64,000 bases of DNA from Flavobacteriales bacterium (lineage in GTDB: Bacteria; Bacteroidota; Bacteroidia; Flavobacteriales_D; Crocinitomicaceae). The position numbers and the translations under genes are program-made. Below, one piece after another: positions 1-64,000 of the stretch. The notes under the pieces are model-generated. The model worked only from the letters and a program-made list of their open reading frames with translations, did no database searches and was not told where the DNA came from. How positions within the stretch are numbered: the stretch's first letter is position 1; each line of letters opens with the position of its first letter. The DNA lies in NCBI GenBank assembly GCA_013373595.1, contig JABXHO010000021.1, positions 62,001-126,000 of the forward strand, read 5' to 3'.

Positions 1-2262
1 TACCGTCCAGGTATTTCTGAAGAGTACTTTTCTAACCCAGACGCTAACCCTTTCAGAAGCTTGGATAAAATTCAAGAGTTGAACGGTTTGAGAAATGGTG
101 ATGTTCCTTTGAGTGTTTATGATATTTGGAGCAACATTGGTAGTCCGTTTAACTACTTTGAGAGAACTGAAAACGATCAGTTCCGTGTTACAGGTTCTGG
201 TTCTGTTAATATCGGCGACCACGCTTTGTCTCTAGGATTTGAGTATGAGCAACGTTGGGATAGAAGCTGGAGATCAGGAACAACAACAAATGGTAACGGA
301 AACGGACCAATCAGTATTTGGAGAATTGCTCGTCAGTTAACGAACTTCCATATTGATGAATTAGATACTTCATCTGCGTACGTTTCGGATTCTGGATCTT
401 ACAAGCGTGTTACTTACGATCGTTTGAACACGGGATATGCTAGCCAATCAGGAACTGGACAATACGGTGGAGCGTTGAATAACGATAACCAATCATTCTT
501 CGATTACAACCTACGTGAATACCTTCACGAAAATGGATGGATCGGTACAGGTGGAGATGGTAGCGAGTTTATCGATATCGACCGTTATGATCCAAGTATC
601 TACTCATTTGATATGTTCTCGCCAGACGAGTTGTTGAATGGTGGTAACTCATACGTGTCATACTGGGGATACGATCATACAGGTAAGAAAGTGAGAGGTA
701 ACACTGATATCAATAAGTACTTTAACGAATTTGATGAAAACGGAAACTACAAGCGTTTCGTAGGTGCCTTCCAACCAATTTACATGGCAGGTTACATTAT
801 GGATAAGTTTGCATTCCGCGATATCGTATTCAACGTTGGTGTTCGTGTTGACGTTTTCGACGCCAACCAACCAGTATTGAAAGATCCATGGTTGTTCTAC
901 TCAGCGAGAACTGTTGCTGAAGCGAAAACAGAGCTTTCAAACGATCCTACTAAAACGTGGATTGACATTCCAGACGCAATGGGAGATGATTACGTAGTAT
1001 ATGTTGATGACGTAAACAACCCAGGAAATATTAAAGGTTTCCGTTCAGGTCAAGTTTGGTACGATGCAAACGGTGTTGAAACTGAAGATCCAACTGAATT
1101 GAGAGGTGCAGCAGGTATTCAACCGTATTTGACTCAAAAGGGTCTTGAAGCATGGAACAAAGGAACGCCAATCGCAGATGCATTTGAAGATTATAGAGCG
1201 CAGGTTAATGTAATGCCTCGTATTTCATTCTCTTTCCCTATCTCTGATGAAGCAGCGTTCTTCGCTCACTACGATATCTTGACAAAACGTCCAACTTCTG
1301 GATTCCGTTTTGACCCATTCCAATACCAATTCGTGAACGAAAGAAGTGCGATTATCAATAACGCTAACTTGAAACCAGAAACAACAGTTGATTACGAACT
1401 TGGTTTCCAACAAGTGTTGACGAAGACTTCTTCATTGAAAATTGCAGCATTCTACCGTGAGCAAAGAAACAACGTTCAGTTGATGAACATCTTCGAAGCG
1501 TATCCTTCAACGTACAGAACTTACGGAAACCGTGACTTCGGAACAGTTAAAGGGATGACAGTTGAGTACGATATGCGTCGAACTGGAAACTTAAGATTGA
1601 GAGCTAACTATACATTGCAGTTTGCTGATGGAACTGGTTCAGATGCAACATCTGCGGCAGGACTTGTAAACGCAGGGCTTCCTAACTTAAGAGCAATCTT
1701 TCCATACTCATTTGATCAGCGTCATGCATTTGCAATAACAGCAGATTACCGATATGGTTCTGGAAAAGATTACAACGGTCCTAAGATTAAGGATGTTGCA
1801 ATTTTTGAGAACACAGGATTGAACGTAGTTACAAATATTTACTCTGGTTCGCCATATTCAGCTCAAACATCTATTACAAACGAAGGACAGTTCAGCCCAC
1901 TTAACGCAGGTTTGGACGGAACAACAAACGGTTCTCGTTTGCCATGGTCTTACCGATTGGATTTGCAATTGGATAGAACATTCGATTTAGAGCTTGGTAA
2001 GGAAGGAAAGAAGAAAGCTACATTCTTGAATGTATACTTGCGTGTAACTAACCTATTCAACCAATTTAACGTGTTGAACGTGTACCGTGCAACGGGTAAC
2101 CCTGATGATGACGGGTTCTTGGCTGCAGCGGCAAGTCAAACTTCAATTCAGAATCAGTTGGATGAGCAATCATTCAGAGATTACTACAACTTGAAAATTG
2201 ACAATCCATTCAACATCAGTTCGCCAAGAACGATCCGTTTGGGAGTTAAATTTGATTTTTAA
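1..2262 (+). CDS. TonB-dependent receptor, C-terminal part (5' truncated by window)
   Basis: The frame is open from base 1, so the gene starts outside the window and the TTG at 61 is not its start. About 750 residues remain. They are rich in aromatic/Gly/Asn beta-strand segments, contain the 'LKPETTVDYELGFQQ' pattern typical of TonB-dependent receptor barrels (around residue 460) and end in aromatic FDF, the usual C-terminus of an outer-membrane beta-barrel. The plug and TonB box are not visible. Family knowledge: such proteins import bulky substrates across the outer membrane using TonB/ExbBD energy. The stop is followed after 21 bp by a giant T9SS cargo gene and then a PorV-like gene, which suggests one operon. 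The substrate cannot be told from sequence. Confidence 0.88.
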   Translation, partial: YRPGISEEYFSNPDANPFRSLDKIQELNGLRNGDVPLSVYDIWSNIGSPFNYFERTENDQFRVTGSGSVNIGDHALSLGFEYEQRWDRSWRSGTTTNGNGNGPISIWRIARQLTNFHIDELDTSSAYVSDSGSYKRVTYDRLNTGYASQSGTGQYGGALNNDNQSFFDYNLREYLHENGWIGTGGDGSEFIDIDRYDPSIYSFDMFSPDELLNGGNSYVSYWGYDHTGKKVRGNTDINKYFNEFDENGNYKRFVGAFQPIYMAGYIMDKFAFRDIVFNVGVRVDVFDANQPVLKDPWLFYSARTVAEAKTELSNDPTKTWIDIPDAMGDDYVVYVDDVNNPGNIKGFRSGQVWYDANGVETEDPTELRGAAGIQPYLTQKGLEAWNKGTPIADAFEDYRAQVNVMPRISFSFPISDEAAFFAHYDILTKRPTSGFRFDPFQYQFVNERSAIINNANLKPETTVDYELGFQQVLTKTSSLKIAAFYREQRNNVQLMNIFEAYPSTYRTYGNRDFGTVKGMTVEYDMRRTGNLRLRANYTLQFADGTGSDATSAAGLVNAGLPNLRAIFPYSFDQRHAFAITADYRYGSGKDYNGPKIKDVAIFENTGLNVVTNIYSGSPYSAQTSITNEGQFSPLNAGLDGTTNGSRLPWSYRLDLQLDRTFDLELGKEGKKKATFLNVYLRVTNLFNQFNVLNVYRATGNPDDDGFLAAAASQTSIQNQLDEQSFRDYYNLKIDNPFNISSPRTIRLGVKFDF

Positions 2263-2283
2263 TTTATTCATAAGAGATTTATT

Positions 2284-5200
2284 ATGAAAAAGCAACTAAT
2301 AGCAATTACCTTGGGAGCCACTGCACTATTGTGGTCGAATGAAGCGCTCTCTTATTATGGTCCAAATGACCATAGTGGAATCAGCCAAGGGAATACAGGA
2401 AATGCATCTTCGTCTCAGGCGAAGGGTGCGAATTGTGCTCCGTCAACAGCTAGATTGACGATGGAGTTCAACGATGTAAGTGCATTTATTGAGCAAGGAG
2501 GTAGTATGTTCCAGAACCGTCAGGATGGAACTGCGGCATATGAAATTCCAAAAGGAAGTGGTTTGAAAGCAATTTTCGCTGGAGCCCTCTGGATGGGAGG
2601 TACGGATGTAAACGGTCAATTGAAATTGGCTGCAGTTCGTTACCGTACAGGAAATGATTTCTGGCCTGGACCGCTTTCAGTAGATCCAAGTTCTGGAAAT
2701 TACAATCCGAATGCACCTGTTGGTGATGATGCGGTACGTCCATTTGGAGGTGCTACAATCGAGCCAGGACAGTGTATTAAATATGATGAATTTTACACAA
2801 TCCGTAAAGCAGAAGTAATTCAGTTCAATATCTGGTGGGAATGTTCAAACGGTGTTGCAACTGAAGGTTGTGACGATGTTCAACAACCTTCAGCAGATGT
2901 TTTGAACCGTATCTACAACTGGCCAGCTCACGGTGATGATATCCAATTTCAACAAGATTACTACTTGGCACCGTTCTACGATCGCGATGGTGATGGAACT
3001 TACGATCCAATTGGTCAAGGAGATCATCCATGGTATGATGATATCTTAGGACGAAATGATATCATTTGTGGTGTCGACAGAAGAATCTCACTTTTCGGTG
3101 ATGAAACGCACTGGTGGGTATTTAACGATAAAGGAAATATTCACACGGAAACGGGTGGTGATCCAATCGGAATGGAAATTCGTGCACAGGCGTTCGCCTT
3201 CGCAACAACGGATGAAGTAAACCGTATGACTTTCTATAACTACGAGTTGATTAACCGTGGTACGCAAACTCTATTTAATACTTATTTCTCTCAATACCTT
3301 GATGCGGATATAGGTAACTTCTCAGATGATTACGCAGGATGTGATGTTTCTAGAGGTCTTGGTTACATGTTCAATGGAGACTTGAATGACGAAACAAACG
3401 CTGGTAACACTGGTTATGGTGAAAATCCACCAGCAATCGGGGTAGACTTCTTCGAAGGACCTTACCAAGATGCCGATCAAAAGGATAACGTGGGGCCATA
3501 CTTCGATACAATTTTAGATTCTTTGATTACTCCTACAGTTGCAGAAGCGCTGAATGACGGAGGTATTGTTTACCAAGGAATTGGTGTTGGATATGGTGAT
3601 GGATTCCCTGACAATGAGCGTTACGGAATGCGTGGATTTACATACTACACAAGTACTGCTCCAGGAACACAGTCGGATCCGACATCTGCAGCTCAGTACT
3701 ACAACTACATGCAAGGTCTTTGGAGATTTGGAGATGAGACGTATTTTGGTGGAACTGGATTCCCAGGATCTACTGGTGTAACAAACATCGAGTCTGATTA
3801 CATGTTCCCTGGAGATTCTGATCCATTACACTGGGCAACTGCAGGTATTGATCCTGGATTTGAGTGGGATGAAGCAACAGATAACAACCCAGCAGGTGAC
3901 CGTCGTTTCGTTCAGTCAGCTGGACCGTTTACATTGACGCCAGGTGCGGTTAACAACATTACTGTTGGTATCGTTTATGGACGTGGTACGGAAGGAAACT
4001 TGTTCTCGTCTGTAGACGCAATGAAAAGAGCGGATACTAAAGCACAAGCACTTTTCGATGCATGTTTCGCAATCTTAACACCACCAGATGCTCCAAAATT
4101 GACAATTCAAGAATTGGAAAATCAATTGGTATTGACAATTGAGAACCCTGTAACATCAAACAACTACCTCGAGCAATATGCAGAGGAGGATAAAGTGAAC
4201 ATTACTGATCCAACTCTTGACCGTGTTTATACATTCGAAGGTTACCAAATCTATCAGTTGCTTGATGAAGCAACAGGTGTATCTGATTTGGATGATCCAG
4301 AGAAAGCTCGTTTGGTAGCACAATGTGATATCGAAAATGACATCGATAGAATTATCAACTTCGAATTTGATGATGAACTTGGTTTCGCTGTTCCAGTTGA
4401 AAGAGTGGATGGAGAAAACAAGGGTATTCGTCACTCATTCTTAGTGACAGAAGATGCATTTGCTCAAGGTGAACGTGCTTTGGTTAACCACAAAACATAT
4501 TACTATGTTGCGGTTGCCTACGCTCACAACGAATTTAAGAAGTACGATCCAACAGATGCATTGTCTTTGGACGGACAAAAGATTCCTTACATCTCTTCTC
4601 GTTTGAGTTTTGATGGTACATCGATTAAATCAGTAGCTGCGGTTCCTCATAACCCAATGCCTGAAGCAGATGGTACAGGTCAAAAAATCGAATACGGTTC
4701 AAGTCCAAGAATTACACGTCTTGATGGACATGGAAATGGTGGAAATGACCTCAAGTTGACACAAGCTTCGAAAGATTTCATTGTGGCAAACGGAGTGATG
4801 GACACACCAACATATGAGTATGGAAGAGGTCCTTTGAACATTAAAGTGATCGATCCATTGAATGTTGAAGATGGTTATTTTGAATGTGTATTCAAAGACT
4901 ACGCAATTAGCCCAACATTTAACGCTGCAGATACTGCATCTTGGGTGATCAATCGATATGATAAGCTAGGAGGTACTTTACTTGATTCTGTTGAGTCTGA
5001 GTTTACTATTCAGTTCAACAATGAACAATTGATTCCTCAATGGGGTATCTCAGTTCAAATTCAACAACAACCATACTTCTTGACTGACTTGACAGGAGGT
5101 GGTGTAATTGCTCCTTATTCAACGGATGTACTTCGATCTGACATCTACTATGAAGATAGTTCTAAACGTTGGTTGTCTGGTGTTCAAGATAACGATGGGT

Positions 5201-6510
5201 TCTTCCCAACTAACTGGATTCGATCAGGCGATTACACACCAGAAACAGATCCAAATGATCCAGCGTACGAGTGTAATCCAAACGTATTATCATACTTAGA
5301 TCCTTGTAGTTACAGAGATCAAGCAGGTGGTGATGACGATAAAGAGTTCACGAAGTTATTGGATGGAACAATTGCTCCTCACAAATTGGTGGGATATCAA
5401 TCAGACTATATGCCAATGGCTTACTACAACACATCATCGGTAACTTCATTGCAGAACGGTTCTTCAATTAGTTACTTACCAAGTGTGGATATTGTATTAA
5501 CACAAGATCGCTCTAAATGGACACGTTGTCCGGTAATTGAGCTTGGACGTGATCCTTCTCTTAACGTTGGAGGTGCTGAACCAGGTGCATTGCGTAAGAG
5601 CAATAGTGTTGACAAGTACGGAAATGACGATGGATCAGGAACTGGTATGGGATGGTTCCCAGGATATGCGATTGACGTAGAATCTGGTGTTCGTTTGTAC
5701 ATGGCATTCGGTGAGAATTCATTCTTGGGTAATGAGAACGGTGCCGATATGATTTGGAACCCAACTGATAGACTTGTTGATGGAGTAGGATCTCCTCTAA
5801 TGGGTGGTGTTCATCCGGTTTATGTATACGGATATCACTACGCTTCTATTCAAGGTGATCCATTTATTGGAAATGATTTCCCAGCATATATTCCAAGTGT
5901 TGCAGAAAACAACGCGGGTAACGAGTTGTATAACCAATACCAGTTGGTTGAAGCAAATAACACGGTTGCTAAGCAGTTTGTTTACAAAAACTTGGCATGG
6001 ATTGCTTATCCACTTGCTGCTCCTGGATACGATATCACAAATGGTTTCCCAACAGACGCGGAAATCGAATTGAGAGTTAACAAGGAGTACAAGAACTACA
6101 GTGCTACAGGACAAAATGGAAGTCGTCCAATGTACTCATGGAGTATGGATGATATTGCCACGACAACTGGAAGTATTGACAGACTTGCTGAAGCATTGGA
6201 TATGATCAACGTGGTTCCAAACCCTTACTACGCTTACTCTGAATACGAGCGTACTCGATTGGATACACGTGTGAAAATCACGAATCTTCCTGAAAGATGT
6301 ACTGTTAAGATTTACAGTGTAAACGGTAAGTTGATTCGAACATTCAAAAAGGATAGTCCAGTAACATCAATCGATTGGGATTTGAATAACTGGAAGAATA
6401 TCCCAGTTGCGGGAGGTGTATACTTAATTCACGTTGATGTTCCAGACGTTGGCGAGAAGGTCGTTAAGTTCTTCGGAGGTATGCGTCAAGTGGATTTACA
6501 AGGTATTTAA
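2284..6510 (+). CDS. Large secreted protein with T9SS type A-like C-terminal sorting domain
   Basis: 1408 aa. Residues 1-23 form a Sec signal peptide (MKKQ, hydrophobic core, ending ALS). The body is Asp/Gly/Asn/Tyr-rich and looks extracellular; it includes a Ca-binding-like DRDGDGTYDP stretch near residue 235. The last ~90 residues have the T9SS sorting pattern: VPNPYYAYS, then 'VKIYSVNGKLIRTF', then GGVYLIHVDV and a basic/hydrophobic end. Expected route (family knowledge): Sec export, folding in the periplasm, T9SS passage across the outer membrane and CTD cleavage. It sits 21 bp after a TonB receptor and 20 bp before a PorV-family gene, so the three probably work together at the surface. 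I recognise no enzymatic domain. It may be a surface adhesin or scaffold, but that is inference. Confidence 0.8.
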   Translation: MKKQLIAITLGATALLWSNEALSYYGPNDHSGISQGNTGNASSSQAKGANCAPSTARLTMEFNDVSAFIEQGGSMFQNRQDGTAAYEIPKGSGLKAIFAGALWMGGTDVNGQLKLAAVRYRTGNDFWPGPLSVDPSSGNYNPNAPVGDDAVRPFGGATIEPGQCIKYDEFYTIRKAEVIQFNIWWECSNGVATEGCDDVQQPSADVLNRIYNWPAHGDDIQFQQDYYLAPFYDRDGDGTYDPIGQGDHPWYDDILGRNDIICGVDRRISLFGDETHWWVFNDKGNIHTETGGDPIGMEIRAQAFAFATTDEVNRMTFYNYELINRGTQTLFNTYFSQYLDADIGNFSDDYAGCDVSRGLGYMFNGDLNDETNAGNTGYGENPPAIGVDFFEGPYQDADQKDNVGPYFDTILDSLITPTVAEALNDGGIVYQGIGVGYGDGFPDNERYGMRGFTYYTSTAPGTQSDPTSAAQYYNYMQGLWRFGDETYFGGTGFPGSTGVTNIESDYMFPGDSDPLHWATAGIDPGFEWDEATDNNPAGDRRFVQSAGPFTLTPGAVNNITVGIVYGRGTEGNLFSSVDAMKRADTKAQALFDACFAILTPPDAPKLTIQELENQLVLTIENPVTSNNYLEQYAEEDKVNITDPTLDRVYTFEGYQIYQLLDEATGVSDLDDPEKARLVAQCDIENDIDRIINFEFDDELGFAVPVERVDGENKGIRHSFLVTEDAFAQGERALVNHKTYYYVAVAYAHNEFKKYDPTDALSLDGQKIPYISSRLSFDGTSIKSVAAVPHNPMPEADGTGQKIEYGSSPRITRLDGHGNGGNDLKLTQASKDFIVANGVMDTPTYEYGRGPLNIKVIDPLNVEDGYFECVFKDYAISPTFNAADTASWVINRYDKLGGTLLDSVESEFTIQFNNEQLIPQWGISVQIQQQPYFLTDLTGGGVIAPYSTDVLRSDIYYEDSSKRWLSGVQDNDGFFPTNWIRSGDYTPETDPNDPAYECNPNVLSYLDPCSYRDQAGGDDDKEFTKLLDGTIAPHKLVGYQSDYMPMAYYNTSSVTSLQNGSSISYLPSVDIVLTQDRSKWTRCPVIELGRDPSLNVGGAEPGALRKSNSVDKYGNDDGSGTGMGWFPGYAIDVESGVRLYMAFGENSFLGNENGADMIWNPTDRLVDGVGSPLMGGVHPVYVYGYHYASIQGDPFIGNDFPAYIPSVAENNAGNELYNQYQLVEANNTVAKQFVYKNLAWIAYPLAAPGYDITNGFPTDAEIELRVNKEYKNYSATGQNGSRPMYSWSMDDIATTTGSIDRLAEALDMINVVPNPYYAYSEYERTRLDTRVKITNLPERCTVKIYSVNGKLIRTFKKDSPVTSIDWDLNNWKNIPVAGGVYLIHVDVPDVGEKVVKFFGGMRQVDLQGI

Positions 6511-6530
6511 ACAGATCAAAACGAATTGAC

Positions 6531-7598
6531 ATGAATAGTTCAATGATGAAAATAGGAAAAACAATAGTACTCGGAGTTTTGGTAATGACAGGTTTTTCTG
6601 CTCATGCTGGAAACGAAGATCGAGTTGGATCTGCTGGTGCATCACAATTGTTAATCAACCCTTGGGCGAGAAGTTCGGCCATCGGTGGAGCAGGAATTGC
6701 GCAAATCAATGGATTGGAAGCAACTTATACAAACATCGCTGGTCTGGCATTTACAGATCGAACGCAGATCAAATTCAATTACAGTAACTGGCTCGGAAGT
6801 GCTGGTATTGGAATGAATTCTGCCGGAATTGCTCAACGTATTTCTGAGAGTGATGTGATCGCTGTAAGTGTTCAGTCACTTAACTTCGGTGAAATTCCAA
6901 TTACGACAGTAGCTAACCCTGAAGGAAATATCGGTTTCTTCTCTCCAAGAACGAATGTGTTTAACGTTGGTTATGCACGTACTTTCTCAAGCTCGATCTA
7001 CGGGGGAATTAACGTGAAAGTAATTTCTGAAAGTATTTCAAACTTGAAATCAACAGGAGTTGCAATTGACGCGGGTATTCGCTACGTAACAGGTGAACAA
7101 GATCAAATCAAGTTTGGTATCGCATTGAAAAATGTTGGACCAACAATGAGTTACGCAGGTGACGGATTGGCACAACAAATCGAGTACACTGAAACTGGTG
7201 TGATCGCTACGTTGGAGCAACGATCTGCAGAGTTCGAAATGCCTTCATTGCTTGCAATGGGTGCTTCTTACGACTTCATCTTCGATGAGCGTAACAAATT
7301 GAACCTTGCTTTTGGATTCACAGCTAACTCATTCTCTAGTGATCAATTACGATTAGGATTGGATTACGGAATGACAACTGAGAAAATGGCATTCAACGTA
7401 AGAGGTGGTTTCGTTTACGAAAAGAACTTGTTTAGCGTAGAAAATCGCTCAAGCGCTTTGATCGGACCATCTGCTGGTTTCTCTGTTGATGCTTTGGTTG
7501 GTGAAAGCAAGAACGCAATGGGAATCGAGTATGCTGCTCGTTTCGCTGGTGTGTTTGGTGTAATTCACACAATTGGAGCTACGATTAGCTTGAAATAA
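6531..7598 (+). CDS. PorV/PorQ-family outer-membrane protein
   Basis: 355 aa with a signal peptide ending near SAHA-GNEDR. The mature start has the PorV/PorQ (UPF0164-like) hallmark: AGASQLLINPWARSSAIGGAGIA, followed by LEATYTNIAGLA. Alternating beta-strand pattern through to the C-terminus (IGATISLK) fits a FadL-like barrel. Family knowledge: PorV is the shuttle/attachment component that carries T9SS cargo from the translocon to the attachment complex, and PorQ-like paralogs exist. This copy is co-oriented 20 bp behind a giant T9SS cargo gene, so it could be a dedicated partner for that cargo (inference). Other ATG codons at 6543 and 6546 would give a slightly shorter signal peptide. A strong terminator follows. 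Confidence 0.85.
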   Translation: MNSSMMKIGKTIVLGVLVMTGFSAHAGNEDRVGSAGASQLLINPWARSSAIGGAGIAQINGLEATYTNIAGLAFTDRTQIKFNYSNWLGSAGIGMNSAGIAQRISESDVIAVSVQSLNFGEIPITTVANPEGNIGFFSPRTNVFNVGYARTFSSSIYGGINVKVISESISNLKSTGVAIDAGIRYVTGEQDQIKFGIALKNVGPTMSYAGDGLAQQIEYTETGVIATLEQRSAEFEMPSLLAMGASYDFIFDERNKLNLAFGFTANSFSSDQLRLGLDYGMTTEKMAFNVRGGFVYEKNLFSVENRSSALIGPSAGFSVDALVGESKNAMGIEYAARFAGVFGVIHTIGATISLK

Positions 7599-7623
7599 AT
7601 AGAAATTTATTACATTTGAGTAT

Positions 7624-7656
7624 CAAGAGAGTCCGTCTGGGCTCTCTTGTTTTTGT
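7624..7656 (+). terminator. Rho-independent terminator closing the receptor/cargo/PorV operon
   Basis: Stem of 8 bp CAAGAGAG (7624-7631) with CTCTCTTG (7642-7649), extended by a G-U and two C-G pairs to an 11-bp stem with tetraloop GTCT (7635-7638). The T tract TTTTTGTT follows at 7650. It separates the operon from greA, whose start is 18 bp further on. Confidence 0.9.
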
Positions 7657-7673
7657 TATATAAAAATTAGACT

Positions 7674-8147
7674 ATGTCACAAATTAGCTATTATACAAAA
7701 GAGGGGTTGCAAAAATTGAAGGACGAGCTGCATGACATGAAAGCAGTGCAACGCCCAGCTATATCCGCACAAATTGGTGAGGCAATTGATAAAGGAGATT
7801 TATCGGAGAATGCTGAGTACGATGCGGCAAAAGAAGCTCAAGGTATCCTTGAAATGAAAATTGCCAAACTGGAAGAGGTAGTATCCAATGCTCGTGTAAT
7901 TGATGATTCTGAAATTGATCATTCGAAAATCTTCATCCTATCTACGGCTAAGATTAAAAACGTAAAGAATGGTATGGAGATGACCTATACGATTGTTGCC
8001 GAAAACGAAGCGGACCTAAAAGCAAAGAAGATCAGTATTGAATCTCCATTCGGGAAAGGACTACTCGGTAAATCTGTAGGAGATATCGCAGATATCCAAA
8101 CTCCTAATGGCGTTCTTCAATTTGAAGTACTCGAAATCACACGATAA
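7674..8147 (+). CDS. greA: Transcription elongation factor GreA
   Basis: 157 aa, the usual GreA length. The N-terminal half is the antiparallel coiled coil with the signature tip GDLSENAEYDAAKEAQG (residues ~42-58); its acidic residues reach the RNA polymerase active site and stimulate cleavage of backtracked transcripts. The C-terminal half is the FKBP-like domain with SPFGKGLLGKSVGD and the final FEVLEITR. The start ATG at 7674 gives the canonical N-terminus MSQISYYTKEGLQKL. The stop overlaps the next start (TAATG), so it is translationally coupled to the HIT gene, an arrangement that is common in Bacteroidota. Confidence 0.97.
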   Translation: MSQISYYTKEGLQKLKDELHDMKAVQRPAISAQIGEAIDKGDLSENAEYDAAKEAQGILEMKIAKLEEVVSNARVIDDSEIDHSKIFILSTAKIKNVKNGMEMTYTIVAENEADLKAKKISIESPFGKGLLGKSVGDIADIQTPNGVLQFEVLEITR

Positions 8148-8536
8148 TGGCATCTATATTCACTAAAATAGTAAACGGTGAGTTACCATGTCACAAAGTG
8201 GCAGAAGATGACCAATTCCTCGCTTTCTTGGATATTACCCCAGTACGCGAGGGACATGTTCTCGTAATTCCCAAAACGGAAATAGACTACATATTCGATA
8301 TCGATGATCAATTGTTGTCGGACATGATGGTTTTCGCCAAAGGAGTTGCAAAGAAAATGAAAGCGGCCATTCCATGTAATCGAATTGGAGTGACTGTTAT
8401 TGGCTTAGAAGTGCCACACGCCCACATTCACCTTATTCCAATCAATTCGCTGCACGACATGGATTTTACAGCGGAGAAAGCATCTTTCAGTCAAGAAGAA
8501 CTCGCTCAAACTGCAACAAAAATTCGCACAGCGTAG
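8147..8536 (+). CDS. HIT family nucleotide-binding protein
   Basis: 129 aa. Contains the histidine triad HAHIHLIP (around residues 95-102) and the N-terminal pattern IFTKIVNGELPCHKVAEDD with FLDITPVREGHVLVIPK, typical of HINT-type purine nucleotide phosphoramidases/hydrolases. The central His of the triad is the family's nucleophile for adenylated substrates; the physiological substrate is unknown. The start codon shares its A with the greA stop codon, so it is co-transcribed with greA. Length and motif are intact. Confidence 0.95.
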   Translation: MASIFTKIVNGELPCHKVAEDDQFLAFLDITPVREGHVLVIPKTEIDYIFDIDDQLLSDMMVFAKGVAKKMKAAIPCNRIGVTVIGLEVPHAHIHLIPINSLHDMDFTAEKASFSQEELAQTATKIRTA

Positions 8537-8631
8537 TAGAAGGAAGTGTAACTTGGTTTGATCTTTGATACGATATCTAAGAGATAACTAAAACCATGCG
8601 TATGACTTTTCTAAACTCAATGAAGGATATC

Positions 8632-9672
8632 ATGCTTAAGAAGTTTTTTAATGGAATTTTAGCACTTTTTGCAACAAGCAGTGCTGTTTCTGCCCAGGTG
8701 GAACCATTGAATGTTCTTTTCATCGGTAACAGCTACACACACATGAATAACATGCCATCCATGTTCGATAAGATCGCGAAGGATGCTGGAATGAATGTGA
8801 ATGTGGAGAAATGTGCCCAATCTGGTGCTTCTTTCAAAGTCCATTCTGAAAGACCTGAAGTATACGAGTCGATCAGCAAACGAAAGTGGGACTACATCAT
8901 TCTTCAAGGCTATAGTCGCGAATTGACCTTTGAACCAAGCCATATCGATACGGCTACGGTTCCTTACCTCAATAAAATAATGGATTCCATCCAGAAGAAT
9001 AACAAGTGTACAAATGTGTTATTCTACATGACCTGGGGATATGAAGACGGCTATCACGAACGAGAAGAAACGGATACGTACGCGAAGATGACTCAAAGAA
9101 TTGAGGAAGGTTATCGCTACCTGAGTGACTTGTACAATGCACCTGTTGTTCCTGTGGGCATGGTTTGGAAGGAAGTGAAGGAATCGAATACGATGGATCT
9201 CTACGTGAAAGATCGCGCACATCCGAGTAAATATGGCTCTTTTTTGATTGCAAGCACTTTCTTTCAGTCGATTTTCGGAATGCAGCAAGGTGAGGACATT
9301 GGTATCGTACGGGAAAGACGTGCGATGAAAATTAGTGCAGCCGTGCAGGACGTATTGTCTAAGAAAAGAGAGTTGTACAAGTTAGATCGATTTCAAATTG
9401 ATTTAGAGGCGACGACAGATGAAGTTGATCCGGAGAAAGCCGTCGTTCAATACAACATCAATTACCTTGGCGCTAAATCAATTCAATTGAAGTATGGTGA
9501 TGGCGGAATACTAGAAGATGCTTCAGGTGCCTTCACAGTGAAGTATAGAGAAAATCCGAAAGTACAAATTGATATCGTCACGGAATGTGATAGCAAACTT
9601 ACCTATTATCGAAATCTCGACTTGATATTAAACGAGCGAAACAACCGACGCAAAAAGCGCAAGAAGGATTAA
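8632..9672 (+). CDS. Exported SGNH/GDSL-like hydrolase family protein
   Basis: 346 aa from ATG 8632; this start gives a clean signal peptide (MLKKFFNG... to VSAQ, cleavage near residue 22), whereas the upstream ATG at 8596 adds 12 residues before it. Residues 28-34 read VLFIGNS, a block I variant (GNS in place of GDS) with the presumed nucleophile Ser34. The later DRAHPSKYG has the Asp/His of block V, and 'WDYIILQG' resembles block III. So the catalytic residues appear present and a periplasmic or lipid/sugar esterase role is plausible. After the hydrolase domain (~240) comes a ~100-residue beta-rich extension ending in a Lys/Arg-rich tail. The gene ends tail-to-tail with the minus-strand acyltransferase gene, overlapping by 4 bp. 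Confidence 0.75.
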   Translation: MLKKFFNGILALFATSSAVSAQVEPLNVLFIGNSYTHMNNMPSMFDKIAKDAGMNVNVEKCAQSGASFKVHSERPEVYESISKRKWDYIILQGYSRELTFEPSHIDTATVPYLNKIMDSIQKNNKCTNVLFYMTWGYEDGYHEREETDTYAKMTQRIEEGYRYLSDLYNAPVVPVGMVWKEVKESNTMDLYVKDRAHPSKYGSFLIASTFFQSIFGMQQGEDIGIVRERRAMKISAAVQDVLSKKRELYKLDRFQIDLEATTDEVDPEKAVVQYNINYLGAKSIQLKYGDGGILEDASGAFTVKYRENPKVQIDIVTECDSKLTYYRNLDLILNERNNRRKKRKKD

Positions 9673-10901
9673 TCCTGTTCTGGACGTTTTTTCAATCGAA
9701 GAGCGTATACCACGCGATTGTATATAGCCGTTAATGGTTCAATGTACTTAACCATCAACACGAAAAAGGCAATCGCTGTAGCAGATATCGCAACGGCCGC
9801 ATAAGGCGATAAATCGCGGTTAAATACATCAGGCTTCAAACCAATTCCGAAAACACCTCCGTAAAGAATAATCACGTGTACAACGTAGACCGGAAATGTT
9901 GTTTGTCCAACTTTGAGAAAGAGAGGCGCCTTAATTTTGAAGGATCGATCAATCAAAATAAGTAATCCGAGAAGCACAATTACTTGCCCCAATCGCGACA
10001 TCGACGTTGAATTCAATTCAAATACTCCTTTTGCTGTCAGTCCGATGTATTCTGTAAAGTCATCAATTGAAGAGAATAAATCACGTGCAAAAATACTAAG
10101 CGCGAGCCCAACCACGATTACAACGACTCCAAACCACCATTCGCGAACTTTGTGTTCATATTGTCGGATGATTGCGCCGATCATTCCTCCAAAAATGGTG
10201 TAGAACGACATACGCACAAAGCTGAACGTGGAGAATTGTCCATAGAACATGTTCTGAATGAACTTAGGTGCTCCTTGTGGCCAATAGGATGGTTCTGTTG
10301 CTAGGCCATCGTGTAGTAATTGCTCGTCCAATCGGATGTAGTGCTTCATCCATGAATAGAAAATCAACATAATAACACCAGCAATGAAATAATACCAGTG
10401 AAGCTTACCAAATTTGAGTAAGCGATAAACGCCGTATATGGAGATCACAAAAAGAAGCCCTACAGCAATGGATTGCAGAACGTGAAAGGCATAAAACCAG
10501 TCCATATGGAACTCTGTTCCGTAATAAATAGACTTCGCAATTACCCATAAGTTTAACTGAATAAAATAGCCCCAGAAAAGCAATTGAAGTACTCTGCGTC
10601 CACCTTTTCGAACGCGAACATTTTTCCAAAAGCTTACATCTTGTCTGCTTCCAATGAGGAGATAAACGAAGATTAATCCAGTAACAGTAAAGAAGAGAGG
10701 GGAAGTTAATCCATGTAGCAAGTGCCACCCTTTGAACAGGAGGTAGTCCGTGTCTCTGTATTTCCAATCAAGAGCGGCTCCAGTAAAATGTCCTTCAAGC
10801 ATCATTAAGATGGCAATGGAACGCGCCATGTCAATAAACTTCAATCGAGGTTTTTTATCGGATGCTTTTGCGGGAACGGTTGTCGTGTTAGTGCTTGACA
10901 T
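9669..10901 (-). CDS. Polytopic membrane protein, DUF1624/HGSNAT-like acyltransferase family
   Basis: 410 aa with about ten hydrophobic segments. The N-terminal pattern 'RLKFIDMARSIAILMMLEGHF' (residues 19-39) matches the heparan-alpha-glucosaminide N-acetyltransferase-like / DUF1624 membrane acyltransferase families, in which the His of the first helix (here His38) is functionally important. 'FPVYVVHVIILYGG' near the end fits the same fold class. Acceptor and donor are unknown; a role in modifying an envelope sugar is inference. I chose ATG 10901 over TTG 10922 because a perfect -7 promoter box (10920-10927) overlaps the TTG, which would put that codon outside the transcript. Confidence 0.7.
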   Translation of the reverse strand: MSSTNTTTVPAKASDKKPRLKFIDMARSIAILMMLEGHFTGAALDWKYRDTDYLLFKGWHLLHGLTSPLFFTVTGLIFVYLLIGSRQDVSFWKNVRVRKGGRRVLQLLFWGYFIQLNLWVIAKSIYYGTEFHMDWFYAFHVLQSIAVGLLFVISIYGVYRLLKFGKLHWYYFIAGVIMLIFYSWMKHYIRLDEQLLHDGLATEPSYWPQGAPKFIQNMFYGQFSTFSFVRMSFYTIFGGMIGAIIRQYEHKVREWWFGVVVIVVGLALSIFARDLFSSIDDFTEYIGLTAKGVFELNSTSMSRLGQVIVLLGLLILIDRSFKIKAPLFLKVGQTTFPVYVVHVIILYGGVFGIGLKPDVFNRDLSPYAAVAISATAIAFFVLMVKYIEPLTAIYNRVVYALRLKKRPEQD

Positions 10902-10919
10902 TTTGTTTAAATCAGATGC

Positions 10920-10927
10920 CAAATTTA
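10920..10927 (-). promoter_or_regulatory. Bacteroidota -7 promoter box (TAAATTTG) for the acyltransferase-like gene
   Basis: Read on the minus strand the bases are TAAATTTG, a perfect match to TAnnTTTG. It lies 18 bp upstream of ATG 10901 and overlaps the alternative TTG start. No clear -33 TTG was seen at the usual spacing, so the call rests on the -7 box and its position. Confidence 0.45.
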
Positions 10928-11104
10928 CAACATTCTTTACACTTGACCTTACTTGAAAAAAGGACCTACGGAATTATTCGATTTTGAAATGGAATCTTCG
11001 AGTCGCATAGATTTGTCTGGAAACGAGAATCAATATTCTAGGGATATGCATGGATGATTGACAGCAATATGCGCACGGGTTGAGATTGCGGCAAATGAAG
11101 TATG

Positions 11105-11144
11105 GAGCAAAAAAAAGTGCCTTCATCAAACCGAAGACACTTTT
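11105..11144 (-). terminator. Terminator downstream of hpf/raiA
   Basis: On the minus strand, AAAAGTGTCTTC pairs with GAAGGCACTTTT (plus coordinates 11133-11144 and 11113-11124) with one G-U pair and an 8-nt loop. The run of A on the plus strand at 11109-11116 supplies the U tract for minus-strand transcription. It lies 17 bp past the hpf stop codon. Confidence 0.85.
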
Positions 11145-11160
11145 CAATAAGAGAATCATC

Positions 11161-11478
11161 CTAGTGATGATCTTGCATTTTCCCAACTACTTTAGATAAT
11201 GCAGATTTTGCTTTACTAATCGCTTCGCTTACCGCTTTATCTTTGGATGTATCTTTTGCCGTTACGGTAATGGGTTGAACACCTTGCAAGCGCGTTTCAA
11301 TCTTACATTGAATATCTTCACCGCCAGATTTGTGTGCGTTTACATCAGAAAGATGCACTTCGATGCGGGTAACTTTATCCGCAAATTGCTTCAAGCCAGC
11401 ATTGATTTTTTCGGAAACATACGCTTCAAGTGATTCTTTCCCTGTGATGTTATTATCTGTGTTAAACTGAATTTTCAT
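11161..11478 (-). CDS. raiA: Short HPF/RaiA-family ribosome hibernation factor
   Basis: 105 aa, the size of short HPF/RaiA proteins. It starts MKIQFNTDNNITGKESLEAYV and has the family's beta-alpha-beta layout: 'RIEVHLSDVNAHKSGGEDIQCKIE', then basic 'ETRLQGVQPITVTAKDTS', then the amphipathic helix AVSEAISKAKSALSKVV. These proteins bind the 30S decoding centre and inactivate or dimerise ribosomes in stationary phase. It is monocistronic: its own terminator follows, and about 180 bp separate it from the upstream DHFR-like gene. Confidence 0.9.
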   Translation of the reverse strand: MKIQFNTDNNITGKESLEAYVSEKINAGLKQFADKVTRIEVHLSDVNAHKSGGEDIQCKIETRLQGVQPITVTAKDTSKDKAVSEAISKAKSALSKVVGKMQDHH

Positions 11479-11660
11479 ATCGTTTTTGATTTATGTTATG
11501 GTTTGTGTTGTCACTACCATAAATATGCATATTCTAGGTGATAAAACGAAGCTTTCTTTGTTAAGAAAAGCTATCAATTGATGCATGCCTCACTTTTCTG
11601 CACACCTCGGAAATAAATGCCTTCTCTAACTGAATGACCCTGAAACTTTTTGGAGCTTGG

Positions 11661-12200
11661 TTAACTTCGCTTACGTCGATAGTGATTTTGGACAATTTGT
11701 CCAAGAAAGGTCTGGCTTCGCACCAACTCAAAAGGGAATTCCGTTGGTGTTTCTGCAAATAACGACGCACCTCCACCCAATAAAATCGGAATGGTTGTGA
11801 TAATCATTTCATCGATGCGATCTTCCTTTAAAAACTGTTGAATGGTACTTCCTCCATCGATATACACGTGGTGATGTCCTTTTTGATGAATTTCATCGAT
11901 GATTTCTTCGAGTGATCCCTTCATCAAAAATGCTTTGCCTTGATGCGACTGCGGAATTTCAGTTAGCGTATTACTCAAAACGAACACAGGCTTGGTATAT
12001 GGCCAGTCAACATCAAAGGAACAAACGGTTTCAAAGGTAACCCGTCCCATCACAAGCGCATCAATTTTTTCCATGAAGGAAGCGTATCCCATGTCTTCCA
12101 TGTCTGGATTCGGAATGGAATGTAGCCAATCGAGTCTGCCATTTCTATCGGCAATGTAGCCATCAATGCTTGTGGCGATGTAAACGCTGTTCTTTTTCAT
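11661..12200 (-). CDS. Dihydrofolate reductase-like (RibD C-terminal domain) family protein
   Basis: 179 aa from ATG 12200, which gives the family N-terminus MKKNSVYIATSIDGYIADRN; a longer frame to 12281 would run into the preceding gene. 'SIDGYIADRNGRLDWL', 'ALVMGRVTFETV', 'YIDGGSTIQQFL' and 'IPILLGGGASLF' are the usual NADPH-binding and core motifs of RibD_C/YwjB-type reductases. These act on pteridine- or pyrimidine-like substrates, but many members are uncharacterised; it is not a housekeeping FolA. It follows the PorE-like gene by 25 bp on the same strand. Confidence 0.88.
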   Translation of the reverse strand: MKKNSVYIATSIDGYIADRNGRLDWLHSIPNPDMEDMGYASFMEKIDALVMGRVTFETVCSFDVDWPYTKPVFVLSNTLTEIPQSHQGKAFLMKGSLEEIIDEIHQKGHHHVYIDGGSTIQQFLKEDRIDEMIITTIPILLGGGASLFAETPTEFPFELVRSQTFLGQIVQNHYRRKRS

Positions 12201-12225
12201 TTTTCGATTACGGAAAGAAGTCAAA

Positions 12226-14466
12226 TCAATCGACAATTGTTCCTGACATGTAGAGTCGGAGCTCTTGATCAGATCCTTCAACTCCTAGATAAATAGATTT
12301 AACGAAGAAATCGGTCAGATTACTCGAATCAATGTCCATTTTGACGTTCATTTTCTCTCCTGGAGCAAGGGTCTTTTTCGGTAATTCACTTTTGATACAA
12401 TCACACGGAATACGGATTTCTTTGAAAGAAATTTCTTTATCAGAATCGTTGCTAACTTCGAATGTTCCGGTAATCAATTCGCCACGTTTTACCGTTCCAG
12501 CATCAATTACAGGTTTCGCCGATACAAGAGCAAATTTAGATTCATCTTCCAAATAACTCACACTTTGGATTTCAATTTTTCGTTCGATTGCGGCTGCACG
12601 AGAGTAAACGGAATTCTGAACGTCGTTGGGGTTATCACTCGTCAATTGATTGGCTGTGTATTCGCCAAAAGGCACTTGAGAGAAAACAACTTTCCCACCA
12701 TTTTCGGCCGTTCCATTCAAGTAGGGGAGAAAGATACCATTGTCGTATTCAGACATGTAATTCACCAAAGAAGCGATACGTCGTTTGGTCAAGTTGACGT
12801 TGTAATCGGTTTTCGCAAGCGGACTCGCAAAACCTTTCACTGTAATGTTGATTTTTGCGCCTTTTTCCAATTCTTTCATTAATAAGTCACGGAACAATTC
12901 CAAGTCGGCAACTCCTTTGTCTACATATTGAATGAAAAAATCTTCGATGTCTTCTTCTGCCTCGTTGGATTTAGTGCCCGACAACCCTTTGGAGTATTCT
13001 TTCTTATACGTGTCGATCATCGCGGTGTAGTCGTTGTACGAATCGATGTAATTGACATTTGAAGTGGTGTCCCAGCTCCGTGGATTCGGGACGTCGTTGT
13101 GAAAATACAGGGTAACAGGCAGTCGTTTGTTGAGATCTGCCAGTGTTTCTTCTGGCGTAGGAGGAATGACAATTTTCGGCGGTTTGAAGCTGAAAATATC
13201 ACTACAACATGTCGGGTTTTTGCTAAACATCACGCCAATTCGATTCGAAGTAACGTAACCCGTGTCTAGGTCTTTGAAATAATACAAATCGTTCGCAGGA
13301 CTGTTGATAGGCTGTCCAACATTTACGGGCTTGCCAAAGCCACCATCATAATCGAGGTAGAAGACGTCATATCCTCCGAATCCGTCGTGCCATGAAGATG
13401 AAAAATACAAACGTTGCTCTTTCTCATTCCACCAAGGAGTGACTTCATTATCTAAGCTGTTGGCTCCTTTGATGGCGCGCACACGTCTGTATTGATTTCC
13501 ATTGCGAATTTTGCTGTAATAAAGATCCAATCCGCCTTTTGAGTCTTCTCGGTTAGAAGCGAAAATCAAGGCTTCATCCTCTCCGAGCTTTGCGATACAT
13601 GGCATAGTGGTATTGGTTCCAGGCTCATTGATAATACTTCCCAATGAATCCAATGCAAACCATTCTCCATTATTGTACTGTGCAACCATCACTTTGCAGC
13701 GATATTGAAAATTTTCTTCTTCACACAAACTGAAGTAAAAGCGGGTTCCATCCAATGAGAACGTGCCATTTCCCGTACTCAATTTATCGACAAACAAGGC
13801 TTTAATGCGCTCTGAGCTTTCGAAACTCACGTCGTTTTTCCGACTTCGGTAGATGGAAGTGCTGTATTCCGGGCTGTACACTTCTTCACTCGCACTGATG
13901 GAGTCGGCACGAAGACTCGAGAAGATGAGTTCATCATTGTAAATGCCGTGGCCGAACTCAGAATTGACCGTATTGACCGTTTCTGGAAGTCGTACGAAGT
14001 CTCCTTTTGCGGAGTCGATCATAGCGGAAGTGGCCCAAATGGTGCTCGCCAATTCGCGTTTTGATTTTTTATAGAGATATCCCTTTTTGTCTTTGTAGTA
14101 TTTTTTCTTGGCGAGCTTGAAGGTTTTAATGGCCTCCTCATATTTTCCATTTTGCTTTTGCATCAAACCGAGGTTCAATAAGCTGGACGGATATAATTTC
14201 CCAGATTCTTTGTCGTAGACTTTCTGGTAGTATTCTTCTGCTTTTCGATAATCTTTGTACGCCTTGAGTGTTTCGGCATAACTCCAGAGAATGTCAACGG
14301 TGTTGGAGTCGAGCTCCATCGCTTTTTCATAGTACTGAAGTGCGTAATAATAATCACCCTTATCGTATTGCTCTTGGGCAAACTTGAGGTACTTTGGCAG
14401 GTTGTTCTGTCCAAAGGCGAAAGATGTTCCAAACATCAACAGTACGACTAAATATAATCTGGACAT
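12226..14466 (-). CDS. PorE-like protein: TPR - PD40 propeller - OmpA domain - DUF1573
   Basis: 746 aa with a signal peptide (MSRLYLVVLLMFGTSFAFG). Domains in order: TPR-type helices (~25-140, 'ALQYYEKAMELD'), a WD40-like/PD40 beta-propeller region (~170-420, with 'LIFASNREDSKGGLDLYYS' and 'RLYFSSSWHDGFGGYDVFY'), an OmpA-like peptidoglycan-binding domain (~500-620, 'DYNVNLTKRRIASLVNYM'), and a C-terminal DUF1573-type Ig domain (~645-746, with 'IRIPCDCIKSELPKKTL'). TPR-propeller-OmpA is the layout of PorE, which anchors the T9SS core ring to peptidoglycan. The added DUF1573 domain after OmpA is unusual. It overlaps the upstream PorP-like gene by 19 bp, so the two are a coupled pair. A paralog rather than the core PorE is likely. 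Confidence 0.85.
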   Translation of the reverse strand: MSRLYLVVLLMFGTSFAFGQNNLPKYLKFAQEQYDKGDYYYALQYYEKAMELDSNTVDILWSYAETLKAYKDYRKAEEYYQKVYDKESGKLYPSSLLNLGLMQKQNGKYEEAIKTFKLAKKKYYKDKKGYLYKKSKRELASTIWATSAMIDSAKGDFVRLPETVNTVNSEFGHGIYNDELIFSSLRADSISASEEVYSPEYSTSIYRSRKNDVSFESSERIKALFVDKLSTGNGTFSLDGTRFYFSLCEEENFQYRCKVMVAQYNNGEWFALDSLGSIINEPGTNTTMPCIAKLGEDEALIFASNREDSKGGLDLYYSKIRNGNQYRRVRAIKGANSLDNEVTPWWNEKEQRLYFSSSWHDGFGGYDVFYLDYDGGFGKPVNVGQPINSPANDLYYFKDLDTGYVTSNRIGVMFSKNPTCCSDIFSFKPPKIVIPPTPEETLADLNKRLPVTLYFHNDVPNPRSWDTTSNVNYIDSYNDYTAMIDTYKKEYSKGLSGTKSNEAEEDIEDFFIQYVDKGVADLELFRDLLMKELEKGAKINITVKGFASPLAKTDYNVNLTKRRIASLVNYMSEYDNGIFLPYLNGTAENGGKVVFSQVPFGEYTANQLTSDNPNDVQNSVYSRAAAIERKIEIQSVSYLEDESKFALVSAKPVIDAGTVKRGELITGTFEVSNDSDKEISFKEIRIPCDCIKSELPKKTLAPGEKMNVKMDIDSSNLTDFFVKSIYLGVEGSDQELRLYMSGTIVD

Positions 14467-15455
14467 ATTCTGTGAACGATCTTTTTAGGTTTAAAACGGG
14501 TGAGGATATAACGAACGGATAATTCGAATCCTCCACGAAGTCGACTTGCAGGAACAAGTTTTGAAAAGTTGATGTCGTAACTCATGCCAACGAACCAATT
14601 TTGGTAATCCATTCCAACGGAAAGGAAAGCGGCATCCTTATTTCGGTAGAAAAGTCCACCGTACAAGGCTCGGTATTCTCCAAGGCGATTCACCAAGGTG
14701 TATTTTGCACGACCACCAATCATAAATTCTCGATAAACGCCTTGCACGGAAAATTGCATGCTCGGCAATACATCCCAGTCGTAATTGAGCTTGTAGATTC
14801 CATTTGCGAAGATGTTGACACGGCGATCGCGTTTCACTTCTGTCGTGAAAAAACCTTGATTCGGTCGGTTGATATTAAAAACGGCAAATCCTCCCGTAAA
14901 GTTGAGGCGTTCGTTTTCATAGTATTGATAGATTGCCCCCATTCCGAAGGAAACGTTACTTTTTCGGTCAGTTCCGAAGACTTCATTGCTCGAAAGCCCT
15001 GGATTATACTGAATTCCATCAAATTGATTATCGAAGTAAAACTGATCGGTGTTCAACTGTCGATGATTCAACCCGAAATTTATTCCTGGCCGAATGGTAT
15101 GCATGGAATCGCTTGTCAACTTCAGAAGATACGACGCATTTGCCTGAAGCTCAACCGTACGAAACTGTCCATCGCCCACTACATCATGAAAGAGCATTCC
15201 GCCAACACCAATGTTTCGATTGAAAGGAAGTGTCCCATCTGCGGTGACATTTACAGTATTGAATGGAACGGTAACGCTTCTCCATTGATCGCGATAATTT
15301 CCAACAAATCGGATGTCTCCATTGAATTGCCCCGTATTCCCAGGGTTTTGATAGATTGGATTGGCATCAAACTGCGACCAATGAACATCTTGAGCGGACA
15401 CGATCGAACTCGTGACGAGCAAAAGTAGCGTTAGAAAGGTCGATGTTCTTTTCAA
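14448..15455 (-). CDS. PorP/SprF family type IX secretion system membrane protein
   Basis: 335 aa with a signal peptide (to IVSA-QDVHW). The mature start 'DVHWSQFDANPIYQNPGNTG' and following 'IRFVGNYRDQWRSVTVPFNT' are the PorP/SprF hallmark (film of outer-membrane beta-strands, 'GVGGMLFHDVVGDG'). Family knowledge: PorP/SprF-like barrels bind type B (CHU_C) cargo and anchor it or help its export; SprF serves SprB. It partners the PorE-like protein encoded directly downstream. No CHU_C gene sits immediately upstream, but several lie elsewhere in the window (41-44 kb, 49-52 kb), so its client cannot be assigned. Confidence 0.9.
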   Translation of the reverse strand: MKRTSTFLTLLLLVTSSIVSAQDVHWSQFDANPIYQNPGNTGQFNGDIRFVGNYRDQWRSVTVPFNTVNVTADGTLPFNRNIGVGGMLFHDVVGDGQFRTVELQANASYLLKLTSDSMHTIRPGINFGLNHRQLNTDQFYFDNQFDGIQYNPGLSSNEVFGTDRKSNVSFGMGAIYQYYENERLNFTGGFAVFNINRPNQGFFTTEVKRDRRVNIFANGIYKLNYDWDVLPSMQFSVQGVYREFMIGGRAKYTLVNRLGEYRALYGGLFYRNKDAAFLSVGMDYQNWFVGMSYDINFSKLVPASRLRGGFELSVRYILTRFKPKKIVHRICPDYI

Positions 15456-15478
15456 GTGATATCGTTTAACCGTTGAAG

Positions 15479-15988
15479 TTACGAAAAATGTGCGTCATTT
15501 CGAACTCTGAAATACATTGCATCAGGAATTCCATGACAATCTCCTTCCTTGAAGAATTCCATTCCGATTTTTTTCAGGACGCGAATAGAACCGAGGTTTT
15601 GTTTAGCTGTTCTCCCGATGATTTCATTCAAACCGAATGTACTGAATCCTATTTCGATGCATCGTTGAGCAGCTTCTGTAGCATATCCATGATGCCAGTA
15701 GGATTGAAAAAACCGGAAACCGATATCTACGTAGCCTTCTTCGTTTCGCTTGAGTCCACACCATCCTAAAAACGCATTGTCTTCTTTGCGGATAACGGCC
15801 CATCGACCAAATCCATTTCTGGCGTAGTCCGAATAATTCTGAAGAAATGCTTCAGCTTCTTGGATGGATTTGAATGGAAGATCACCCGTATACTTCAGTA
15901 CTTCGGGATCATTGTTGAGTTCAAAAAAGCTGTGTGCATCTGCAACTGAAAGTTCGCGAAGGATCAATCTATTGGTTTCGGCAATCAT
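15479..15988 (-). CDS. GNAT N-acetyltransferase, RimJ/RimL type
   Basis: 169 aa. Starts MIAETNRLILRELSVADAHSFFELNNDPEVLKYTGD, the standard RimJ/RimL/SpeG-like opening. The acetyl-CoA region reads SYWHHGYATEAAQRCIEIGFSTF, with the variant of the R/QxxGxG/A loop, followed by 'NLGSIRVLKKIGMEF'. The acceptor (ribosomal protein N-terminus, amine or antibiotic) cannot be inferred. Its start overlaps the stop of the preceding lipoprotein by 4 bp, and it is 23 bp ahead of the PorP-like gene, so it is likely co-transcribed. Confidence 0.9.
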   Translation of the reverse strand: MIAETNRLILRELSVADAHSFFELNNDPEVLKYTGDLPFKSIQEAEAFLQNYSDYARNGFGRWAVIRKEDNAFLGWCGLKRNEEGYVDIGFRFFQSYWHHGYATEAAQRCIEIGFSTFGLNEIIGRTAKQNLGSIRVLKKIGMEFFKEGDCHGIPDAMYFRVRNDAHFS

Positions 15989-16452
15989 AGTTGAATGACA
16001 TATTTGTGTACACCGCCATCTTCCAGAAAGAAATCGTGAAAGTTCTCTTTGTTAATGAGGTATTCAACACCGTTTACTGTGAAAGTCATTTGCTTCAGAT
16101 TGAATAATTTACCACTGGCACTTTTCATCGATTGCGCGTCGTATTGATCGTTTGAAAGCAGACCAAAAACAAGCGTACTTTTTGGTCCTAACTTAATGGA
16201 AACTTTTTCATCCGAATTATTGAAATCACGATAGGGAAGAGGGTGTTCCCAGTTCGGAGAATAATCTCGACTCGATTGATAAATTTCGCCTTTACTTCCA
16301 AAGATCACATTTTGCTCCTGCGGATTTTCGAGAGTGTATTCGATCAAGATACTCTGATCCGTTGAATTCCCAAGGATAAAATAATGTTGGAACGAGCAGC
16401 CTGAAAAAGCCATTGCTGAAAAGAAGAAGAGAATGAGTCGCCAATGTTTCAT
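15985..16452 (-). CDS. Putative lipoprotein of unknown function
   Basis: 155 aa. N-terminal MKHWRLILFFFSAMAFSGC is a type II signal peptide with lipobox FSGC (Cys19), so it is probably a lipid-anchored envelope protein. The rest is beta-rich with no motif I recognise ('STDQSILIEYTLENPQEQN', 'KVSIKLGPKSTLVFGLLSN'). It sits between the sigma/small-membrane-protein pair and the GNAT gene, in the same direction with 30 bp and -4 bp spacings. I do not recognise a family. Confidence 0.72.
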   Translation of the reverse strand: MKHWRLILFFFSAMAFSGCSFQHYFILGNSTDQSILIEYTLENPQEQNVIFGSKGEIYQSSRDYSPNWEHPLPYRDFNNSDEKVSIKLGPKSTLVFGLLSNDQYDAQSMKSASGKLFNLKQMTFTVNGVEYLINKENFHDFFLEDGGVHKYVIQL

Positions 16453-16482
16453 GACGGAAAGTTAGTGAAAATCAGATTTCGA

Positions 16483-16692
16483 TTAAATCTCTCCAAGGAA
16501 AATAAGTAGGAGAATGATTCCGATAATCAGGAAGAAAAGAAACATTTTAGGATCGCGGTACAAGGGCTTCTTACCACGTTTTGTCAATTTCTCGTAGTCG
16601 TGGTGAAGACGCGAAAAGTCCTTGTGACGCTTGATTTGAGCATCGGTAGGATCCAATTTCTTGTTGTCTTTATTTACGGTGAATTTTCTCAT
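16483..16692 (-). CDS. 69-aa single-pass membrane protein overlapping the sigma factor gene
   Basis: Start at 16692 (MRKFTVNKDNKKLDP) because its ATG overlaps the sigma-factor TGA as ATGA; the upstream in-frame codons would lie inside the sigma gene. Residues 1-48 are charged and helical (contains 'KHKDFSRLHHDYEKLTKR'-like basic stretch), and residues ~50-67 are one very hydrophobic helix (FLFFLIIGIILLLIFL) ending two residues later. So it is a tail-anchored protein with almost nothing on the far side of the membrane. Tight coupling with an ECF sigma gene suggests a regulator of that sigma, perhaps a minimal anti-sigma factor. That is inference; no anti-sigma motif is visible. Confidence 0.75.
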   Translation of the reverse strand: MRKFTVNKDNKKLDPTDAQIKRHKDFSRLHHDYEKLTKRGKKPLYRDPKMFLFFLIIGIILLLIFLGEI

Positions 16693-17258
16693 CCCTCGTG
16701 ATTCCACTTTTTGTTAATTCGTTCTAAAATACGATAAGTTCGCATCTTTGCTGTTGCTTCGCTGACAGAATAAATTTCGGCTATTTCTTTAAAACTCATT
16801 TGTTGAAAGAAGCGGAGTTCGATTAAATCGAGGTGACTTTCCTCCAGTTTATTGAGCAATTTGATCAATTTTTCCTGATCTCCCATCGACATGTGCGAGC
16901 TAAAAATTTCTGCTTCTGCTGCGACATCTAAAATTCTATTTTCATCGATAGGAACAGAGAAATTTTTCTTTTGTTGACGGAAAAACATCGAAACTTCATT
17001 TTGCGCAATGCGGTACAGCCAGCTGCTGAATGGAAAACCACGATCTTCGTACTTTTCCATGTTAGCCATCGCCTTGATAAACGTTTGTTGCGTTAAATCC
17101 GCTGCGTTCTCTTCATCTCCTCCTAAACGCTTAAACACGAAACGAAAGATTTGATCAAAATAATGATTGTACAATGTTCCAAAGTACTTCCGATCTTTCT
17201 TCGCCAAGGCGATGATCTCGGGTTCACTCAGTTTTTTGATATGTTTTTCGCGCTTCAA
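16689..17258 (-). CDS. RNA polymerase sigma factor, sigma-70/ECF family
   Basis: 189 aa. Region 2 spans ~22-95 with 'NAADLTQQTFIKAMANMEKY' and 'FSSWLYRIAQNEVSMFFRQQ' (core binding and -10 recognition). Region 4 spans ~130-185 with 'HLDLIELRFFQQMSFKEIAEIYSVSEATAKMRTYRILERI', a helix-turn-helix for -35 recognition. There is no region 1 or 3, as expected for an ECF factor. The gene after it, overlapping by 4 bp, encodes a tiny membrane protein in the place where an anti-sigma gene is usually found. It follows the SDR gene by 46 bp. The regulon is unknown. Confidence 0.92.
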   Translation of the reverse strand: MKREKHIKKLSEPEIIALAKKDRKYFGTLYNHYFDQIFRFVFKRLGGDEENAADLTQQTFIKAMANMEKYEDRGFPFSSWLYRIAQNEVSMFFRQQKKNFSVPIDENRILDVAAEAEIFSSHMSMGDQEKLIKLLNKLEESHLDLIELRFFQQMSFKEIAEIYSVSEATAKMRTYRILERINKKWNHEG

Positions 17259-17304
17259 AGAAGTTTTCGTTTTCCTTGTAATGTACGAATAAAGAAAAGT
17301 AACA

Positions 17305-17991
17305 TCACGGAGTACTCAAAGAAACAGGAATAATTTTCCCATTCATCCATTGATGACCTTTAAGTGCGAAATCAGCGATGTACTCGGCCATCTTTTCTGC
17401 GCTCACAGGAGCTTGATAACCAGGGAATGCCGCCTCCAACATTTCCGTTTGAGCAGCCCCCAGACACAAGCAGTTCATTTTGATGTAGGTTTCCTTAAAT
17501 TCCTCCGCAAATAACTCGGTGTAACTACAAAGTGCTGCTTTCGAAGTCGAATAAGCGGTTAAACCTGGGAATTTTACCGACCCCTGAAATCCACCAATAG
17601 TACTGATGTTCACAATGTGCGATTCTGTCATTTTGGGAAGGGCTGCCTGAACAGTTTCCATTACACCAATCACATTGACCTGGTAACTTTCTGTGAGGTC
17701 GTGATGCGTGAGTTGATCAAATGGTTTATTTACTAAAAAACCAGCATTATTGACCAAAATATCGATCCGATTCAAATCCTGAAAAACCTCTTCACATGCT
17801 TCCCGAACATCACTACGCGAAAGATCGAGGTCCTTGCACGTAACATTCGAGTATTGCTCGAAATTGGATTTCATCTTACCTAGATTTCTTCCTAGAGCAA
17901 GAATTTCATGGTGTTCATTCTGAGCAAAAAGATCAACGAGTGCTTTACCAATTCCACGACTCGTACCAACAACGACAATTTTCTTAGTCAT
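17305..17991 (-). CDS. Short-chain dehydrogenase/reductase (SDR)
   Basis: 228 aa, a classical SDR. N-terminal nucleotide-binding motif VVVGTSRGIG (GxxxGxG), 'DILVNNAGF' (NNAG), the catalytic Ser in 'VNISTIGG' and the catalytic YSTSK (Tyr-x3-Lys) are all present. It starts 8 bp inside the end of the second paaE-like gene, so it belongs to that operon and may act on an intermediate of the same catabolic route. Substrate unassigned. Confidence 0.9.
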   Translation of the reverse strand: MTKKIVVVGTSRGIGKALVDLFAQNEHHEILALGRNLGKMKSNFEQYSNVTCKDLDLSRSDVREACEEVFQDLNRIDILVNNAGFLVNKPFDQLTHHDLTESYQVNVIGVMETVQAALPKMTESHIVNISTIGGFQGSVKFPGLTAYSTSKAALCSYTELFAEEFKETYIKMNCLCLGAAQTEMLEAAFPGYQAPVSAEKMAEYIADFALKGHQWMNGKIIPVSLSTP

Positions 17992-19060
17992 CGTAGCTAA
18001 TTTTTAGTGATTCACTTGCAGGATGCGCTTGACATGTGAGAATGTATCCTTCTTCCACTTCTTGATCTGTTAAAGAATAGTTCACGGTCATTCGTGCATT
18101 TCCTTCAATAATTTTTGCCTTACATGTGCAACAAACACCTCCTTTGCAGGAGTACGGAGCGTCGAAACCTTCTTGATTCACTTTGTCAAGAATGGCAGGA
18201 CCGTCGGCATCAAGGTCAAATGTCATCTCGTCATCATCCAACAGAACAGTTACTTTACTTGTTCCAGAGAATGATCCCTGAACATCTCCCGTGTTGTTAG
18301 ACGTCATTAAGGTTGGTGTAGTGAATAGCTCGAAGAAAATTTTATCCTGGTTTACACCAAATAATTTGAGCACTTCCTCCATGTCAACAATCAGTTGCTC
18401 AGGTCCACAAAGGAAGAAAGCATCTGATTTCAAAATACTCAAGTCGTTCTTGATGATTCCTGTGAATACTTCTTTTGTAATGCGAGAATTTACGGAACCT
18501 TCTGAAGCTTCACCACTCAAAAAGTGAGTTGTTTTCGTGTTTTTGAGCTGAGAAATAGTGTCTCTGAAGATAATTTGATCGAGAGAGCGCGAACCGTAAA
18601 AAAGTTGCATTTGCACTTCCGATGATTCTGCTGCTTTCGCCATCGACATGATAGGTGTAATTCCTGATCCTGCTGCAATAGCAACGATATTCTTAGCCTC
18701 TTTCGGACGAACGAAATTTCCTTCGGGAGGAGAAACAAAAATGCTTTCACCAACCTTGGCTGATTGATTGAACCACGTTGACATTTTTCCATTCTCTACA
18801 AGCTTCACCGCTACGGCAAGTTGTTCTTCAGGTCCTGAACAAATGGAGTAGGATCTTCGAATCTCTTCTCCGTTCATTTCAATTGCGAAATTGAGGTATT
18901 GCCCTGGAGTAAACTTGAAAAAAGATTGCTTGTCTCGGGGGATTTCAAATCCCACTTCAACTGTAGTATCCGTCAGTTTATTGATGGAAGCAATCGTTAA
19001 TTCATAAAATCCTTTGGGCGCTTTCTTTTTACCGCCTTTACCAAATAACTTTTTAAACAA
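17984..19060 (-). CDS. PaaE-type flavin/2Fe-2S oxidoreductase (second copy)
   Basis: 358 aa. After a Lys-rich N-terminal extension (MFKKLFGKGGKKKAPKG) come the FAD domain ('RRSYSICSGP' matching RxYS), the NAD(P)H domain ('IAAGSGITPIMSMAKAAE', 'FLCGPEQLIVDMEEVL') and a C-terminal plant-type ferredoxin domain with Cys ligands in 'SCKGGVCCTCKAKI' and 'ILTCQAHP'. This is the layout of PaaE, which passes electrons from NADPH to the PaaAC monooxygenase. It is the tandem neighbour (11 bp) of a closely similar gene, so one of the two may serve another oxygenase or act as a general reductase. The basic N-terminus is the main difference. Confidence 0.88.
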   Translation of the reverse strand: MFKKLFGKGGKKKAPKGFYELTIASINKLTDTTVEVGFEIPRDKQSFFKFTPGQYLNFAIEMNGEEIRRSYSICSGPEEQLAVAVKLVENGKMSTWFNQSAKVGESIFVSPPEGNFVRPKEAKNIVAIAAGSGITPIMSMAKAAESSEVQMQLFYGSRSLDQIIFRDTISQLKNTKTTHFLSGEASEGSVNSRITKEVFTGIIKNDLSILKSDAFFLCGPEQLIVDMEEVLKLFGVNQDKIFFELFTTPTLMTSNNTGDVQGSFSGTSKVTVLLDDDEMTFDLDADGPAILDKVNQEGFDAPYSCKGGVCCTCKAKIIEGNARMTVNYSLTDQEVEEGYILTCQAHPASESLKISYDD

Positions 19061-19071
19061 AATAAACTGAT

Positions 19072-20142
19072 TTAATCATCAAACGATACCACGAGTTGAT
19101 CACTCATTGGGTGCGCTTGACATGTTAATATGTAGCCTGCCTCGACCTCTTCTGGTTCGAGCGCATAATTCACGTCCATTCGGGCTTCTCCCTCCAAAAC
19201 TTTCGCTTTGCATGTACAACAAACACCTCCTTTGCACGCATACGGCAAATCGGCACCTGTTTTTGATGCAGCATCCAAAATACTTTCACCGTCAGATTCC
19301 AATGCAATATCAAAGCGATCTCCATCGAGAATAATAGAGACATTCGCATCGATTTGAGGTCCTTCGTATTTTTCAACGGGAGCACCTTTGGCTGAATTCG
19401 GTGTTGTAAACAACTCAAAATGGACAGCCGACGGATCAATTCCATTCGCTAGAACGCTTTCTTTTACATCCAAAATCATTTGCTCTGGACCACAGATGTA
19501 AACAGCGTCGGGTGTACTCGTCTCAAGAAAAACTTTAAAGAGCTGATTTGTTTTTTCAACATCCATTCGCCCTTTCAAAAGTGGTGTTCCCAAGTTTTCT
19601 CTTGAAAGTATATTGATGAACCGAAGTCGATTCATGTATTCATTTTTCAAACCTTCAACTTCCTCATGGAATATAATCGTTGAAATTGATTTGTTTCCAT
19701 AAAACAAAGTTACGTCAGATTGCGGTTCTTGTGTGAGAATCGTTTTGGCAATCGAAATAATTGGCGTAATCCCTGAACCAGCAGCAAAAAGCACAATTGA
19801 ACGCTTGTGTGATTTGTCCGAATCAATGGTGAAATTCCCCATTGGAGTCATCACGTCCAATTTATCTCCTGCTTTCAAAACTTCATTTGCAAACGTGGAA
19901 AACTGACCGCCAGGAACGAGTTTTACAGCAACGCGCCATTCATTTTCGTGAGGAGCAGAACACAGCGAGTAAGATCTTCGAATATCTTCGCCATCAATTT
20001 CCGTTCTCAACGTTAAATACTGTCCTGACTTATATTGGTAGGATTCCATTAGTTCTTCCGGAATATCAAACGCAATAGAAACGGTGTCTTCCGTCTCCTG
20101 TCTAACTTCCTTTACCGTTAAGGTGTGAAATGTTGGAGTCAT
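19072..20142 (-). CDS. paaE: PaaE, phenylacetyl-CoA epoxidase reductase subunit (first copy)
   Basis: 356 aa. FAD domain with 'RRSYSLCSAP', NAD(P)H domain with 'FAAGSGITPIISIAKTIL' and 'YICGPEQMILDVKESV', and a C-terminal 2Fe-2S ferredoxin domain with 'YACKGGVCCTCKAKV' and 'ILTCQAHP'. The start MTPTFHTLTVKEVRQE is the normal family start. It is transcribed divergently from paaABCD across a 112-bp gap, so it most likely supplies electrons to that complex. First gene of a paaE-paaE-SDR operon. Which of the two copies is the true PaaE cannot be proved from sequence; position favours this one. Confidence 0.88.
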   Translation of the reverse strand: MTPTFHTLTVKEVRQETEDTVSIAFDIPEELMESYQYKSGQYLTLRTEIDGEDIRRSYSLCSAPHENEWRVAVKLVPGGQFSTFANEVLKAGDKLDVMTPMGNFTIDSDKSHKRSIVLFAAGSGITPIISIAKTILTQEPQSDVTLFYGNKSISTIIFHEEVEGLKNEYMNRLRFINILSRENLGTPLLKGRMDVEKTNQLFKVFLETSTPDAVYICGPEQMILDVKESVLANGIDPSAVHFELFTTPNSAKGAPVEKYEGPQIDANVSIILDGDRFDIALESDGESILDAASKTGADLPYACKGGVCCTCKAKVLEGEARMDVNYALEPEEVEAGYILTCQAHPMSDQLVVSFDD

Positions 20143-20161
20143 AACTGGCTTTTATTTGCGC

Positions 20162-20169
20162 CAAATCTA
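20162..20169 (-). promoter_or_regulatory. -7 promoter box (TAGATTTG) for the paaE operon
   Basis: Read on the minus strand as TAGATTTG, a perfect TAnnTTTG. It is 19 bp ahead of the paaE start at 20142. A GAAATTTC palindrome sits 2 bp upstream of the box, exactly as on the divergent paaA side. No convincing -33 TTG was seen. Confidence 0.5.
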
Positions 20170-20171
20170 AC

Positions 20172-20226
20172 GAAATTTCGATAGATAGAAGTTGACTTTA
20201 ATCATATTCTAGTTGTTTGAAATTTC
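20172..20226. promoter_or_regulatory. Two mirrored GAAATTTC boxes between the divergent paa promoters
   Basis: GAAATTTC occurs at 20172-20179 and again at 20219-20226, with centres 47 bp apart. Each lies directly upstream of a -7 box: reading outward, GAAATTTCG-T(T)A-x-ATTTG is seen on both strands. The symmetry suggests one regulator controls both transcripts. Function inferred only from position and repetition. Confidence 0.5.
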
Positions 20227-20227
20227 G

Positions 20228-20235
20228 TAAATTTG
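20228..20235 (+). promoter_or_regulatory. -7 promoter box (TAAATTTG) for paaABCD
   Basis: Perfect TAnnTTTG, 19 bp before ATG 20255. Transcription would begin near 20242, just before GTG 20249 and ATG 20255, giving a short leader. A TTG at 20213 is too close to act as a normal -33 box. Confidence 0.5.
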
Positions 20236-20254
20236 TTAAATAACAATTGTGCAG

Positions 20255-21202
20255 ATGAAAGAACTTGATATAAATGAATTGGAACGTAGGTTTCAGGAGA
20301 AAATAGACAAGGACATCAAGATAGAGCCGAACGACTGGATGCCAGATAATTATCGGCAAACATTGATCCGACAAATTTCCCAGCATGCGCATTCAGAAAT
20401 AGTTGGAATGTTGCCTGAAGGAAATTGGATTACTCGAGCTCCAAACTTGCGCAGAAAAGCTGTTTTATTGGCGAAGGTGCAAGATGAGGCAGGACATGGT
20501 TTGTACTTGTACAGTGCAACGGAAACACTAGGTGCCGATCGAGAAGATACAATTGATGATCTACACTCTGGAAAAGCAAAATATTCATCGATTTTCAACT
20601 ATCCAACTTTGAGTTGGGCAGATATGGGAGCGATTGGATGGTTGGTTGATGGCGCAGCGATTATGAACCAAGTGCCGCTGTGTAGATGTTCATACGGACC
20701 ATATGCGCGTGCAATGGTACGTGTGTGCAAGGAAGAGTCATTTCACCAAAGACAGGGATATGAAATCATGACAACCTTGGCAAATGGTACACCGGAACAA
20801 AAAGCAATGGCGCAGGATGCGTTGAATCGTTTTTGGTGGCCAGCTTTGATGATGTTCGGACCGAGTGATAAAGATTCGAAACACACCGCTCAATCGATGG
20901 CATGGAAAATTAAACGCCAAACCAATGATGAGCTTCGCCAGCAAATGGTAGATATTACCGTTCCTCAAGCCGAATTAATTGGGTTGACTGTTCCAGATCC
21001 AGATTTGAAATGGAACGAGGAGAGAGGTCACTACGATTTCGGAGAAATCAACTGGGATGAATTCTGGAATGTGGTAAAAGGTAATGGACCATGTAATAAA
21101 GAACGCGTTGAGGCGCGTAGAAAAGCGAAAGAAAATGGTGCTTGGGTCCGAGAAGCGGCAAATGCATACGCTGCGAAACAAAAGATGAAAAAAGCATCCT
21201 AA
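20255..21202 (+). CDS. paaA: PaaA, phenylacetyl-CoA 1,2-epoxidase catalytic subunit
   Basis: 315 aa, the normal PaaA length. Contains '[19 protein letters not shown]' and '[14 protein letters not shown]', carrying the carboxylate/His ligands of the diiron centre in the ferritin-like fold. PaaA with PaaC, using electrons from PaaE, converts phenylacetyl-CoA to the ring 1,2-epoxide. I chose ATG 20255 ([13 protein letters not shown]) over GTG 20249, which is only two codons longer. The operon paaA-paaB-paaC-paaD follows with gaps of 15, 13 and -7 bp. Confidence 0.97.
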
Positions 21203-21217
21203 TTCAAATAGAAAGAA

Positions 21218-21505
21218 ATGTCGAATAAAGAATGGCCTCTATGGGAGGTGTTTATTAGAAGTAAACAAGGATTGAACCACAAACATGTTGGTAGCTTACG
21301 TGCAGCAGATGCCGAAATGGCGGTGAGTAATGCGCGTGACGTGTACACAAGACGTTCAGAAGGTGTCAGTATTTGGGTGGTAGAATCGAGTCATGTACAT
21401 GCTTCACATCCAACGGATGCGGATGCATTGTTCGAACCGGCTCACTCGAAGGTGTATCGTCATCCTACTTTTTATGATGTTCCTGAGGGAATTGAACACA
21501 TGTAA
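21218..21505 (+). CDS. paaB: PaaB, phenylacetyl-CoA epoxidase subunit
   Basis: 95 aa, typical for PaaB. 'WPLWEVFIRSKQGLNHKHVGSLRAADAEMAVSNARDVYTRR' and 'GVSIWVVESSHVHAS' are the family's conserved segments. PaaB is a small non-catalytic bridging subunit of the PaaABCE complex. Follows paaA by 15 bp. Confidence 0.96.
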   Translation: MSNKEWPLWEVFIRSKQGLNHKHVGSLRAADAEMAVSNARDVYTRRSEGVSIWVVESSHVHASHPTDADALFEPAHSKVYRHPTFYDVPEGIEHM

Positions 21506-21518
21506 TTCTTGAAGTAGT

Positions 21519-22271
21519 ATGGATAATGCATTATTTGAATATCTCGTTCGTTTGGGCGATGATAGTTTGATTTTAGGACATCGACTTTCGGAGTGGTGCG
21601 GTCATGGACCGATTTTGGAAGAAGATATCGCAATGACGAATATTGCTTTGGATTTGGTTGGACAAACAACTTCAATTCTAAAGTATGCAGGTGAGGTTGA
21701 AGGTAAAGGACGAACAGAGGATGATTTAGCCTTTTTACGTTACGAAAGAGAGTACAGGAATACCTTGCTTGTGGAACAACCAAATGGAGATTTTGGTGTT
21801 ACTATGATGCGCCAGTTCCTATTCGATGCCTTCAGAAAACCTTTGTTCGAGCAATTGGTAAATTCATCAGATGCTCAAATTGCTGCAATCGCTGCGAAAT
21901 CATTGAAAGAAACGAAATATCACTTTAAACATTCTGCCGAGTGGGTCATTCGTCTAGGAGATGGAACAGAGGAGTCGCATGAGCGGGTTCAAAACGCCTT
22001 GAATGATCTTTGGAGATATACCGACGAAATGTTTTTTACGGATGAAGTAGATAGAGATCTCGAATCGAGAGGCATTACGTTTTCGATGGAGGACTTGAAG
22101 AATACATGGCAAGAAACGGTGAAAAGTGTGCTTGATCAAGCAACATTGGAGATTCCTACAAATGGTTGGCAGCACGACGGAGGACGAAAAGGACTTCATT
22201 CGGAGCATCTAGGATATATTTTGGCTGAGCTTCAGTACATGCAACGTGCATACCCAGGGATGGAATGGTAG
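21519..22271 (+). CDS. paaC: PaaC, phenylacetyl-CoA epoxidase structural subunit
   Basis: 250 aa. 'LRLGDDSLILGHRLSEWCGHGPILEEDIAMTNIALDLVGQ' is the PaaC N-terminal signature, followed by 'KSLKETKYHFKHSAEWVIRLGDGTEES'. It has the ferritin-like fold of PaaA but without the full set of iron ligands, and forms the PaaAC heterodimer. Its last 7 bp overlap paaD. Confidence 0.96.
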   Translation: MDNALFEYLVRLGDDSLILGHRLSEWCGHGPILEEDIAMTNIALDLVGQTTSILKYAGEVEGKGRTEDDLAFLRYEREYRNTLLVEQPNGDFGVTMMRQFLFDAFRKPLFEQLVNSSDAQIAAIAAKSLKETKYHFKHSAEWVIRLGDGTEESHERVQNALNDLWRYTDEMFFTDEVDRDLESRGITFSMEDLKNTWQETVKSVLDQATLEIPTNGWQHDGGRKGLHSEHLGYILAELQYMQRAYPGMEW

Positions 22272-22750
22272 CAAAAGAACGAATATGGGAGCTAATGGAG
22301 GAGGTCTTCGATCCAGAAGTTCCTGTTCTTACAGTTGTTGATTTAGGGGTTGTTCGGGATGTTAATTTTGAGAATGATTCTTGGAAGATAACCATTACTC
22401 CGACCTATTCGGGATGTCCAGCTATGAAAAGAATCGAGGATGATATCCTTGAGAAATTGAAAGAAAACGGCATTGAAAATGCATCTGTTGAGCTCGTTTT
22501 ATCACCTGCATGGACTACGGACTGGTTGTCTGAATCAGGTAAAAAGAAATTGAAAGAATATGGAATTGCGCCACCTGTGGCCGAGGTAGATAAAAGCGTT
22601 CTTTTTGCTGAAAGGCCAATAGTTCCTTGCCCAAAATGCAACTCCAAGCGAACAAAAATGATCAGTCAGTTCGGTAGTACTGCTTGTAAGGCACATTATC
22701 AATGTGAGGAATGTTTAGAGCCTTTTGATTACTTTAAGTGTTTGAAATAA
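22265..22750 (+). CDS. paaD: PaaD, phenylacetyl-CoA epoxidase assembly protein (MIP18-like)
   Basis: 161 aa. N-terminal MIP18/DUF59 domain: 'WELMEEVFDPEVPVLTVVDLGVVRDV' and 'ITPTYSGCPAMKRIEDDI'. The C-terminal part has a Cys-rich motif, CPKC (~125) and CEEC (~150) plus two further Cys, suited to metal or Fe-S binding. PaaD is thought to help build the metal centres of the complex. Translation is coupled to paaC by a 7-bp overlap. The ring-opening genes (paaZ, paaF-J) are not in this window. Confidence 0.95.
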   Translation: MVAKERIWELMEEVFDPEVPVLTVVDLGVVRDVNFENDSWKITITPTYSGCPAMKRIEDDILEKLKENGIENASVELVLSPAWTTDWLSESGKKKLKEYGIAPPVAEVDKSVLFAERPIVPCPKCNSKRTKMISQFGSTACKAHYQCEECLEPFDYFKCLK

Positions 22751-22796
22751 ACCGAGTTCGATCAAGTTTTTTCGATCAACAATACTCAAGAATTCG

Positions 22797-22804
22797 TATT
22801 TTTG
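22797..22804 (+). promoter_or_regulatory. -7 promoter box (TATTTTTG) for the lipoprotein gene
   Basis: Perfect TAnnTTTG 19 bp before ATG 22824, the same spacing as the paaA and paaE boxes. A direct repeat TTCGATCAA at 22757-22765 and 22771-22779 (14-bp period) lies in the -20 to -40 region and could be a regulator site. Confidence 0.4.
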
Positions 22805-22823
22805 AAGCAAATCAAATAACCTT

Positions 22824-23426
22824 ATGAAAAAAATCATCTACACATTGGGTCTACTTACCCTTCCGCTTGCATTTACGGCTTGTTTCTCAACTTCAGGTGA
22901 AAGTTCTCTTGATAAGATCATTGCGTCGAAGCCTTCAGTAAAGTATAATGTCATTAAAATTAACGATTTATACTCGATGAAAGTGCCAGATTTTATGACT
23001 GTTACTAAAGAGTTACAGGAAGATGCTTCATTACAATACAATAACCCGTTCAAGGAAAAGTATGTAACTGTTTTGGAGGAGGAACGTGAAGAGATCAAAA
23101 CATTCATGAACGATTATGGTGTATACGATGACTCAAAAACAATGCTAGAGAATTACGTGGATACACGCTTAAGCTACTTGAAAGAAAGTGGGATTTCAGT
23201 GATTGAGGAGACTGATTTGAAAAGTGAGATGATTAACGGTAGAAAAGCATATTCGATTGAAGTAGATGCTTCCGTGCCTGGAATTCCTGAAGATATCGCA
23301 TATTTCTTCACCTATATCGAAGGGCAAGATCATTTCTATATGATTAGCGCTTGGACACTTTTGTCGCGTAAAGATGCTTACTCAGAGGAGGTAGAAGAAA
23401 TGACACATTCTTTTAAGGAACTATAG
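22824..23426 (+). CDS. Putative lipoprotein, PsbP/DUF1795-like
   Basis: 200 aa. Signal peptide with lipobox FTAC (Cys20). The remaining ~180 residues alternate strands and helices: 'YSMKVPDFMTVTKELQEDASLQYNNPFKEKYVTV', 'NGRKAYSIEVDASVPG', 'YFFTYIEGQDHFYMISAWTLLSRKDAYSEEVEEMTHSF'. This resembles PsbP/DcrB-like lipoproteins, in which a final helix follows an YxxxxW strand. That match is from memory of the fold pattern and is weak. It has its own -7 promoter and terminator, so it is monocistronic. Confidence 0.75.
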   Translation: MKKIIYTLGLLTLPLAFTACFSTSGESSLDKIIASKPSVKYNVIKINDLYSMKVPDFMTVTKELQEDASLQYNNPFKEKYVTVLEEEREEIKTFMNDYGVYDDSKTMLENYVDTRLSYLKESGISVIEETDLKSEMINGRKAYSIEVDASVPGIPEDIAYFFTYIEGQDHFYMISAWTLLSRKDAYSEEVEEMTHSFKEL

Positions 23427-23439
23427 AATACAATTTTTG

Positions 23440-24117
23440 TCAAAGGCTGTCAATCACTTCGGGGTTGACAGCTTTTTTGTGATCATACCTTTTGTGTCGG
23501 ACGCTATCTATTGCATTTCTTAGGAAATAGGCTAGGATAATGGTGACAACGATCCTGAGAGCAGCAATGAAAAAAGTGTCTAGATAAAACCCGCTCAAGA
23601 ATAAATCCGAGACATAAAACAGGGTGAATAGAGAATACCATGAACTTCCAAGAAAGAATGCCCAAGCGTAACCGTTTTTTACAAGCGCCGCGGTAGTTGC
23701 ATAAATGGCAATACTCAAAACGTTTATTATGGTGATTATGGTTCCAATAAGACCTCCATACCACATGGTTACACTCATTCCTTCATAGAGAGTCCCAATA
23801 ACTGAAATTACAGCAAGAACAATAAAGATGTTTGCCACAGAAGCGAGTTCTTTTGTTGGGTAAGAGACATTGACGGGGCTATGATATCCATCAACCTTTA
23901 GATCAATGGCAATTGGTTTCTCGGATAACTTTAATTCAACTAGTCCTAGTTCCGAATCATTGATTCGTACGCCTTTCTTTAGTTTAGCTGATCCAGAAAT
24001 ACTTTAGACGAGTCTATTCTTGTATAAAACGTCAACGTTTCTGTAACCCCGAGTCCATTGTACTAAAATGTACTCATTGGGATTCTGCAGGATAGGGTAT
24101 TTCTTTTGAAAGTCCAT
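23440..24117 (-). pseudogene. Membrane protein gene interrupted by one in-frame TAA
   Basis: From ATG 24117 the frame reads MDFQKKYPILQNPNEYILVQ for 37 codons, meets TAA at 24004-24006, then continues in the same frame without any other stop to 23440. Total 226 codons. The first ~95 codons would form a soluble, beta-rich domain ('KLSEKPIAIDLKVDGYHSPVNVSYPTKEL'). The last ~130 form a membrane domain with about four hydrophobic helices (e.g. 'YGGLIGTIITIINVLSIAIYATTAALV'). A GTG at 23838 could restart translation of the membrane part only. No shift of frame is involved: a single base change (for example CAA or GAA to TAA) explains the break. Function unknown; sequencing error is possible. Confidence 0.75.
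23442..23478 (+). terminator. Terminator of the lipoprotein gene, embedded in an opposing coding end
   Basis: GCTGTCAA (23446-23453) pairs with TTGACAGC (23465-23472), extended by A-T and G-U pairs to about 12 bp, followed by six T (23473-23478). The same bases encode the last ~11 codons of the opposing minus-strand membrane protein gene. Confidence 0.85.
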
Positions 24118-24130
24118 GTTGTGAATGGTT

Positions 24131-24170
24131 AGATATAAAATACAAAAGCACACCGTATGGTGTGCTTTTG
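24131..24170 (-). terminator. Terminator of pruA
   Basis: Perfect 12-bp stem CAAAAGCACACC (24143-24154) with GGTGTGCTTTTG (24159-24170) around a GTAT loop. For minus-strand transcription the 3' arm ends TTTTG and is followed by TATTTTATATC. It lies 18 bp past the pruA stop. Confidence 0.85.
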
Positions 24171-24188
24171 CGTTATTTCTTATTTGTT

Positions 24189-25817
24189 CTATCCAAGAAA
24201 TGGATATTTGTAATCAGATGGAGTAACAAACGTCTCTTTGATTGTTCTTGCGGATGTCCAACGAAGTAGGTTCATTGGTGCTCCAGCTTTATCGTTTGTT
24301 CCTGAGCCTCTAGCTCCACCAAATGGCTGTTGTCCGACTACGGCACCAGTTGGCTTGTCATTAATGTAGAAGTTTCCTGCTGCATTTTGTAGAGCTTTCA
24401 CTGCTGTTTGAATTGCATATCGGTCAGTTGAGATAATTGATCCTGTCAACGCATAATCAGAAGTACTGTCAACCAACTCTAATGTTGCTTCAAAATCATT
24501 TTCATCATAAACGTAGATTGTAAGAACAGGCCCGAAAATCTCTTCACACATCGTACGGAATTTTGGATTCGTTGTAACAACTACTGTTGGTTCAATGAAA
24601 TATCCCTCCGATTTATCGTACTTCCCACCAACGATTACTTTGGAATCATCTTGAGCATGAATATAATCGATGTATCCAGCAATTTTATCAAAAGCATTTT
24701 CGTCAATTACGGCGTTAATGAAATTAGAAGTGTCTTCTGGTGATCCCATTTTGAAATCAGAAACCTGACGGATAATTTCTTTCTCTACGTCATCCCAAAG
24801 GTTTGAAGGGATGTATGCGCGAGATGCAGCAGAACATTTTTGACCTTGGAATTCAAATGCTCCACGCGTACATGCTGTTGCTACTTGTTTTGCATTCGCT
24901 GACTTATGAACCATGATGAAATCCTTTCCTCCAGTTTCACCAACAATTCTAGGGTAGCTTCTGTAGTTTGCAATATTTGCACCAATTTCCTTCCATAGAT
25001 GGCGGAAAACTCCAGTTGATCCAGTGAAATGAAGTCCAGCAAAATCTTTGTGTTTGAAAACGATATCTCCTGCTACTGGACCATCCACGGTTACCATGTT
25101 GATAACACCATCAGGAAGTCCCGCTTCAGCAAACAACTCCATGATTACTTGTGCAGAATAAATTTGTGTTTCAGCAGGTTTCCACACAACAACATTTCCC
25201 ATCATAGCTGGAGCAGCACATAAGTTCGCACAAATAGATGTAAAATTGAACGGAGTGATGGCAAAAATGAATCCTTCTAGAGCGCGGTATTCAAGGCGAT
25301 TCCACATTCCAGGTAGAGATTCGGGCTGCTGACTGTAGATTTCAGTCATGTATTGAACGTTAAATCGAAAGAAATCAATTAACTCACATGCTGCATCTAT
25401 TTCAGCTTGCATGACATTTTTAGATTGAGCCAACATTGTAGCTGCATTCATTTTGTCTCGGAATGGCCCTGCGAGTAGATCGGCAGCACGAAGGAAGATA
25501 GAAGCGCGTTGCTCCCAAGGCAAGTTTGCCCACTCTTCTCTAGCGTTAAGCGCAGCATCAATAGCCTCATTCACATGCTCAGCACTTCCGTAGTTGAAGT
25601 GACCTAGTACTTTTTTATGATCGTGTGGTGGAGACATTGGACGTTTATCCTCAGTTCTAATTTCTTTTCCATTTATATGCATAGGAACATCAATAGGTTC
25701 CTGACTATACATTTCCTTGTACTTTTCAATCAGGTTGGAGTGTTCAGTTGTTCCTGGTTTGTAAGGTCGAACTGGTTCATTTACCGCTATCGGTACTTGG
25801 AATATTGCGTTTGCCAT
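24189..25817 (-). CDS. pruA: 1-pyrroline-5-carboxylate dehydrogenase
   Basis: 542 aa from ATG 25817 (MANAIFQVPIAVNEPV), the usual start and length; an ATG at 25841 overlaps the promoter's -7 box. ALDH fold: 'FAITPFNFTSICANLCAAPAMMGNVVVWKPAETQ' (NAD site), the catalytic Glu in 'IVGETGGKDFIMV', and the catalytic Cys in 'FEFQGQKCSAASRAYIP'. It oxidises glutamate semialdehyde/P5C to glutamate, the second step of proline breakdown. It is a single-gene unit with its own promoter and terminator; putA-type proline dehydrogenase is not adjacent. Confidence 0.97.
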   Translation of the reverse strand: MANAIFQVPIAVNEPVRPYKPGTTEHSNLIEKYKEMYSQEPIDVPMHINGKEIRTEDKRPMSPPHDHKKVLGHFNYGSAEHVNEAIDAALNAREEWANLPWEQRASIFLRAADLLAGPFRDKMNAATMLAQSKNVMQAEIDAACELIDFFRFNVQYMTEIYSQQPESLPGMWNRLEYRALEGFIFAITPFNFTSICANLCAAPAMMGNVVVWKPAETQIYSAQVIMELFAEAGLPDGVINMVTVDGPVAGDIVFKHKDFAGLHFTGSTGVFRHLWKEIGANIANYRSYPRIVGETGGKDFIMVHKSANAKQVATACTRGAFEFQGQKCSAASRAYIPSNLWDDVEKEIIRQVSDFKMGSPEDTSNFINAVIDENAFDKIAGYIDYIHAQDDSKVIVGGKYDKSEGYFIEPTVVVTTNPKFRTMCEEIFGPVLTIYVYDENDFEATLELVDSTSDYALTGSIISTDRYAIQTAVKALQNAAGNFYINDKPTGAVVGQQPFGGARGSGTNDKAGAPMNLLRWTSARTIKETFVTPSDYKYPFLG

Positions 25818-25838
25818 TTTCTTAAAATTTTCTTTATG

Positions 25839-25869
25839 CAAAGGTAACCAATGTTGGTGACTTCATCAA
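25839..25869 (-). promoter_or_regulatory. Complete Bacteroidota-type promoter of pruA
   Basis: On the minus strand: TTG (25867-25869), 20 bp, then TACCTTTG (25839-25846), which matches the -33 TTG / -7 TAnnTTTG pattern. The -7 box is 21 bp ahead of ATG 25817. Confidence 0.65.
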
Positions 25870-25956
25870 CCGTGAAGGATATGTGTTGACTTTATGCCGG
25901 ATTTATATGTTTTAAGAATTTTGGTTAGTTTTAATATGACTATTTTACTGTGTAAT

Positions 25957-27162
25957 ATGATTCAAAAACAGGTAATCCTCCTTTTTCTTCAATTTGTTTT
26001 GGTTTCTTCATTGGGTAGAACTCAGGCTTTTTCTTATCAAGATTTCCAGAATGAGAAGGATTCTGTGTTGCTGGTAAAGAAAGGGCTTGAGGCATGGAGT
26101 TATTATATTCGAAATAGTGTGGATTCATTAAAAATTGTAGGATCTGAAATGGTGGATTCAAAATATGTGTCGTTATACCCTGTTGGCTTGATTAATTTGG
26201 GAAGTTTCTACATCAGAACATACGATATTCCAAAAGGAATTGAGTTGCTTGAAGAGGCCCGTGAATTATTTGCAAAAGAAAGATCGGCAGCTCTTCTATC
26301 AGAAACGGAGAATGAAATAGGTAACGCTTACTTTTTGAAAGGCAACTATAATTTATCCTCTAGATATTACTTTTCCTCAATGGTTCATGGTGCGAATATT
26401 GCTGATGTCACTGCCAGTTACAATGGTATGATAGGTTTCGGAAAGACAATTTGTGCAACTGGCGATACTATCCGAGGGGTTCGTTTTGTGCGAGAGTATT
26501 TAGAGAGGTGTCTAAAAAATGATAAGTTTGAATCGGCCTCTGATGCCTGTGGTTTCCTTGGAATGATTGAAGGTTTGAAAGGTAAAGTAGAGCTGATGTC
26601 GGCGTATTACAGAAGGGGAAACGTTTATGCGTGGAGATCAAATTCGAAAACGCACTGGGCGAATGCGCATACGAATAAAGCTATCGATTTTTTCACGAAA
26701 CAAAAAGTGGACTCTGCGGAAGTACTGTTTCAAAAAGCCTTAAGTATTCGAAAGGAGGTTGGAGCTACCCGACCAATTGTTGAGGGATACTACAATTTGG
26801 CAATTTTAAATATTGAAACGGGTAAATTTGATGAAGCTCATAAATATGCATTGTTGGGAGAGGAGCTTTCTAAAGATGCTGGTATCATTTCTTGGCAATT
26901 GGATTGTTTGCTCCTGTTGAAAGAAATTGCGGAGAATCAAAGGCGCTTTGATGACATTGAGCCAATTCAAGTGGAAATTGATCTGCTACAAGCTGAATTG
27001 GAGTTGACAGGAAATTTAGATAGTGAAATACTCGATTTAGCAGTTTCGTTTACATCACTTGATGAGATTACCAATGATCATTCTCGAACAACTGAAATCG
27101 CACTGACATTTATATTATTGGGAAGCTTTATTATGCTTTTGTATAAAGAGAGAGCTAGTTAA
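25957..27162 (+). CDS. TPR-repeat protein with signal peptide and C-terminal membrane helix
   Basis: 401 aa from ATG 25957, which begins a signal peptide (MIQKQVILLFLQFVLVSSLG to RTQA); two upstream in-frame ATGs add extra residues. The body is a chain of TPR-type helical pairs, for example 'VSLYPVGLINLGSFYIRTYDIPKGIELLEEA', 'LLSETENEIGNAYFLKGNYNLSSRYYF' and 'EGYYNLAILNIETGKFDEAHKYALLGEEL'. A final hydrophobic helix, TEIALTFILLGSFIMLLY, lies just before the C-terminus. In Bacteroidota such proteins often carry a C-terminal HTH or kinase domain after the helix. Here only KERAS follows, so this is a short form or a truncated sensor. Its last 8 bp overlap apaG tail-to-tail. Confidence 0.75.
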   Translation: MIQKQVILLFLQFVLVSSLGRTQAFSYQDFQNEKDSVLLVKKGLEAWSYYIRNSVDSLKIVGSEMVDSKYVSLYPVGLINLGSFYIRTYDIPKGIELLEEARELFAKERSAALLSETENEIGNAYFLKGNYNLSSRYYFSSMVHGANIADVTASYNGMIGFGKTICATGDTIRGVRFVREYLERCLKNDKFESASDACGFLGMIEGLKGKVELMSAYYRRGNVYAWRSNSKTHWANAHTNKAIDFFTKQKVDSAEVLFQKALSIRKEVGATRPIVEGYYNLAILNIETGKFDEAHKYALLGEELSKDAGIISWQLDCLLLLKEIAENQRRFDDIEPIQVEIDLLQAELELTGNLDSEILDLAVSFTSLDEITNDHSRTTEIALTFILLGSFIMLLYKERAS

Positions 27163-27541
27163 GTTTTGCTGGATATTCCAGTCTGAAGTCAGGAACAACA
27201 GCCTCGAAAAGATTCCCGTCAAGAAGGTTAATAAAGGTGTAAAAACCTTTCATGTAACCAATTTCCGACCGAAGATCACATCCGCTCGTGTATTGAAAGG
27301 ACTCGCCTGGTTTTAAAATGGGGTATTCTCCTACAACTCCAGCTCCTCGAACATACCTGTCTTCATTTAAACTGTCGAAAATGTACCAATCTCTTGTTTT
27401 TAGTTGTATTGGAAATGAGTTTGTGTTTTGAATTTGTACTTGATAATTGTGGAAGTAACTTGATTTAGTAATTTCAGATAAGTCCGATCGAAAGTCGGTT
27501 CGAACTGAGATTTGTACTCCGGATGTCGTTAACGTATTCAT
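27155..27541 (-). CDS. apaG: ApaG family protein
   Basis: 128 aa, the usual ApaG size. Conserved stretches: 'SYFHNYQVQIQNTNSFPIQLKTRDWYIFDS', 'VRGAGVVGEYPILKPGESFQYTSGCDLRSEIGYMKGFYTF'. ApaG is a small fibronectin-type-III-like beta sandwich; its exact role is unsettled (linked to Co2+/Mg2+ handling and Ap4A metabolism in enterobacteria). It is divergent from nqrA, across 213 bp. Confidence 0.95.
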   Translation of the reverse strand: MNTLTTSGVQISVRTDFRSDLSEITKSSYFHNYQVQIQNTNSFPIQLKTRDWYIFDSLNEDRYVRGAGVVGEYPILKPGESFQYTSGCDLRSEIGYMKGFYTFINLLDGNLFEAVVPDFRLEYPAKLN

Positions 27542-27645
27542 ACGGTATGTTTTGTCGTCGGATAAGAACTATAAAGAACTAAAAATCCTACGATTTCTAG
27601 TATTAAAGACGATGGAAAGAAGATAATGGTTAAATGAAACATTGT

Positions 27646-27666
27646 AATTTAGAATCATTCTAAATT
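27646..27666. promoter_or_regulatory. 21-bp perfect palindrome, Fur/PerR-family-like operator
   Basis: Arms AATTTAGAAT and ATTCTAAATT surround one central C. The inner 15 bp have the 7-1-7 form TTAGAAT-N-ATTCTAA, which closely resembles Fur/PerR-family boxes (e.g. PerR TTATAATnATTATAA). It lies between apaG and nqrA, 55 bp upstream of the nqr -7 box and about 105 bp upstream of apaG. Confidence 0.6.
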
Positions 27667-27694
27667 GTGTTTTTGTTCTATCTTGACTGTGCTC

Positions 27695-27710
27695 AATGTT
27701 ACTGAACATT
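27695..27710. promoter_or_regulatory. Inverted repeat AATGTT-ACTG-AACATT in the nqr promoter region
   Basis: Perfect 6-bp arms with a 4-bp spacer, placed 10 bp before the -7 box, i.e. over the expected -33 element. It may be a second regulator site. Short enough to be chance. Confidence 0.3.
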
Positions 27711-27720
27711 ATGAAATTTT

Positions 27721-27728
27721 TATTTTTG
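27721..27728 (+). promoter_or_regulatory. -7 promoter box (TATTTTTG) for nqrABCDEF
   Basis: Perfect TAnnTTTG 26 bp before ATG 27755. No clear -33 TTG; an inverted repeat occupies that position instead, which would fit a regulated promoter. Confidence 0.45.
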
Positions 27729-27754
27729 CGATTAAATTTTAAACGCTTTAGAGC

Positions 27755-29119
27755 ATGTCAAAATCAATAAAGCTCAGAAAAGGTCTTGATATCAGGCTGA
27801 TTGGAGAAGCAAAGACGACAAAGTCAAAGCTTCCTTTACCAAAGTCAGTGTCGATAAAACCTTCTGATTTCCATAGTATGACGCCAAAGATGGTTGTCAA
27901 AGAGGGTGGAAAAGTAAATGCTGGAAGCACCTTGTTCTACGATAAGTACAATGAATCTATCAAGTATGCCTCACCAATAAGTGGTACGGTAAAGGCGATA
28001 GTTCGTGGTGCTAAACGTCGAATTTTAGAGGTGGTTGTTGAATCGGATGGTCAGCAGTCCTATGAGGAATCAACAATTGGGAAATTGTCGGACATGTCTG
28101 CAGACCAAGTGAAGGAAATTATTCTTTCATCAGGTTTATGGCCAATGATCAACCAACGCCCAATTGATGTTGTTGCTGATCCTAAGAATTCTCCAAAGTC
28201 AATTTTCGTTTCTGCTTTCAGTAGTGCACCATTGGCTCCAGATTACAATTTCCTTTTGCAAGGTATGGAGGAAGAGTTTCAAACTGGTCTCGACGCTCTG
28301 AAAATGCTAACTTCCGGAAAGGTGCATTTAACGCTTGATGCGAAGTCTACTTCAGCAGATATGTTCAAAAATGCCAAAGGAGTTCAGATTAATACGATCT
28401 CTGGTAAGCACCCAGCAGGAAACGTAGGAACGCAGATTCATCATATTGACCCAATCAATAAGGGTGAGTTCGTTTGGACAGTAAATGCTCAAGATGTAGC
28501 AATTATGGGTCGATACTTCTTGACTGGTAAGTTTGATACAACAAAGACAATTGCTCTTACTGGATCAGAAATAAGCGAGCCTCAATATTTTGAAACGATT
28601 ATTGGAGCATGTGTTTCTGATTTGTTAGATGGAAAAATCAAAACAGATAACGTTCGTGTAATCAGTGGAAATGTACTTACTGGTGACAAGATCGATCAAG
28701 ATGGTTACCTTGGATTCTATCACAATGAAGTGACAGTTATTCCAGAAGGAGACCAAATGAAGTTCGTTGCGACAGAAGGGTGGATGGCACCAGGTTTCAA
28801 ACGATTCTCAAACTCAAGAACGTTCCCAACATGGATACTTCCAAAAAGTAAGAAGTTCCGTTTGGATACAAATACAAATGGAGAGGAAAGAGCATTCGTT
28901 GTTACTGGAGAACTTGAAAAAGTATTCCCTTTCGATATTCTTCCAATGCAATTGGTGAAAGCAGCAATTACGGATGATATCGACGGAATGGAAAATCTTG
29001 GAATCTACGAAGTAGCTCCAGAAGATTTCGCTCTGTGTGAATATGTATGTACGTCAAAAATTAACATTCAGGATGAAATTCGACAAGGGTTGGATTTGAT
29101 CGCAAGTGAATGTATGTAG
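27755..29119 (+). CDS. nqrA: Na+-translocating NADH:quinone reductase subunit A
   Basis: 454 aa. Starts MSKSIKLRKGLDIRLIGEAK, and contains the quinone-binding subunit's conserved segments 'MVVKEGGKVNAGSTLFYDK', 'SPISGTVKAIVRGAKRRI' and 'HPAGNVGTQIHHIDPINKGE'. NqrA is a cytoplasmic-side peripheral subunit near the ubiquinone/menaquinone site. First gene of a compact operon in the usual A-B-C-D-E-F order with gaps of 19, 2, 6, 23 and 2 bp. Confidence 0.98.
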   Translation: MSKSIKLRKGLDIRLIGEAKTTKSKLPLPKSVSIKPSDFHSMTPKMVVKEGGKVNAGSTLFYDKYNESIKYASPISGTVKAIVRGAKRRILEVVVESDGQQSYEESTIGKLSDMSADQVKEIILSSGLWPMINQRPIDVVADPKNSPKSIFVSAFSSAPLAPDYNFLLQGMEEEFQTGLDALKMLTSGKVHLTLDAKSTSADMFKNAKGVQINTISGKHPAGNVGTQIHHIDPINKGEFVWTVNAQDVAIMGRYFLTGKFDTTKTIALTGSEISEPQYFETIIGACVSDLLDGKIKTDNVRVISGNVLTGDKIDQDGYLGFYHNEVTVIPEGDQMKFVATEGWMAPGFKRFSNSRTFPTWILPKSKKFRLDTNTNGEERAFVVTGELEKVFPFDILPMQLVKAAITDDIDGMENLGIYEVAPEDFALCEYVCTSKINIQDEIRQGLDLIASECM

Positions 29120-29138
29120 GACTTAAAAATTAGAAAGC

Positions 29139-30371
29139 GTGAAATTTTTAGAAAAAATCATTCACAAACATGAACCAAAGTTTGCCAAAGGTGGTAAGCT
29201 TGAGAAGTGGAATCCTGTTTTCGAATCGTTTACAACACTAGCATTTACTCCAGCCTTAGTAACAAAGAAAGGGGCACACATTAGAGATGGAGTAGACTTG
29301 AAGCGAACAATGATGATGGTGATCCTTGCCTTGGTTCCTTGTTTGCTATTCGGTATTTACAACACTGGTCACTGGGAAATGGTGGCTGCTGAGGGAAACC
29401 GTAATATTCCTTACTTAGCCGATTTTTGGACAAAAGTTGGGATGGGGTTAAAGGTTGTTCTTCCTTTAATTGTTGTGTCCTATGCGTCTGGATTGATCGT
29501 TGAATTTATCTTCGGAGTAATCAAGGGTCACTCACTTCACGAAGGATTCCTTGTTTCAGGAATGTTGATCCCACTTATCATGCCTGCGGATGTTCCGTTA
29601 TGGATGGTAGCAGTAGCAACGATCTTCGCTGTTGTAATTGGAAAAGAAATCTTCGGAGGAACGGGTATGAATATCGTGAACGTCGCGTTGACGGCTCGTG
29701 CTTTCCTTTTCTTCGCTTACCCAACATCAATGTCAGGTGACAATGTGTGGATGGCAGGAAAAGAAGCAGATGTTGATGGATTCTCTGGAGCAACTGCCCT
29801 TGGTGATTTAGCAACGTTTACAACTGAGAAGATGACAGTGGCTGGAGCAGATGTGGTCAATCAAACCAGTGAAGCCGCCATGGAAGCATTCAACAATAGC
29901 TACTCAATGTTAGATTCTTTTATTGGGATGATTCCTGGTTCAGTCGGAGAAACATCGGTAATTGCATGTCTTTTGGGAGCTGCCCTGTTATTGATTACAG
30001 GTGTTGGTTCATTGAGAATTATGTTGTCTTTCGGAATTGGAGGATTCTTGACAGGACTTTTGATGAATGCAATCGGAACGAATCCATACATGGATCTTCC
30101 AGCAGCGCATCACTTGTTAATCGGTGGTTTTGCCTTCGGAGCAATCTTTATGGCTACAGACCCTGTAACAGCTGCACAAACAGCAACGGGTAAAATAATT
30201 TATGGATTCTTTGGAGGAGTTGTCGCGATTTTGATTCGTGTAGTCAACCCAGCATATCCAGAAGGAGTAATGCTAGCGATTCTATTCATGAATGTGATGG
30301 CACCAATTATTGATCACTACGTAGTTCAATCGAACATCAAGCGTAGATTAAAACGACTTAAAACAGCATAA
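29139..30371 (+). CDS. nqrB: Na+-translocating NADH:quinone reductase subunit B
   Basis: 410 aa, about ten membrane helices. The covalent FMN site is visible as SGAT at residues 216-219 (Thr219) in 'DGFSGATALGD'. 'GVIKGHSLHEGFLVSGMLIPLIMPADVPLW' and 'KEIFGGTGMNIVNVALTARAFLFFAYP' are strongly conserved NqrB/RnfD-type regions. It carries electrons and takes part in Na+ passage through the membrane. The N-terminal ~55 residues are cytoplasmic. Confidence 0.98.
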   Translation: MKFLEKIIHKHEPKFAKGGKLEKWNPVFESFTTLAFTPALVTKKGAHIRDGVDLKRTMMMVILALVPCLLFGIYNTGHWEMVAAEGNRNIPYLADFWTKVGMGLKVVLPLIVVSYASGLIVEFIFGVIKGHSLHEGFLVSGMLIPLIMPADVPLWMVAVATIFAVVIGKEIFGGTGMNIVNVALTARAFLFFAYPTSMSGDNVWMAGKEADVDGFSGATALGDLATFTTEKMTVAGADVVNQTSEAAMEAFNNSYSMLDSFIGMIPGSVGETSVIACLLGAALLLITGVGSLRIMLSFGIGGFLTGLLMNAIGTNPYMDLPAAHHLLIGGFAFGAIFMATDPVTAAQTATGKIIYGFFGGVVAILIRVVNPAYPEGVMLAILFMNVMAPIIDHYVVQSNIKRRLKRLKTA

Positions 30372-30373
30372 TC

Positions 30374-31111
30374 ATGGCAGTGAATAGAGATAGTAACGGT
30401 TATACTTTCGGTTTCGCAATTGCATTGGTAGTTGTGGTAGGAGTTCTGCTAGCAGGTATCGCTATGTGGACAAAACCTTTTCAAGAAAAGAACCAGAAGG
30501 TTAAAAAGCAAATGGATATTCTGAAGGCAATCCTTACGGATGATGAATACGAGAAGATCGATCGTAAGAATGCGCCGGAAGAATTCAAGAAATATGTAAA
30601 CCTTGATGATGCTGTTGTACTTGACATGAATGGAAACATTCAAGAGGATGTGAAAGCATTCGATGTTAATATCAAAAAGCAATTCCGTGATAAGAAGTTG
30701 AAAGAAGAGGATAAGGAATATCCACTTTTCATCGCTACAATTGACGGAAAAACAGCATATGTTATTCCAGTTGTTGGTAAAGGACTTTGGGGACCAATTT
30801 GGGGGAATCTCTGTATCGATGCAGATATGAGAACCATCAAGGGTGCTTCCTTCGATCACAAATCGGAAACACCTGGTCTTGGTGCTGAAATCAAACAAAA
30901 CTTTTTCATCAAGGGATGGATTGGTGAGAAAATCGCTGATGAGAACATGAACTTCCAAAAGTTCGAAGTTGTAAAAGACAAGTCTGGTAGCACAAAAGAA
31001 TCAAAAGTGGATGGAATTACCGGTGGTACGATTACATCCAAAGGGGTAGAAGAGATGGTGAACCGTTGTCTTTTACCATATGTCGCTTATTTCAAAACCT
31101 TGAAAAAATAA
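30374..31111 (+). CDS. nqrC: Na+-translocating NADH:quinone reductase subunit C
   Basis: 245 aa. One N-terminal helix (~11-32) and a periplasmic FMN-binding domain. The flavinylation motif reads DGITGGTITS with TGGT at 216-219 and acceptor Thr219; the Ala of the classical SGAT is replaced by Gly. 'GLWGPIWGNLCID' and 'DHKSETPGLGAEI' are the conserved FMN-domain segments. FMN is attached by ApbE, which is not in this window. Starts 2 bp after nqrB. Confidence 0.98.
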   Translation: MAVNRDSNGYTFGFAIALVVVVGVLLAGIAMWTKPFQEKNQKVKKQMDILKAILTDDEYEKIDRKNAPEEFKKYVNLDDAVVLDMNGNIQEDVKAFDVNIKKQFRDKKLKEEDKEYPLFIATIDGKTAYVIPVVGKGLWGPIWGNLCIDADMRTIKGASFDHKSETPGLGAEIKQNFFIKGWIGEKIADENMNFQKFEVVKDKSGSTKESKVDGITGGTITSKGVEEMVNRCLLPYVAYFKTLKK

Positions 31112-31117
31112 GAAGTC

Positions 31118-31807
31118 ATGAGTGAAGAATTAAATAAAACGAAGAAACCGAGTGAACCTTTATTCTCTAAGAAGAATAAAAAGCTTGTGACTGATCCGCT
31201 TACGGATAACAACCCAATTACGATCCAAGTACTTGGTATTTGTTCAGCGTTGGCGATTACTGTTCAGGTAGAGCAAGGACTTGTAATGAGCCTCGCGGTA
31301 TTATTTGTACTGCTCTTTGGAAACATTACGATTTCTCTATTGAGAAACTTGATCCCTTCAAGAATTCGTATCATCGTTCAGTTGGTGGTAGTAGCTTCGT
31401 TGGTAATTATTGTTGACCAGTTATTGGCGGCATTCCTTCCAGATGTTTCGGAAAAACTTTCCGTATTCGTCGGACTGATAATTACCAACTGTATCATCAT
31501 GGGACGTTTCGAAGCGTTCGCAATGGGGAACAAGGTTTGGCCTTCTATCATGGATGCTCTTGGAAACTCATTCGGATATGCATGGATCTTGATTTTGGTA
31601 TCAATCATCCGTGAGTTGTTCGGGTCTGGATCTTTCTTTGGTATTCCAATCTTCGGAAGTCCACTTCCAGGTGAAGAATGGGGATTGTATACAATGGGAT
31701 ACATGAACAATAACATGATGATCCTTCCTCCAATGGCATTGATCATTGTAGGAGTTATTATTTGGGTACAGAGATCTCGAAATAAAGAGTTAATTGAAGA
31801 ACACTAA
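31118..31807 (+). CDS. nqrD: Na+-translocating NADH:quinone reductase subunit D
   Basis: 229 aa with six predicted membrane helices after a ~30-residue cytoplasmic start. 'VFVGLIITNCIIMGRFEAFAMGN' carries the conserved Cys that, with one in NqrE, holds the intramembrane Fe centre, and 'WPSIMDALGNSFGYAWILI' matches the NqrD/RnfE family. Stop 23 bp before nqrE. Confidence 0.98.
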   Translation: MSEELNKTKKPSEPLFSKKNKKLVTDPLTDNNPITIQVLGICSALAITVQVEQGLVMSLAVLFVLLFGNITISLLRNLIPSRIRIIVQLVVVASLVIIVDQLLAAFLPDVSEKLSVFVGLIITNCIIMGRFEAFAMGNKVWPSIMDALGNSFGYAWILILVSIIRELFGSGSFFGIPIFGSPLPGEEWGLYTMGYMNNNMMILPPMALIIVGVIIWVQRSRNKELIEEH

Positions 31808-31830
31808 ACAAGAGATCAAACTATAATATT

Positions 31831-32532
31831 ATGGAAAGTACATTAGATATATTTGTAAAAGCGATCTTCTCCGAGAATATGATCTTTGCATATTTCTTGG
31901 GAATGTGTTCGTACCTCGCTGTATCCAAAACGGTAAAAACAGCTGTAGGTCTAGGTGCCGCCGTTATTTTCGTATTAACGGTAACGGTTCCAGTGAACTA
32001 TTTACTCGAAAATTACCTTTTGAAAGAAGGAGCGCTAGAATGGTTGAACCCAGAGTGGTCAGAAATCGACTTGAGCTTCTTGTCATTCATTATGTTCATC
32101 GCAGTCGTGGCATCAATCGTTCAGTTGGTGGAGATGTTGGTAGAGAAATTTGCTCCTGCTCTTTACGGAGCGTTGGGAATCTTCCTTCCACTTATCGCCG
32201 TTAACTGTTCTATCTTGGGTGGTGCATTGTTCATGCAAGAACGTCAATACTCTACAATTTTGGATGCAACTGCGTTCTCAATTGGTTCAGGTATTGGTTG
32301 GTTCATCGCAATTGTTGCAATTGCAGCAATCCGTGAGAAAATTCGCTACTCGAACGTGCCAGCTCCATTGAGAGGTCTTGGTATTACGTTTATCCTTACA
32401 GGTTTGATGGGAATCGCTTTCATGGCGTTCATGGGAATCAAGTACGGAAAAGACGGAGATAAAGAGGATAAAGGCACGAAAACAACTCAAATCGAATTGG
32501 TCGACGAAACTTTAACAGCTAAAATAGACTAG
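31831..32532 (+). CDS. nqrE: Na+-translocating NADH:quinone reductase subunit E
   Basis: 233 aa, six helices. 'ENMIFAYFLGMCSYLAVSKTVKTAVGLG' near the N-terminus and 'LPLIAVNCSILGGALFMQ' hold the conserved Cys pair of the Fe site, in mirror topology to NqrD. 'VPVNYLLENYLL' is also typical. The C-terminus has a short charged extension after the last helix (~205-233), longer than in many NqrE proteins. Confidence 0.98.
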   Translation: MESTLDIFVKAIFSENMIFAYFLGMCSYLAVSKTVKTAVGLGAAVIFVLTVTVPVNYLLENYLLKEGALEWLNPEWSEIDLSFLSFIMFIAVVASIVQLVEMLVEKFAPALYGALGIFLPLIAVNCSILGGALFMQERQYSTILDATAFSIGSGIGWFIAIVAIAAIREKIRYSNVPAPLRGLGITFILTGLMGIAFMAFMGIKYGKDGDKEDKGTKTTQIELVDETLTAKID

Positions 32533-32534
32533 GC

Positions 32535-33839
32535 ATGGGAACAGGAATGGTTATAGGAATTACGGTAGCAGCATTTTTAGTAATAATGTTGGTACTCGTG
32601 TCGATGTTATTGTTCGTAAAAGCGAAACTATCTCCAGCAGGAAAAATTAAGATCGACATCAACGATGGAGAAATGGTACTCGAAGTTGACGGTGGTGGAA
32701 CTCTGTTGAGTACGCTTGGAAGCAATGGAATTTTCTTGCCTTCTGCCTGTGGAGGTGGAGGTACGTGTGTACAATGTACATGTCACGTGCTTGAAGGTGG
32801 AGGAGAAATTCTTCCTACGGAAAAGCCTCACTTCTCACGTAAAGAAATCGCAGCGAAGAAACGTTTGGGATGTCAGGTGAAGGTAAAAGAGGATATGAAA
32901 ATCCACGTTGAAGAGGAAGTTCTTGGTATCAAGGAATGGGAGGCTGAAGTTGTCTCTAACTACAACGTAGCAACATTTATCAAGGAGTTTATTGTTGAGA
33001 TTCCTGAGGATATGGATTACAGAGCAGGTGGATATATTCAGATTAAGATTCCACCATGTGTAGTGAATTATTCTGATATGGATATCACAGCGCATCCACA
33101 AGATCACCCAGGTGAGCCAGATAAGTTCAAGGCTGATTGGGATAAGTTTGGATTGTGGCCGCTTGTAATGAAGAATGACGAAGAAGTGGTTCGTGCATAC
33201 TCAATGGCTTCTTACCCTGCTGAAGGAAGAAGAATTATGTTGAATGTTCGTGTGGCTACTCCGCCATGGGATCGTGAGCGTAATGCATGGATGAATGTAA
33301 ACCCTGGTGTAGCGTCGTCTTACATCTTTAACTTGAAAGTTGGAGATAAGGCAGTAATTTCTGGACCTTACGGTGAGTTCTTCATCAATGAGTCTGATGC
33401 GGAAATGCTATACATCGGTGGTGGAGCTGGAATGGCACCAATGCGTTCTCACTTGTACGAGTTGTTTAAGACAATCAAAACAGGACGTAAAGTTACTTAC
33501 TGGTACGGTGGACGTTCAAGAGCTGAGTTGTTCTACATTCACTACTTCAGAGATCTTGAAAAAGACTTCCCGAACTTCAAGTTTTACCTTGTTCTTTCGG
33601 ATGCATTGGAATCTGATAACTGGGTAGAGAAAAAGGATATTCACGATGAAGAAGGTGATGGATTCGTCGGTTTCGTTCACAACGCTGTTATCGAGCAGTA
33701 TTTGAGCAAACATGACGCACCTGAGGACATTGAATTCTATTTCTGTGGCCCTCCATTGATGAACCAGGCAGTTATTAAAATGTGTGACGAATGGGGAGTT
33801 CCTGATGAAAATGTTCGTTTTGACGATTTCGGAGGATAA
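32535..33839 (+). CDS. nqrF: Na+-translocating NADH:quinone reductase subunit F
   Basis: 434 aa. One N-terminal anchor helix (~4-28), a ferredoxin domain with 2Fe-2S ligands Cys72, Cys78, Cys81 and Cys113, an FAD domain with RAYSMASYP (220-228), and an NADH domain with 'YIGGGAGMAPMRSHLYEL' and 'FYFCGPPLMNQAVIKM'. It is the NADH entry subunit, passing electrons to NqrC/D/E/B. Length and all key motifs are intact. Terminator follows 22 bp after the stop. Confidence 0.98.
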   Translation: MGTGMVIGITVAAFLVIMLVLVSMLLFVKAKLSPAGKIKIDINDGEMVLEVDGGGTLLSTLGSNGIFLPSACGGGGTCVQCTCHVLEGGGEILPTEKPHFSRKEIAAKKRLGCQVKVKEDMKIHVEEEVLGIKEWEAEVVSNYNVATFIKEFIVEIPEDMDYRAGGYIQIKIPPCVVNYSDMDITAHPQDHPGEPDKFKADWDKFGLWPLVMKNDEEVVRAYSMASYPAEGRRIMLNVRVATPPWDRERNAWMNVNPGVASSYIFNLKVGDKAVISGPYGEFFINESDAEMLYIGGGAGMAPMRSHLYELFKTIKTGRKVTYWYGGRSRAELFYIHYFRDLEKDFPNFKFYLVLSDALESDNWVEKKDIHDEEGDGFVGFVHNAVIEQYLSKHDAPEDIEFYFCGPPLMNQAVIKMCDEWGVPDENVRFDDFGG

Positions 33840-33861
33840 ACCAACACGTTAACAAACATAT

Positions 33862-33902
33862 TCCCGCTTCATTCTTTTTAGAAGGAGCGGGATTTTTCTT
33901 TT
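33862..33902 (+). terminator. Terminator of the nqr operon
   Basis: TCCCGCT (33862-33868) pairs with AGCGGGA (33886-33892), with further T-G, C-G and TTC/GAA pairs inside, then TTTTTCTTTT. Clear rho-independent form. Confidence 0.88.
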
Positions 33903-34043
33903 CAGAAAGATTAGTCTACTTTTATAGAGAGGTATAAGCTGTTAAGATTTTGTTAAGGCGTATAGTAGCTTTAGCCTTCGTAAACAGTAGCTTGTGTAAT
34001 TTGGCACGTGATTTGTTGTTAAATGCGTGTAAAACGGTCAATT

Positions 34044-35711
34044 ATGAAAAAAATCTACCTATTATTTGCTTCGTGCATCGCACTCTTCGGAACGGCGATG
34101 GCACAAAATGACGACAATCAGTTCAATAAGAATTACGATCCTGTACGCTCAGAATTGGAGGAGTGGGATCCTATTCGTGGTCCATGGCTTTCATCAAGTT
34201 TGGAGGCAATTTCTAAAAAGGAGCCTATTCCAGATAGAACATTTCCCGAAGATATTACGCCAGCTCAAATGGTGGCCGTTTTACCAGAGCAGACACGTTC
34301 AAATATTGAACGCATCGCTATGGAGAACACCAATGGTTCATCGGCGGAGCAAGCACAGTGGAACGAAATACGTAGAGTTGTTGTTCGCCCTGGAGCAGGA
34401 TGTGGAACACGAACGGCTAGAACATATGGAGATCCTCACTTGGTAACCTTCGATGGTGCGCGCTATTCGTTTCAAACAGTAGGTGAATTCGTTTTGGCAA
34501 AGTCAACAGCTGGTATGGAAGTCCAAGCACGTCAAAAGCCGCAAAGGGATGATTTTTCACTCAACACGGCAGTAGCAATGAATGTTGGTGGTGATAGAGT
34601 ATGTATTTACGCTTCTGATTATCCTGATGGAGATCGTTCAACTCCTGTTCGTGTTGACGGTCGTGCGGTGAATATTAGTGCTGAAAAAGCATATTTCCTT
34701 TCAAATGGTGGAACAATTCGACGTAGTGGTAGAAAATACATTGTAGCGTGGCCAACAGGAGAAACAGTAACAGCTCAGATGAGATTAAGCGGAGGGATGA
34801 ACTTCATGAACGTGAACGTTCAAATCACCGATTGTAGCGAAGGAATTTTTGATGGTTTACTCGGAAATGCGAATGGAATCGAAGGAGATGATTTCCGTGG
34901 ATTGAACGATCAACCAAGTTTGAGAATGTCTGCAGGAACCGATCCATTTGGAAGTGTTACACGTGAAATGGAACAACGTCGATTGGCGTATTTGGCGAAT
35001 ACCCTAGCAGATCGCTACAGAGTAACGCAGCTTACAACATTGTTCGATTACCCAATGGGAATGACAACTGCTTCTTTCACGGACCGTTCTTTCCCGAGAG
35101 TTCATAGAACCTTGAACGAAATTCCAAACGATCGTCGTATGGCTGCGCGTAGAAGATGTGAGCAGCAAGGTATCTCTAGTCGTGATATGAATGGATGTAT
35201 CTTTGATAATTCTCACTTGAATTTGAATCCTGAGCCAACTCCAGTAATTGATGATCCTTCTGAAGGAATTATCCTCAAGCCTGTGCGTGAACCAAAACCA
35301 AACGTAAACCAAGAAATTGAACAAGAAGGTAGAGACAATCAAGTGGAGGGTAGAAGAGTATTAACACCACTGCCTATTGAAGAACCAAAAGATAAGCCGC
35401 GTTTTGAAGAGAGAAAGGAGCCAACTACTGAGCGAACAAAACCTGCTTCAGTGGCAACACCAGCTCCTGTGAGAACGCCAGCACCAGCGAGAACGACTCC
35501 AACGAGAAAAACGACGCCTTCGGTTAGAACATCACCTACGATAACAAAACCAAAGCCAAGTAGAACAACGACACCGAGTCGCCCAACTCCAACAAGAGTT
35601 ACGACGCCAAGAAGATCAACGCCTTCAGCACCAAGAAGAACGGCACCGTCTAGACCCACTCCGTCAAAACCAACTCCTTCTCGTTCAATACCATCAAGAG
35701 GAGGAAGATAA
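34044..35711 (+). CDS. Secreted von Willebrand factor type D (VWD) domain protein with basic P/S/T/R tail
   Basis: 555 aa from ATG 34044, which opens a signal peptide (MKKIYLLFASCIALFGTAMA-Q); an ATG at 34023 adds seven residues. Residues ~120-290 are a VWD domain: 'RTYGDPHLVTFDGARYSFQTVGEFVLAKS' (the GDPHxxTFDG hallmark), 'VQARQKP', and 'GIFDGLLGNANGIEGDDF' near its end. The last ~95 residues are low-complexity Pro/Ser/Thr with many Arg/Lys, ending SRGGR. No T9SS sorting domain is seen, so it may leave by another route or stay periplasmic. The VWD family is best known for extracellular Ca-dependent, often self-associating proteins. It lies alone between the nqr operon and a decayed CHU_C gene. 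Confidence 0.8.
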   Translation: MKKIYLLFASCIALFGTAMAQNDDNQFNKNYDPVRSELEEWDPIRGPWLSSSLEAISKKEPIPDRTFPEDITPAQMVAVLPEQTRSNIERIAMENTNGSSAEQAQWNEIRRVVVRPGAGCGTRTARTYGDPHLVTFDGARYSFQTVGEFVLAKSTAGMEVQARQKPQRDDFSLNTAVAMNVGGDRVCIYASDYPDGDRSTPVRVDGRAVNISAEKAYFLSNGGTIRRSGRKYIVAWPTGETVTAQMRLSGGMNFMNVNVQITDCSEGIFDGLLGNANGIEGDDFRGLNDQPSLRMSAGTDPFGSVTREMEQRRLAYLANTLADRYRVTQLTTLFDYPMGMTTASFTDRSFPRVHRTLNEIPNDRRMAARRRCEQQGISSRDMNGCIFDNSHLNLNPEPTPVIDDPSEGIILKPVREPKPNVNQEIEQEGRDNQVEGRRVLTPLPIEEPKDKPRFEERKEPTTERTKPASVATPAPVRTPAPARTTPTRKTTPSVRTSPTITKPKPSRTTTPSRPTPTRVTTPRRSTPSAPRRTAPSRPTPSKPTPSRSIPSRGGR

Positions 35712-35740
35712 AAAACTGAACTAAACCAAAAAAATATGCC

Positions 35741-35776
35741 CTGATGAGTCAATAGGTGCTCGTCAGAGTATTTTAT
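35741..35776 (+). terminator. Probable terminator after the VWD gene
   Basis: CTGATGAG (35741-35748) pairs with CTCGTCAG (35759-35766) with one G-U pair and a 10-nt loop, followed by AGTATTTTATTG. The T tract is interrupted, so it is a weaker call. Confidence 0.5.
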
Positions 35777-35858
35777 TGTTAGTTAGAGGATTGGCTTTTT
35801 TGTTGCAGAATGCATACTTTTAGATAGACATGCACGTCTAACTATAAAGCGACAACTT

Positions 35859-37608
35859 ATGAAAACGATCCTGATAACATTTTTGTTACTCCTGAGTTCA
35901 TCTACATTTGCTTCCCACATTGTTGGTGGAGAGTTGTACTACGATTCCTTAGGGAACGATACATATCGTGTAACATTTGAAGTGTATCGGGATTGTTAGG
36001 GGACAGCTTACGACAATCCACTTCAGTATATGGTATTTACGGGCTCAGGAGTGCAGTTTTCAACCTACGCAATTCCTTTGCCGACGCCAGATACCTTGCC
36101 AATCATTTATGATGATCCGTGTGTGACTCCTCCTAATGATATTTGTATCGAGAGAGCAATATATATTGATACAATTATTCTTCCTGCAACGGCAGATGGA
36201 TATAAAATAGTATATCAACGCTGTTGTTGGGCAAATAACATTCAGAATATAACAGATCCCTGTCAGTGGGGACTTACAATTGAAACAGATGTACCTGGAA
36301 CAACATTGGTCGGGCAGTTCGATAATAACTGTGCACGATTCAATAACTATCCTCCAATTGTACTGTGTTCAAATTTGACGTTGACATTCGACCATTCGGC
36401 AACCGATATTGATGGCGACTCACTCGTTTATTCGATGTGTACACCTCCAACTGTTGATCTCGGTCCATCCGGGGCAACGGCCGAGCCAAACCCAGAGTAT
36501 GCACCTCCTTATGCAGATTTAACGTGGGAACCTGGATATACTGGGGCGCAACCGTGGGGAGCAGGCTCGAATGTTACCATCGATCCGCAAACTGGAATGA
36601 TGGTAACATTCGAGCCTTGTTGGAAGCTATGTAGCTGGAGTTTGTGTGGAAGAATATAGAAACGGTGTGCTGATCAACCGAAAAACACGAACCTTCGGAT
36701 TTCGAGTGGTGACCTGTGAGGTAGAGCTACCTATCGAAGTATCACTTCTTGGAGCGGGTACGTTGATTGAAGGCTGTAGTGCTGCGGGTTTCATTATCGA
36801 ACGGACAGAGGCAGATACTTCGCTGACAGTTCAAGTTCTGGTTTCTGGAACAGCTACCAACGGAGTTGACTACAATGCACTCGGATCTTCCATCACAATT
36901 CCAACAGGAGTATTTTCGGATACAATTTCGATTGTTCCTTACGGGGATGGAATTACAGAAGGAAGTGAAACCGTTGAGTTCAGTATCATTGTTGAAAATC
37001 CTTGTGAAAATAGTTTCGATACAACAACCGCCTTCTTGACGATTCAAGATTATGTCCCAATGACCATTTCATGGGGTGATAGTATTAATATTTGTGATGA
37101 AATTGGCGAATACGGTCTCGTTTGGTGTAGTGTCCAAAACGGTTTACCGCCGTACAGTTATACGTGGGCACCAACTCCATACTTGAATAACGATACGATT
37201 TCTTTCCCAGCAACTGATTTACAGCCAAATCTTACTGAAATGTCGGTGAATGTCATTGATGCCTGTGGGCAGAATATTTCGTCTGGATTGATTCCTGTAT
37301 ACAACCAATGTCCGTGTCAGGTTCCGAATGTGATCACGATGAATGGTGACAACGTGAACGATGAGTTTATTATTAGGAACATTGAGGACTACGACCGTGT
37401 GCAAGTGCAAATCTTTAATAGATGGGGAAATTTGGTCTTTGAAACAGACGATTATCAAAACAACTGGAAAGGATACGACAAATCAGGAAAACAACTTGAA
37501 GCAGGAGTGTATACCTACGTAGTTACACCAGATAGTGATAAGTATGAGTACGATGATCAAGAGAAGACACGCTACACAGCTCATGGCTTCGTTCACATTA
37601 TTAAGTAA
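35859..37608 (+). pseudogene. Broken T9SS type B (CHU_C) secreted protein gene: nonsense codon plus frameshift
   Basis: ATG 35859 starts MKTILITFLLLLSSSTFASH, a signal peptide, then HIVGGELYYDSLGND as in its intact relative at 41.1-44.4 kb (HIMGGDITW). TAG at 35997-35999 interrupts 'YRDC*GTAYDNP'; the relative has YRDCNGA, and CAG-to-TAG is a simple explanation. The frame then continues to ~36620, where it shifts by +1: the sense continues as 'GSYVAGVCVEEYRNGVLINR' in the next frame, matching 'YRNGVLIAEVDREIQL' of the relative. The end to 37608 is a full CHU_C domain ('VPNVITMNGDNVNDEF', 'VQIFNRWGNLVFET', 'GHVHIIK'-like end) for T9SS sorting. Two lesions make a recent pseudogene or two sequencing errors. 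Confidence 0.85.
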
Positions 37609-37657
37609 ATAACTAATCGGAAGAAAATTTAAAGGAGCTTATCAATTGCCTAATTTT

Positions 37658-38170
37658 ATGCATCAAACGAACAGTATGCTCAACATCTCGCAATTGACCA
37701 AAGACGATATCATCATCGTTCATCAACTGGCTCACCGAATCTGGCCCGATGCATTCAAGGATATCTTAAAGCCTGAGCAAATCAGCTATATGCTCGATTG
37801 GATGTATAACATGAATACATTGACAGAGCAAGTTCAAACAGGGCATTTGTACTACATGATTACCTTGGATGGAGCGCCGAAAGGATTCATTGGCTTAGAA
37901 CCAAATTATCCCGATGCGGGAACCTTGCGAATTCACAAGTTGTATGTAGATCCCAATGATCAAGGGAAAGGTCTCGGAAAAGCGTTACTCGAAAAAGCGG
38001 TGGAAATTGCCAACGAGTTGGACGTAGCAAGCATCAACTTGAATGTGAATCGTTTCAATAATGCAGTCGATTTCTATAAGTCTCAGGGGTTTGAAATTGT
38101 AAAAGAAGAAGATATCAATATCGGAAAAGGATACTACATGGAAGATTACGTGATGGTGAAAGCACTCTAA
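37658..38170 (+). CDS. GNAT family N-acetyltransferase
   Basis: 170 aa from ATG 37658. A TTG at 37646 has an AGGAG-like sequence 8 bp before it and could be the real start; the domain itself begins at MLNISQLTKDD (37676). The GNAT core is clear: 'LYVDPNDQGKGLGKALLEKAVEIANEL' (Q/RxxGxG/A acetyl-CoA loop) and 'LNVNRFNNAVDFYKSQGFEIVKEEDINIGKGYYMEDYVM'. Acceptor unknown. It converges on the GT9 gene, 14 bp apart. Confidence 0.92.
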   Translation: MHQTNSMLNISQLTKDDIIIVHQLAHRIWPDAFKDILKPEQISYMLDWMYNMNTLTEQVQTGHLYYMITLDGAPKGFIGLEPNYPDAGTLRIHKLYVDPNDQGKGLGKALLEKAVEIANELDVASINLNVNRFNNAVDFYKSQGFEIVKEEDINIGKGYYMEDYVMVKAL

Positions 38171-38184
38171 ACGTATTCTCTCCG

Positions 38185-39153
38185 TTAATGTGAATCAATC
38201 AATTCTATCTGGGAACACTTAAAATGTCCTTTGGGACAGGCTTTGTGTCCGTGAATGCCACAAGGACGACAATCCAGACCTTCGACTTGAAGAATTTTCG
38301 AGTCGTCAGATAATGGACCAAATCCAAAATCGGGAATGGTAGAACAGAAGAAGGCCGTTACGTTGGCATTCATACTTGACGCTAGATGAAGTGGTCCCGA
38401 ATCATTCACAAAAGAACGCGTAGCTGATTTCATCAATGCGGCCGATTGCAATAGACTGAGCCTTCCCGCCAAATTCTCGATGTTTTCATGTGTAGATTGC
38501 TCTATGATGACATCTCCGAGTTCTTTATCTGAAGGAGCACCAAGCACATAAATTGTCGAATCGGATTCGAGCGTATGCGTCAATTCTACCCATTTTTCCG
38601 CAGGAAGTTGCTTGGTAAACCACACCGAAGCAGGTGCGATACAGTAATAATTCTCTTTAACAAAAGGTTGAATGACATCGAAGTCTTTCTGAGAAGGAAA
38701 TAATTCAGGGCGAACCTTTTTTTCTGCACCAAACTCGGAAATAACGGATAGATTTCGCTCTACTTCATGTGTTCCATCTCCAATTTTGTGATCGAAGCGC
38801 TTAGTGTATAGAAATGAAAATGGATTCTTCCGAAAACCATAGCGTTTTTTCCCTTTGGAGAGAGCAGTGATAAGTCCAGAGCTTCCAAAACGGTGAAGGT
38901 TAATCACCAAATCGTAGTTGTTCTGACGAAACTCTTTGATCAATCCAAAAATGGCTTTCCACTTTCCATTCGACTTATTCAAAACGAATAGCTCGTGCAA
39001 ATGCGGATTATTTAGTAGGAGTGACTCATTCCCTTTCTTCACAAGTATGTCCAATTCCGCGCCTGGAAATAGTCGTTTCAACTCGCTTAAAACGGGGGTG
39101 GCAAGAATGACATCGCCCAAAAAAGCCGTTTGTATAACAAGAATTCGTTTCAC
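38185..39153 (-). CDS. Glycosyltransferase family 9 (heptosyltransferase-like)
   Basis: 322 aa. 'ILVIQTAFLGDVILATPVLSELKRLFP' is the GT9 N-terminus; 'NLHRFGSSGLITALS' and 'FVNDSGPLHLASSMNANVTAFF' (the NDSGPxHLA donor site) are typical of ADP-heptose:LPS heptosyltransferases. The C-terminus has a Cys cluster, 'CRPCGIHGHKACPKGHFKC', often seen in this subfamily. It probably builds LPS core or another surface glycan. Monocistronic, divergent from satD; its promoter would lie within or beside the operator array. Confidence 0.9.
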   Translation of the reverse strand: MKRILVIQTAFLGDVILATPVLSELKRLFPGAELDILVKKGNESLLLNNPHLHELFVLNKSNGKWKAIFGLIKEFRQNNYDLVINLHRFGSSGLITALSKGKKRYGFRKNPFSFLYTKRFDHKIGDGTHEVERNLSVISEFGAEKKVRPELFPSQKDFDVIQPFVKENYYCIAPASVWFTKQLPAEKWVELTHTLESDSTIYVLGAPSDKELGDVIIEQSTHENIENLAGRLSLLQSAALMKSATRSFVNDSGPLHLASSMNANVTAFFCSTIPDFGFGPLSDDSKILQVEGLDCRPCGIHGHKACPKGHFKCSQIELIDSH

Positions 39154-39269
39154 GCGGTAAATGTACGGTTTTATAGGAAATTGTTTCTTTCAATCGGTGC
39201 GAACGATAACTAGCGAAGAGTTGTTCAAAGTGTACGAAGAAAGTACATCACGTGTGTAGATGTTTAAAT

Positions 39270-39345
39270 TATCTGCTATTTTACCGATATTTTAAATTAT
39301 CGGCTTTTTAACCGATATTCTTGTTTATCTGCTTTTTATCCGATA
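39270..39345. repeat. Three 20-bp imperfect palindromes at exact 28-bp spacing upstream of satD
   Basis: Copies at 39270-39289 (TATCTGCTATTTTACCGATA), 39298-39317 (TATCGGCTTTTTAACCGATA) and 39326-39345 (TATCTGCTTTTTATCCGATA). The middle one has perfect 6-bp arms TATCGG/CCGATA; the outer two have one arm mismatch. Start-to-start spacing is 28 bp twice. The last copy ends 21 bp before the satD ATG, so occupancy should block its transcription or initiation. Likely operators for the SatD winged helix (inference). Confidence 0.8.
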
Positions 39346-39366
39346 TTTTAGTGGAAATCGAAAGAA

Positions 39367-39978
39367 ATGGTTGCCATACTTACAGGAGATATCGTTAATT
39401 CTAGGGAAGTGAGTACAGAAACTTGGCTCAAAGAACTCAAGTACGCATTGACCTTCTATGGGGAGGAGAGGAGAGACTGGGAGGTGTTTCGAGGAGATAG
39501 TTTTCAATTGAGAGTGAATGTCGATGAAGGTCTAAGTGCAGCTCTTCGAATTAAAGCTGTGTTAAAGCAGATAAAGGAACTGGATGTACGGATCGCAATC
39601 GGAATTGGGGAAATGGATTTCGATGGTGATAGAATCACGGAATCAAATGGCTCGGCGTTTTCGTTGTCAGGTGAGTGTTTTGAGAATTTGAAAAAATCGA
39701 AACTACACATCAAATCTCCATGGGAGGATTTCGACTTTGTGATCAACTTAATGCTCGATCTAGCAGCTCTCACGATTGACAATTGGACTCCTGTATCTGC
39801 AAAGTTTATTCTTCTCGCATTAACGCATCCAGAACTTAATCAAGTCGAATTAGCGGAGAAATTAAATAAGAAAAGTCAGGGGACAATTAGTGAAGGTTTG
39901 AAGCGTGGAGGTTATGAAGAAATTCAAAAATTACTCGTATATTATTTAGAAGAAACGAAAAAAAGATGCTCATCCTAA
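39367..39978 (+). CDS. satD: SatD family protein: cyclase-like N-terminal domain plus winged helix
   Basis: 203 aa. Start 'MVAILTGDIVNSREVS'. The C-terminal ~65 residues are a winged helix with 'LNQVELAEKLNKKSQGTISEGLKRGGYEEI', so DNA binding is likely. In the N-terminal part I see the spacing of a class III nucleotide-cyclase/GGDEF fold: DIVNSRE (Asp8), RGDSFQLRV (Asp44), 'VRIAIGIGE' and 'GSAFSLSGECFENLKK', resembling DIxGFT, GDxxxA, RxGIHxGE and GxxVNxAARL of cyclases. Sequence similarity is only at motif level. It overlaps the DUF3307 gene by 13 bp. Three palindromes upstream suggest autoregulation. Confidence 0.82.
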   Translation: MVAILTGDIVNSREVSTETWLKELKYALTFYGEERRDWEVFRGDSFQLRVNVDEGLSAALRIKAVLKQIKELDVRIAIGIGEMDFDGDRITESNGSAFSLSGECFENLKKSKLHIKSPWEDFDFVINLMLDLAALTIDNWTPVSAKFILLALTHPELNQVELAEKLNKKSQGTISEGLKRGGYEEIQKLLVYYLEETKKRCSS

Positions 39979-40685
39979 CCTTGAAACTTCTATTCGCTCA
40001 TTTGCTGGGAGATTTTGTGCTGCAGCCTGATCACTGGGTAAAAAGTAAACGAGAAAGTAAAATTCGATCCCCTTTTCTGTATGGACACATGTTGGTTCAT
40101 ACGGCCGCCTTATTTTTGGTATTAGGCTTCAAGGAGAGGTATTTCATCGCCATTTGGCTCATCATTCTGTTGCATTTCATCATAGACACGGCAAAGCTTT
40201 ACCTGCTCCGAAAGAAAAATCAACGTATCTTATTCTTTGTAGATCAACTGTTGCATGTACTGATTATTTTAGCAGTCACCTATCTCTATTATCCAGATAA
40301 ACTTGAATGGGATACATACCTTACTCCCGAACTTCTGGCATTGGGATGCGCTGTTTTGTTGTTAACGTCGTTTTCGAGTATTGCAATGAAAGTTCTCATT
40401 TCCAAATGGAAGCCCAAAGAAGAAAAGGCACTCAAAAATGCAGGGAAATACATAGGAATGCTCGAGCGATTGTTCATTTTTGGTTTTATAGTGATTGACT
40501 TTTGGCAAGGCATAGGATTCTTGTTGGCGGCAAAGTCGATCTTTCGATTCGGAGATTTAACCAATGCAAAAGATAGAAACCTGACGGAATACATCCTGAT
40601 TGGAACCCTGCTTAGTTTTGGCTTAGCCATTTTAATCGCGCAAGGTTACCTTCTCCTCTTAGATGTGCTTGGTCGAGCTGTGTAG
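39966..40685 (+). CDS. DUF3307 polytopic membrane protein
   Basis: 239 aa with about six hydrophobic helices. The N-terminal third has regular His/Asp pairs in or near helices: His12-x3-Asp16 ('AHLLGDFVLQ'), His23, His41-x3-His45 ('GHMLVHTAALF') and His70-x3-Asp74 ('LHFIIDTAKLY'). This pattern suggests metal binding or an intramembrane hydrolase-like site, which is inference. The family is usually found next to SatD, as here, with a 13-bp overlap, so the two are probably one functional unit. Function of the family is not known to me. Confidence 0.85.
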   Translation: MLILTLKLLFAHLLGDFVLQPDHWVKSKRESKIRSPFLYGHMLVHTAALFLVLGFKERYFIAIWLIILLHFIIDTAKLYLLRKKNQRILFFVDQLLHVLIILAVTYLYYPDKLEWDTYLTPELLALGCAVLLLTSFSSIAMKVLISKWKPKEEKALKNAGKYIGMLERLFIFGFIVIDFWQGIGFLLAAKSIFRFGDLTNAKDRNLTEYILIGTLLSFGLAILIAQGYLLLLDVLGRAV

Positions 40686-40702
40686 TGAGGATTGAATTAG
40701 AA

Positions 40703-41104
40703 TCACGTTCTCTCCAAACGGAAAAAGTAATAGTTCAAAGTGGCGATTAATGGAATGAAATAACTTCCGACGAAAATAATTCCTTCAAAAAATGATGCTG
40801 TAAGGTTGGTTCCAAATACGACCGACAAAGCAAAAATACTTCCCAAAACAGTATTCATTTTCACAAAACTCGCGTGTACTTTAGTGGTGCGCTTGACAAG
40901 ACGAATGGTTAAAAAGAAGATGATGGATGAGAAAAGTAAACTCAAAGCTGAGAGGATCAAACCAACGGAAATGACATCGCTGAACGGTGAGTGGAAATTT
41001 TCCAATTCGTTGATCTCAATGTGAAGGACATACGCATGAATAAAGCTCACTATAACAAAAGAGCCAATCCAGAAGATAATAGCATTTCGAAGAACTTTGG
41101 ACAT
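40703..41104 (-). CDS. Small membrane protein of unknown function
   Basis: 133 aa with four predicted hydrophobic helices (for example 'AIIFWIGSFVIVSFIHAYV' and 'VISVGLILSALSLLFSSIIFFLTI'). No motif recognised. It lies 6 bp downstream of the large CHU_C gene on the same strand and may be its co-transcribed neighbour. It converges on the DUF3307 gene. Confidence 0.7.
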   Translation of the reverse strand: MSKVLRNAIIFWIGSFVIVSFIHAYVLHIEINELENFHSPFSDVISVGLILSALSLLFSSIIFFLTIRLVKRTTKVHASFVKMNTVLGSIFALSVVFGTNLTASFFEGIIFVGSYFIPLIATLNYYFFRLERT

Positions 41105-41110
41105 ATACGA

Positions 41111-44100
41111 TTATCGTAATAGCGTAACATGACCTCGTGTAAGAACTTCAACACCGTTTGCATCTTTCACACTTACCATGTACAAGTACGTTCCTCCAGA
41201 TGCTTCGCGATTGGTTGAAGTAATAATTCCATTCCAACCTTCCTCGTAGTTATTCGTTTGAAAAACCACTTGTCCCCAACGGTTGAAAATTCGAAAATCG
41301 TAGTCGCTCGCATCGAAATCGGATAGAACGGGCTTGAAAATCGTGTTCACTCCATCAGGCATAAAGGCATTCGGAACGTAAATCAATGGGGGAAGAACAA
41401 TACAAACCTCATTCGATCGACTCACTTCATTGATGCCGAAAACATTCGTTGCTTCAATGGCTTCTACGTAGTAACAAATGTCTCCAGTTGAAATAATGTC
41501 ATTCATGTCGTCTTCAAATGACAACTCATAGCTTGGCAAGCTCGCGATTGGCGAAGGGTTAAATACACCATCAATGCCTCGGTAAACATTGTAGGCGATA
41601 ATTGAACCGTTGAATTCACGATACGCACTCCAATTCAAATAGGAGATTTTCGATACATCATCTTTCTGAACGTCCAATAAAATAGTTCGCGCCTGATTCG
41701 AAACAGCTCCTTCGTTACCACAGCTATCAAGTACACGAGCACGATAGGAATAAGATTGAATCTGAACATCAACCTCTTCATCGGTGTACGTAAGCGTTCC
41801 AGAGTTTACAGGAATGCGCACAATTTCCTCAAAAGGATTGGTTCCCGTACGGCGTTCAATGGCGATTTCAGTAATTGGAACAGAATCATCAATGTGTTCC
41901 CTCAGTACAATTTTTCCATCATTTACCGTAGCCACCTGCAAATAATTGTAAGCCGGTTGAGTAGGAGAGGAAGTATAGACGCATGCAACATTCGAGAAGC
42001 TTTCTTGGCCGTCAATACTCGTAGCTTTAATTGCAAAGCAATAATTCTTACCGTCTTCGATGGATAAATTGAAACTCGTTCCTGTCATTGTTCCGAAGCT
42101 CATCCAAGGCTGACCTTCCCATTTCGCAAAAACTTCATATTGGTCAATTCCCGACCAACCTTCGTACTCCGTCCATGTTAAATCGACTTCGCGAGCACAA
42201 ATGTTCAATTCTGTTGTCACGAAAACCGTTGTGTGAACAGGCGCTTTTGCAGATGTTTGATAGGTTGGAGGAATAGAAACGGTGAAGCAAGAGTCGAAAG
42301 CGGCAACCGAGTACGTGAGTTCGTTGTTTCCTGTATTTGGAAAGTGTGTATATGAAGTGTTTGCGATGCCCCAAACTGTATCCAATTCAACAATAACTCC
42401 ATTTGCATCCATCGTGTAGACCACATACCCATACGTGTCCGGCTGACTGTTTTGATTCCAGTTGAGCGTTACACCATTTGTCAAAGTATCAATCGTAACA
42501 AGATCGATGACAGGGATGTCGGGTGTAATCATGTCTTCAAACTGATCTCCCGAAATATTTGAAGTGAAATCACACGGTTGATTGGGGAGCACGATTTGAT
42601 AGTTCAAGAAAACGTCACAAATATTAATTGTATCGATGTATGACGTTGTTCCGTAAGGTACGCTATCGTATAAAGTCCACGTTCCAGCAGGAAATTCCCG
42701 ATAGATGTGGTAGTAATCGTTCATGGATGGAAGCGGGGGAGTAGTTGGATCGTTCCATTGCAGAACCGCCGTTCCATTACTTGGATTAGTAAGATCTAGG
42801 AAAATGTTTGAAACAGTATCGCTATAAGTTACGGCATTTCCATCACATCCAGAGGCAACACCCAAGTAGAAATGAAACTCTTGTCCTGGTGCGGGCATGG
42901 TGAAACTTGTCGCAGCGATAGAGGGAACCGTTCCGATCAATCCCGTTTCTTCTGTATAAATTCGGTATTCGGTGAATGTTCCGAACGGGTCGGCAACCTG
43001 ATCCCATGTGATGGTGAAATCACCCGTTGCATCCGATTGAATACAATTGATTTCTGGTGCCTGAATAATTCCAGGATTAACAACATTTATCGTAACCGTA
43101 GCGTAACTCACCTTCGGAACTGGACAATAATCATCCTGAATTTTAAATACAAAATGGAAAGGAATTAAATCCTCCGTTCCATTAGCTGTTGTCACCAGGT
43201 GACCGCAATCTGTCTGCCAATTGAAAGTGGTTGAAACGCCTTGAACTCCCGTAATCAATGGAGTTGCGTCGAGTGTTGCACAGGGTCCACCGTTACACCC
43301 CGCAGTACTTGTGATGTTCGGACCAAATAGATATCCAGAGGCAGAAAGAATGTTGTTCTGAGGACTTCCATCCTGAAGCACTTCAACATCAGTTGAACTC
43401 AGTGTGAAATTAACGAGATCACCCGCATTCACCGTTGTTTCAAAGAGTCCGCCAAACGGTCCTGCAATTTGAGGAGCTGTATTTGTTCCGGTGCAATTCA
43501 AAACGATCAACTGGATTTCACGGTCAACTTCGGCAATGAGAACACCGTTGCGATACGAACGCGCCACAACTTTTACAGCGTAATTCCCCATATTATTAGA
43601 CAAAAACGTGAGTTCTCCCGTGCTTGGATCGAGTTGTGCGGGAACGTTACTAGGATTTAGGCTTGTTCCTGGAGTAGGAGACGTGGCAGAGTATCCTGGC
43701 TCGTAAAGAAGTTCAACAGGTGCACTTGGAGGATTGTAACTTTGATTTGGGAAATGATCTAGAGGTGTTCCGAAAGAAATGTGGAGTGAATCCAAATCTG
43801 GATCGATGGCATTCATGTTGTACGCATACGGATCGCCCAAACAGCTTACGAAGTAAGGATCTTGCAAAAATTGAGGGGAATTGTCAACGCATCCTACAGC
43901 AGCATTGGGGATTTCGTACATTTTGGATGTTAGCGTGATTCCTTTTGTATCAGGATCTATCAAATTGACGATGTTTCCGTTTCGAGCAAAATTCTGATAC
44001 GTAAATACCCAGCCATTTGCAGGGGGAACACCCGAAATGGTGATCGGATCACTGACGTAGACAACTTTTTCAATGGCACCAATGCCATTTCCTCCACCTT

Positions 44101-44398
44101 GACCAGTGCCGCAATCGAGAGGCGCATCTCCTCCTGGAACTTGCGTACACAACGGAGAGATGTCGGTTCGTGATTGAAAATTGACGGTAATGTCTGTTAA
44201 GGTGGGATGATTCCACACTTGAATGTTTTCACTGACTGGATTTACAATTGCTCCATTGCAATCACGGTAAAAAACCAGTTGAAATACATAATCTCCACCC
44301 TGACACGTCCACGTGATGTCACCTCCCATAATGTGCGTGGCATTTCCTCGAAAGCTCAAAGAAAGTAGCAGAAAAAACAGGAGATAAAATCGATTCAT
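41111..44398 (-). CDS. Large secreted multidomain protein with T9SS type B (CHU_C) sorting domain
   Basis: 1095 aa from ATG 44398 (MNRFYLLFFLLLSLSFRGNA signal peptide); the longer frame to 44491 would precede it with non-signal residues. Mature start 'THIMGGDITWTCQGGDYVFQLVFYRDCNG'. The middle contains several fibronectin-III/Ig-like units ('LNWNQNSQPDTYGYVVYTMD', 'CFAIKATSIDGQESFSNVACVY', 'CYYVEAIEATN'). The last ~90 residues (from ~1004) are CHU_C: 'YVPNAFMPDGVNTIFKPVL', 'FRIFNRWGQVVFQTNNYEEGWNG', 'GTYLYMVSVKDANG', ending GHVTLLR. It is predicted to be exported by T9SS and attached through a PorP/SprF-type route. Close relative of the broken gene at 35.9-37.6 kb. Likely adhesin or matrix protein. 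Confidence 0.88.
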   Translation of the reverse strand: MNRFYLLFFLLLSLSFRGNATHIMGGDITWTCQGGDYVFQLVFYRDCNGAIVNPVSENIQVWNHPTLTDITVNFQSRTDISPLCTQVPGGDAPLDCGTGQGGGNGIGAIEKVVYVSDPITISGVPPANGWVFTYQNFARNGNIVNLIDPDTKGITLTSKMYEIPNAAVGCVDNSPQFLQDPYFVSCLGDPYAYNMNAIDPDLDSLHISFGTPLDHFPNQSYNPPSAPVELLYEPGYSATSPTPGTSLNPSNVPAQLDPSTGELTFLSNNMGNYAVKVVARSYRNGVLIAEVDREIQLIVLNCTGTNTAPQIAGPFGGLFETTVNAGDLVNFTLSSTDVEVLQDGSPQNNILSASGYLFGPNITSTAGCNGGPCATLDATPLITGVQGVSTTFNWQTDCGHLVTTANGTEDLIPFHFVFKIQDDYCPVPKVSYATVTINVVNPGIIQAPEINCIQSDATGDFTITWDQVADPFGTFTEYRIYTEETGLIGTVPSIAATSFTMPAPGQEFHFYLGVASGCDGNAVTYSDTVSNIFLDLTNPSNGTAVLQWNDPTTPPLPSMNDYYHIYREFPAGTWTLYDSVPYGTTSYIDTINICDVFLNYQIVLPNQPCDFTSNISGDQFEDMITPDIPVIDLVTIDTLTNGVTLNWNQNSQPDTYGYVVYTMDANGVIVELDTVWGIANTSYTHFPNTGNNELTYSVAAFDSCFTVSIPPTYQTSAKAPVHTTVFVTTELNICAREVDLTWTEYEGWSGIDQYEVFAKWEGQPWMSFGTMTGTSFNLSIEDGKNYCFAIKATSIDGQESFSNVACVYTSSPTQPAYNYLQVATVNDGKIVLREHIDDSVPITEIAIERRTGTNPFEEIVRIPVNSGTLTYTDEEVDVQIQSYSYRARVLDSCGNEGAVSNQARTILLDVQKDDVSKISYLNWSAYREFNGSIIAYNVYRGIDGVFNPSPIASLPSYELSFEDDMNDIISTGDICYYVEAIEATNVFGINEVSRSNEVCIVLPPLIYVPNAFMPDGVNTIFKPVLSDFDASDYDFRIFNRWGQVVFQTNNYEEGWNGIITSTNREASGGTYLYMVSVKDANGVEVLTRGHVTLLR

Positions 44399-44511
44399 AC
44401 TCGTATAACGAAAAATACCCATACGTAGTATGGAGACGGATTTTTTATGAATTGGTTGCGAAAATTGGGTGTGGATTTTGGATAAAATCATGAAATGACA
44501 AGAGTTGACGG

Positions 44512-45030
44512 TTAGGAATGAACATTTGATATATCCAATTCATCATAATTTGTCTCTTTTTCGTCGAGATTGTATTGTTTTGAAATTTCAGAGAAGAGGC
44601 GCAAACCCTTGGCATCTATTCGTGTACAAATATGAACTGAATTTTCACCATGATAATCACTAAAGTTGATATGAACCTCATTCGAACTAATCAATAGCGA
44701 ATTGATTTTGGAATAGGGGATTTTGAATTCACCTGAAATACCTGGAGCGAAGTAGTGGTAAGCCGAATAAGCTGCCCACCCAATTCCGATGATGGCTGCC
44801 CAAGAAAGCGATTGGAAACCAGCAAACCAAAGAATACAAATGACTAAAACAGCCAAAAGTGAGAGGTAGGATATTGACTTGAAACGCTCTTCTGAACTGG
44901 ATTTAGTGGCAGATGGATCATTCAATTCCTCCAATTTTTTTGTGTCAGACCAATTTCCAGTACTTGTGAAATAGACAAATGAATCGTCAAAATTCACATA
45001 ACCAAAGTTGTATTTACACCAGTCTTTCAT
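44512..45030 (-). CDS. Hypothetical membrane protein with C-terminal soluble domain
   Basis: 172 aa. Residues 1-50 are hydrophilic, ~55-100 hold two hydrophobic helices ('SISYLSLLAVLVICILWFAG', 'AAIIGIGWAAYSAYHYF'), and the rest is beta-rich ('KIPYSKINSLLISSNEVHINFSDYHGENSVHICTRIDAKGLRLFSEI'), which resembles membrane-bound PH-like (bPH) domains in pattern only. No family assigned. Confidence 0.65.
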   Translation of the reverse strand: MKDWCKYNFGYVNFDDSFVYFTSTGNWSDTKKLEELNDPSATKSSSEERFKSISYLSLLAVLVICILWFAGFQSLSWAAIIGIGWAAYSAYHYFAPGISGEFKIPYSKINSLLISSNEVHINFSDYHGENSVHICTRIDAKGLRLFSEISKQYNLDEKETNYDELDISNVHS

Positions 45031-45081
45031 TGAACATAAATAATGAATATCTCGTTGGGCTTAACTCAATGCCGAATCAAG

Positions 45082-46341
45082 TTACCCAACCGCCACAACT
45101 GTCATGTCGTCCCAATTCAAGTATTGCTTTGCCAATTCCTGCACGCGTTCTGGTGTTATCGAGCGAATTGCATGAATGGCTTCATTGTAAAAATCCAACG
45201 ATTTTCCGTGTAACTCTGCACTTAGGAAGAGGTCAGTCATTGCGTAAGCACCATCTGCACTTTTCAGTAATTGCCCTAACATGTAATTGCGCACCAATTC
45301 CATTTCATCTTCGGGTACAAGCTCGGTCTGAAGTCGGTTCAGCTCAAATTGAATCTCATTTAGGGTATTGTCTCGTACTTGCTTGCCAACTTCAGTCGCC
45401 ATAAGGAAATAACCCGTTCCGTTTAATTCGGCAATCATCGATCCGATACCGTAGGTATATCCTTTTTCTTCACGAATGTTTGTCATCAATCGACTTCCGA
45501 AATAATCTCCTAAAATGGTATTTACGAACAAGAAATCGAGGTAGTCCGGATGATTTTTATTGAAGAGCATTTTTCCTGCTCGAATCGCTGTTTGAAGTGC
45601 TCCTTCTTTTTCAATTTTTGTCACACCAGCTTCATTTTGAAGATCAGCATCGAAACCTCCTACCGCTTCGGATAGTAATGATGTGAATAATGTAGAAATT
45701 TCTAGAATGACATCTTCTTCAAAATTCCCAACGATCACGACTTTCGTCAACCCTTTGAGGTAATACTTGGCATGGAAAGCGCGTAAATCATCTCGTTGAA
45801 CATTGTCAAAATCAGATTCTTCAATACGCGTCGCATAGCGTGCGTTACTCGCAAACAATCGTTCTCTGAATTCTTGGCGCGCCTTAGTAGATACTTTTTC
45901 TTGCCCAATGCGCCATTTTTGTTTGCGGTCGGCTGTCAATTCTTTAATTTCTTCTTCATCAAAATTGACATTCGTAATCGCATCAATCACGGTTTCGAGA
46001 ATCGCTTGCAAATTTTCGCGAAGGCAATACATCGAAAAAGTGGCATTTTCAACGGAAACACCCGATTCCGAAAATCCACCCAAAGAATTGATTTCCTCGT
46101 GAATTTCGATGGAGGTTTTAGTCGGAGTTCCTGAAAGTAAAAGTCCATTCGTGAAACCGGGAATGCCTTTTTCTCCACGACAGTTTCCTGCGTCAAAGTA
46201 TAGATCGAAACGTGCGGTTTCATTCTGAACTTCCTTCATGTGATACAAAGGAACAGAAGGAGAAAGGTCGTATTTTTTTGGTGCCACAAAATCGATGGAT
46301 TCGATGGCTATCAATTCGGGTTGTTGAGTTCTATTGAGCAT
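45082..46341 (-). CDS. M16 family peptidase-like protein, catalytically degenerate subunit
   Basis: 419 aa. M16 fold features are clear in the second half ('GKMLFNKNHPDYLDFLFVNTILGDYFGSRLMTNIREEKGYTYGIGS'; 'IREEKGYTYGI' is the R/Y region). The N-terminal half has no HxxEH, so the zinc site is missing. It overlaps the active partner at 46331-47575 by 11 bp. This matches the known M16B pairing of one active and one inactive subunit, as in mitochondrial processing peptidase (MPP alpha/beta). Confidence 0.92.
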   Translation of the reverse strand: MLNRTQQPELIAIESIDFVAPKKYDLSPSVPLYHMKEVQNETARFDLYFDAGNCRGEKGIPGFTNGLLLSGTPTKTSIEIHEEINSLGGFSESGVSVENATFSMYCLRENLQAILETVIDAITNVNFDEEEIKELTADRKQKWRIGQEKVSTKARQEFRERLFASNARYATRIEESDFDNVQRDDLRAFHAKYYLKGLTKVVIVGNFEEDVILEISTLFTSLLSEAVGGFDADLQNEAGVTKIEKEGALQTAIRAGKMLFNKNHPDYLDFLFVNTILGDYFGSRLMTNIREEKGYTYGIGSMIAELNGTGYFLMATEVGKQVRDNTLNEIQFELNRLQTELVPEDEMELVRNYMLGQLLKSADGAYAMTDLFLSAELHGKSLDFYNEAIHAIRSITPERVQELAKQYLNWDDMTVVAVG

Positions 46342-47575
46342 TGTTTGCTTTTACGTTTAGTAAGGAACAATTCGTTTTGATGAAGGTAGTTGCCGCTACG
46401 CGCTGCAAATCTTCTGGTGTAATTTTGGCGTATTTTTCTGATTCGTGATTTACCATATCGGCATCTCCCAACAGTTCGTTCATGCTGAGTGCCATGGCGC
46501 GATTCAAAACAGCTTGATGCTGAAATTCATGCGCTGTGCGAATTTTCACTTTAATACGATCCAATTCACTTTCTGAAACAGTCGACTGAATGAGTTGATC
46601 CAATTCTTTCCAAAGTGCTGCATCCAATTCCTCGAAACTTACACCTTCTCTTAATTTCCCTGAGATGATGATCAAGCCGTTATCGATGGAACCTGTAATG
46701 TAAGCATTGACGCTTGAGACCAGATTTTGTTCTTTTTTGAGCGATATGTACAAACGAGAAGATTTGTCTCTTCCGAGAATATCAGAAAGTGTGTCGTACA
46801 CCAAATAATCGGGATGCATACGATCTTCCATTCGGAAAGCATAGTAAAAAGCATCTGTTGGAACACTTCGTTCGATTGTTTTTTGTCGAAATTCAGTTTG
46901 TTTCGGTTCTTTTGGAAGATTGCGTTGATTGGCTTTTCCGGCAGGAATTTCACCAAACCATTTCTTCGAAAGACGTTTCACTTCGTCGAGTTCCATATTT
47001 CCGCCAATGCATAAAATCGCATTCGAAGGGTGATAGAACTGTTTGAAAAAGTCTTTCACATCGTCCATGGTGGCTTCTTCAATGTGCTTGATTTCCTTTC
47101 CGATCGTTGCCCATCTGTACGGATGCTTTTTGTAGACAAGTGGACGCAATTCGAGCCAAACATCACCATATGGTTGATTCAAATAACGTTGTTTGAATTC
47201 TTCGATTACTACAGATCGTTGTACCTCCAAGCTTTTCGGTGTAAAGGCAAGAGAAAGCATACGATCACTCTCCAACCACAACGCTGTTTCAATATTATTG
47301 ACGGGAAGTACGTCGTAGTAATTCGTAATGTCGTTCGATGTAAAGGCATTGTTTTCTCCACCTGCCAATTGAAGTGGCGTATCGAATTCTGGAATATTCA
47401 CAGATCCTCCGAACATCAAGTGTTCAAAAAGATGAGCAAATCCCGTTTTGTCTTCCGATTCGTCGCGTGCGCCAACATTATAGAGTACGTTGACAACTGC
47501 CATGGGAGTCGTGGTGTCCTTGTGAAAAAGAACGGTGAGTCCATTGTCGAGTTTAAATCGATCAAATTGAATCAT
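46331..47575 (-). CDS. M16 family zinc peptidase, active subunit
   Basis: 414 aa. Inverted zinc motif HLFEH at 48-52 (His48, Glu51, His52), with the downstream Glu region in 'SVVIEEFKQRY' (~127). 'RLDNGLTVLFHKDTTTPMAVVNVLYNVGARDE' opens the domain. Predicted cytosolic or periplasmic: no signal peptide is visible. Together with the degenerate downstream partner it should form a clam-shell peptidase degrading unfolded peptides. Its ATG is fused to the stop of the upstream gene (TAATG). Confidence 0.95.
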   Translation of the reverse strand: MIQFDRFKLDNGLTVLFHKDTTTPMAVVNVLYNVGARDESEDKTGFAHLFEHLMFGGSVNIPEFDTPLQLAGGENNAFTSNDITNYYDVLPVNNIETALWLESDRMLSLAFTPKSLEVQRSVVIEEFKQRYLNQPYGDVWLELRPLVYKKHPYRWATIGKEIKHIEEATMDDVKDFFKQFYHPSNAILCIGGNMELDEVKRLSKKWFGEIPAGKANQRNLPKEPKQTEFRQKTIERSVPTDAFYYAFRMEDRMHPDYLVYDTLSDILGRDKSSRLYISLKKEQNLVSSVNAYITGSIDNGLIIISGKLREGVSFEELDAALWKELDQLIQSTVSESELDRIKVKIRTAHEFQHQAVLNRAMALSMNELLGDADMVNHESEKYAKITPEDLQRVAATTFIKTNCSLLNVKANNAQ

Positions 47576-48528
47576 TAAAAGTTGAATTTTGGACTGCTTT
47601 GTTCGTGCAGTGCCGATGAGTATTCTGCGAGTATTTCCGCTACAATTTCTTTGGCAGGAAGGATGCGATCGATCATTCCTGAAATTTGTCCGATTTCCAA
47701 TTCACCTTCGGTGAGATCACCTTCAAACATTCCTTTCTTCGCACGTCCGCGCCCAAGAAGTGTTTTCAAATCGTCCATGGAAGCTCCTTTTTCATAGGCC
47801 TCATGGACTTGTTGGAAGAATGGGTTTTTAATCAATCGAACAGGAGTGATTTCTTTCAGCGTCAACTGTGTATCGCCTTCTTTTGCTTCTACTACGCTTT
47901 GTTTAAAATTTTGGTGAGCACTCGATTCCTCAGAGGCGACAAAACGACTTCCGATTTGAACAGCATCTGCTCCCAAGTTCATGGCAGCAAGCATGGTGCG
48001 ACCGGTTCCAATTCCTCCAGCAGCAATCAATGGAATATCTAGCTCTTTCGCTACCATTGGAATCAAACAAAGTGTCGTTGTTTCGTCTCTTCCGTTGTGT
48101 CCGCCCGCTTCAAATCCTTCAGCAACAACAGCATCTACGCCAGCGGCCTGCGCTTTCAAGGCAAATTTCAAACTGGAAACGACGTGAACTACGGTAATTC
48201 CGTGATCTTTTAAGTGTTGCGTCCATGTTTTTGGATTTCCAGCAGAAGTAAAAACAATCGGAACTTTATGCTTAATAATCGTTTCGATGTGCTTATCGAT
48301 ATCTGGATAAAGCATCGGTAAATTCACCGCGAAGGGTTTATCTGTTGCAGCTTTGCATTTTTGCACATGTTCATCCAATACTTCTGGGTACATGGATCCA
48401 GAGCCAATAATTCCTAGTCCTCCTGCATTTGAAACTGCCGAAGCAAGCTCCCAGCCTGAGCACCAAATCATTCCAGCCTGAATAATGGGGTATTGAATAT
48501 TGAATAAGGAAGTAATTCTATTTTTCAT
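47575..48528 (-). CDS. Nitronate monooxygenase-like flavoprotein
   Basis: 317 aa from ATG 48528 (MKNRITSLFNIQYPIIQAGM). 'QAGMIWCSGWELASAVSNAGGLGIIGSGS', the His region 'EGFEAGGHNGRDETTTL', and the FMN phosphate site 'AAGGIGTGRTMLAAMNLGADAVQIGSRFVASEES' are characteristic of class I nitronate monooxygenases / 2-nitropropane dioxygenases. The family oxidises propionate 3-nitronate, but also includes enoyl-ACP reductase (FabK)-type relatives, so function is a family-level call. Operon with the M16 pair: stop and start codons share a base. Confidence 0.88.
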   Translation of the reverse strand: MKNRITSLFNIQYPIIQAGMIWCSGWELASAVSNAGGLGIIGSGSMYPEVLDEHVQKCKAATDKPFAVNLPMLYPDIDKHIETIIKHKVPIVFTSAGNPKTWTQHLKDHGITVVHVVSSLKFALKAQAAGVDAVVAEGFEAGGHNGRDETTTLCLIPMVAKELDIPLIAAGGIGTGRTMLAAMNLGADAVQIGSRFVASEESSAHQNFKQSVVEAKEGDTQLTLKEITPVRLIKNPFFQQVHEAYEKGASMDDLKTLLGRGRAKKGMFEGDLTEGELEIGQISGMIDRILPAKEIVAEILAEYSSALHEQSSPKFNF

Positions 48529-48891
48529 AATTTTCAATCTAATCAAAAGTACAGTTTTCACGAAACTTCACCCCGTTTTTTGTCGTCTTAACCTAAACTT
48601 GAGTTCGGTATATGAATACCTTCAGACATTTTGATCGAGTAATTATACGAGGCATAATTTTAGAGGAATAGCGGGGTATCACGATGGAAATTAACGAAGT
48701 AGAATGCTTGATCAGAATGAGTCAATTCATGAATTTCACCAGAAAACAACGCTTTTCTTTACTTTTACGCTTCGAAATAACCCGTTATTCCCTCGGCTTA
48801 AATGCTCGAAAATCATTATTTTAAGTCGATCTGATAAAATTCTTATCCTGAACTCATGTTAAATTAATATCTTGGAGACAGCTTCTTGAAT
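48529..48891. other. Intergenic region between nitronate monooxygenase and CHU_C genes
   Basis: 363 bp with no supported gene. A 46-codon frame at 48684-48824 has no recognisable product. A short palindrome AATAAC-CC-GTTATT sits at 48776-48789. This region must hold the divergent promoters, but no good -33/-7 pair was found. Confidence 0.6.
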
Positions 48892-51800
48892 ATGACAAAA
48901 AATATCTGCTTACTGCTTTGCTTTCTGACGATTTCCCTTTTGGGGAATTCTCAAGAAGTTCATCATGATCACTCACTACCGCATTCTTTTATTGAAAATA
49001 AGGGACAGTGGGACGAAGACGTATTATTCAAAACGCAATTTCTTGGAGGGAACTTATGGATCGAGCAGGGGAAAATGATGTTTCATTTGCAAGATTTTTC
49101 TCGATTACAGGCGTATCATGCCAATCCGAAAGATGGCGAGGATGTCTCAACCTTCCCCCAAACCGTTTTGCATTTGAATTTTCTAGGTTCGAACAAGGTG
49201 ACATCGATTCAAAAAGAACACGAAACGGACGTTTATTACAACTATTTCCTTGGGAATGATGAATCCAAATGGACATCAGATGTGCGTGGATATGGTGAGG
49301 CAACACTTGAAGATTTCTACAATGGAATTGATTTAAAGTTGATCGAACAAGAGCAAGAGCTAAAGTATGAATTCCACGTAGCGGCAGGAGCCGATCCATC
49401 AGTGATTCGCTTGGATTACGCAGGACAGAATAAAATTGTAATCAACGATAAAGGGGATTTGGTAATTTCAACGAGCTTGGGTGATGTGATTGAGAAAAAG
49501 CCCTACGCGTATCAAATTCTGAATGGGAAGATTGTTGATGTCGCCTGTTCCTTCCGACTGAATAAATCAGTTGTGGAGTTCGAATTGGGAGATTACAGTC
49601 CGTACGCACCGCTAATTATCGATCCTGTTCTGGTTTTTGCGACATACTGTGGTTCGGTAACGGATAATTTTGGAATGACCGCAACGTATGGGTATGACGG
49701 TACGGCCTATTCGGGAGGAGTTATTTATGGAAATGCGTATCCAACTCCAGATCCACTTGCGTACAACACAACTTCGAATTTTACGGTACCCAATGTTGGT
49801 CCGATCACATCAGATGCATTCATCACGAAGTATTCCGCTGATGGAACAACGATGATTTGGACAACGTTTATCGGTGGAGGAGACGATTCTCACGGAACGG
49901 AAACAGTACATAGTTTGATTTGTGACCAGTCGAATAACGTATATATGTATGGAGTAACGTCAAGTGACGACTTCCCAATCTCGGGAGGGTATCAATCCGT
50001 ATTTGGAGGTGGATCATCACTCTCGATTCAATTCAATGGAACCAATTTCCATAATGACGGAACTGATATTTATGTAGCAAAGTTCAGTTCGAACGGACAA
50101 AACCTGATGGGGTCGACGTATATGGGAGGTGCATCCAATGATGGTGTAAATTACAAGGTCTCCTCTGGAAACTACAGCAATGTGGCAGATTACGACTCCT
50201 TATCGACCAATTACGGAGACCAATTCCGAGGAGAGATCATGTTAGATTCACTGGGCAATTGTATCGTCGCTTCATGTACACGTTCGACAAATTTTCCTGT
50301 TGTAAACGCCTTTCAACCCACAAATGCAGGAAAGCAAGATGGGGTCATTTTTAAGTTGTCTTCGGATTTATCGGCTTTGCAATGGTCAAGCTACTATGGT
50401 GGATCAGAAAATGATGCCTGTTATTCTGTTAAGATAGATTCGTCATTCAATATTGTTTTTTCTGGTGGGACGTGCTCCTCCAATCTTCCTGCCATGGGAA
50501 CAGGCTGGCAATCTTCGTATAATGGAGGGAAAACAGATGGTTTTGTGGCGAAGTTGAGTCCAAACGGTTCCACATTAACAAATGGAAGTTATATCGGAAC
50601 GAGTAACTATGATCAAGCCTTCTTTGTGGAAATTGATCGAAATGATAACGTCTTCCTGCTCGGGCAATCGGCAGGGGGAGCCTTTCCTGTGATTAATGCG
50701 GGATTTGTAAATCCAGGAAGTAGTCAATTTGTCGTCAAGCTTGATCCAACACTCTCGACAGCATTGAACTCAACGGTATTTGGAAATGGTGCCGCCAATA
50801 TTAATATCTCGCCAGCCGCATTCTTAGTAGACATTTGTGGAAACATGTACATCTCGGGATGGGGGGCAAATATTTTACAAACGTCACCACTTGGAGGAAT
50901 GCCTGTAACGCCTGATGCTTTCCAAGGAACAGCTCCCAATGGTTTTGACTTTTATTTACTCGTGATTGAGCGAGATTTTGGTGGCCCTGATCCATTGTAT
51001 GCTTCGTATATTGGTGGGAGTTCCGCTCAAGAGCATGTGGATGGAGGAACATCTCGTTTTGATAAGAACGGAGTAGTGTATCAGTCTGTGTGTGGTGGAT
51101 GTACAGGAGTAAGCGACTTTCCAACTACGCCTGGTGCCCATTCAAGCTCTAATTTGAGTACGAACTGTAACAATCTGGTCTTTAAGTTTGACTTCGAATT
51201 GATTCCCGATGCAGACTTTACAGCGGATAACACACTAGGTTGTGCGCCATTTACGGTAACATTCGATAATTTCTCCACCGATTCAGATTCGTACCAATGG
51301 GTATTTGGAAATGGTGATTCGACCTCTGTTATTTTCGAACCTACGGTTACGTACGATTCGGCAGGAGTGTATCAAGTGTTCTTGGTGGTAACAGATAGTA
51401 TTTGTTTACTAACAGATACCGCTGAATTGACCATCACGGTGTACGATTCGCTTGAATTGACAACAACAATAGACCAAGAATTGTGTCAGCCCATTCCATT
51501 GGATTTAACGGCTTACACAAACGGAACTGCGGATAATTTTATTTGGTCAAGTAACAGTAGTTTCACCGACACGTTAAATACCGATTTACAAGATTCGGTG
51601 CTGAGTATTACACCATCTGGGCCTGTTACCTACTACGTAGAAGTCAGCAATGGTGGTTGTTCTCTGGTGGACAGTGTCGTCGTCGATTTTATAGGTTCTT
51701 CGCTAATTCTAACCGGCAATGATTCCATTTGTGCGGGAGAACTCACGCAAATAGCGGCACAAAGTTCCAATCCGTCCATCACCTTTACCTATGTTTGGTC

Positions 51801-52464
51801 ACCCGATTCCGTGATTCAAGGATCGAACACGGGAAGTTCCATTACAGTAGCTCCTTTGCAAACACAATATATAGTAGTCACAGCGTCGAGTGCGAATGGC
51901 TGTGTTGTGCAAGATTCCATCCAGGTTTTTGTTGGAAATATTCCAAATGGTGCGGTTCAAGCGACGGCTTCGGAATACCTTGTAGCGCAAGGGTCAAGCG
52001 TTACCTTGAACGGAGAGCCGAATGGATATGCGTATTCATGGTCTCCAACGAGTGGTCTATCCAGTCCGAATTCTCAATCAACTACTGCCTTCATCGAAGA
52101 AACGACCTTATTTACCTTAAGCGTAACGGATGGCATTTGTACTAAATCCGACACGGTGCTCGTTAAAGTATTTGAATTTATCTGCGGCGATCCGTTCGTT
52201 TATATTCCCAATGCCTTCTCGCCAAATGGAGACAATGAAAATGATGTGCTGTACGTGCGTGGAAATCTCATCAAGGATATGGTATTACGCATTTACGATC
52301 GCTGGGGCGAATTGGTATTCGAGTCCTACGACCGATCGAACGGTTGGGATGGAACTTTCCACGGAAAGCCACTCGATCCCGATACCTACGATTATTACCT
52401 TAAGGTAACCTGTGTGGACGATATGGAATCGATTATTAAAGGAAATGTTACCTTGATGAGGTAA
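48892..52464 (+). CDS. Large secreted protein: DUF7948-like N-terminus, SBBP-like repeats, PKD, CHU_C
   Basis: 1190 aa from ATG 48892; TTG 48886 is two codons earlier. Signal peptide ends near LLGNS-QE. The N-terminal domain (~30-245, 'SFIENKGQWDEDVLFKTQF', 'FYNGIDLKLIEQEQELKYEFHV', 'PLIIDPVLVFATYCGS') is the one common to Bacteroidota SBBP proteins. Residues ~245-760 are SBBP-like beta-propeller repeats ('LQWSSYYGGSENDACYSVKIDSSFNI'). A PKD domain follows (~770-850, 'FDNFSTDSDSYQWVFGNGDS'), then Ig-like sequence, and CHU_C from ~1100 ('YIPNAFSPNGDNENDVLYVRG', 'LRIYDRWGELVFES', ending GNVTLMR). T9SS type B cargo, likely surface or matrix protein. Preceded by a 350-bp non-coding region. Confidence 0.9.
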   Translation: MTKNICLLLCFLTISLLGNSQEVHHDHSLPHSFIENKGQWDEDVLFKTQFLGGNLWIEQGKMMFHLQDFSRLQAYHANPKDGEDVSTFPQTVLHLNFLGSNKVTSIQKEHETDVYYNYFLGNDESKWTSDVRGYGEATLEDFYNGIDLKLIEQEQELKYEFHVAAGADPSVIRLDYAGQNKIVINDKGDLVISTSLGDVIEKKPYAYQILNGKIVDVACSFRLNKSVVEFELGDYSPYAPLIIDPVLVFATYCGSVTDNFGMTATYGYDGTAYSGGVIYGNAYPTPDPLAYNTTSNFTVPNVGPITSDAFITKYSADGTTMIWTTFIGGGDDSHGTETVHSLICDQSNNVYMYGVTSSDDFPISGGYQSVFGGGSSLSIQFNGTNFHNDGTDIYVAKFSSNGQNLMGSTYMGGASNDGVNYKVSSGNYSNVADYDSLSTNYGDQFRGEIMLDSLGNCIVASCTRSTNFPVVNAFQPTNAGKQDGVIFKLSSDLSALQWSSYYGGSENDACYSVKIDSSFNIVFSGGTCSSNLPAMGTGWQSSYNGGKTDGFVAKLSPNGSTLTNGSYIGTSNYDQAFFVEIDRNDNVFLLGQSAGGAFPVINAGFVNPGSSQFVVKLDPTLSTALNSTVFGNGAANINISPAAFLVDICGNMYISGWGANILQTSPLGGMPVTPDAFQGTAPNGFDFYLLVIERDFGGPDPLYASYIGGSSAQEHVDGGTSRFDKNGVVYQSVCGGCTGVSDFPTTPGAHSSSNLSTNCNNLVFKFDFELIPDADFTADNTLGCAPFTVTFDNFSTDSDSYQWVFGNGDSTSVIFEPTVTYDSAGVYQVFLVVTDSICLLTDTAELTITVYDSLELTTTIDQELCQPIPLDLTAYTNGTADNFIWSSNSSFTDTLNTDLQDSVLSITPSGPVTYYVEVSNGGCSLVDSVVVDFIGSSLILTGNDSICAGELTQIAAQSSNPSITFTYVWSPDSVIQGSNTGSSITVAPLQTQYIVVTASSANGCVVQDSIQVFVGNIPNGAVQATASEYLVAQGSSVTLNGEPNGYAYSWSPTSGLSSPNSQSTTAFIEETTLFTLSVTDGICTKSDTVLVKVFEFICGDPFVYIPNAFSPNGDNENDVLYVRGNLIKDMVLRIYDRWGELVFESYDRSNGWDGTFHGKPLDPDTYDYYLKVTCVDDMESIIKGNVTLMR

Positions 52465-52493
52465 GCTTTACCCCTTGTTTTCAAACCTTTTTC

Positions 52494-52928
52494 ATGTTGA
52501 GACTAAAATACCTTCTTTCGTTTGTCTGCCTGCTGACATTACTGATGTCTTTTGCTCAATCAAACAATGCTCGTCAACCTTTTTCGGATTCGATCACGTT
52601 ACGCGTTTTCAGTCGAGCGGGACATACCGAGCAATTGGTAAATCAAATGAAATTTGTTCTCTACAAGGATTCAACCTTTGTTCGTTTTTGGAATTCGGGT
52701 GAGGTTTATGAAGATTCAAGAACAGTATCCATCGATTCTAGTTTAATCTCGAGTATCGAACGATTTGAAAACCAATTTTCAGATTATCGAATAGATAACT
52801 CGTCGAATAATGGCGGAACGTATCGATTTTACATCGAATTCGATGATGGAAACGGTGAAGTTCGTTTTAAGTTGAAGGAAGAAAGCGCCGACATTTTAAA
52901 AGAATGGTTCGATCGCATGAGTCAATAA
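52494..52928 (+). CDS. Small exported protein of unknown function
   Basis: 144 aa with a signal peptide (MLRLKYLLSFVCLLTLLMSFA-QSNN). The mature ~122 residues are beta-rich ('SITLRVFSRAGHTEQLVNQMKFVLYKD', 'NGGTYRFYIEFDDGNGEVRFKLK') with a C-terminal helix. I recognise no family. It lies 29 bp after the CHU_C gene and 7 bp before the next small gene, so possibly in one transcript. Confidence 0.72.
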   Translation: MLRLKYLLSFVCLLTLLMSFAQSNNARQPFSDSITLRVFSRAGHTEQLVNQMKFVLYKDSTFVRFWNSGEVYEDSRTVSIDSSLISSIERFENQFSDYRIDNSSNNGGTYRFYIEFDDGNGEVRFKLKEESADILKEWFDRMSQ

Positions 52929-52935
52929 TTTTAGG

Positions 52936-53397
52936 ATGTCAAAACACATACAATATATAGAGCTCAAAACAGGATTTTCAGATGATGGTCCAGCATGGAT
53001 TGCTGAAGTGGAATATTCCAAATCAGGGAGAACCATATATTTTGATAATCGCGCGCTGAAAAGACTCAAAACACCTGGAGTGGGATGCAATCATTTCGAT
53101 ATTGAAACAGGTGAAGATTACTGGATATCGGGTGTTAAGAAAAATGGGCATGATCGTCATGTTTGTGGCAGTGGAACTGTCATGATTGATCGGGATATTA
53201 TAGATGAATACGTATCAATTGTTGATTTTGATGTCCTTGATAAAAAGAACTACGAAATTGTAGATGTGAATAAAACATTCGACAAGTCGCGATTCAACCT
53301 TATCGAGAATAACCTAAGGACATTTTCTCCAGAAGACTTTCCATCGTATTCCACATGGTATTGGGACCGAAATAAGAAAAAGCTCGTATTGCAATAG
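52936..53397 (+). CDS. Conserved small protein, 'GPAWI' family
   Basis: 153 aa, no signal peptide. Conserved-looking stretches: 'YIELKTGFSDDGPAWIAEVEYSKSGRTIYFDNRALKRLK', 'NHFDIETGEDYWISGVKKNGHDRHVCGSGTVMIDRDIIDEY'. I recall close relatives in many bacteria that databases label 1-deoxy-D-xylulose-5-phosphate synthase; nothing here resembles DXS (a ~620-aa thiamine enzyme), so that name would be wrong. Function unknown. Confidence 0.8.
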   Translation: MSKHIQYIELKTGFSDDGPAWIAEVEYSKSGRTIYFDNRALKRLKTPGVGCNHFDIETGEDYWISGVKKNGHDRHVCGSGTVMIDRDIIDEYVSIVDFDVLDKKNYEIVDVNKTFDKSRFNLIENNLRTFSPEDFPSYSTWYWDRNKKKLVLQ

Positions 53398-53501
53398 TTC
53401 TCAGTAAAGAAGATTGCCTATTCAATCGTTAAATCTACTAATCCTTCAATCCGCCTCTTTTCCAAAAATGATTAGTTTCGTGAAAAGTCGAAAATCGAGC
53501 T

Positions 53502-54581
53502 ATGAAAAAAATCATCACGAAACAATCTCAAGAGTTTTTAGAAAATTATTTGAACAACCCATCACCAACTGGCTTTGAATCTGGTGGACAAAAGATGTGG
53601 TTGGATTACATTCGTCCGTACATTGACGAATATTTCACGGATAACTACGGAACCGTTGTAGGAGTTGTCAATCCGAAAGCAAAGTACAAAGTGGTTATTG
53701 AAGCGCATGCAGACGAAATTTCTTGGTTTGTACATTACATCACAAAAGATGGCTTTGTTTACTTGAGAAGAAATGGAGGTTCAGATCACATGATTGCTCC
53801 TTCAAAACGAGTGAATATTCATACCGACAAGGGAATCGTGAAAGCGATTTTTGGATGGCCAGCTATTCATACACGCCACAAGAAAGATCCAACGCCAGCA
53901 ATGGAAAACATCTTCCTAGATTGCGGATGTTCTTCTAAAGAAGAAGTGGAGAAAATGGGCGTTCACGTTGGATGTGTAGCAACTTTCGAGGATGAATTTA
54001 TCACACTGAACGAGAATCGTTACTGCGGTCGAGCACTCGATAATCGCATGGGAGGATTCATGATTGCGGAAGTAGCACGATTGCTCAAAAAAGAAAAAGT
54101 GGAACTTCCTTTCGGATTGTATATTGTAAATGCAGTGCAGGAAGAAGTGGGATTACGCGGAGCACAAATGATTGCGCAAAAAATCAAACCAGATGTGGCG
54201 ATTGTTACAGATGTATGTCACGATACAAACACACCCCTCATCAATAAAATTGAACAAGGAGATTTGAAATCGGGAGATGGTCCGGTTTTGACATATGGTC
54301 CTGCCGTTCAAAATAACCTCTTGAAATTGATCATCGACTCAGCAGAATCGAAAAAAATTCCATTCCAACGCGCTGCAGCATCGAGAGCAACAGGAACAGA
54401 TACGGATGCATTTGCGTATTCCAACGAAGGAGTTCCAAGCGCATTAATCTCTTTGCCATTGCGTTACATGCACACTACAGTAGAAATGTGCCGAAAGGAA
54501 GATGTCGAAAACACAATCCGATTGATTCTTGAATCATTGAAGAAGATCAAGAACAATCAGGACTTCCGTTATATTAAATAA
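53502..54581 (+). CDS. M42 family metallopeptidase (aminopeptidase)
   Basis: 359 aa. Metal ligand motifs of the M42/TET family: 'VVIEAHADEISWFVHYI' (His, Asp region), 'RYCGRALDNRMGGFMIAEVARLL', the catalytic 'VNAVQEEVGLRGAQMIAQKI' (Glu-Glu), 'IVTDVCHDTNTP' and the final 'RYMHTTVEMCRKEDV' (His). Cytoplasmic, cobalt/zinc-dependent trimming of peptides from the N-terminus; TET-type members form dodecamers. All motifs intact, length normal. Confidence 0.94.
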   Translation: MKKIITKQSQEFLENYLNNPSPTGFESGGQKMWLDYIRPYIDEYFTDNYGTVVGVVNPKAKYKVVIEAHADEISWFVHYITKDGFVYLRRNGGSDHMIAPSKRVNIHTDKGIVKAIFGWPAIHTRHKKDPTPAMENIFLDCGCSSKEEVEKMGVHVGCVATFEDEFITLNENRYCGRALDNRMGGFMIAEVARLLKKEKVELPFGLYIVNAVQEEVGLRGAQMIAQKIKPDVAIVTDVCHDTNTPLINKIEQGDLKSGDGPVLTYGPAVQNNLLKLIIDSAESKKIPFQRAAASRATGTDTDAFAYSNEGVPSALISLPLRYMHTTVEMCRKEDVENTIRLILESLKKIKNNQDFRYIK

Positions 54582-54667
54582 TAAGAATTCAATAATCAAG
54601 GTAAGTTCTGAATAGGATAATTTCAAATTTGAACAAATAGCACTACCTTGTATCTCGACTAATACTT

Positions 54668-56659
54668 ATGAAAATGAAAAAAATTACTTTACTCGTTTCC
54701 GCTGCATTTCTAGCTTTGGGAGCAAACGCTCAAATTATGAGCGAAAATTTTGATGCACTCAGCGTAGGAGACTACATGGGAGTGGTATCACCAACTTACT
54801 GGACAACATGGTCTGGCGCAACAGGAGGAGCAGAAGATGTTCAAGTAACAAATGCACAAGCAAATTCAGGAGCAAACTCAATTCATTTCTCTTCATCATC
54901 AGCGAACGGTGGACCGCAAGATGTGGTTATTGATTTCGGTTCGATGTATACAAATGGTGTCTTTACCTATGAGTCTGCAATGTATGTTGCAGCAGGAGGG
55001 AATGCTTACTTCAATTTTCAAGCCACTCAGACTATTGGTCAGGCATGGGCATTGAACTTTAACGCAGAAGGAGGATCAATCATTATTGATGATGGTATTG
55101 CTGAGCAGGCGTTTGGTTCATATACAGAAGGTACTTGGTTTGATTTGAAGATCGAGGCGAACCTTACATTGAATATTTGGAAGGCATACATTGACGGTGT
55201 TCAAATTGGATTATGGTCGAATGGTGTAAACACGATTGCCTCTGCGGATATTTATCCGGTTCAAGGAAGTGACTTCTACCTAGATGACGTAAGCTTCGAT
55301 CACCAACCGTATACACTGCCAAACAATAATGCGGCGGTTTCAGGTTTCGCGATGAATAGTAATATTGTAGGAATCGATGCGATGCCAACAGTTACAGTTG
55401 TAAACGCGGGTAGTTCAACGATCACTTCTTTCGACGTTACGGTAGACTACAACGGAAACCAGTATACGGAAACAGTAACAGGACAAAGTATTCCATCTAC
55501 AAGTTCAATGGCGGTTGATTTCACAACAGGAATTCCATTGGTATCAGGTAGTATCAATGCTACGGCTACTGTATCTAATGTAAACGGTGGAGCTTCTGAT
55601 GATGACCCAAGTGATGACGCGGTAACAATAGCTGTTGATCCTGTGGTTCCTGCAGCTGGGAAAATGGTTGTTGGAGAAGAAGGAACGGGTACATGGTGCC
55701 AGTGGTGTCCACGTGGAGCGGTATTCATGGATCGTTTCGAACAAGATTTCGGTCCATTCTGGGCAGGAATTGCTGTTCATAACGGAGATCCAATGGTTGT
55801 TAATAGTTATGATGCAGGTATTGGAGGGTTGATTTCTGGATACCCAAGTGCATTGGTAGATCGTGGAGCTGATGTAGATCCTTCGGCAATGTCTACTGAT
55901 TTTTATGATCGTCTTCAAACACCACCAACAGCATTTATTTCTACAACTTCAACATGGGATGCGATTTCAAGAGAGTTAGTTGTTACAGTTACTGCAGATT
56001 TCCAAGCTACGGCAAACAATAACTACAAGTTGGCAGTAGTGTTAACGGAAGATGGAGTTACAGGAACAGGATCTGGTTTTGCACAAGCGAATGCATATGC
56101 AGGTGGATCAAACGGTGTAATGGGAGGTTACGAAAGCTTACCAAGCCCAGTACCCGCTTCACAAATGGTATATGATCACGTAGCAAGAGCAATCGAGCCA
56201 TCATTTGGTGGAGATGCAACTAGCTTCCCTGCGACTGTGAACAGTGGAGATTCACACTCTAAAACGTATACGTTTGTACTTCCTGCTGACTGGGACGAGC
56301 AAAAAATTCATATCATCGGTATGATGATGGACCCAACAGGACGTATCGACAACGCAAGCAAATCTGGAATTGATGCATTGGCAAACTTGACAGATCTTGA
56401 GCAAACGTTAAAGGGATTCGGAGTATATCCAAACCCAGCATCAACTTATGCTGTTGTTGAAATTGATCTTGAGGCAACCTCTGATGTCGCTTTACGTTTA
56501 TTGGATATGTCGGGGAAAGAAATGGCTGCAAGAAACTATGGAGCTATTGAAACTTCGTCAACAATTCAATTGAATACAGCTGATTTAAGCGCTGGAATTT
56601 ACTTGGTTGAATTGACAGTAAATGGACAACGCATGACGAAACGATTGGTTATCGAGTAA
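54668..56659 (+). CDS. Omp28-related secreted protein with T9SS type A sorting domain
   Basis: 663 aa. Signal peptide MKMKKITLLVSAAFLALGANA-Q (an ATG at 54674 is also possible). N-terminal beta-sandwich (~25-215) with lectin/LamG-like character ('ENFDALSVGDYMG', 'FYLDDVSFDHQPY'), a CARDB/Ig-like region (~220-320), then an Omp28-type domain from ~335 carrying a thioredoxin-like TWCQWCPRG (CxxC at ~343-346), 'VHNGDPMVV' and 'GYPSALVDRG'. The end (from ~586, 'VYPNPASTYAVVEIDL', 'LRLLDMSGKEMAARNY', 'GIYLVELTVNGQRMTKRLVIE') is a classic T9SS type A CTD. Surface or secreted; CxxC suggests thiol chemistry or a structural disulphide. Confidence 0.9.
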   Translation: MKMKKITLLVSAAFLALGANAQIMSENFDALSVGDYMGVVSPTYWTTWSGATGGAEDVQVTNAQANSGANSIHFSSSSANGGPQDVVIDFGSMYTNGVFTYESAMYVAAGGNAYFNFQATQTIGQAWALNFNAEGGSIIIDDGIAEQAFGSYTEGTWFDLKIEANLTLNIWKAYIDGVQIGLWSNGVNTIASADIYPVQGSDFYLDDVSFDHQPYTLPNNNAAVSGFAMNSNIVGIDAMPTVTVVNAGSSTITSFDVTVDYNGNQYTETVTGQSIPSTSSMAVDFTTGIPLVSGSINATATVSNVNGGASDDDPSDDAVTIAVDPVVPAAGKMVVGEEGTGTWCQWCPRGAVFMDRFEQDFGPFWAGIAVHNGDPMVVNSYDAGIGGLISGYPSALVDRGADVDPSAMSTDFYDRLQTPPTAFISTTSTWDAISRELVVTVTADFQATANNNYKLAVVLTEDGVTGTGSGFAQANAYAGGSNGVMGGYESLPSPVPASQMVYDHVARAIEPSFGGDATSFPATVNSGDSHSKTYTFVLPADWDEQKIHIIGMMMDPTGRIDNASKSGIDALANLTDLEQTLKGFGVYPNPASTYAVVEIDLEATSDVALRLLDMSGKEMAARNYGAIETSSTIQLNTADLSAGIYLVELTVNGQRMTKRLVIE

Positions 56660-56678
56660 GAATATATATTGATCCGTG

Positions 56679-56716
56679 AAAAAGGGTGGTTCGTAACATA
56701 CGAACCACCCTTTTTC
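56679..56716 (+). terminator. Strong terminator after the Omp28-like gene
   Basis: GGGTGGTTCGTA (56684-56695) pairs with TACGAACCACCC (56699-56710) around an ACA loop, and five A pair with five T outside it. It lies 20 bp past the stop codon. Confidence 0.95.
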
Positions 56717-56733
56717 TTTGTTATTTTTGTACC

Positions 56734-57297
56734 ATGAAATGGATTGGTGAGCGTATAAGTTTTGTCGACGATCAAAACAAATTAACGGTGGTTATTCACC
56801 CCGAAAGCAAAGGATGGATAAAGTCTGTAATGGGGGCTTGGTTTGCCATGTGGATAACAATCGGAGTAAGTCTTACCGTTTATTACTTCACAACTCCTGT
56901 GGAAGAGGATTTAAAAATTGCCTTAATCGTATTTATGGTTTTCTGGACCTACTATGCGATTCGTGTTGGAAGATCCTTATTCTGGATTCTTTGGGGTAAA
57001 GAGCTTATTAAAATTGATGAAGCAGGATTTACGTACAAGAAATCGATAAGAACCTACGGCAAAGCCAATCGCTACCTTTTGGAGAATATCTCAAAAATGC
57101 GAAAGCATGAAGTGAAAGAAGGATCGTTTCAAGCGACATGGGAATCATCTCCATGGGTGAAAGGAGGAGAGCGACTTGAGTTCGATTACCTCGGGAAAAC
57201 AATTCGATTCGGACGAAAGATTTCTGAAAAGGATGGTGTGCTTCTCTTTAAATTGCTCACAAAACGAATCGATCAAAACGTCCGTAGGAAAAAGTAG
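56734..57297 (+). CDS. Hypothetical membrane protein
   Basis: 187 aa from ATG 56734; the longer open frame starts inside the terminator stem and is rejected. Two hydrophobic helices (~35-80, 'AWFAMWITIGVSLTVYYF', 'IALIVFMVFWTYYAIRV') follow a short N-terminal strand pair, then a ~90-residue soluble C-terminal part with 'TYKKSIRTYGKANRYLLENISKMRKHEV', a bPH-like pattern, and a basic end. No assigned function. Confidence 0.75.
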   Translation: MKWIGERISFVDDQNKLTVVIHPESKGWIKSVMGAWFAMWITIGVSLTVYYFTTPVEEDLKIALIVFMVFWTYYAIRVGRSLFWILWGKELIKIDEAGFTYKKSIRTYGKANRYLLENISKMRKHEVKEGSFQATWESSPWVKGGERLEFDYLGKTIRFGRKISEKDGVLLFKLLTKRIDQNVRRKK

Positions 57298-57308
57298 TTG
57301 TCGGAAGA

Positions 57309-57325
57309 ATTGTACGTAGTACAAT
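57309..57325. repeat. Inverted repeat ATTGTAC-GTA-GTACAAT between convergent genes
   Basis: Perfect 7-bp arms around GTA, 11 bp past the stop of the upstream gene. It has no T tract on either strand, so a terminator role is weak. Confidence 0.35.
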
Positions 57326-57343
57326 AACGTAGTTGTCCAAGAG

Positions 57344-57778
57344 CTAAAGCCTTTTCGACATTTTGAAGTGTTGAAGCACTCCGAACAAAAGGTGACTTTT
57401 TTCAATCAGTGTGTATCCCAGTTTTAAGTAGAAATCAACAGCATAGTCTCTAGCTTGAAGAATCATTTCGGTATCGCCACGCTGTTTGGCTGCTTCTTCT
57501 GTTGCCTGCATGATCATTCTTCCGTATCCTCGCCCTTGCAAATTATCGTCTACGGCAACGAAGCGCACTTGTGCCAGTCTAGGTTCCGCTTTATCTAGTC
57601 GAGCAATGGCTCTTAAGATTCCATCTTCATACAACGCAAAGTGAACTCCAGTTGCATCTCCGTCATTTTTTTCTGAACCCAATGGTTGGTTGAGCGGAGC
57701 GCGAAGTATTCGATACCGTAAATCGTAATAAGCTTGCCATTCCAGCTCTGTTTGTGGAGATCGTATTTCTATGCTCAT
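57344..57778 (-). CDS. GNAT family N-acetyltransferase
   Basis: 144 aa. 'TELEWQAYYDLRYRILRAPLNQP' at the start and 'QVRFVAVDDNLQGRGYGRMIMQATEEAAKQRG' (acetyl-CoA loop QGRGYG), 'ARDYAVDFYLKLGYTLIEKSHLLFGVLQHFKM' match the ElaA/YjcF-like GNAT branch. Acceptor unknown. Its start overlaps the CoA-transferase stop by 4 bp. Confidence 0.92.
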   Translation of the reverse strand: MSIEIRSPQTELEWQAYYDLRYRILRAPLNQPLGSEKNDGDATGVHFALYEDGILRAIARLDKAEPRLAQVRFVAVDDNLQGRGYGRMIMQATEEAAKQRGDTEMILQARDYAVDFYLKLGYTLIEKSHLLFGVLQHFKMSKRL

Positions 57779-58836
57779 TTGAAAACAACTGAAGTAATAC
57801 GTTTGGTCAGTTTACCATCAATCATTTCTTCTCGAATAAGTGATTTGGCTTTGTCGGATGAAAAGACTTCACGCAAGTTTTGAATTTTCCCCGCAGGGAT
57901 GTTCAACTTTTGAAGGCTTTCAAGAAGAGGTGCCGTTTCTCGTTTGGAAATCGCTTGATCCAAATAGAGTTGAAGTTCCTTTCTATTAATAACGCGATCA
58001 TGATTGGTAACAAATCGCTTGTCTTCGGTCAACTCTTCTAATCCAAGCTCACCACAGAGCTTCTTGAAATGGTCGTTCGATCCAATGGCGAGTGTAATTG
58101 TGTCACCATTTACCGTTTGAAATAATTCTCCGTAGGGAGCAATGTTTGGGTGCAAACTTCCAATACGCTGTGGAACATGATCAACCATTAAATAGTTGGA
58201 GGCTTGATTCACCAAACTACTTACGGCGGCATCGTAAAGCGATACACTGAATGCTGTACCTTTTCCGTTTCGTTCTCTATTGTATAAAGCGAGTAAAATT
58301 CCTTCTTTGAGATGATGGGCTGCCAGTACATCGATGAGTGCTACGGGCATTTTAACCGGTCCACTTTCGGGTGTTCCATTCATCGACATGAAACCAGATT
58401 CGGCCTGCAAGATGAGGTCGTAAGCCACGCGAGCATCTGCTGCGCCATACCCGTTTATTTTTCCAATAATCAAACGAGGATTGAGTTCGTGTAGAATGTG
58501 ATCTTCAATGCCAAACTTTTCTGCGTCGCCCAATTTGAAATTGGTGATTAAAATGTCCGCTTCGCTCACCTGGCGGAGGAATTCATCGCGATCATTTTTG
58601 TCTTTTAGATTGAGCTGGCTGTATTGTTTTTGGTAATTAATGCTTGAAAAATAAGCCGAAACGGATGAATCCATTTCTTCTTGAGGTAGTCTCCAACTTC
58701 GCGTAACATCTGGATGCGAGGGATGTTCAATTTTTACAACATCTGCTCCTAACTCTGCCAAAAAAGTGCCAACAGAAGGTCCTGCTAACACAGTGCTTGC
58801 GTCAATTACGCGGATTCCTTTCAAAGAAAACTCCAT
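57775..58836 (-). CDS. CaiB/BaiF family (class III) CoA-transferase
   Basis: 353 aa. 'GIRVIDASTVLAGPSVGTFLAELGADVVKIEHPSHPDVTRSW' is the family N-terminus, and 'YDLILQAESGFMSMNGTP' contains the catalytic Asp140. 'PNIAPYGELFQTVNGDTITLAIGSN' is also typical. It moves CoA between acids; substrate unknown. At 353 aa it is shorter than the common ~400-aa members. Located 3 bp downstream of the cytochrome-like lipoprotein genes. Confidence 0.93.
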   Translation of the reverse strand: MEFSLKGIRVIDASTVLAGPSVGTFLAELGADVVKIEHPSHPDVTRSWRLPQEEMDSSVSAYFSSINYQKQYSQLNLKDKNDRDEFLRQVSEADILITNFKLGDAEKFGIEDHILHELNPRLIIGKINGYGAADARVAYDLILQAESGFMSMNGTPESGPVKMPVALIDVLAAHHLKEGILLALYNRERNGKGTAFSVSLYDAAVSSLVNQASNYLMVDHVPQRIGSLHPNIAPYGELFQTVNGDTITLAIGSNDHFKKLCGELGLEELTEDKRFVTNHDRVINRKELQLYLDQAISKRETAPLLESLQKLNIPAGKIQNLREVFSSDKAKSLIREEMIDGKLTKRITSVVFK

Positions 58837-58839
58837 GGC

Positions 58840-59133
58840 TTAATTGTTTTCAAGTTTCCAATTGACAAAAGCTTTCACTTGACGACGTTGCGTATCGTCC
58901 AATTGTGCTTTGATAACCATTCTCGGTAGAATGTTGTCCCACTGAGCCTGTGTGTAATTTTCGATTTTTTTCTCTTCATGACAGCGCGTACAATCACGCA
59001 TGTAAATTACCTTTCCTTCTCCAACGTCTGCACTCATGAGGCCTTCGCTTTCAGAGATTTTAGAAGATGTTTTACATGAGGAAAAGGCGATAATCCCAAA
59101 GGATATAGCTGCAAAGAGTAGAAATAACTTCAT
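58840..59133 (-). CDS. Small c-type cytochrome lipoprotein (copy 2)
   Basis: 97 aa. Lipoprotein signal peptide with lipobox FSSC (Cys20), then haem-binding CTRCH (~48-52) and 'PRMVIKAQLDDTQRRQVKAFVNWKLEN', where PRM offers a Met axial ligand. Close paralog of the gene 4 bp upstream: same C-terminal layout. A periplasmic electron-carrier role is the likely one. Confidence 0.85.
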   Translation of the reverse strand: MKLFLLFAAISFGIIAFSSCKTSSKISESEGLMSADVGEGKVIYMRDCTRCHEEKKIENYTQAQWDNILPRMVIKAQLDDTQRRQVKAFVNWKLENN

Positions 59134-59137
59134 GTAT

Positions 59138-59476
59138 TTAGTTTTCTAATTCCCAATGGATATAACTCGTAACCTGACGTGTCTTTTCATCATTCAGTTC
59201 TGCTTGTTTGATCATTCTCGGCAAGATTTCCGCCCATTCTGCTTTCGAGTAGCTATCAATGAGCCCCGCTACATTGTCACGACTTCTACCATAATGGCAA
59301 TCGATGCAGTTTTCTAGAAAAACAACTTTTCCTTCAGCGATATCGGCTTTTGGCATATCTCCATTTGTTGCCGTTGAACCTTCTTCAACGTTTTCAATAG
59401 TTGCAATTTCTGTCGTTTTTGGACTACAGGCAAAGAGAAGAGCCACGGTAGCAAACGAAAATATAAGGTATTTCAT
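59138..59476 (-). CDS. Small c-type cytochrome lipoprotein (copy 1)
   Basis: 112 aa. Lipobox LFAC (Cys17); haem motif CIDCH (~57-61) followed by YGRSR, and 'WAEILPRMIKQAELNDEKTRQVTSYIHWELEN' with the Met of PRM. Compared with copy 2 it has a longer linker before the haem domain. Divergent from tex. Confidence 0.85.
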   Translation of the reverse strand: MKYLIFSFATVALLFACSPKTTEIATIENVEEGSTATNGDMPKADIAEGKVVFLENCIDCHYGRSRDNVAGLIDSYSKAEWAEILPRMIKQAELNDEKTRQVTSYIHWELEN

Positions 59477-59536
59477 AGTTGTTTAATTTAATTCGAAATT
59501 AAGAAAACTGAACAAATGTATTTAGGTTCATAATTT

Positions 59537-59544
59537 TAAATTTG
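59537..59544 (+). promoter_or_regulatory. -7 promoter box (TAAATTTG) for tex
   Basis: Perfect TAnnTTTG 16 bp before ATG 59561. No -33 TTG at the normal distance. Confidence 0.4.
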
Positions 59545-59560
59545 TCCTCAATCTAATTGT

Positions 59561-61675
59561 ATGCATCAACAAAAATTTGTCCAAACCCAAACAGGCCTCT
59601 CCGAAAGAGGAGTAAAGAACGTATTATCCTTACTCAATGATGGAGCTACGATTCCTTTCATTGCGCGTTATCGAAAGGAACAAACAGGAGGAATGGATGA
59701 GGTTGAGATTTCTCAAATTCGCGATGAAGCCAAGAATTATGATGAATTAATTGCTCGCCAGAAAACGATTTTAACTTCTATCGAGGAACAAGGGCGACTG
59801 GATGATCAACTCAAAGAAAGAATTACTTCTTGTTTTGATCGGACGAAGTTGGAGGATATTTACCTTCCTTTTAAGCAAAAGCGATTAACGAGAGGAGAAA
59901 AAGCGAAGCGAAATGGATTAGAGCCCTTGGCAAAAATGATCATGTCGCAACGTGGAGGCGATCCTCAAGTAATGGCTGAACGATTCGTAAAAGGAGAAAT
60001 CTATGATGAAGAAATGGCCATTGCGGGGGCAAAAGACATCATGGCGGAATGGATGAATGAAAATGGTGCTTTGCGTGATCGATTACGACAAACGTTCCAA
60101 CGAAGATCAACATTGACATCAAAATTGGTGAAAGGAAAAGAGAAAGAGGCAGAAAAATACAGTGACTATTTTGATTTTTCTCAGTCTTTGAATCACTGTC
60201 CTTCTCATCGTTTCTTAGCTATTTATCGTGGAAACAGAGAAGGTGTTTTGAGTTTGAAAGCGCGACCAGATGACGAAACGGTACTCCAACAGATGCAGCG
60301 TTTTTTTGTAAAAGGAAACGACGCTTGTTCTGACCTTGTTGATGAAGCGTGCACGGAAGCCTACCGCAGATTGTTGCGTCCTTCGCTCGAAAATGAAGTG
60401 CTGTCTACAATGAAGGAAAAGGCCGATCAAGAAGCTATTGGTGTTTTTGCCAAAAACTTGCGTCAGTTGTTACTCGCTCCTCCCTTGGGAGCAAAACGTG
60501 TGCTTGCCATCGATCCAGGATTTAGAACAGGGTGTAAGGTTGTTTGTTTGGATGAGTCGGGAGGCTTGTTAACGAATGCGACCATTTACCCGCATCCTCC
60601 GCAGAAGGAGCAATCGAAGGCAAAGGCGAAGTTGGCGCAATTGGTGGAAGCGTACAAAATTGATGCAATTGCAATTGGAGATGGAACCGCAGGACGGGAA
60701 ACGGAATCGCTGGTGAAAAACACACATTTCTCCAGAGATCTGGATGTGTTCTCCGTGCGAGAAGACGGTGCATCTATCTACTCGGCCAGTTCAATCGCTC
60801 GGAAGGAATTCCCAAACTTCGATGTTACGGTGCGAGGTTCGGTTTCCATTGGTAGACGCTTGATGGATCCCTTGGCCGAATTGGTTAAGATTGATCCGAA
60901 ATCCATTGGGGTTGGACAATACCAACACGAGGTAAATCAATCGAAATTAAAAGATTCGTTGGATGATGTTGTTGCTTCTTGTGTAAATGCAGTAGGAGTG
61001 GATGTAAATACGGCATCTCCTTATTTGTTGGCATATATTTCAGGTTTGGGACCTACTTTGGCAGAGAATATTGTGGCATTTCGTTCTGAGAACGGACGCA
61101 TCGATTCACGTAAGGATTTGAAGAAAGTCAAGCGATTGGGAGATAAAGCATTTGAGCAAGCAGCAGGATTTATTCGGATTCGAGACGGAAAAAATCCGCT
61201 CGATAATACATCTGTTCACCCAGAAAGCTACGCGTACGTGGAGAAAATGGCGAAGCATTTCATGTTGTCTCCAAAAGAGCTTGTAGGAAACAAGGAGGTT
61301 TTGGATAAGGTGTCGGCGAATGATTTTCCGGAAATAGATACGTTTACCTTTAATGATATTGTAGCAGCTCTCAAAAAACCGGGACATGATCCTCGGGAAA
61401 AAGCAAAAGTGCTGGAGTTTGACCATCGAATCAAAACGATTGACGATCTCGAAATTGGAATGGTGCTTACAGGAATTGTGACGAACGTGACCAACTTTGG
61501 TGCCTTCGTGAATATTGGGATCAAAGAAAATGGTTTGATTCACAAATCTCAGTTGGCAGATGAGTATGTGGAAGATCCGTCTCAATACGTTTCTCTCCAT
61601 GAACATGTCGAGGTATCGGTATTGGAAGTAGATGTCAATCGAAAAAGAATCGGATTGAAACGATTAACGCGCTAA
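59561..61675 (+). CDS. tex: Tex, S1 RNA-binding transcription accessory protein
   Basis: 704 aa. N-terminal Tex domain ('NVLSLLNDGATIPFIARYRKEQTGGMDEVEI', 'LEDIYLPFKQKRLTRGEKAKRNGLEPLA'), a YqgF/RuvC-like domain ('RVLAIDPGFRTGCKVVCLDESGGLL'), helix-hairpin-helix motifs ('ISGLGPTLAENIVAFRSENGRI', 'VKRLGDKAFEQAAGFIRI'), and a C-terminal S1 domain (~630-700, 'LEIGMVLTGIVTNVTNFGAFVNIGIKENGLIHKSQLADEYVEDP'). Nucleic-acid-binding, affects transcription and stress. Ends tail-to-tail with the next gene, 4-bp overlap. Confidence 0.97.
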   Translation: MHQQKFVQTQTGLSERGVKNVLSLLNDGATIPFIARYRKEQTGGMDEVEISQIRDEAKNYDELIARQKTILTSIEEQGRLDDQLKERITSCFDRTKLEDIYLPFKQKRLTRGEKAKRNGLEPLAKMIMSQRGGDPQVMAERFVKGEIYDEEMAIAGAKDIMAEWMNENGALRDRLRQTFQRRSTLTSKLVKGKEKEAEKYSDYFDFSQSLNHCPSHRFLAIYRGNREGVLSLKARPDDETVLQQMQRFFVKGNDACSDLVDEACTEAYRRLLRPSLENEVLSTMKEKADQEAIGVFAKNLRQLLLAPPLGAKRVLAIDPGFRTGCKVVCLDESGGLLTNATIYPHPPQKEQSKAKAKLAQLVEAYKIDAIAIGDGTAGRETESLVKNTHFSRDLDVFSVREDGASIYSASSIARKEFPNFDVTVRGSVSIGRRLMDPLAELVKIDPKSIGVGQYQHEVNQSKLKDSLDDVVASCVNAVGVDVNTASPYLLAYISGLGPTLAENIVAFRSENGRIDSRKDLKKVKRLGDKAFEQAAGFIRIRDGKNPLDNTSVHPESYAYVEKMAKHFMLSPKELVGNKEVLDKVSANDFPEIDTFTFNDIVAALKKPGHDPREKAKVLEFDHRIKTIDDLEIGMVLTGIVTNVTNFGAFVNIGIKENGLIHKSQLADEYVEDPSQYVSLHEHVEVSVLEVDVNRKRIGLKRLTR

Positions 61676-63249
61676 CGTTCAATAATCAGCACTTTCGCTG
61701 AATCAATGTCGTTTGATTTTAACCAAAATTGCAAACTTTCGTTGTCTGCTTTATAATAGAAGGGGGCGAATGCAGGAAGACAACTACTTGAATAGCCATT
61801 TACCGTAGGTAAGCCGATGTAATTCGTAGCAGTCATCCCATCAATCTGGGTTAGGAAGAAATCTTCGTCACTATTCAGAATCGCATATGCTTCATGCGAC
61901 GGCTTCACCTCCTTTTTGAGTTCGTTAATTGTCGTTTCCCGACGTTCAACAATTTGCTTTTTACTCACTCGAATGAGATTTTCTTCTGTAAACGAGTTGT
62001 CGAGAAGTACTAATAGAAACAGTATTACCGACCATTTTTTAGGCATTCGCGTGAGAAGTGAGATGATAAAAATGATAATCAAGAACAACTCTACATGCAT
62101 ATAACGGTTGATAACGCGCATGCTATCTACTCCTGGTAGTTCGAACATGAAGGCATAGAAGCTTTGTCCGTCGTAGGTTCGAACAAAGAAGACGAAAATG
62201 ATGAATGTCGCGATGGATACTGTCCAGATCAATTTTGAAATTTGAACGCGACGAATCTTCCAATAGATCCAAAGAAATGGGATGGAGAAAAGTCCAACCA
62301 ATGGAATCATCCCAGGAAAGGTGAAGTGAATCCACGATAAAGGAACATCGGGCCTACAGTTAACATTGAGAATATGCCAAAAGTCACTCGATTCGTGAGG
62401 GTAAAAGTAGGAAAGTAGCACAGGAACAGACCATTTTACCTCGTCAAAACTGCGCGGTTCCAATACCTGAGACATTTCATAATAAGGAAGCATAAGCCAA
62501 CCTAAAGAGAGAACTGCAACCACAATTATCGTACTGGATTGAAGTAATTGTTTCCTTTTGAAAAGTGGAACAAAGAACCAGTATTTCTTTTGGATAATGG
62601 CATACACAACAATAAAGAAGGCGCTGAAATACATGAGGAAGAAACCGGTGTAAATTACACCGTAAAACTGATAGACAATTCCCAATAAGAAAATCGCGAA
62701 GTACTTCCACGATGAGGTCTCAACCAGTCGAACTCCGCTGTAGATAACAATGGGAACCATGAAACGAATCATCATTTGCATGTAGCTTAACTGTCCTAAA
62801 TTGAAGATGGTAAAAGCAAAAATCCATGCAGCAATAATGGCTAAGTCCCAACGTTTGAACCAGCGTTTAATCACGAAGTAAGCCGACCAGTAGTTTAAGG
62901 AGCAAATAGTAATCCACCAAAGTTGATATGATGTCTCTTGATTGATTCCAAACAATCGCCAAAAACCATAAAAGGGCATTGTACCAAGCATATTGTCCGA
63001 AAAGGCAATCGAGTCTTGATACGGATACATGAAGCCTGCGTTCCAAAATGAAGCCTTGTTGCCTACGCCCCATTGGTAGCCGTGTTCTAATAGAAAATTG
63101 ATAAAACGAGAATCGCCCAAGTCGCCAGGTACAAACTCTAATCCAAATCCCAATATACGAAAGCAGAAATACCACAATCCCAAAAGAAAGATGAGTATTG
63201 GCAAGGTCTTCGACAGCAGAGGTTCGTATGCTCGAATTTTATTCAACAT
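61672..63249 (-). CDS. Large polytopic membrane protein, GT-C-like
   Basis: 525 aa with about ten to eleven hydrophobic helices in the first 410 residues and a soluble C-terminal end. 'FVPGDLGDSRFINFLLEHGYQW' in the first loop has the acidic motif found in many GT-C (dolichol-type) glycosyltransferases, and the large loops contain 'YPHESSDFWH'. This similarity is weak, and an alternative is an uncharacterised YfhO-like family. Co-oriented with menC, whose stop overlaps its start by 11 bp. Confidence 0.65.
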   Translation of the reverse strand: MLNKIRAYEPLLSKTLPILIFLLGLWYFCFRILGFGLEFVPGDLGDSRFINFLLEHGYQWGVGNKASFWNAGFMYPYQDSIAFSDNMLGTMPFYGFWRLFGINQETSYQLWWITICSLNYWSAYFVIKRWFKRWDLAIIAAWIFAFTIFNLGQLSYMQMMIRFMVPIVIYSGVRLVETSSWKYFAIFLLGIVYQFYGVIYTGFFLMYFSAFFIVVYAIIQKKYWFFVPLFKRKQLLQSSTIIVVAVLSLGWLMLPYYEMSQVLEPRSFDEVKWSVPVLLSYFYPHESSDFWHILNVNCRPDVPLSWIHFTFPGMIPLVGLFSIPFLWIYWKIRRVQISKLIWTVSIATFIIFVFFVRTYDGQSFYAFMFELPGVDSMRVINRYMHVELFLIIIFIISLLTRMPKKWSVILFLLVLLDNSFTEENLIRVSKKQIVERRETTINELKKEVKPSHEAYAILNSDEDFFLTQIDGMTATNYIGLPTVNGYSSSCLPAFAPFYYKADNESLQFWLKSNDIDSAKVLIIER

Positions 63250-64000
63250 GCTTTAAAAATATCTTTCCGTCAAGAACGCTCAAGCCACTGGGAATATTAT
63301 CTGTATAAAGAGAACCAGTTCCTAAGCCTTGCGGTAGGTTGTTATCGTATTCTGCAGTCAGCTGGCAAATGGCGTTTAATCCAATATTCGATTCTAAAGC
63401 AGAGGTAATCCACCATGGGATGTTTCGATCTTCCGCTAATTCAATCCACTCTTTCGTTCCGACAATTCCTCCATGCAAACTTGGCTTCAGAATAATGTAT
63501 TGCGGTTGAATCGTATCAAGTAGCGCTATTTTTTCTGCTGTAGTGTTGATTCCGATTAGTTCTTCATCCAGAGCAATTGGAAGAGGTGTTGACTGACATA
63601 ATTTGTGCATTTCTTCCCACTGTCCTTGTTTTATAGGTTGTTCAATGGAATGAATATCTAGCTTTGCCAATGCACTCAGTTTTTCTTCAGCTTCGTGAAG
63701 AGAGAAAGCACCATTTGCATCCACGCGCAATGTGATTTCATCTTTCGAGTAGCGTTTTCGAATGGATGTGAGGAGTTCTATTTCCGCTTGAAAATCGATT
63801 GCGCCAATTTTCAGTTTGATCGTGGTGAATCCTTCGGAGAGTTTCGCTTCTATTTGCTCTTGCATGAAACCGGCGTCGCCCATCCAGATCAAACCGTTAA
63901 TCGGAATGTGTCGCTTTCCTTTAACAAAACCATTTTCGAAAATAACTCCTTTTCCACCGTTTTTTAGGTCGAGTAGGGCCGTTTCTAATCCAAATTGAAT
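63239..64000 (-). CDS. menC: o-Succinylbenzoate synthase (MenC), N-terminus beyond window
   Basis: 254 codons are visible and open to base 64000, so the true start lies outside; the visible part starts 'IQFGLETALLDLKNG'. It has the enolase-superfamily barrel with 'TTIKLKIGAIDF' (KxK), metal ligands in 'RVDANGAFS', 'IEQPIK' and 'ALDEELIG', and 'ILKPSLHGG' (final Lys). The narrow layout fits MenC, which dehydrates SHCHC to o-succinylbenzoate in menaquinone synthesis; a dipeptide-epimerase-type relative is less likely. It overlaps the next gene by 11 bp. Menaquinone would also serve Nqr. Confidence 0.85.
   Translation of the reverse strand: MQFGLETALLDLKNGGKGVIFENGFVKGKRHIPINGLIWMGDAGFMQEQIEAKLSEGFTTIKLKIGAIDFQAEIELLTSIRKRYSKDEITLRVDANGAFSLHEAEEKLSALAKLDIHSIEQPIKQGQWEEMHKLCQSTPLPIALDEELIGINTTAEKIALLDTIQPQYIILKPSLHGGIVGTKEWIELAEDRNIPWWITSALESNIGLNAICQLTAEYDNNLPQGLGTGSLYTDNIPSGLSVLDGKIFLKHVE

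Follow-up and report, generated by a model that had tools for sequence, protein, structure and literature searches.

Genes at the satD locus

The window analysed in this work, a stretch of 64,000 nucleotides from a Flavobacteriales bacterium, carries a homolog of satD, a gene for a DUF3307 membrane protein and, ahead of satD, three palindromic sites (Table 1).

Table 1. Features of the satD locus (positions are those of the window)
Feature	Position	Strand	Description	Basis
GT9 heptosyltransferase-family gene	38185..39153	-	divergent; not part of the system; neighbour not conserved	
Operator 1	39270..39289	.	TATCTGCTATTTTACCGATA	sequence, motif count compared with shuffles
Operator 2	39298..39317	.	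TATCGGCTTTTTAACCGATA; half-sites perfect	sequence, motif count compared with shuffles
Candidate -33 element, TTG of TTCTTG	39321..39323	+	in the gap separating operator 2 from operator 3; relatives have TTTG there	
Operator 3	39326..39345	.	TATCTGCTTTTTATCCGATA; between both inferred promoter boxes	sequence, promoter of relatives
Candidate -7 element	39344..39351	+	TATTTTAG; one mismatch to TAnnTTTG; shares two bases with the end of operator 3	
satD homolog, 203 aa	39367..39978	+	N-terminal nucleotidyl-cyclase/GGDEF-fold domain and C-terminal winged helix (recognition helix 171-180)	
DUF3307 membrane protein, 239 aa	39966..40685	+	start overlaps the end of satD; same operon	

The SatD family (PF16264) is known from the sat operon of Streptococcus mutans, whose genes are linked to acid stress. 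The window protein had no Pfam match at E ≤ 1 and thus did not reach PF16264, whereas 11 of 13 aligned homologs matched the family, and the alignment was full-length. The window SatD shares 38-54% identity with its homologs, most of which matched HTH_24 or MarR_2. In the AF2 model (pLDDT 92.5) the C-terminal part of the window protein forms helices 142-153, 159-165 and 171-180, the last one in the position of a recognition helix. The Pfam matches of the homologs and the predicted helices bear out the winged helix that the preliminary description had assigned to SatD.

The best structural matches of the N-terminal domain had Z scores of 9.2 and 9.0, with alignments of about 110 residues, and the comparison with the adenylyl cyclase Ma1120 gave E 1.9e-4. 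Among the top 50 chains of the structural comparison, nearly all were cyclases, GGDEF domains, Cas10/Cmr2 or GTP cyclohydrolase III, and a few were pieces of Y-family polymerases. A sequence search of the PDB returned weak matches only, mostly to HTH proteins. SatD thus has a fold in common with class III nucleotidyl cyclases, GGDEF domains and GTP cyclohydrolase III, from which it differs by the fusion of this domain to a winged helix; the likeness consists of the fold and of D8 and D44, the two invariant Asp residues of the domain. On the basis of this fold a nucleotide is the likely signal of SatD, and nucleotide sensing is its likely candidate function.

Two sets of relatives were used: a first set of 94 loci, which is biased to close relatives, and 89 loci added from a phylum-wide sample. 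In the first set DUF3307 followed satD directly in 93 of the 94 loci, with mostly overlapping ends. In the phylum sample a SatD match was found in 105 of 392 genomes, and also in 94 of the 99 genomes with DUF3307. The pair is near-obligate but patchy. In the DUF3307 protein H41, H70, D74, D93 and H97 are invariant, H12 and H45 nearly so, and these residues lie in predicted helices, which suggests a metal or hydrolase site in the membrane; a fold search of the PDB with DUF3307 gave no match. No flanking gene was conserved beyond single lineages. It had been proposed that the GT9 gene, whose start is about 117 bp from the array, may be co-controlled. This is not supported: of the 94 loci, that of this genome is the only one where GT9 adjoins satD, and it is the promoter of satD that the array overlaps.

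The three-site array and its conservation

Each of the three 20 bp sites has the form TATCkGC-N7-CCGATA, and the start-to-start distances are 28 and 28 bp, so that 28-nt direct repeats are visible in the array. The gap inside the sites and the gap between them are both 8 bp long, so that half-sites of the forms TATCkG and CCGATA follow each other in alternation at 14 bp intervals, a detail that the preliminary description does not mention. The pattern TATCKGC-N(4-10)-CCGATA had three exact matches in the 64 kb, compared with 0.01 (sd 0.10) expected from shuffled sequences. The relaxed form TATCNG-N8-CNGATA was found at five places in the 4.69-Mb genome (read backwards, at two). Three of the five are those of the array, which means that in this genome the satD promoter has the motif essentially to itself. 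The array ends 21 bp before the ATG of satD (39367). At 10.5 bp per turn the 28 bp pitch corresponds to 2.67 turns, and three sites to 84 bp or 8.0 turns. The coordinates of the sites, the 21 bp distance and a period of about 2.7 helical turns had all been given correctly in the preliminary description.

Palindrome arrays were fitted to upstream regions of satD with the period left free between 22 and 36 and the spacer left free, and the fits were compared with shuffles of each region. In 156 of the 182 regions, which were not dereplicated and include a few genomes twice, the array fitted better than all shuffles. The period in these 156 was 28 in 134 and 29 in 22, with no other value, whereas of 82 control windows 7 gave a fit, and their periods were scattered. 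The preliminary description had named the absence of similar arrays ahead of other satD genes as an outcome that would refute it; such arrays are present ahead of most of the satD genes considered. Autocorrelation over 83 dereplicated upstream regions gave z=38 at lag 28 and z=23 at lag 56; in a control region 450-600 bp upstream only multiples-of-three lags (9, 12 and 24) appeared, as in coding DNA. Half-site distances in the relatives showed a sharp peak at 14 bp, with counts of 206 and 151 compared with 29 and 48 for the peaks that follow. Three sites per array were found in 103 of 137 loci, and the maximum was nine. The array is kept ahead of satD homologs that are 40-60% identical, although the letters of the operators have changed. 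Twelve homologs of one family (f29) keep DUF3307 and had no detectable array, and thereby offer a comparison for the regulation of the pair; some homologs outside f29 also had no detectable array.

In the lineages with the 29 bp period there are 8 bp inside the sites and 9 bp between them. The spacing is thus not absolute, as the pitch of some clades differs by 1 bp from that of others. A uniform 14 bp polymer with two identical interfaces, which was considered as a model of the assembly, is weakened by these unequal gaps.

TAnnTTTG is the -7 box of Bacteroidota promoters. It begins at base 19 (offset 18) of the last site in 32 of 137 relatives, where about 0.1 would be expected for any one offset; other loci have it at related offsets. 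In the consensus of the relatives TTTG stands 19 bp before TAnnTTTG, in the gap that separates the last site from the one before it; the -7 box of the window itself is one base off the consensus. Since the last site fills the space between the promoter boxes, SatD bound there would occlude the promoter, which favours autorepression.

The satD-DUF3307 pair was also found as plasmid cargo in Gammaproteobacteria, several copies having arrays with a period of 28 or 29 bp. A plasmid pair of Vibrio lentus has three TTAGCC/GGCTAA sites at 28 bp, a plasmid pair of Enterobacter kobei two sites at 29 bp, and a Pseudoalteromonas plasmid (where satD alone was considered) two sites at 28 bp. A viral contig has an array at 29 bp, and no array was seen at a Sphingomonas copy. 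On a Sphingomonas insulae plasmid the pair (positions 2238-3546) adjoins a gene carrying the annotation 'Pycsar system effector'. In very small E. coli/Klebsiella plasmids (pEC34A, NC_019077.1, 3,770 bp; NZ_LR890364.1, 4,424 bp) the pair is the chief cargo outside the backbone. It accounts for most of the coding sequence outside the backbone of the 3.77-kb E. coli plasmid, and Klebsiella records of the same length carry the gene too. Two AACC..GGTT palindromes, 29 bp apart, are found upstream of the pair on these small plasmids; the array of the 3.77-kb plasmid is weak, its two palindromes having been seen by eye and not being significant in the shuffle test. A search of a phage collection with the plasmid type of SatD found nothing.

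Operator letters and the recognition helix

The TAT/ATA ends and the pitch are constant, while the inner letters of the operators vary between lineages (TATCGG, TATCGT, TATCTG, TATTAG, TATAAG, TATATG, TATTCC, TATTAC, TATACT, TATATC and others). Of the SatD columns, residue 176 had the highest mutual information with bases 4-5 of the operator, and residues 170, 173 and 177 were near the top. A greedy comparison of sister pairs was replaced by a test on a tree, because the pairs that differed in their motif were just those of greater divergence. The tree was that of the SatD N-terminal domain alone, and 203 columns were scored for changes coinciding with changes in the operator. Residue 170 ranked first: 19 of the 35 changes of bases 4-5 coincided with its changes (p=1.8e-9), and residue 176 (p=1.5e-5) came ahead of the remaining columns, both p values being derived by parsimony with the branches treated as independent. 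Columns 185, 138, 137 and 162 co-changed as well, ranking after 170 and 176; these may be structural or ancestral, and part of the co-variation signal may therefore reflect shared ancestry. For changes at operator position 6 the recognition helix was not ranked first.

Residues 170, 173 and 176, which map to the predicted winged helix (AF2, pLDDT 92.5), predicted operator bases 4-5 correctly in 69% of cases among homologs less than 65% identical, compared with 45% for guessing the majority and, for random residue triples, 32% on average and 40% at most. The following correspondences were found: T or S173 with E176 goes with TATCG, N173 with E176 with TATCTG, N173 with Q176 with TATTAG, K176 with TATTCC or TATTAC, I176 with TATACT, and K170 with TATATG. 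As far as can be judged from sequences, this co-variation is the strongest evidence that SatD would read its own array.

SatD as a putative autorepressor

The conservation of the array, its fixed pitch, the co-variation with the helix, the overlap with promoter boxes and the operon pairing are established computationally. The interpretation that we consider very probable is that the array is the operator of SatD, and that SatD is a sequence-specific autorepressor of satD-DUF3307 which binds as regularly spaced dimers. The C-terminal winged helix would contact the palindromes, one dimer occupying each 20 bp site, and adjacent dimers would be kept at the 28 bp pitch (29 bp in some lineages), probably touching each other. 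A dimer on the last site, in the promoter spacer, would block RNA polymerase and repress the operon. With its N-terminal cyclase-fold domain SatD would probably sense or process a nucleotide and in this way set the level of the DUF3307 membrane protein. With three sites spanning 8.0 turns, the dimers would wind around the helix. The homologs with no detectable array, the 1 bp difference in pitch among clades, the co-change of further columns, the result for operator position 6 and the inexact -7 box of the window count against the autorepressor interpretation. Of the cooperative autoregulation suggested in the preliminary description, the autoregulation is strongly supported by the conservation of the array across Bacteroidota and on some gammaproteobacterial plasmids and by the co-variation of the helix. 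Cooperativity is the weaker part: the dimers probably cooperate, as the constancy of the pitch, and that alone, suggests.

That SatD physically binds the array is what we infer from the co-change of the operator letters with its own recognition helix. A binding protein cannot be named by sequence alone, and the sites could in principle belong to another regulator acting on satD from outside. Such a regulator is quite improbable in view of this co-change, of a motif essentially confined to the satD promoter and of flanking genes conserved only within lineages. We also infer that SatD represses the operon rather than activates it. Two of the three sites are upstream of the -33 box, a common position for activators, but the last site lies in the -33/-7 spacer and the -7 box begins inside it in 32 of 137 loci, which is the geometry of a repressor; activation from the array is accordingly unlikely, if less so than an outside regulator.

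Two of the palindromes were flagged as terminator-like stem-loops, and the palindromes might act as RNA hairpins of an attenuator or terminator-like element instead of DNA sites. The inferred transcription start, however, is beyond or within the last site, so that most copies would not be transcribed, and hairpins would leave the invariance of the TAT/ATA ends, the fixed pitch and the co-variation with the protein unexplained. This makes the hairpin explanation very unlikely. Chance, or a functionless repeat expansion of the kind of degenerate iterons or CRISPR-like repeats, has in its favour the visible direct repeats; its probability is close to nil, as the array is kept at 40-60% SatD identity with changed letters and the controls lack such periods.

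Autoregulation by SatD would have well-known parallels. Lambda CI/Cro, MetJ, the Omega repressor and ArgR are cooperative autorepressors with evenly spaced operators. The SatD array resembles them in the use of repeated palindromes over the promoter, and differs in its 28/29 bp pitch of non-integral turns, in half-sites every 14 bp and in the cyclase-fold sensor domain of the protein. The open-access texts that were searched presented SatD only as an acid-tolerance gene; a role as a regulator, or an operator, was not found in them, and regulation was not found treated in those mentioning DUF3307 or 'SatD family'. In Streptococcus pyogenes satD was described as essential although accessory (PMC11323703); an antitoxin-like regulator would fit this description, which may serve as a lead.

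Like Pycsar, the SatD-DUF3307 pair combines a cyclase-fold protein with a membrane protein, and like type II toxin-antitoxin systems it is an apparently autoregulated mobile pair. Unlike these systems, it gave only weak HTH-type matches in PADLOC, none of them convincing to a defence family, and the likeness is one of architecture and mobility. It is conceivable, if doubtful, that SatD-DUF3307 is a mobile module comparable to toxin-antitoxin or cyclic-nucleotide defence systems, in which a chain of SatD, set at a fixed pitch around its own promoter (84 bp or 8 turns for three sites), silences a harmful DUF3307 protein until a change in a nucleotide signal releases it.

For the poorly characterised SatD family, these results would provide a concrete molecular role, binding sites and a code relating three residues to operator letters. 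They suggest that a repressor can have a domain of the nucleotidyl-cyclase fold as its sensor, and they offer a handle on DUF3307, the near-obligate membrane partner of SatD. The 28/29 bp pitch, which persisted through many changes of the operator letters, speaks for a defined higher-order assembly of protein and DNA.
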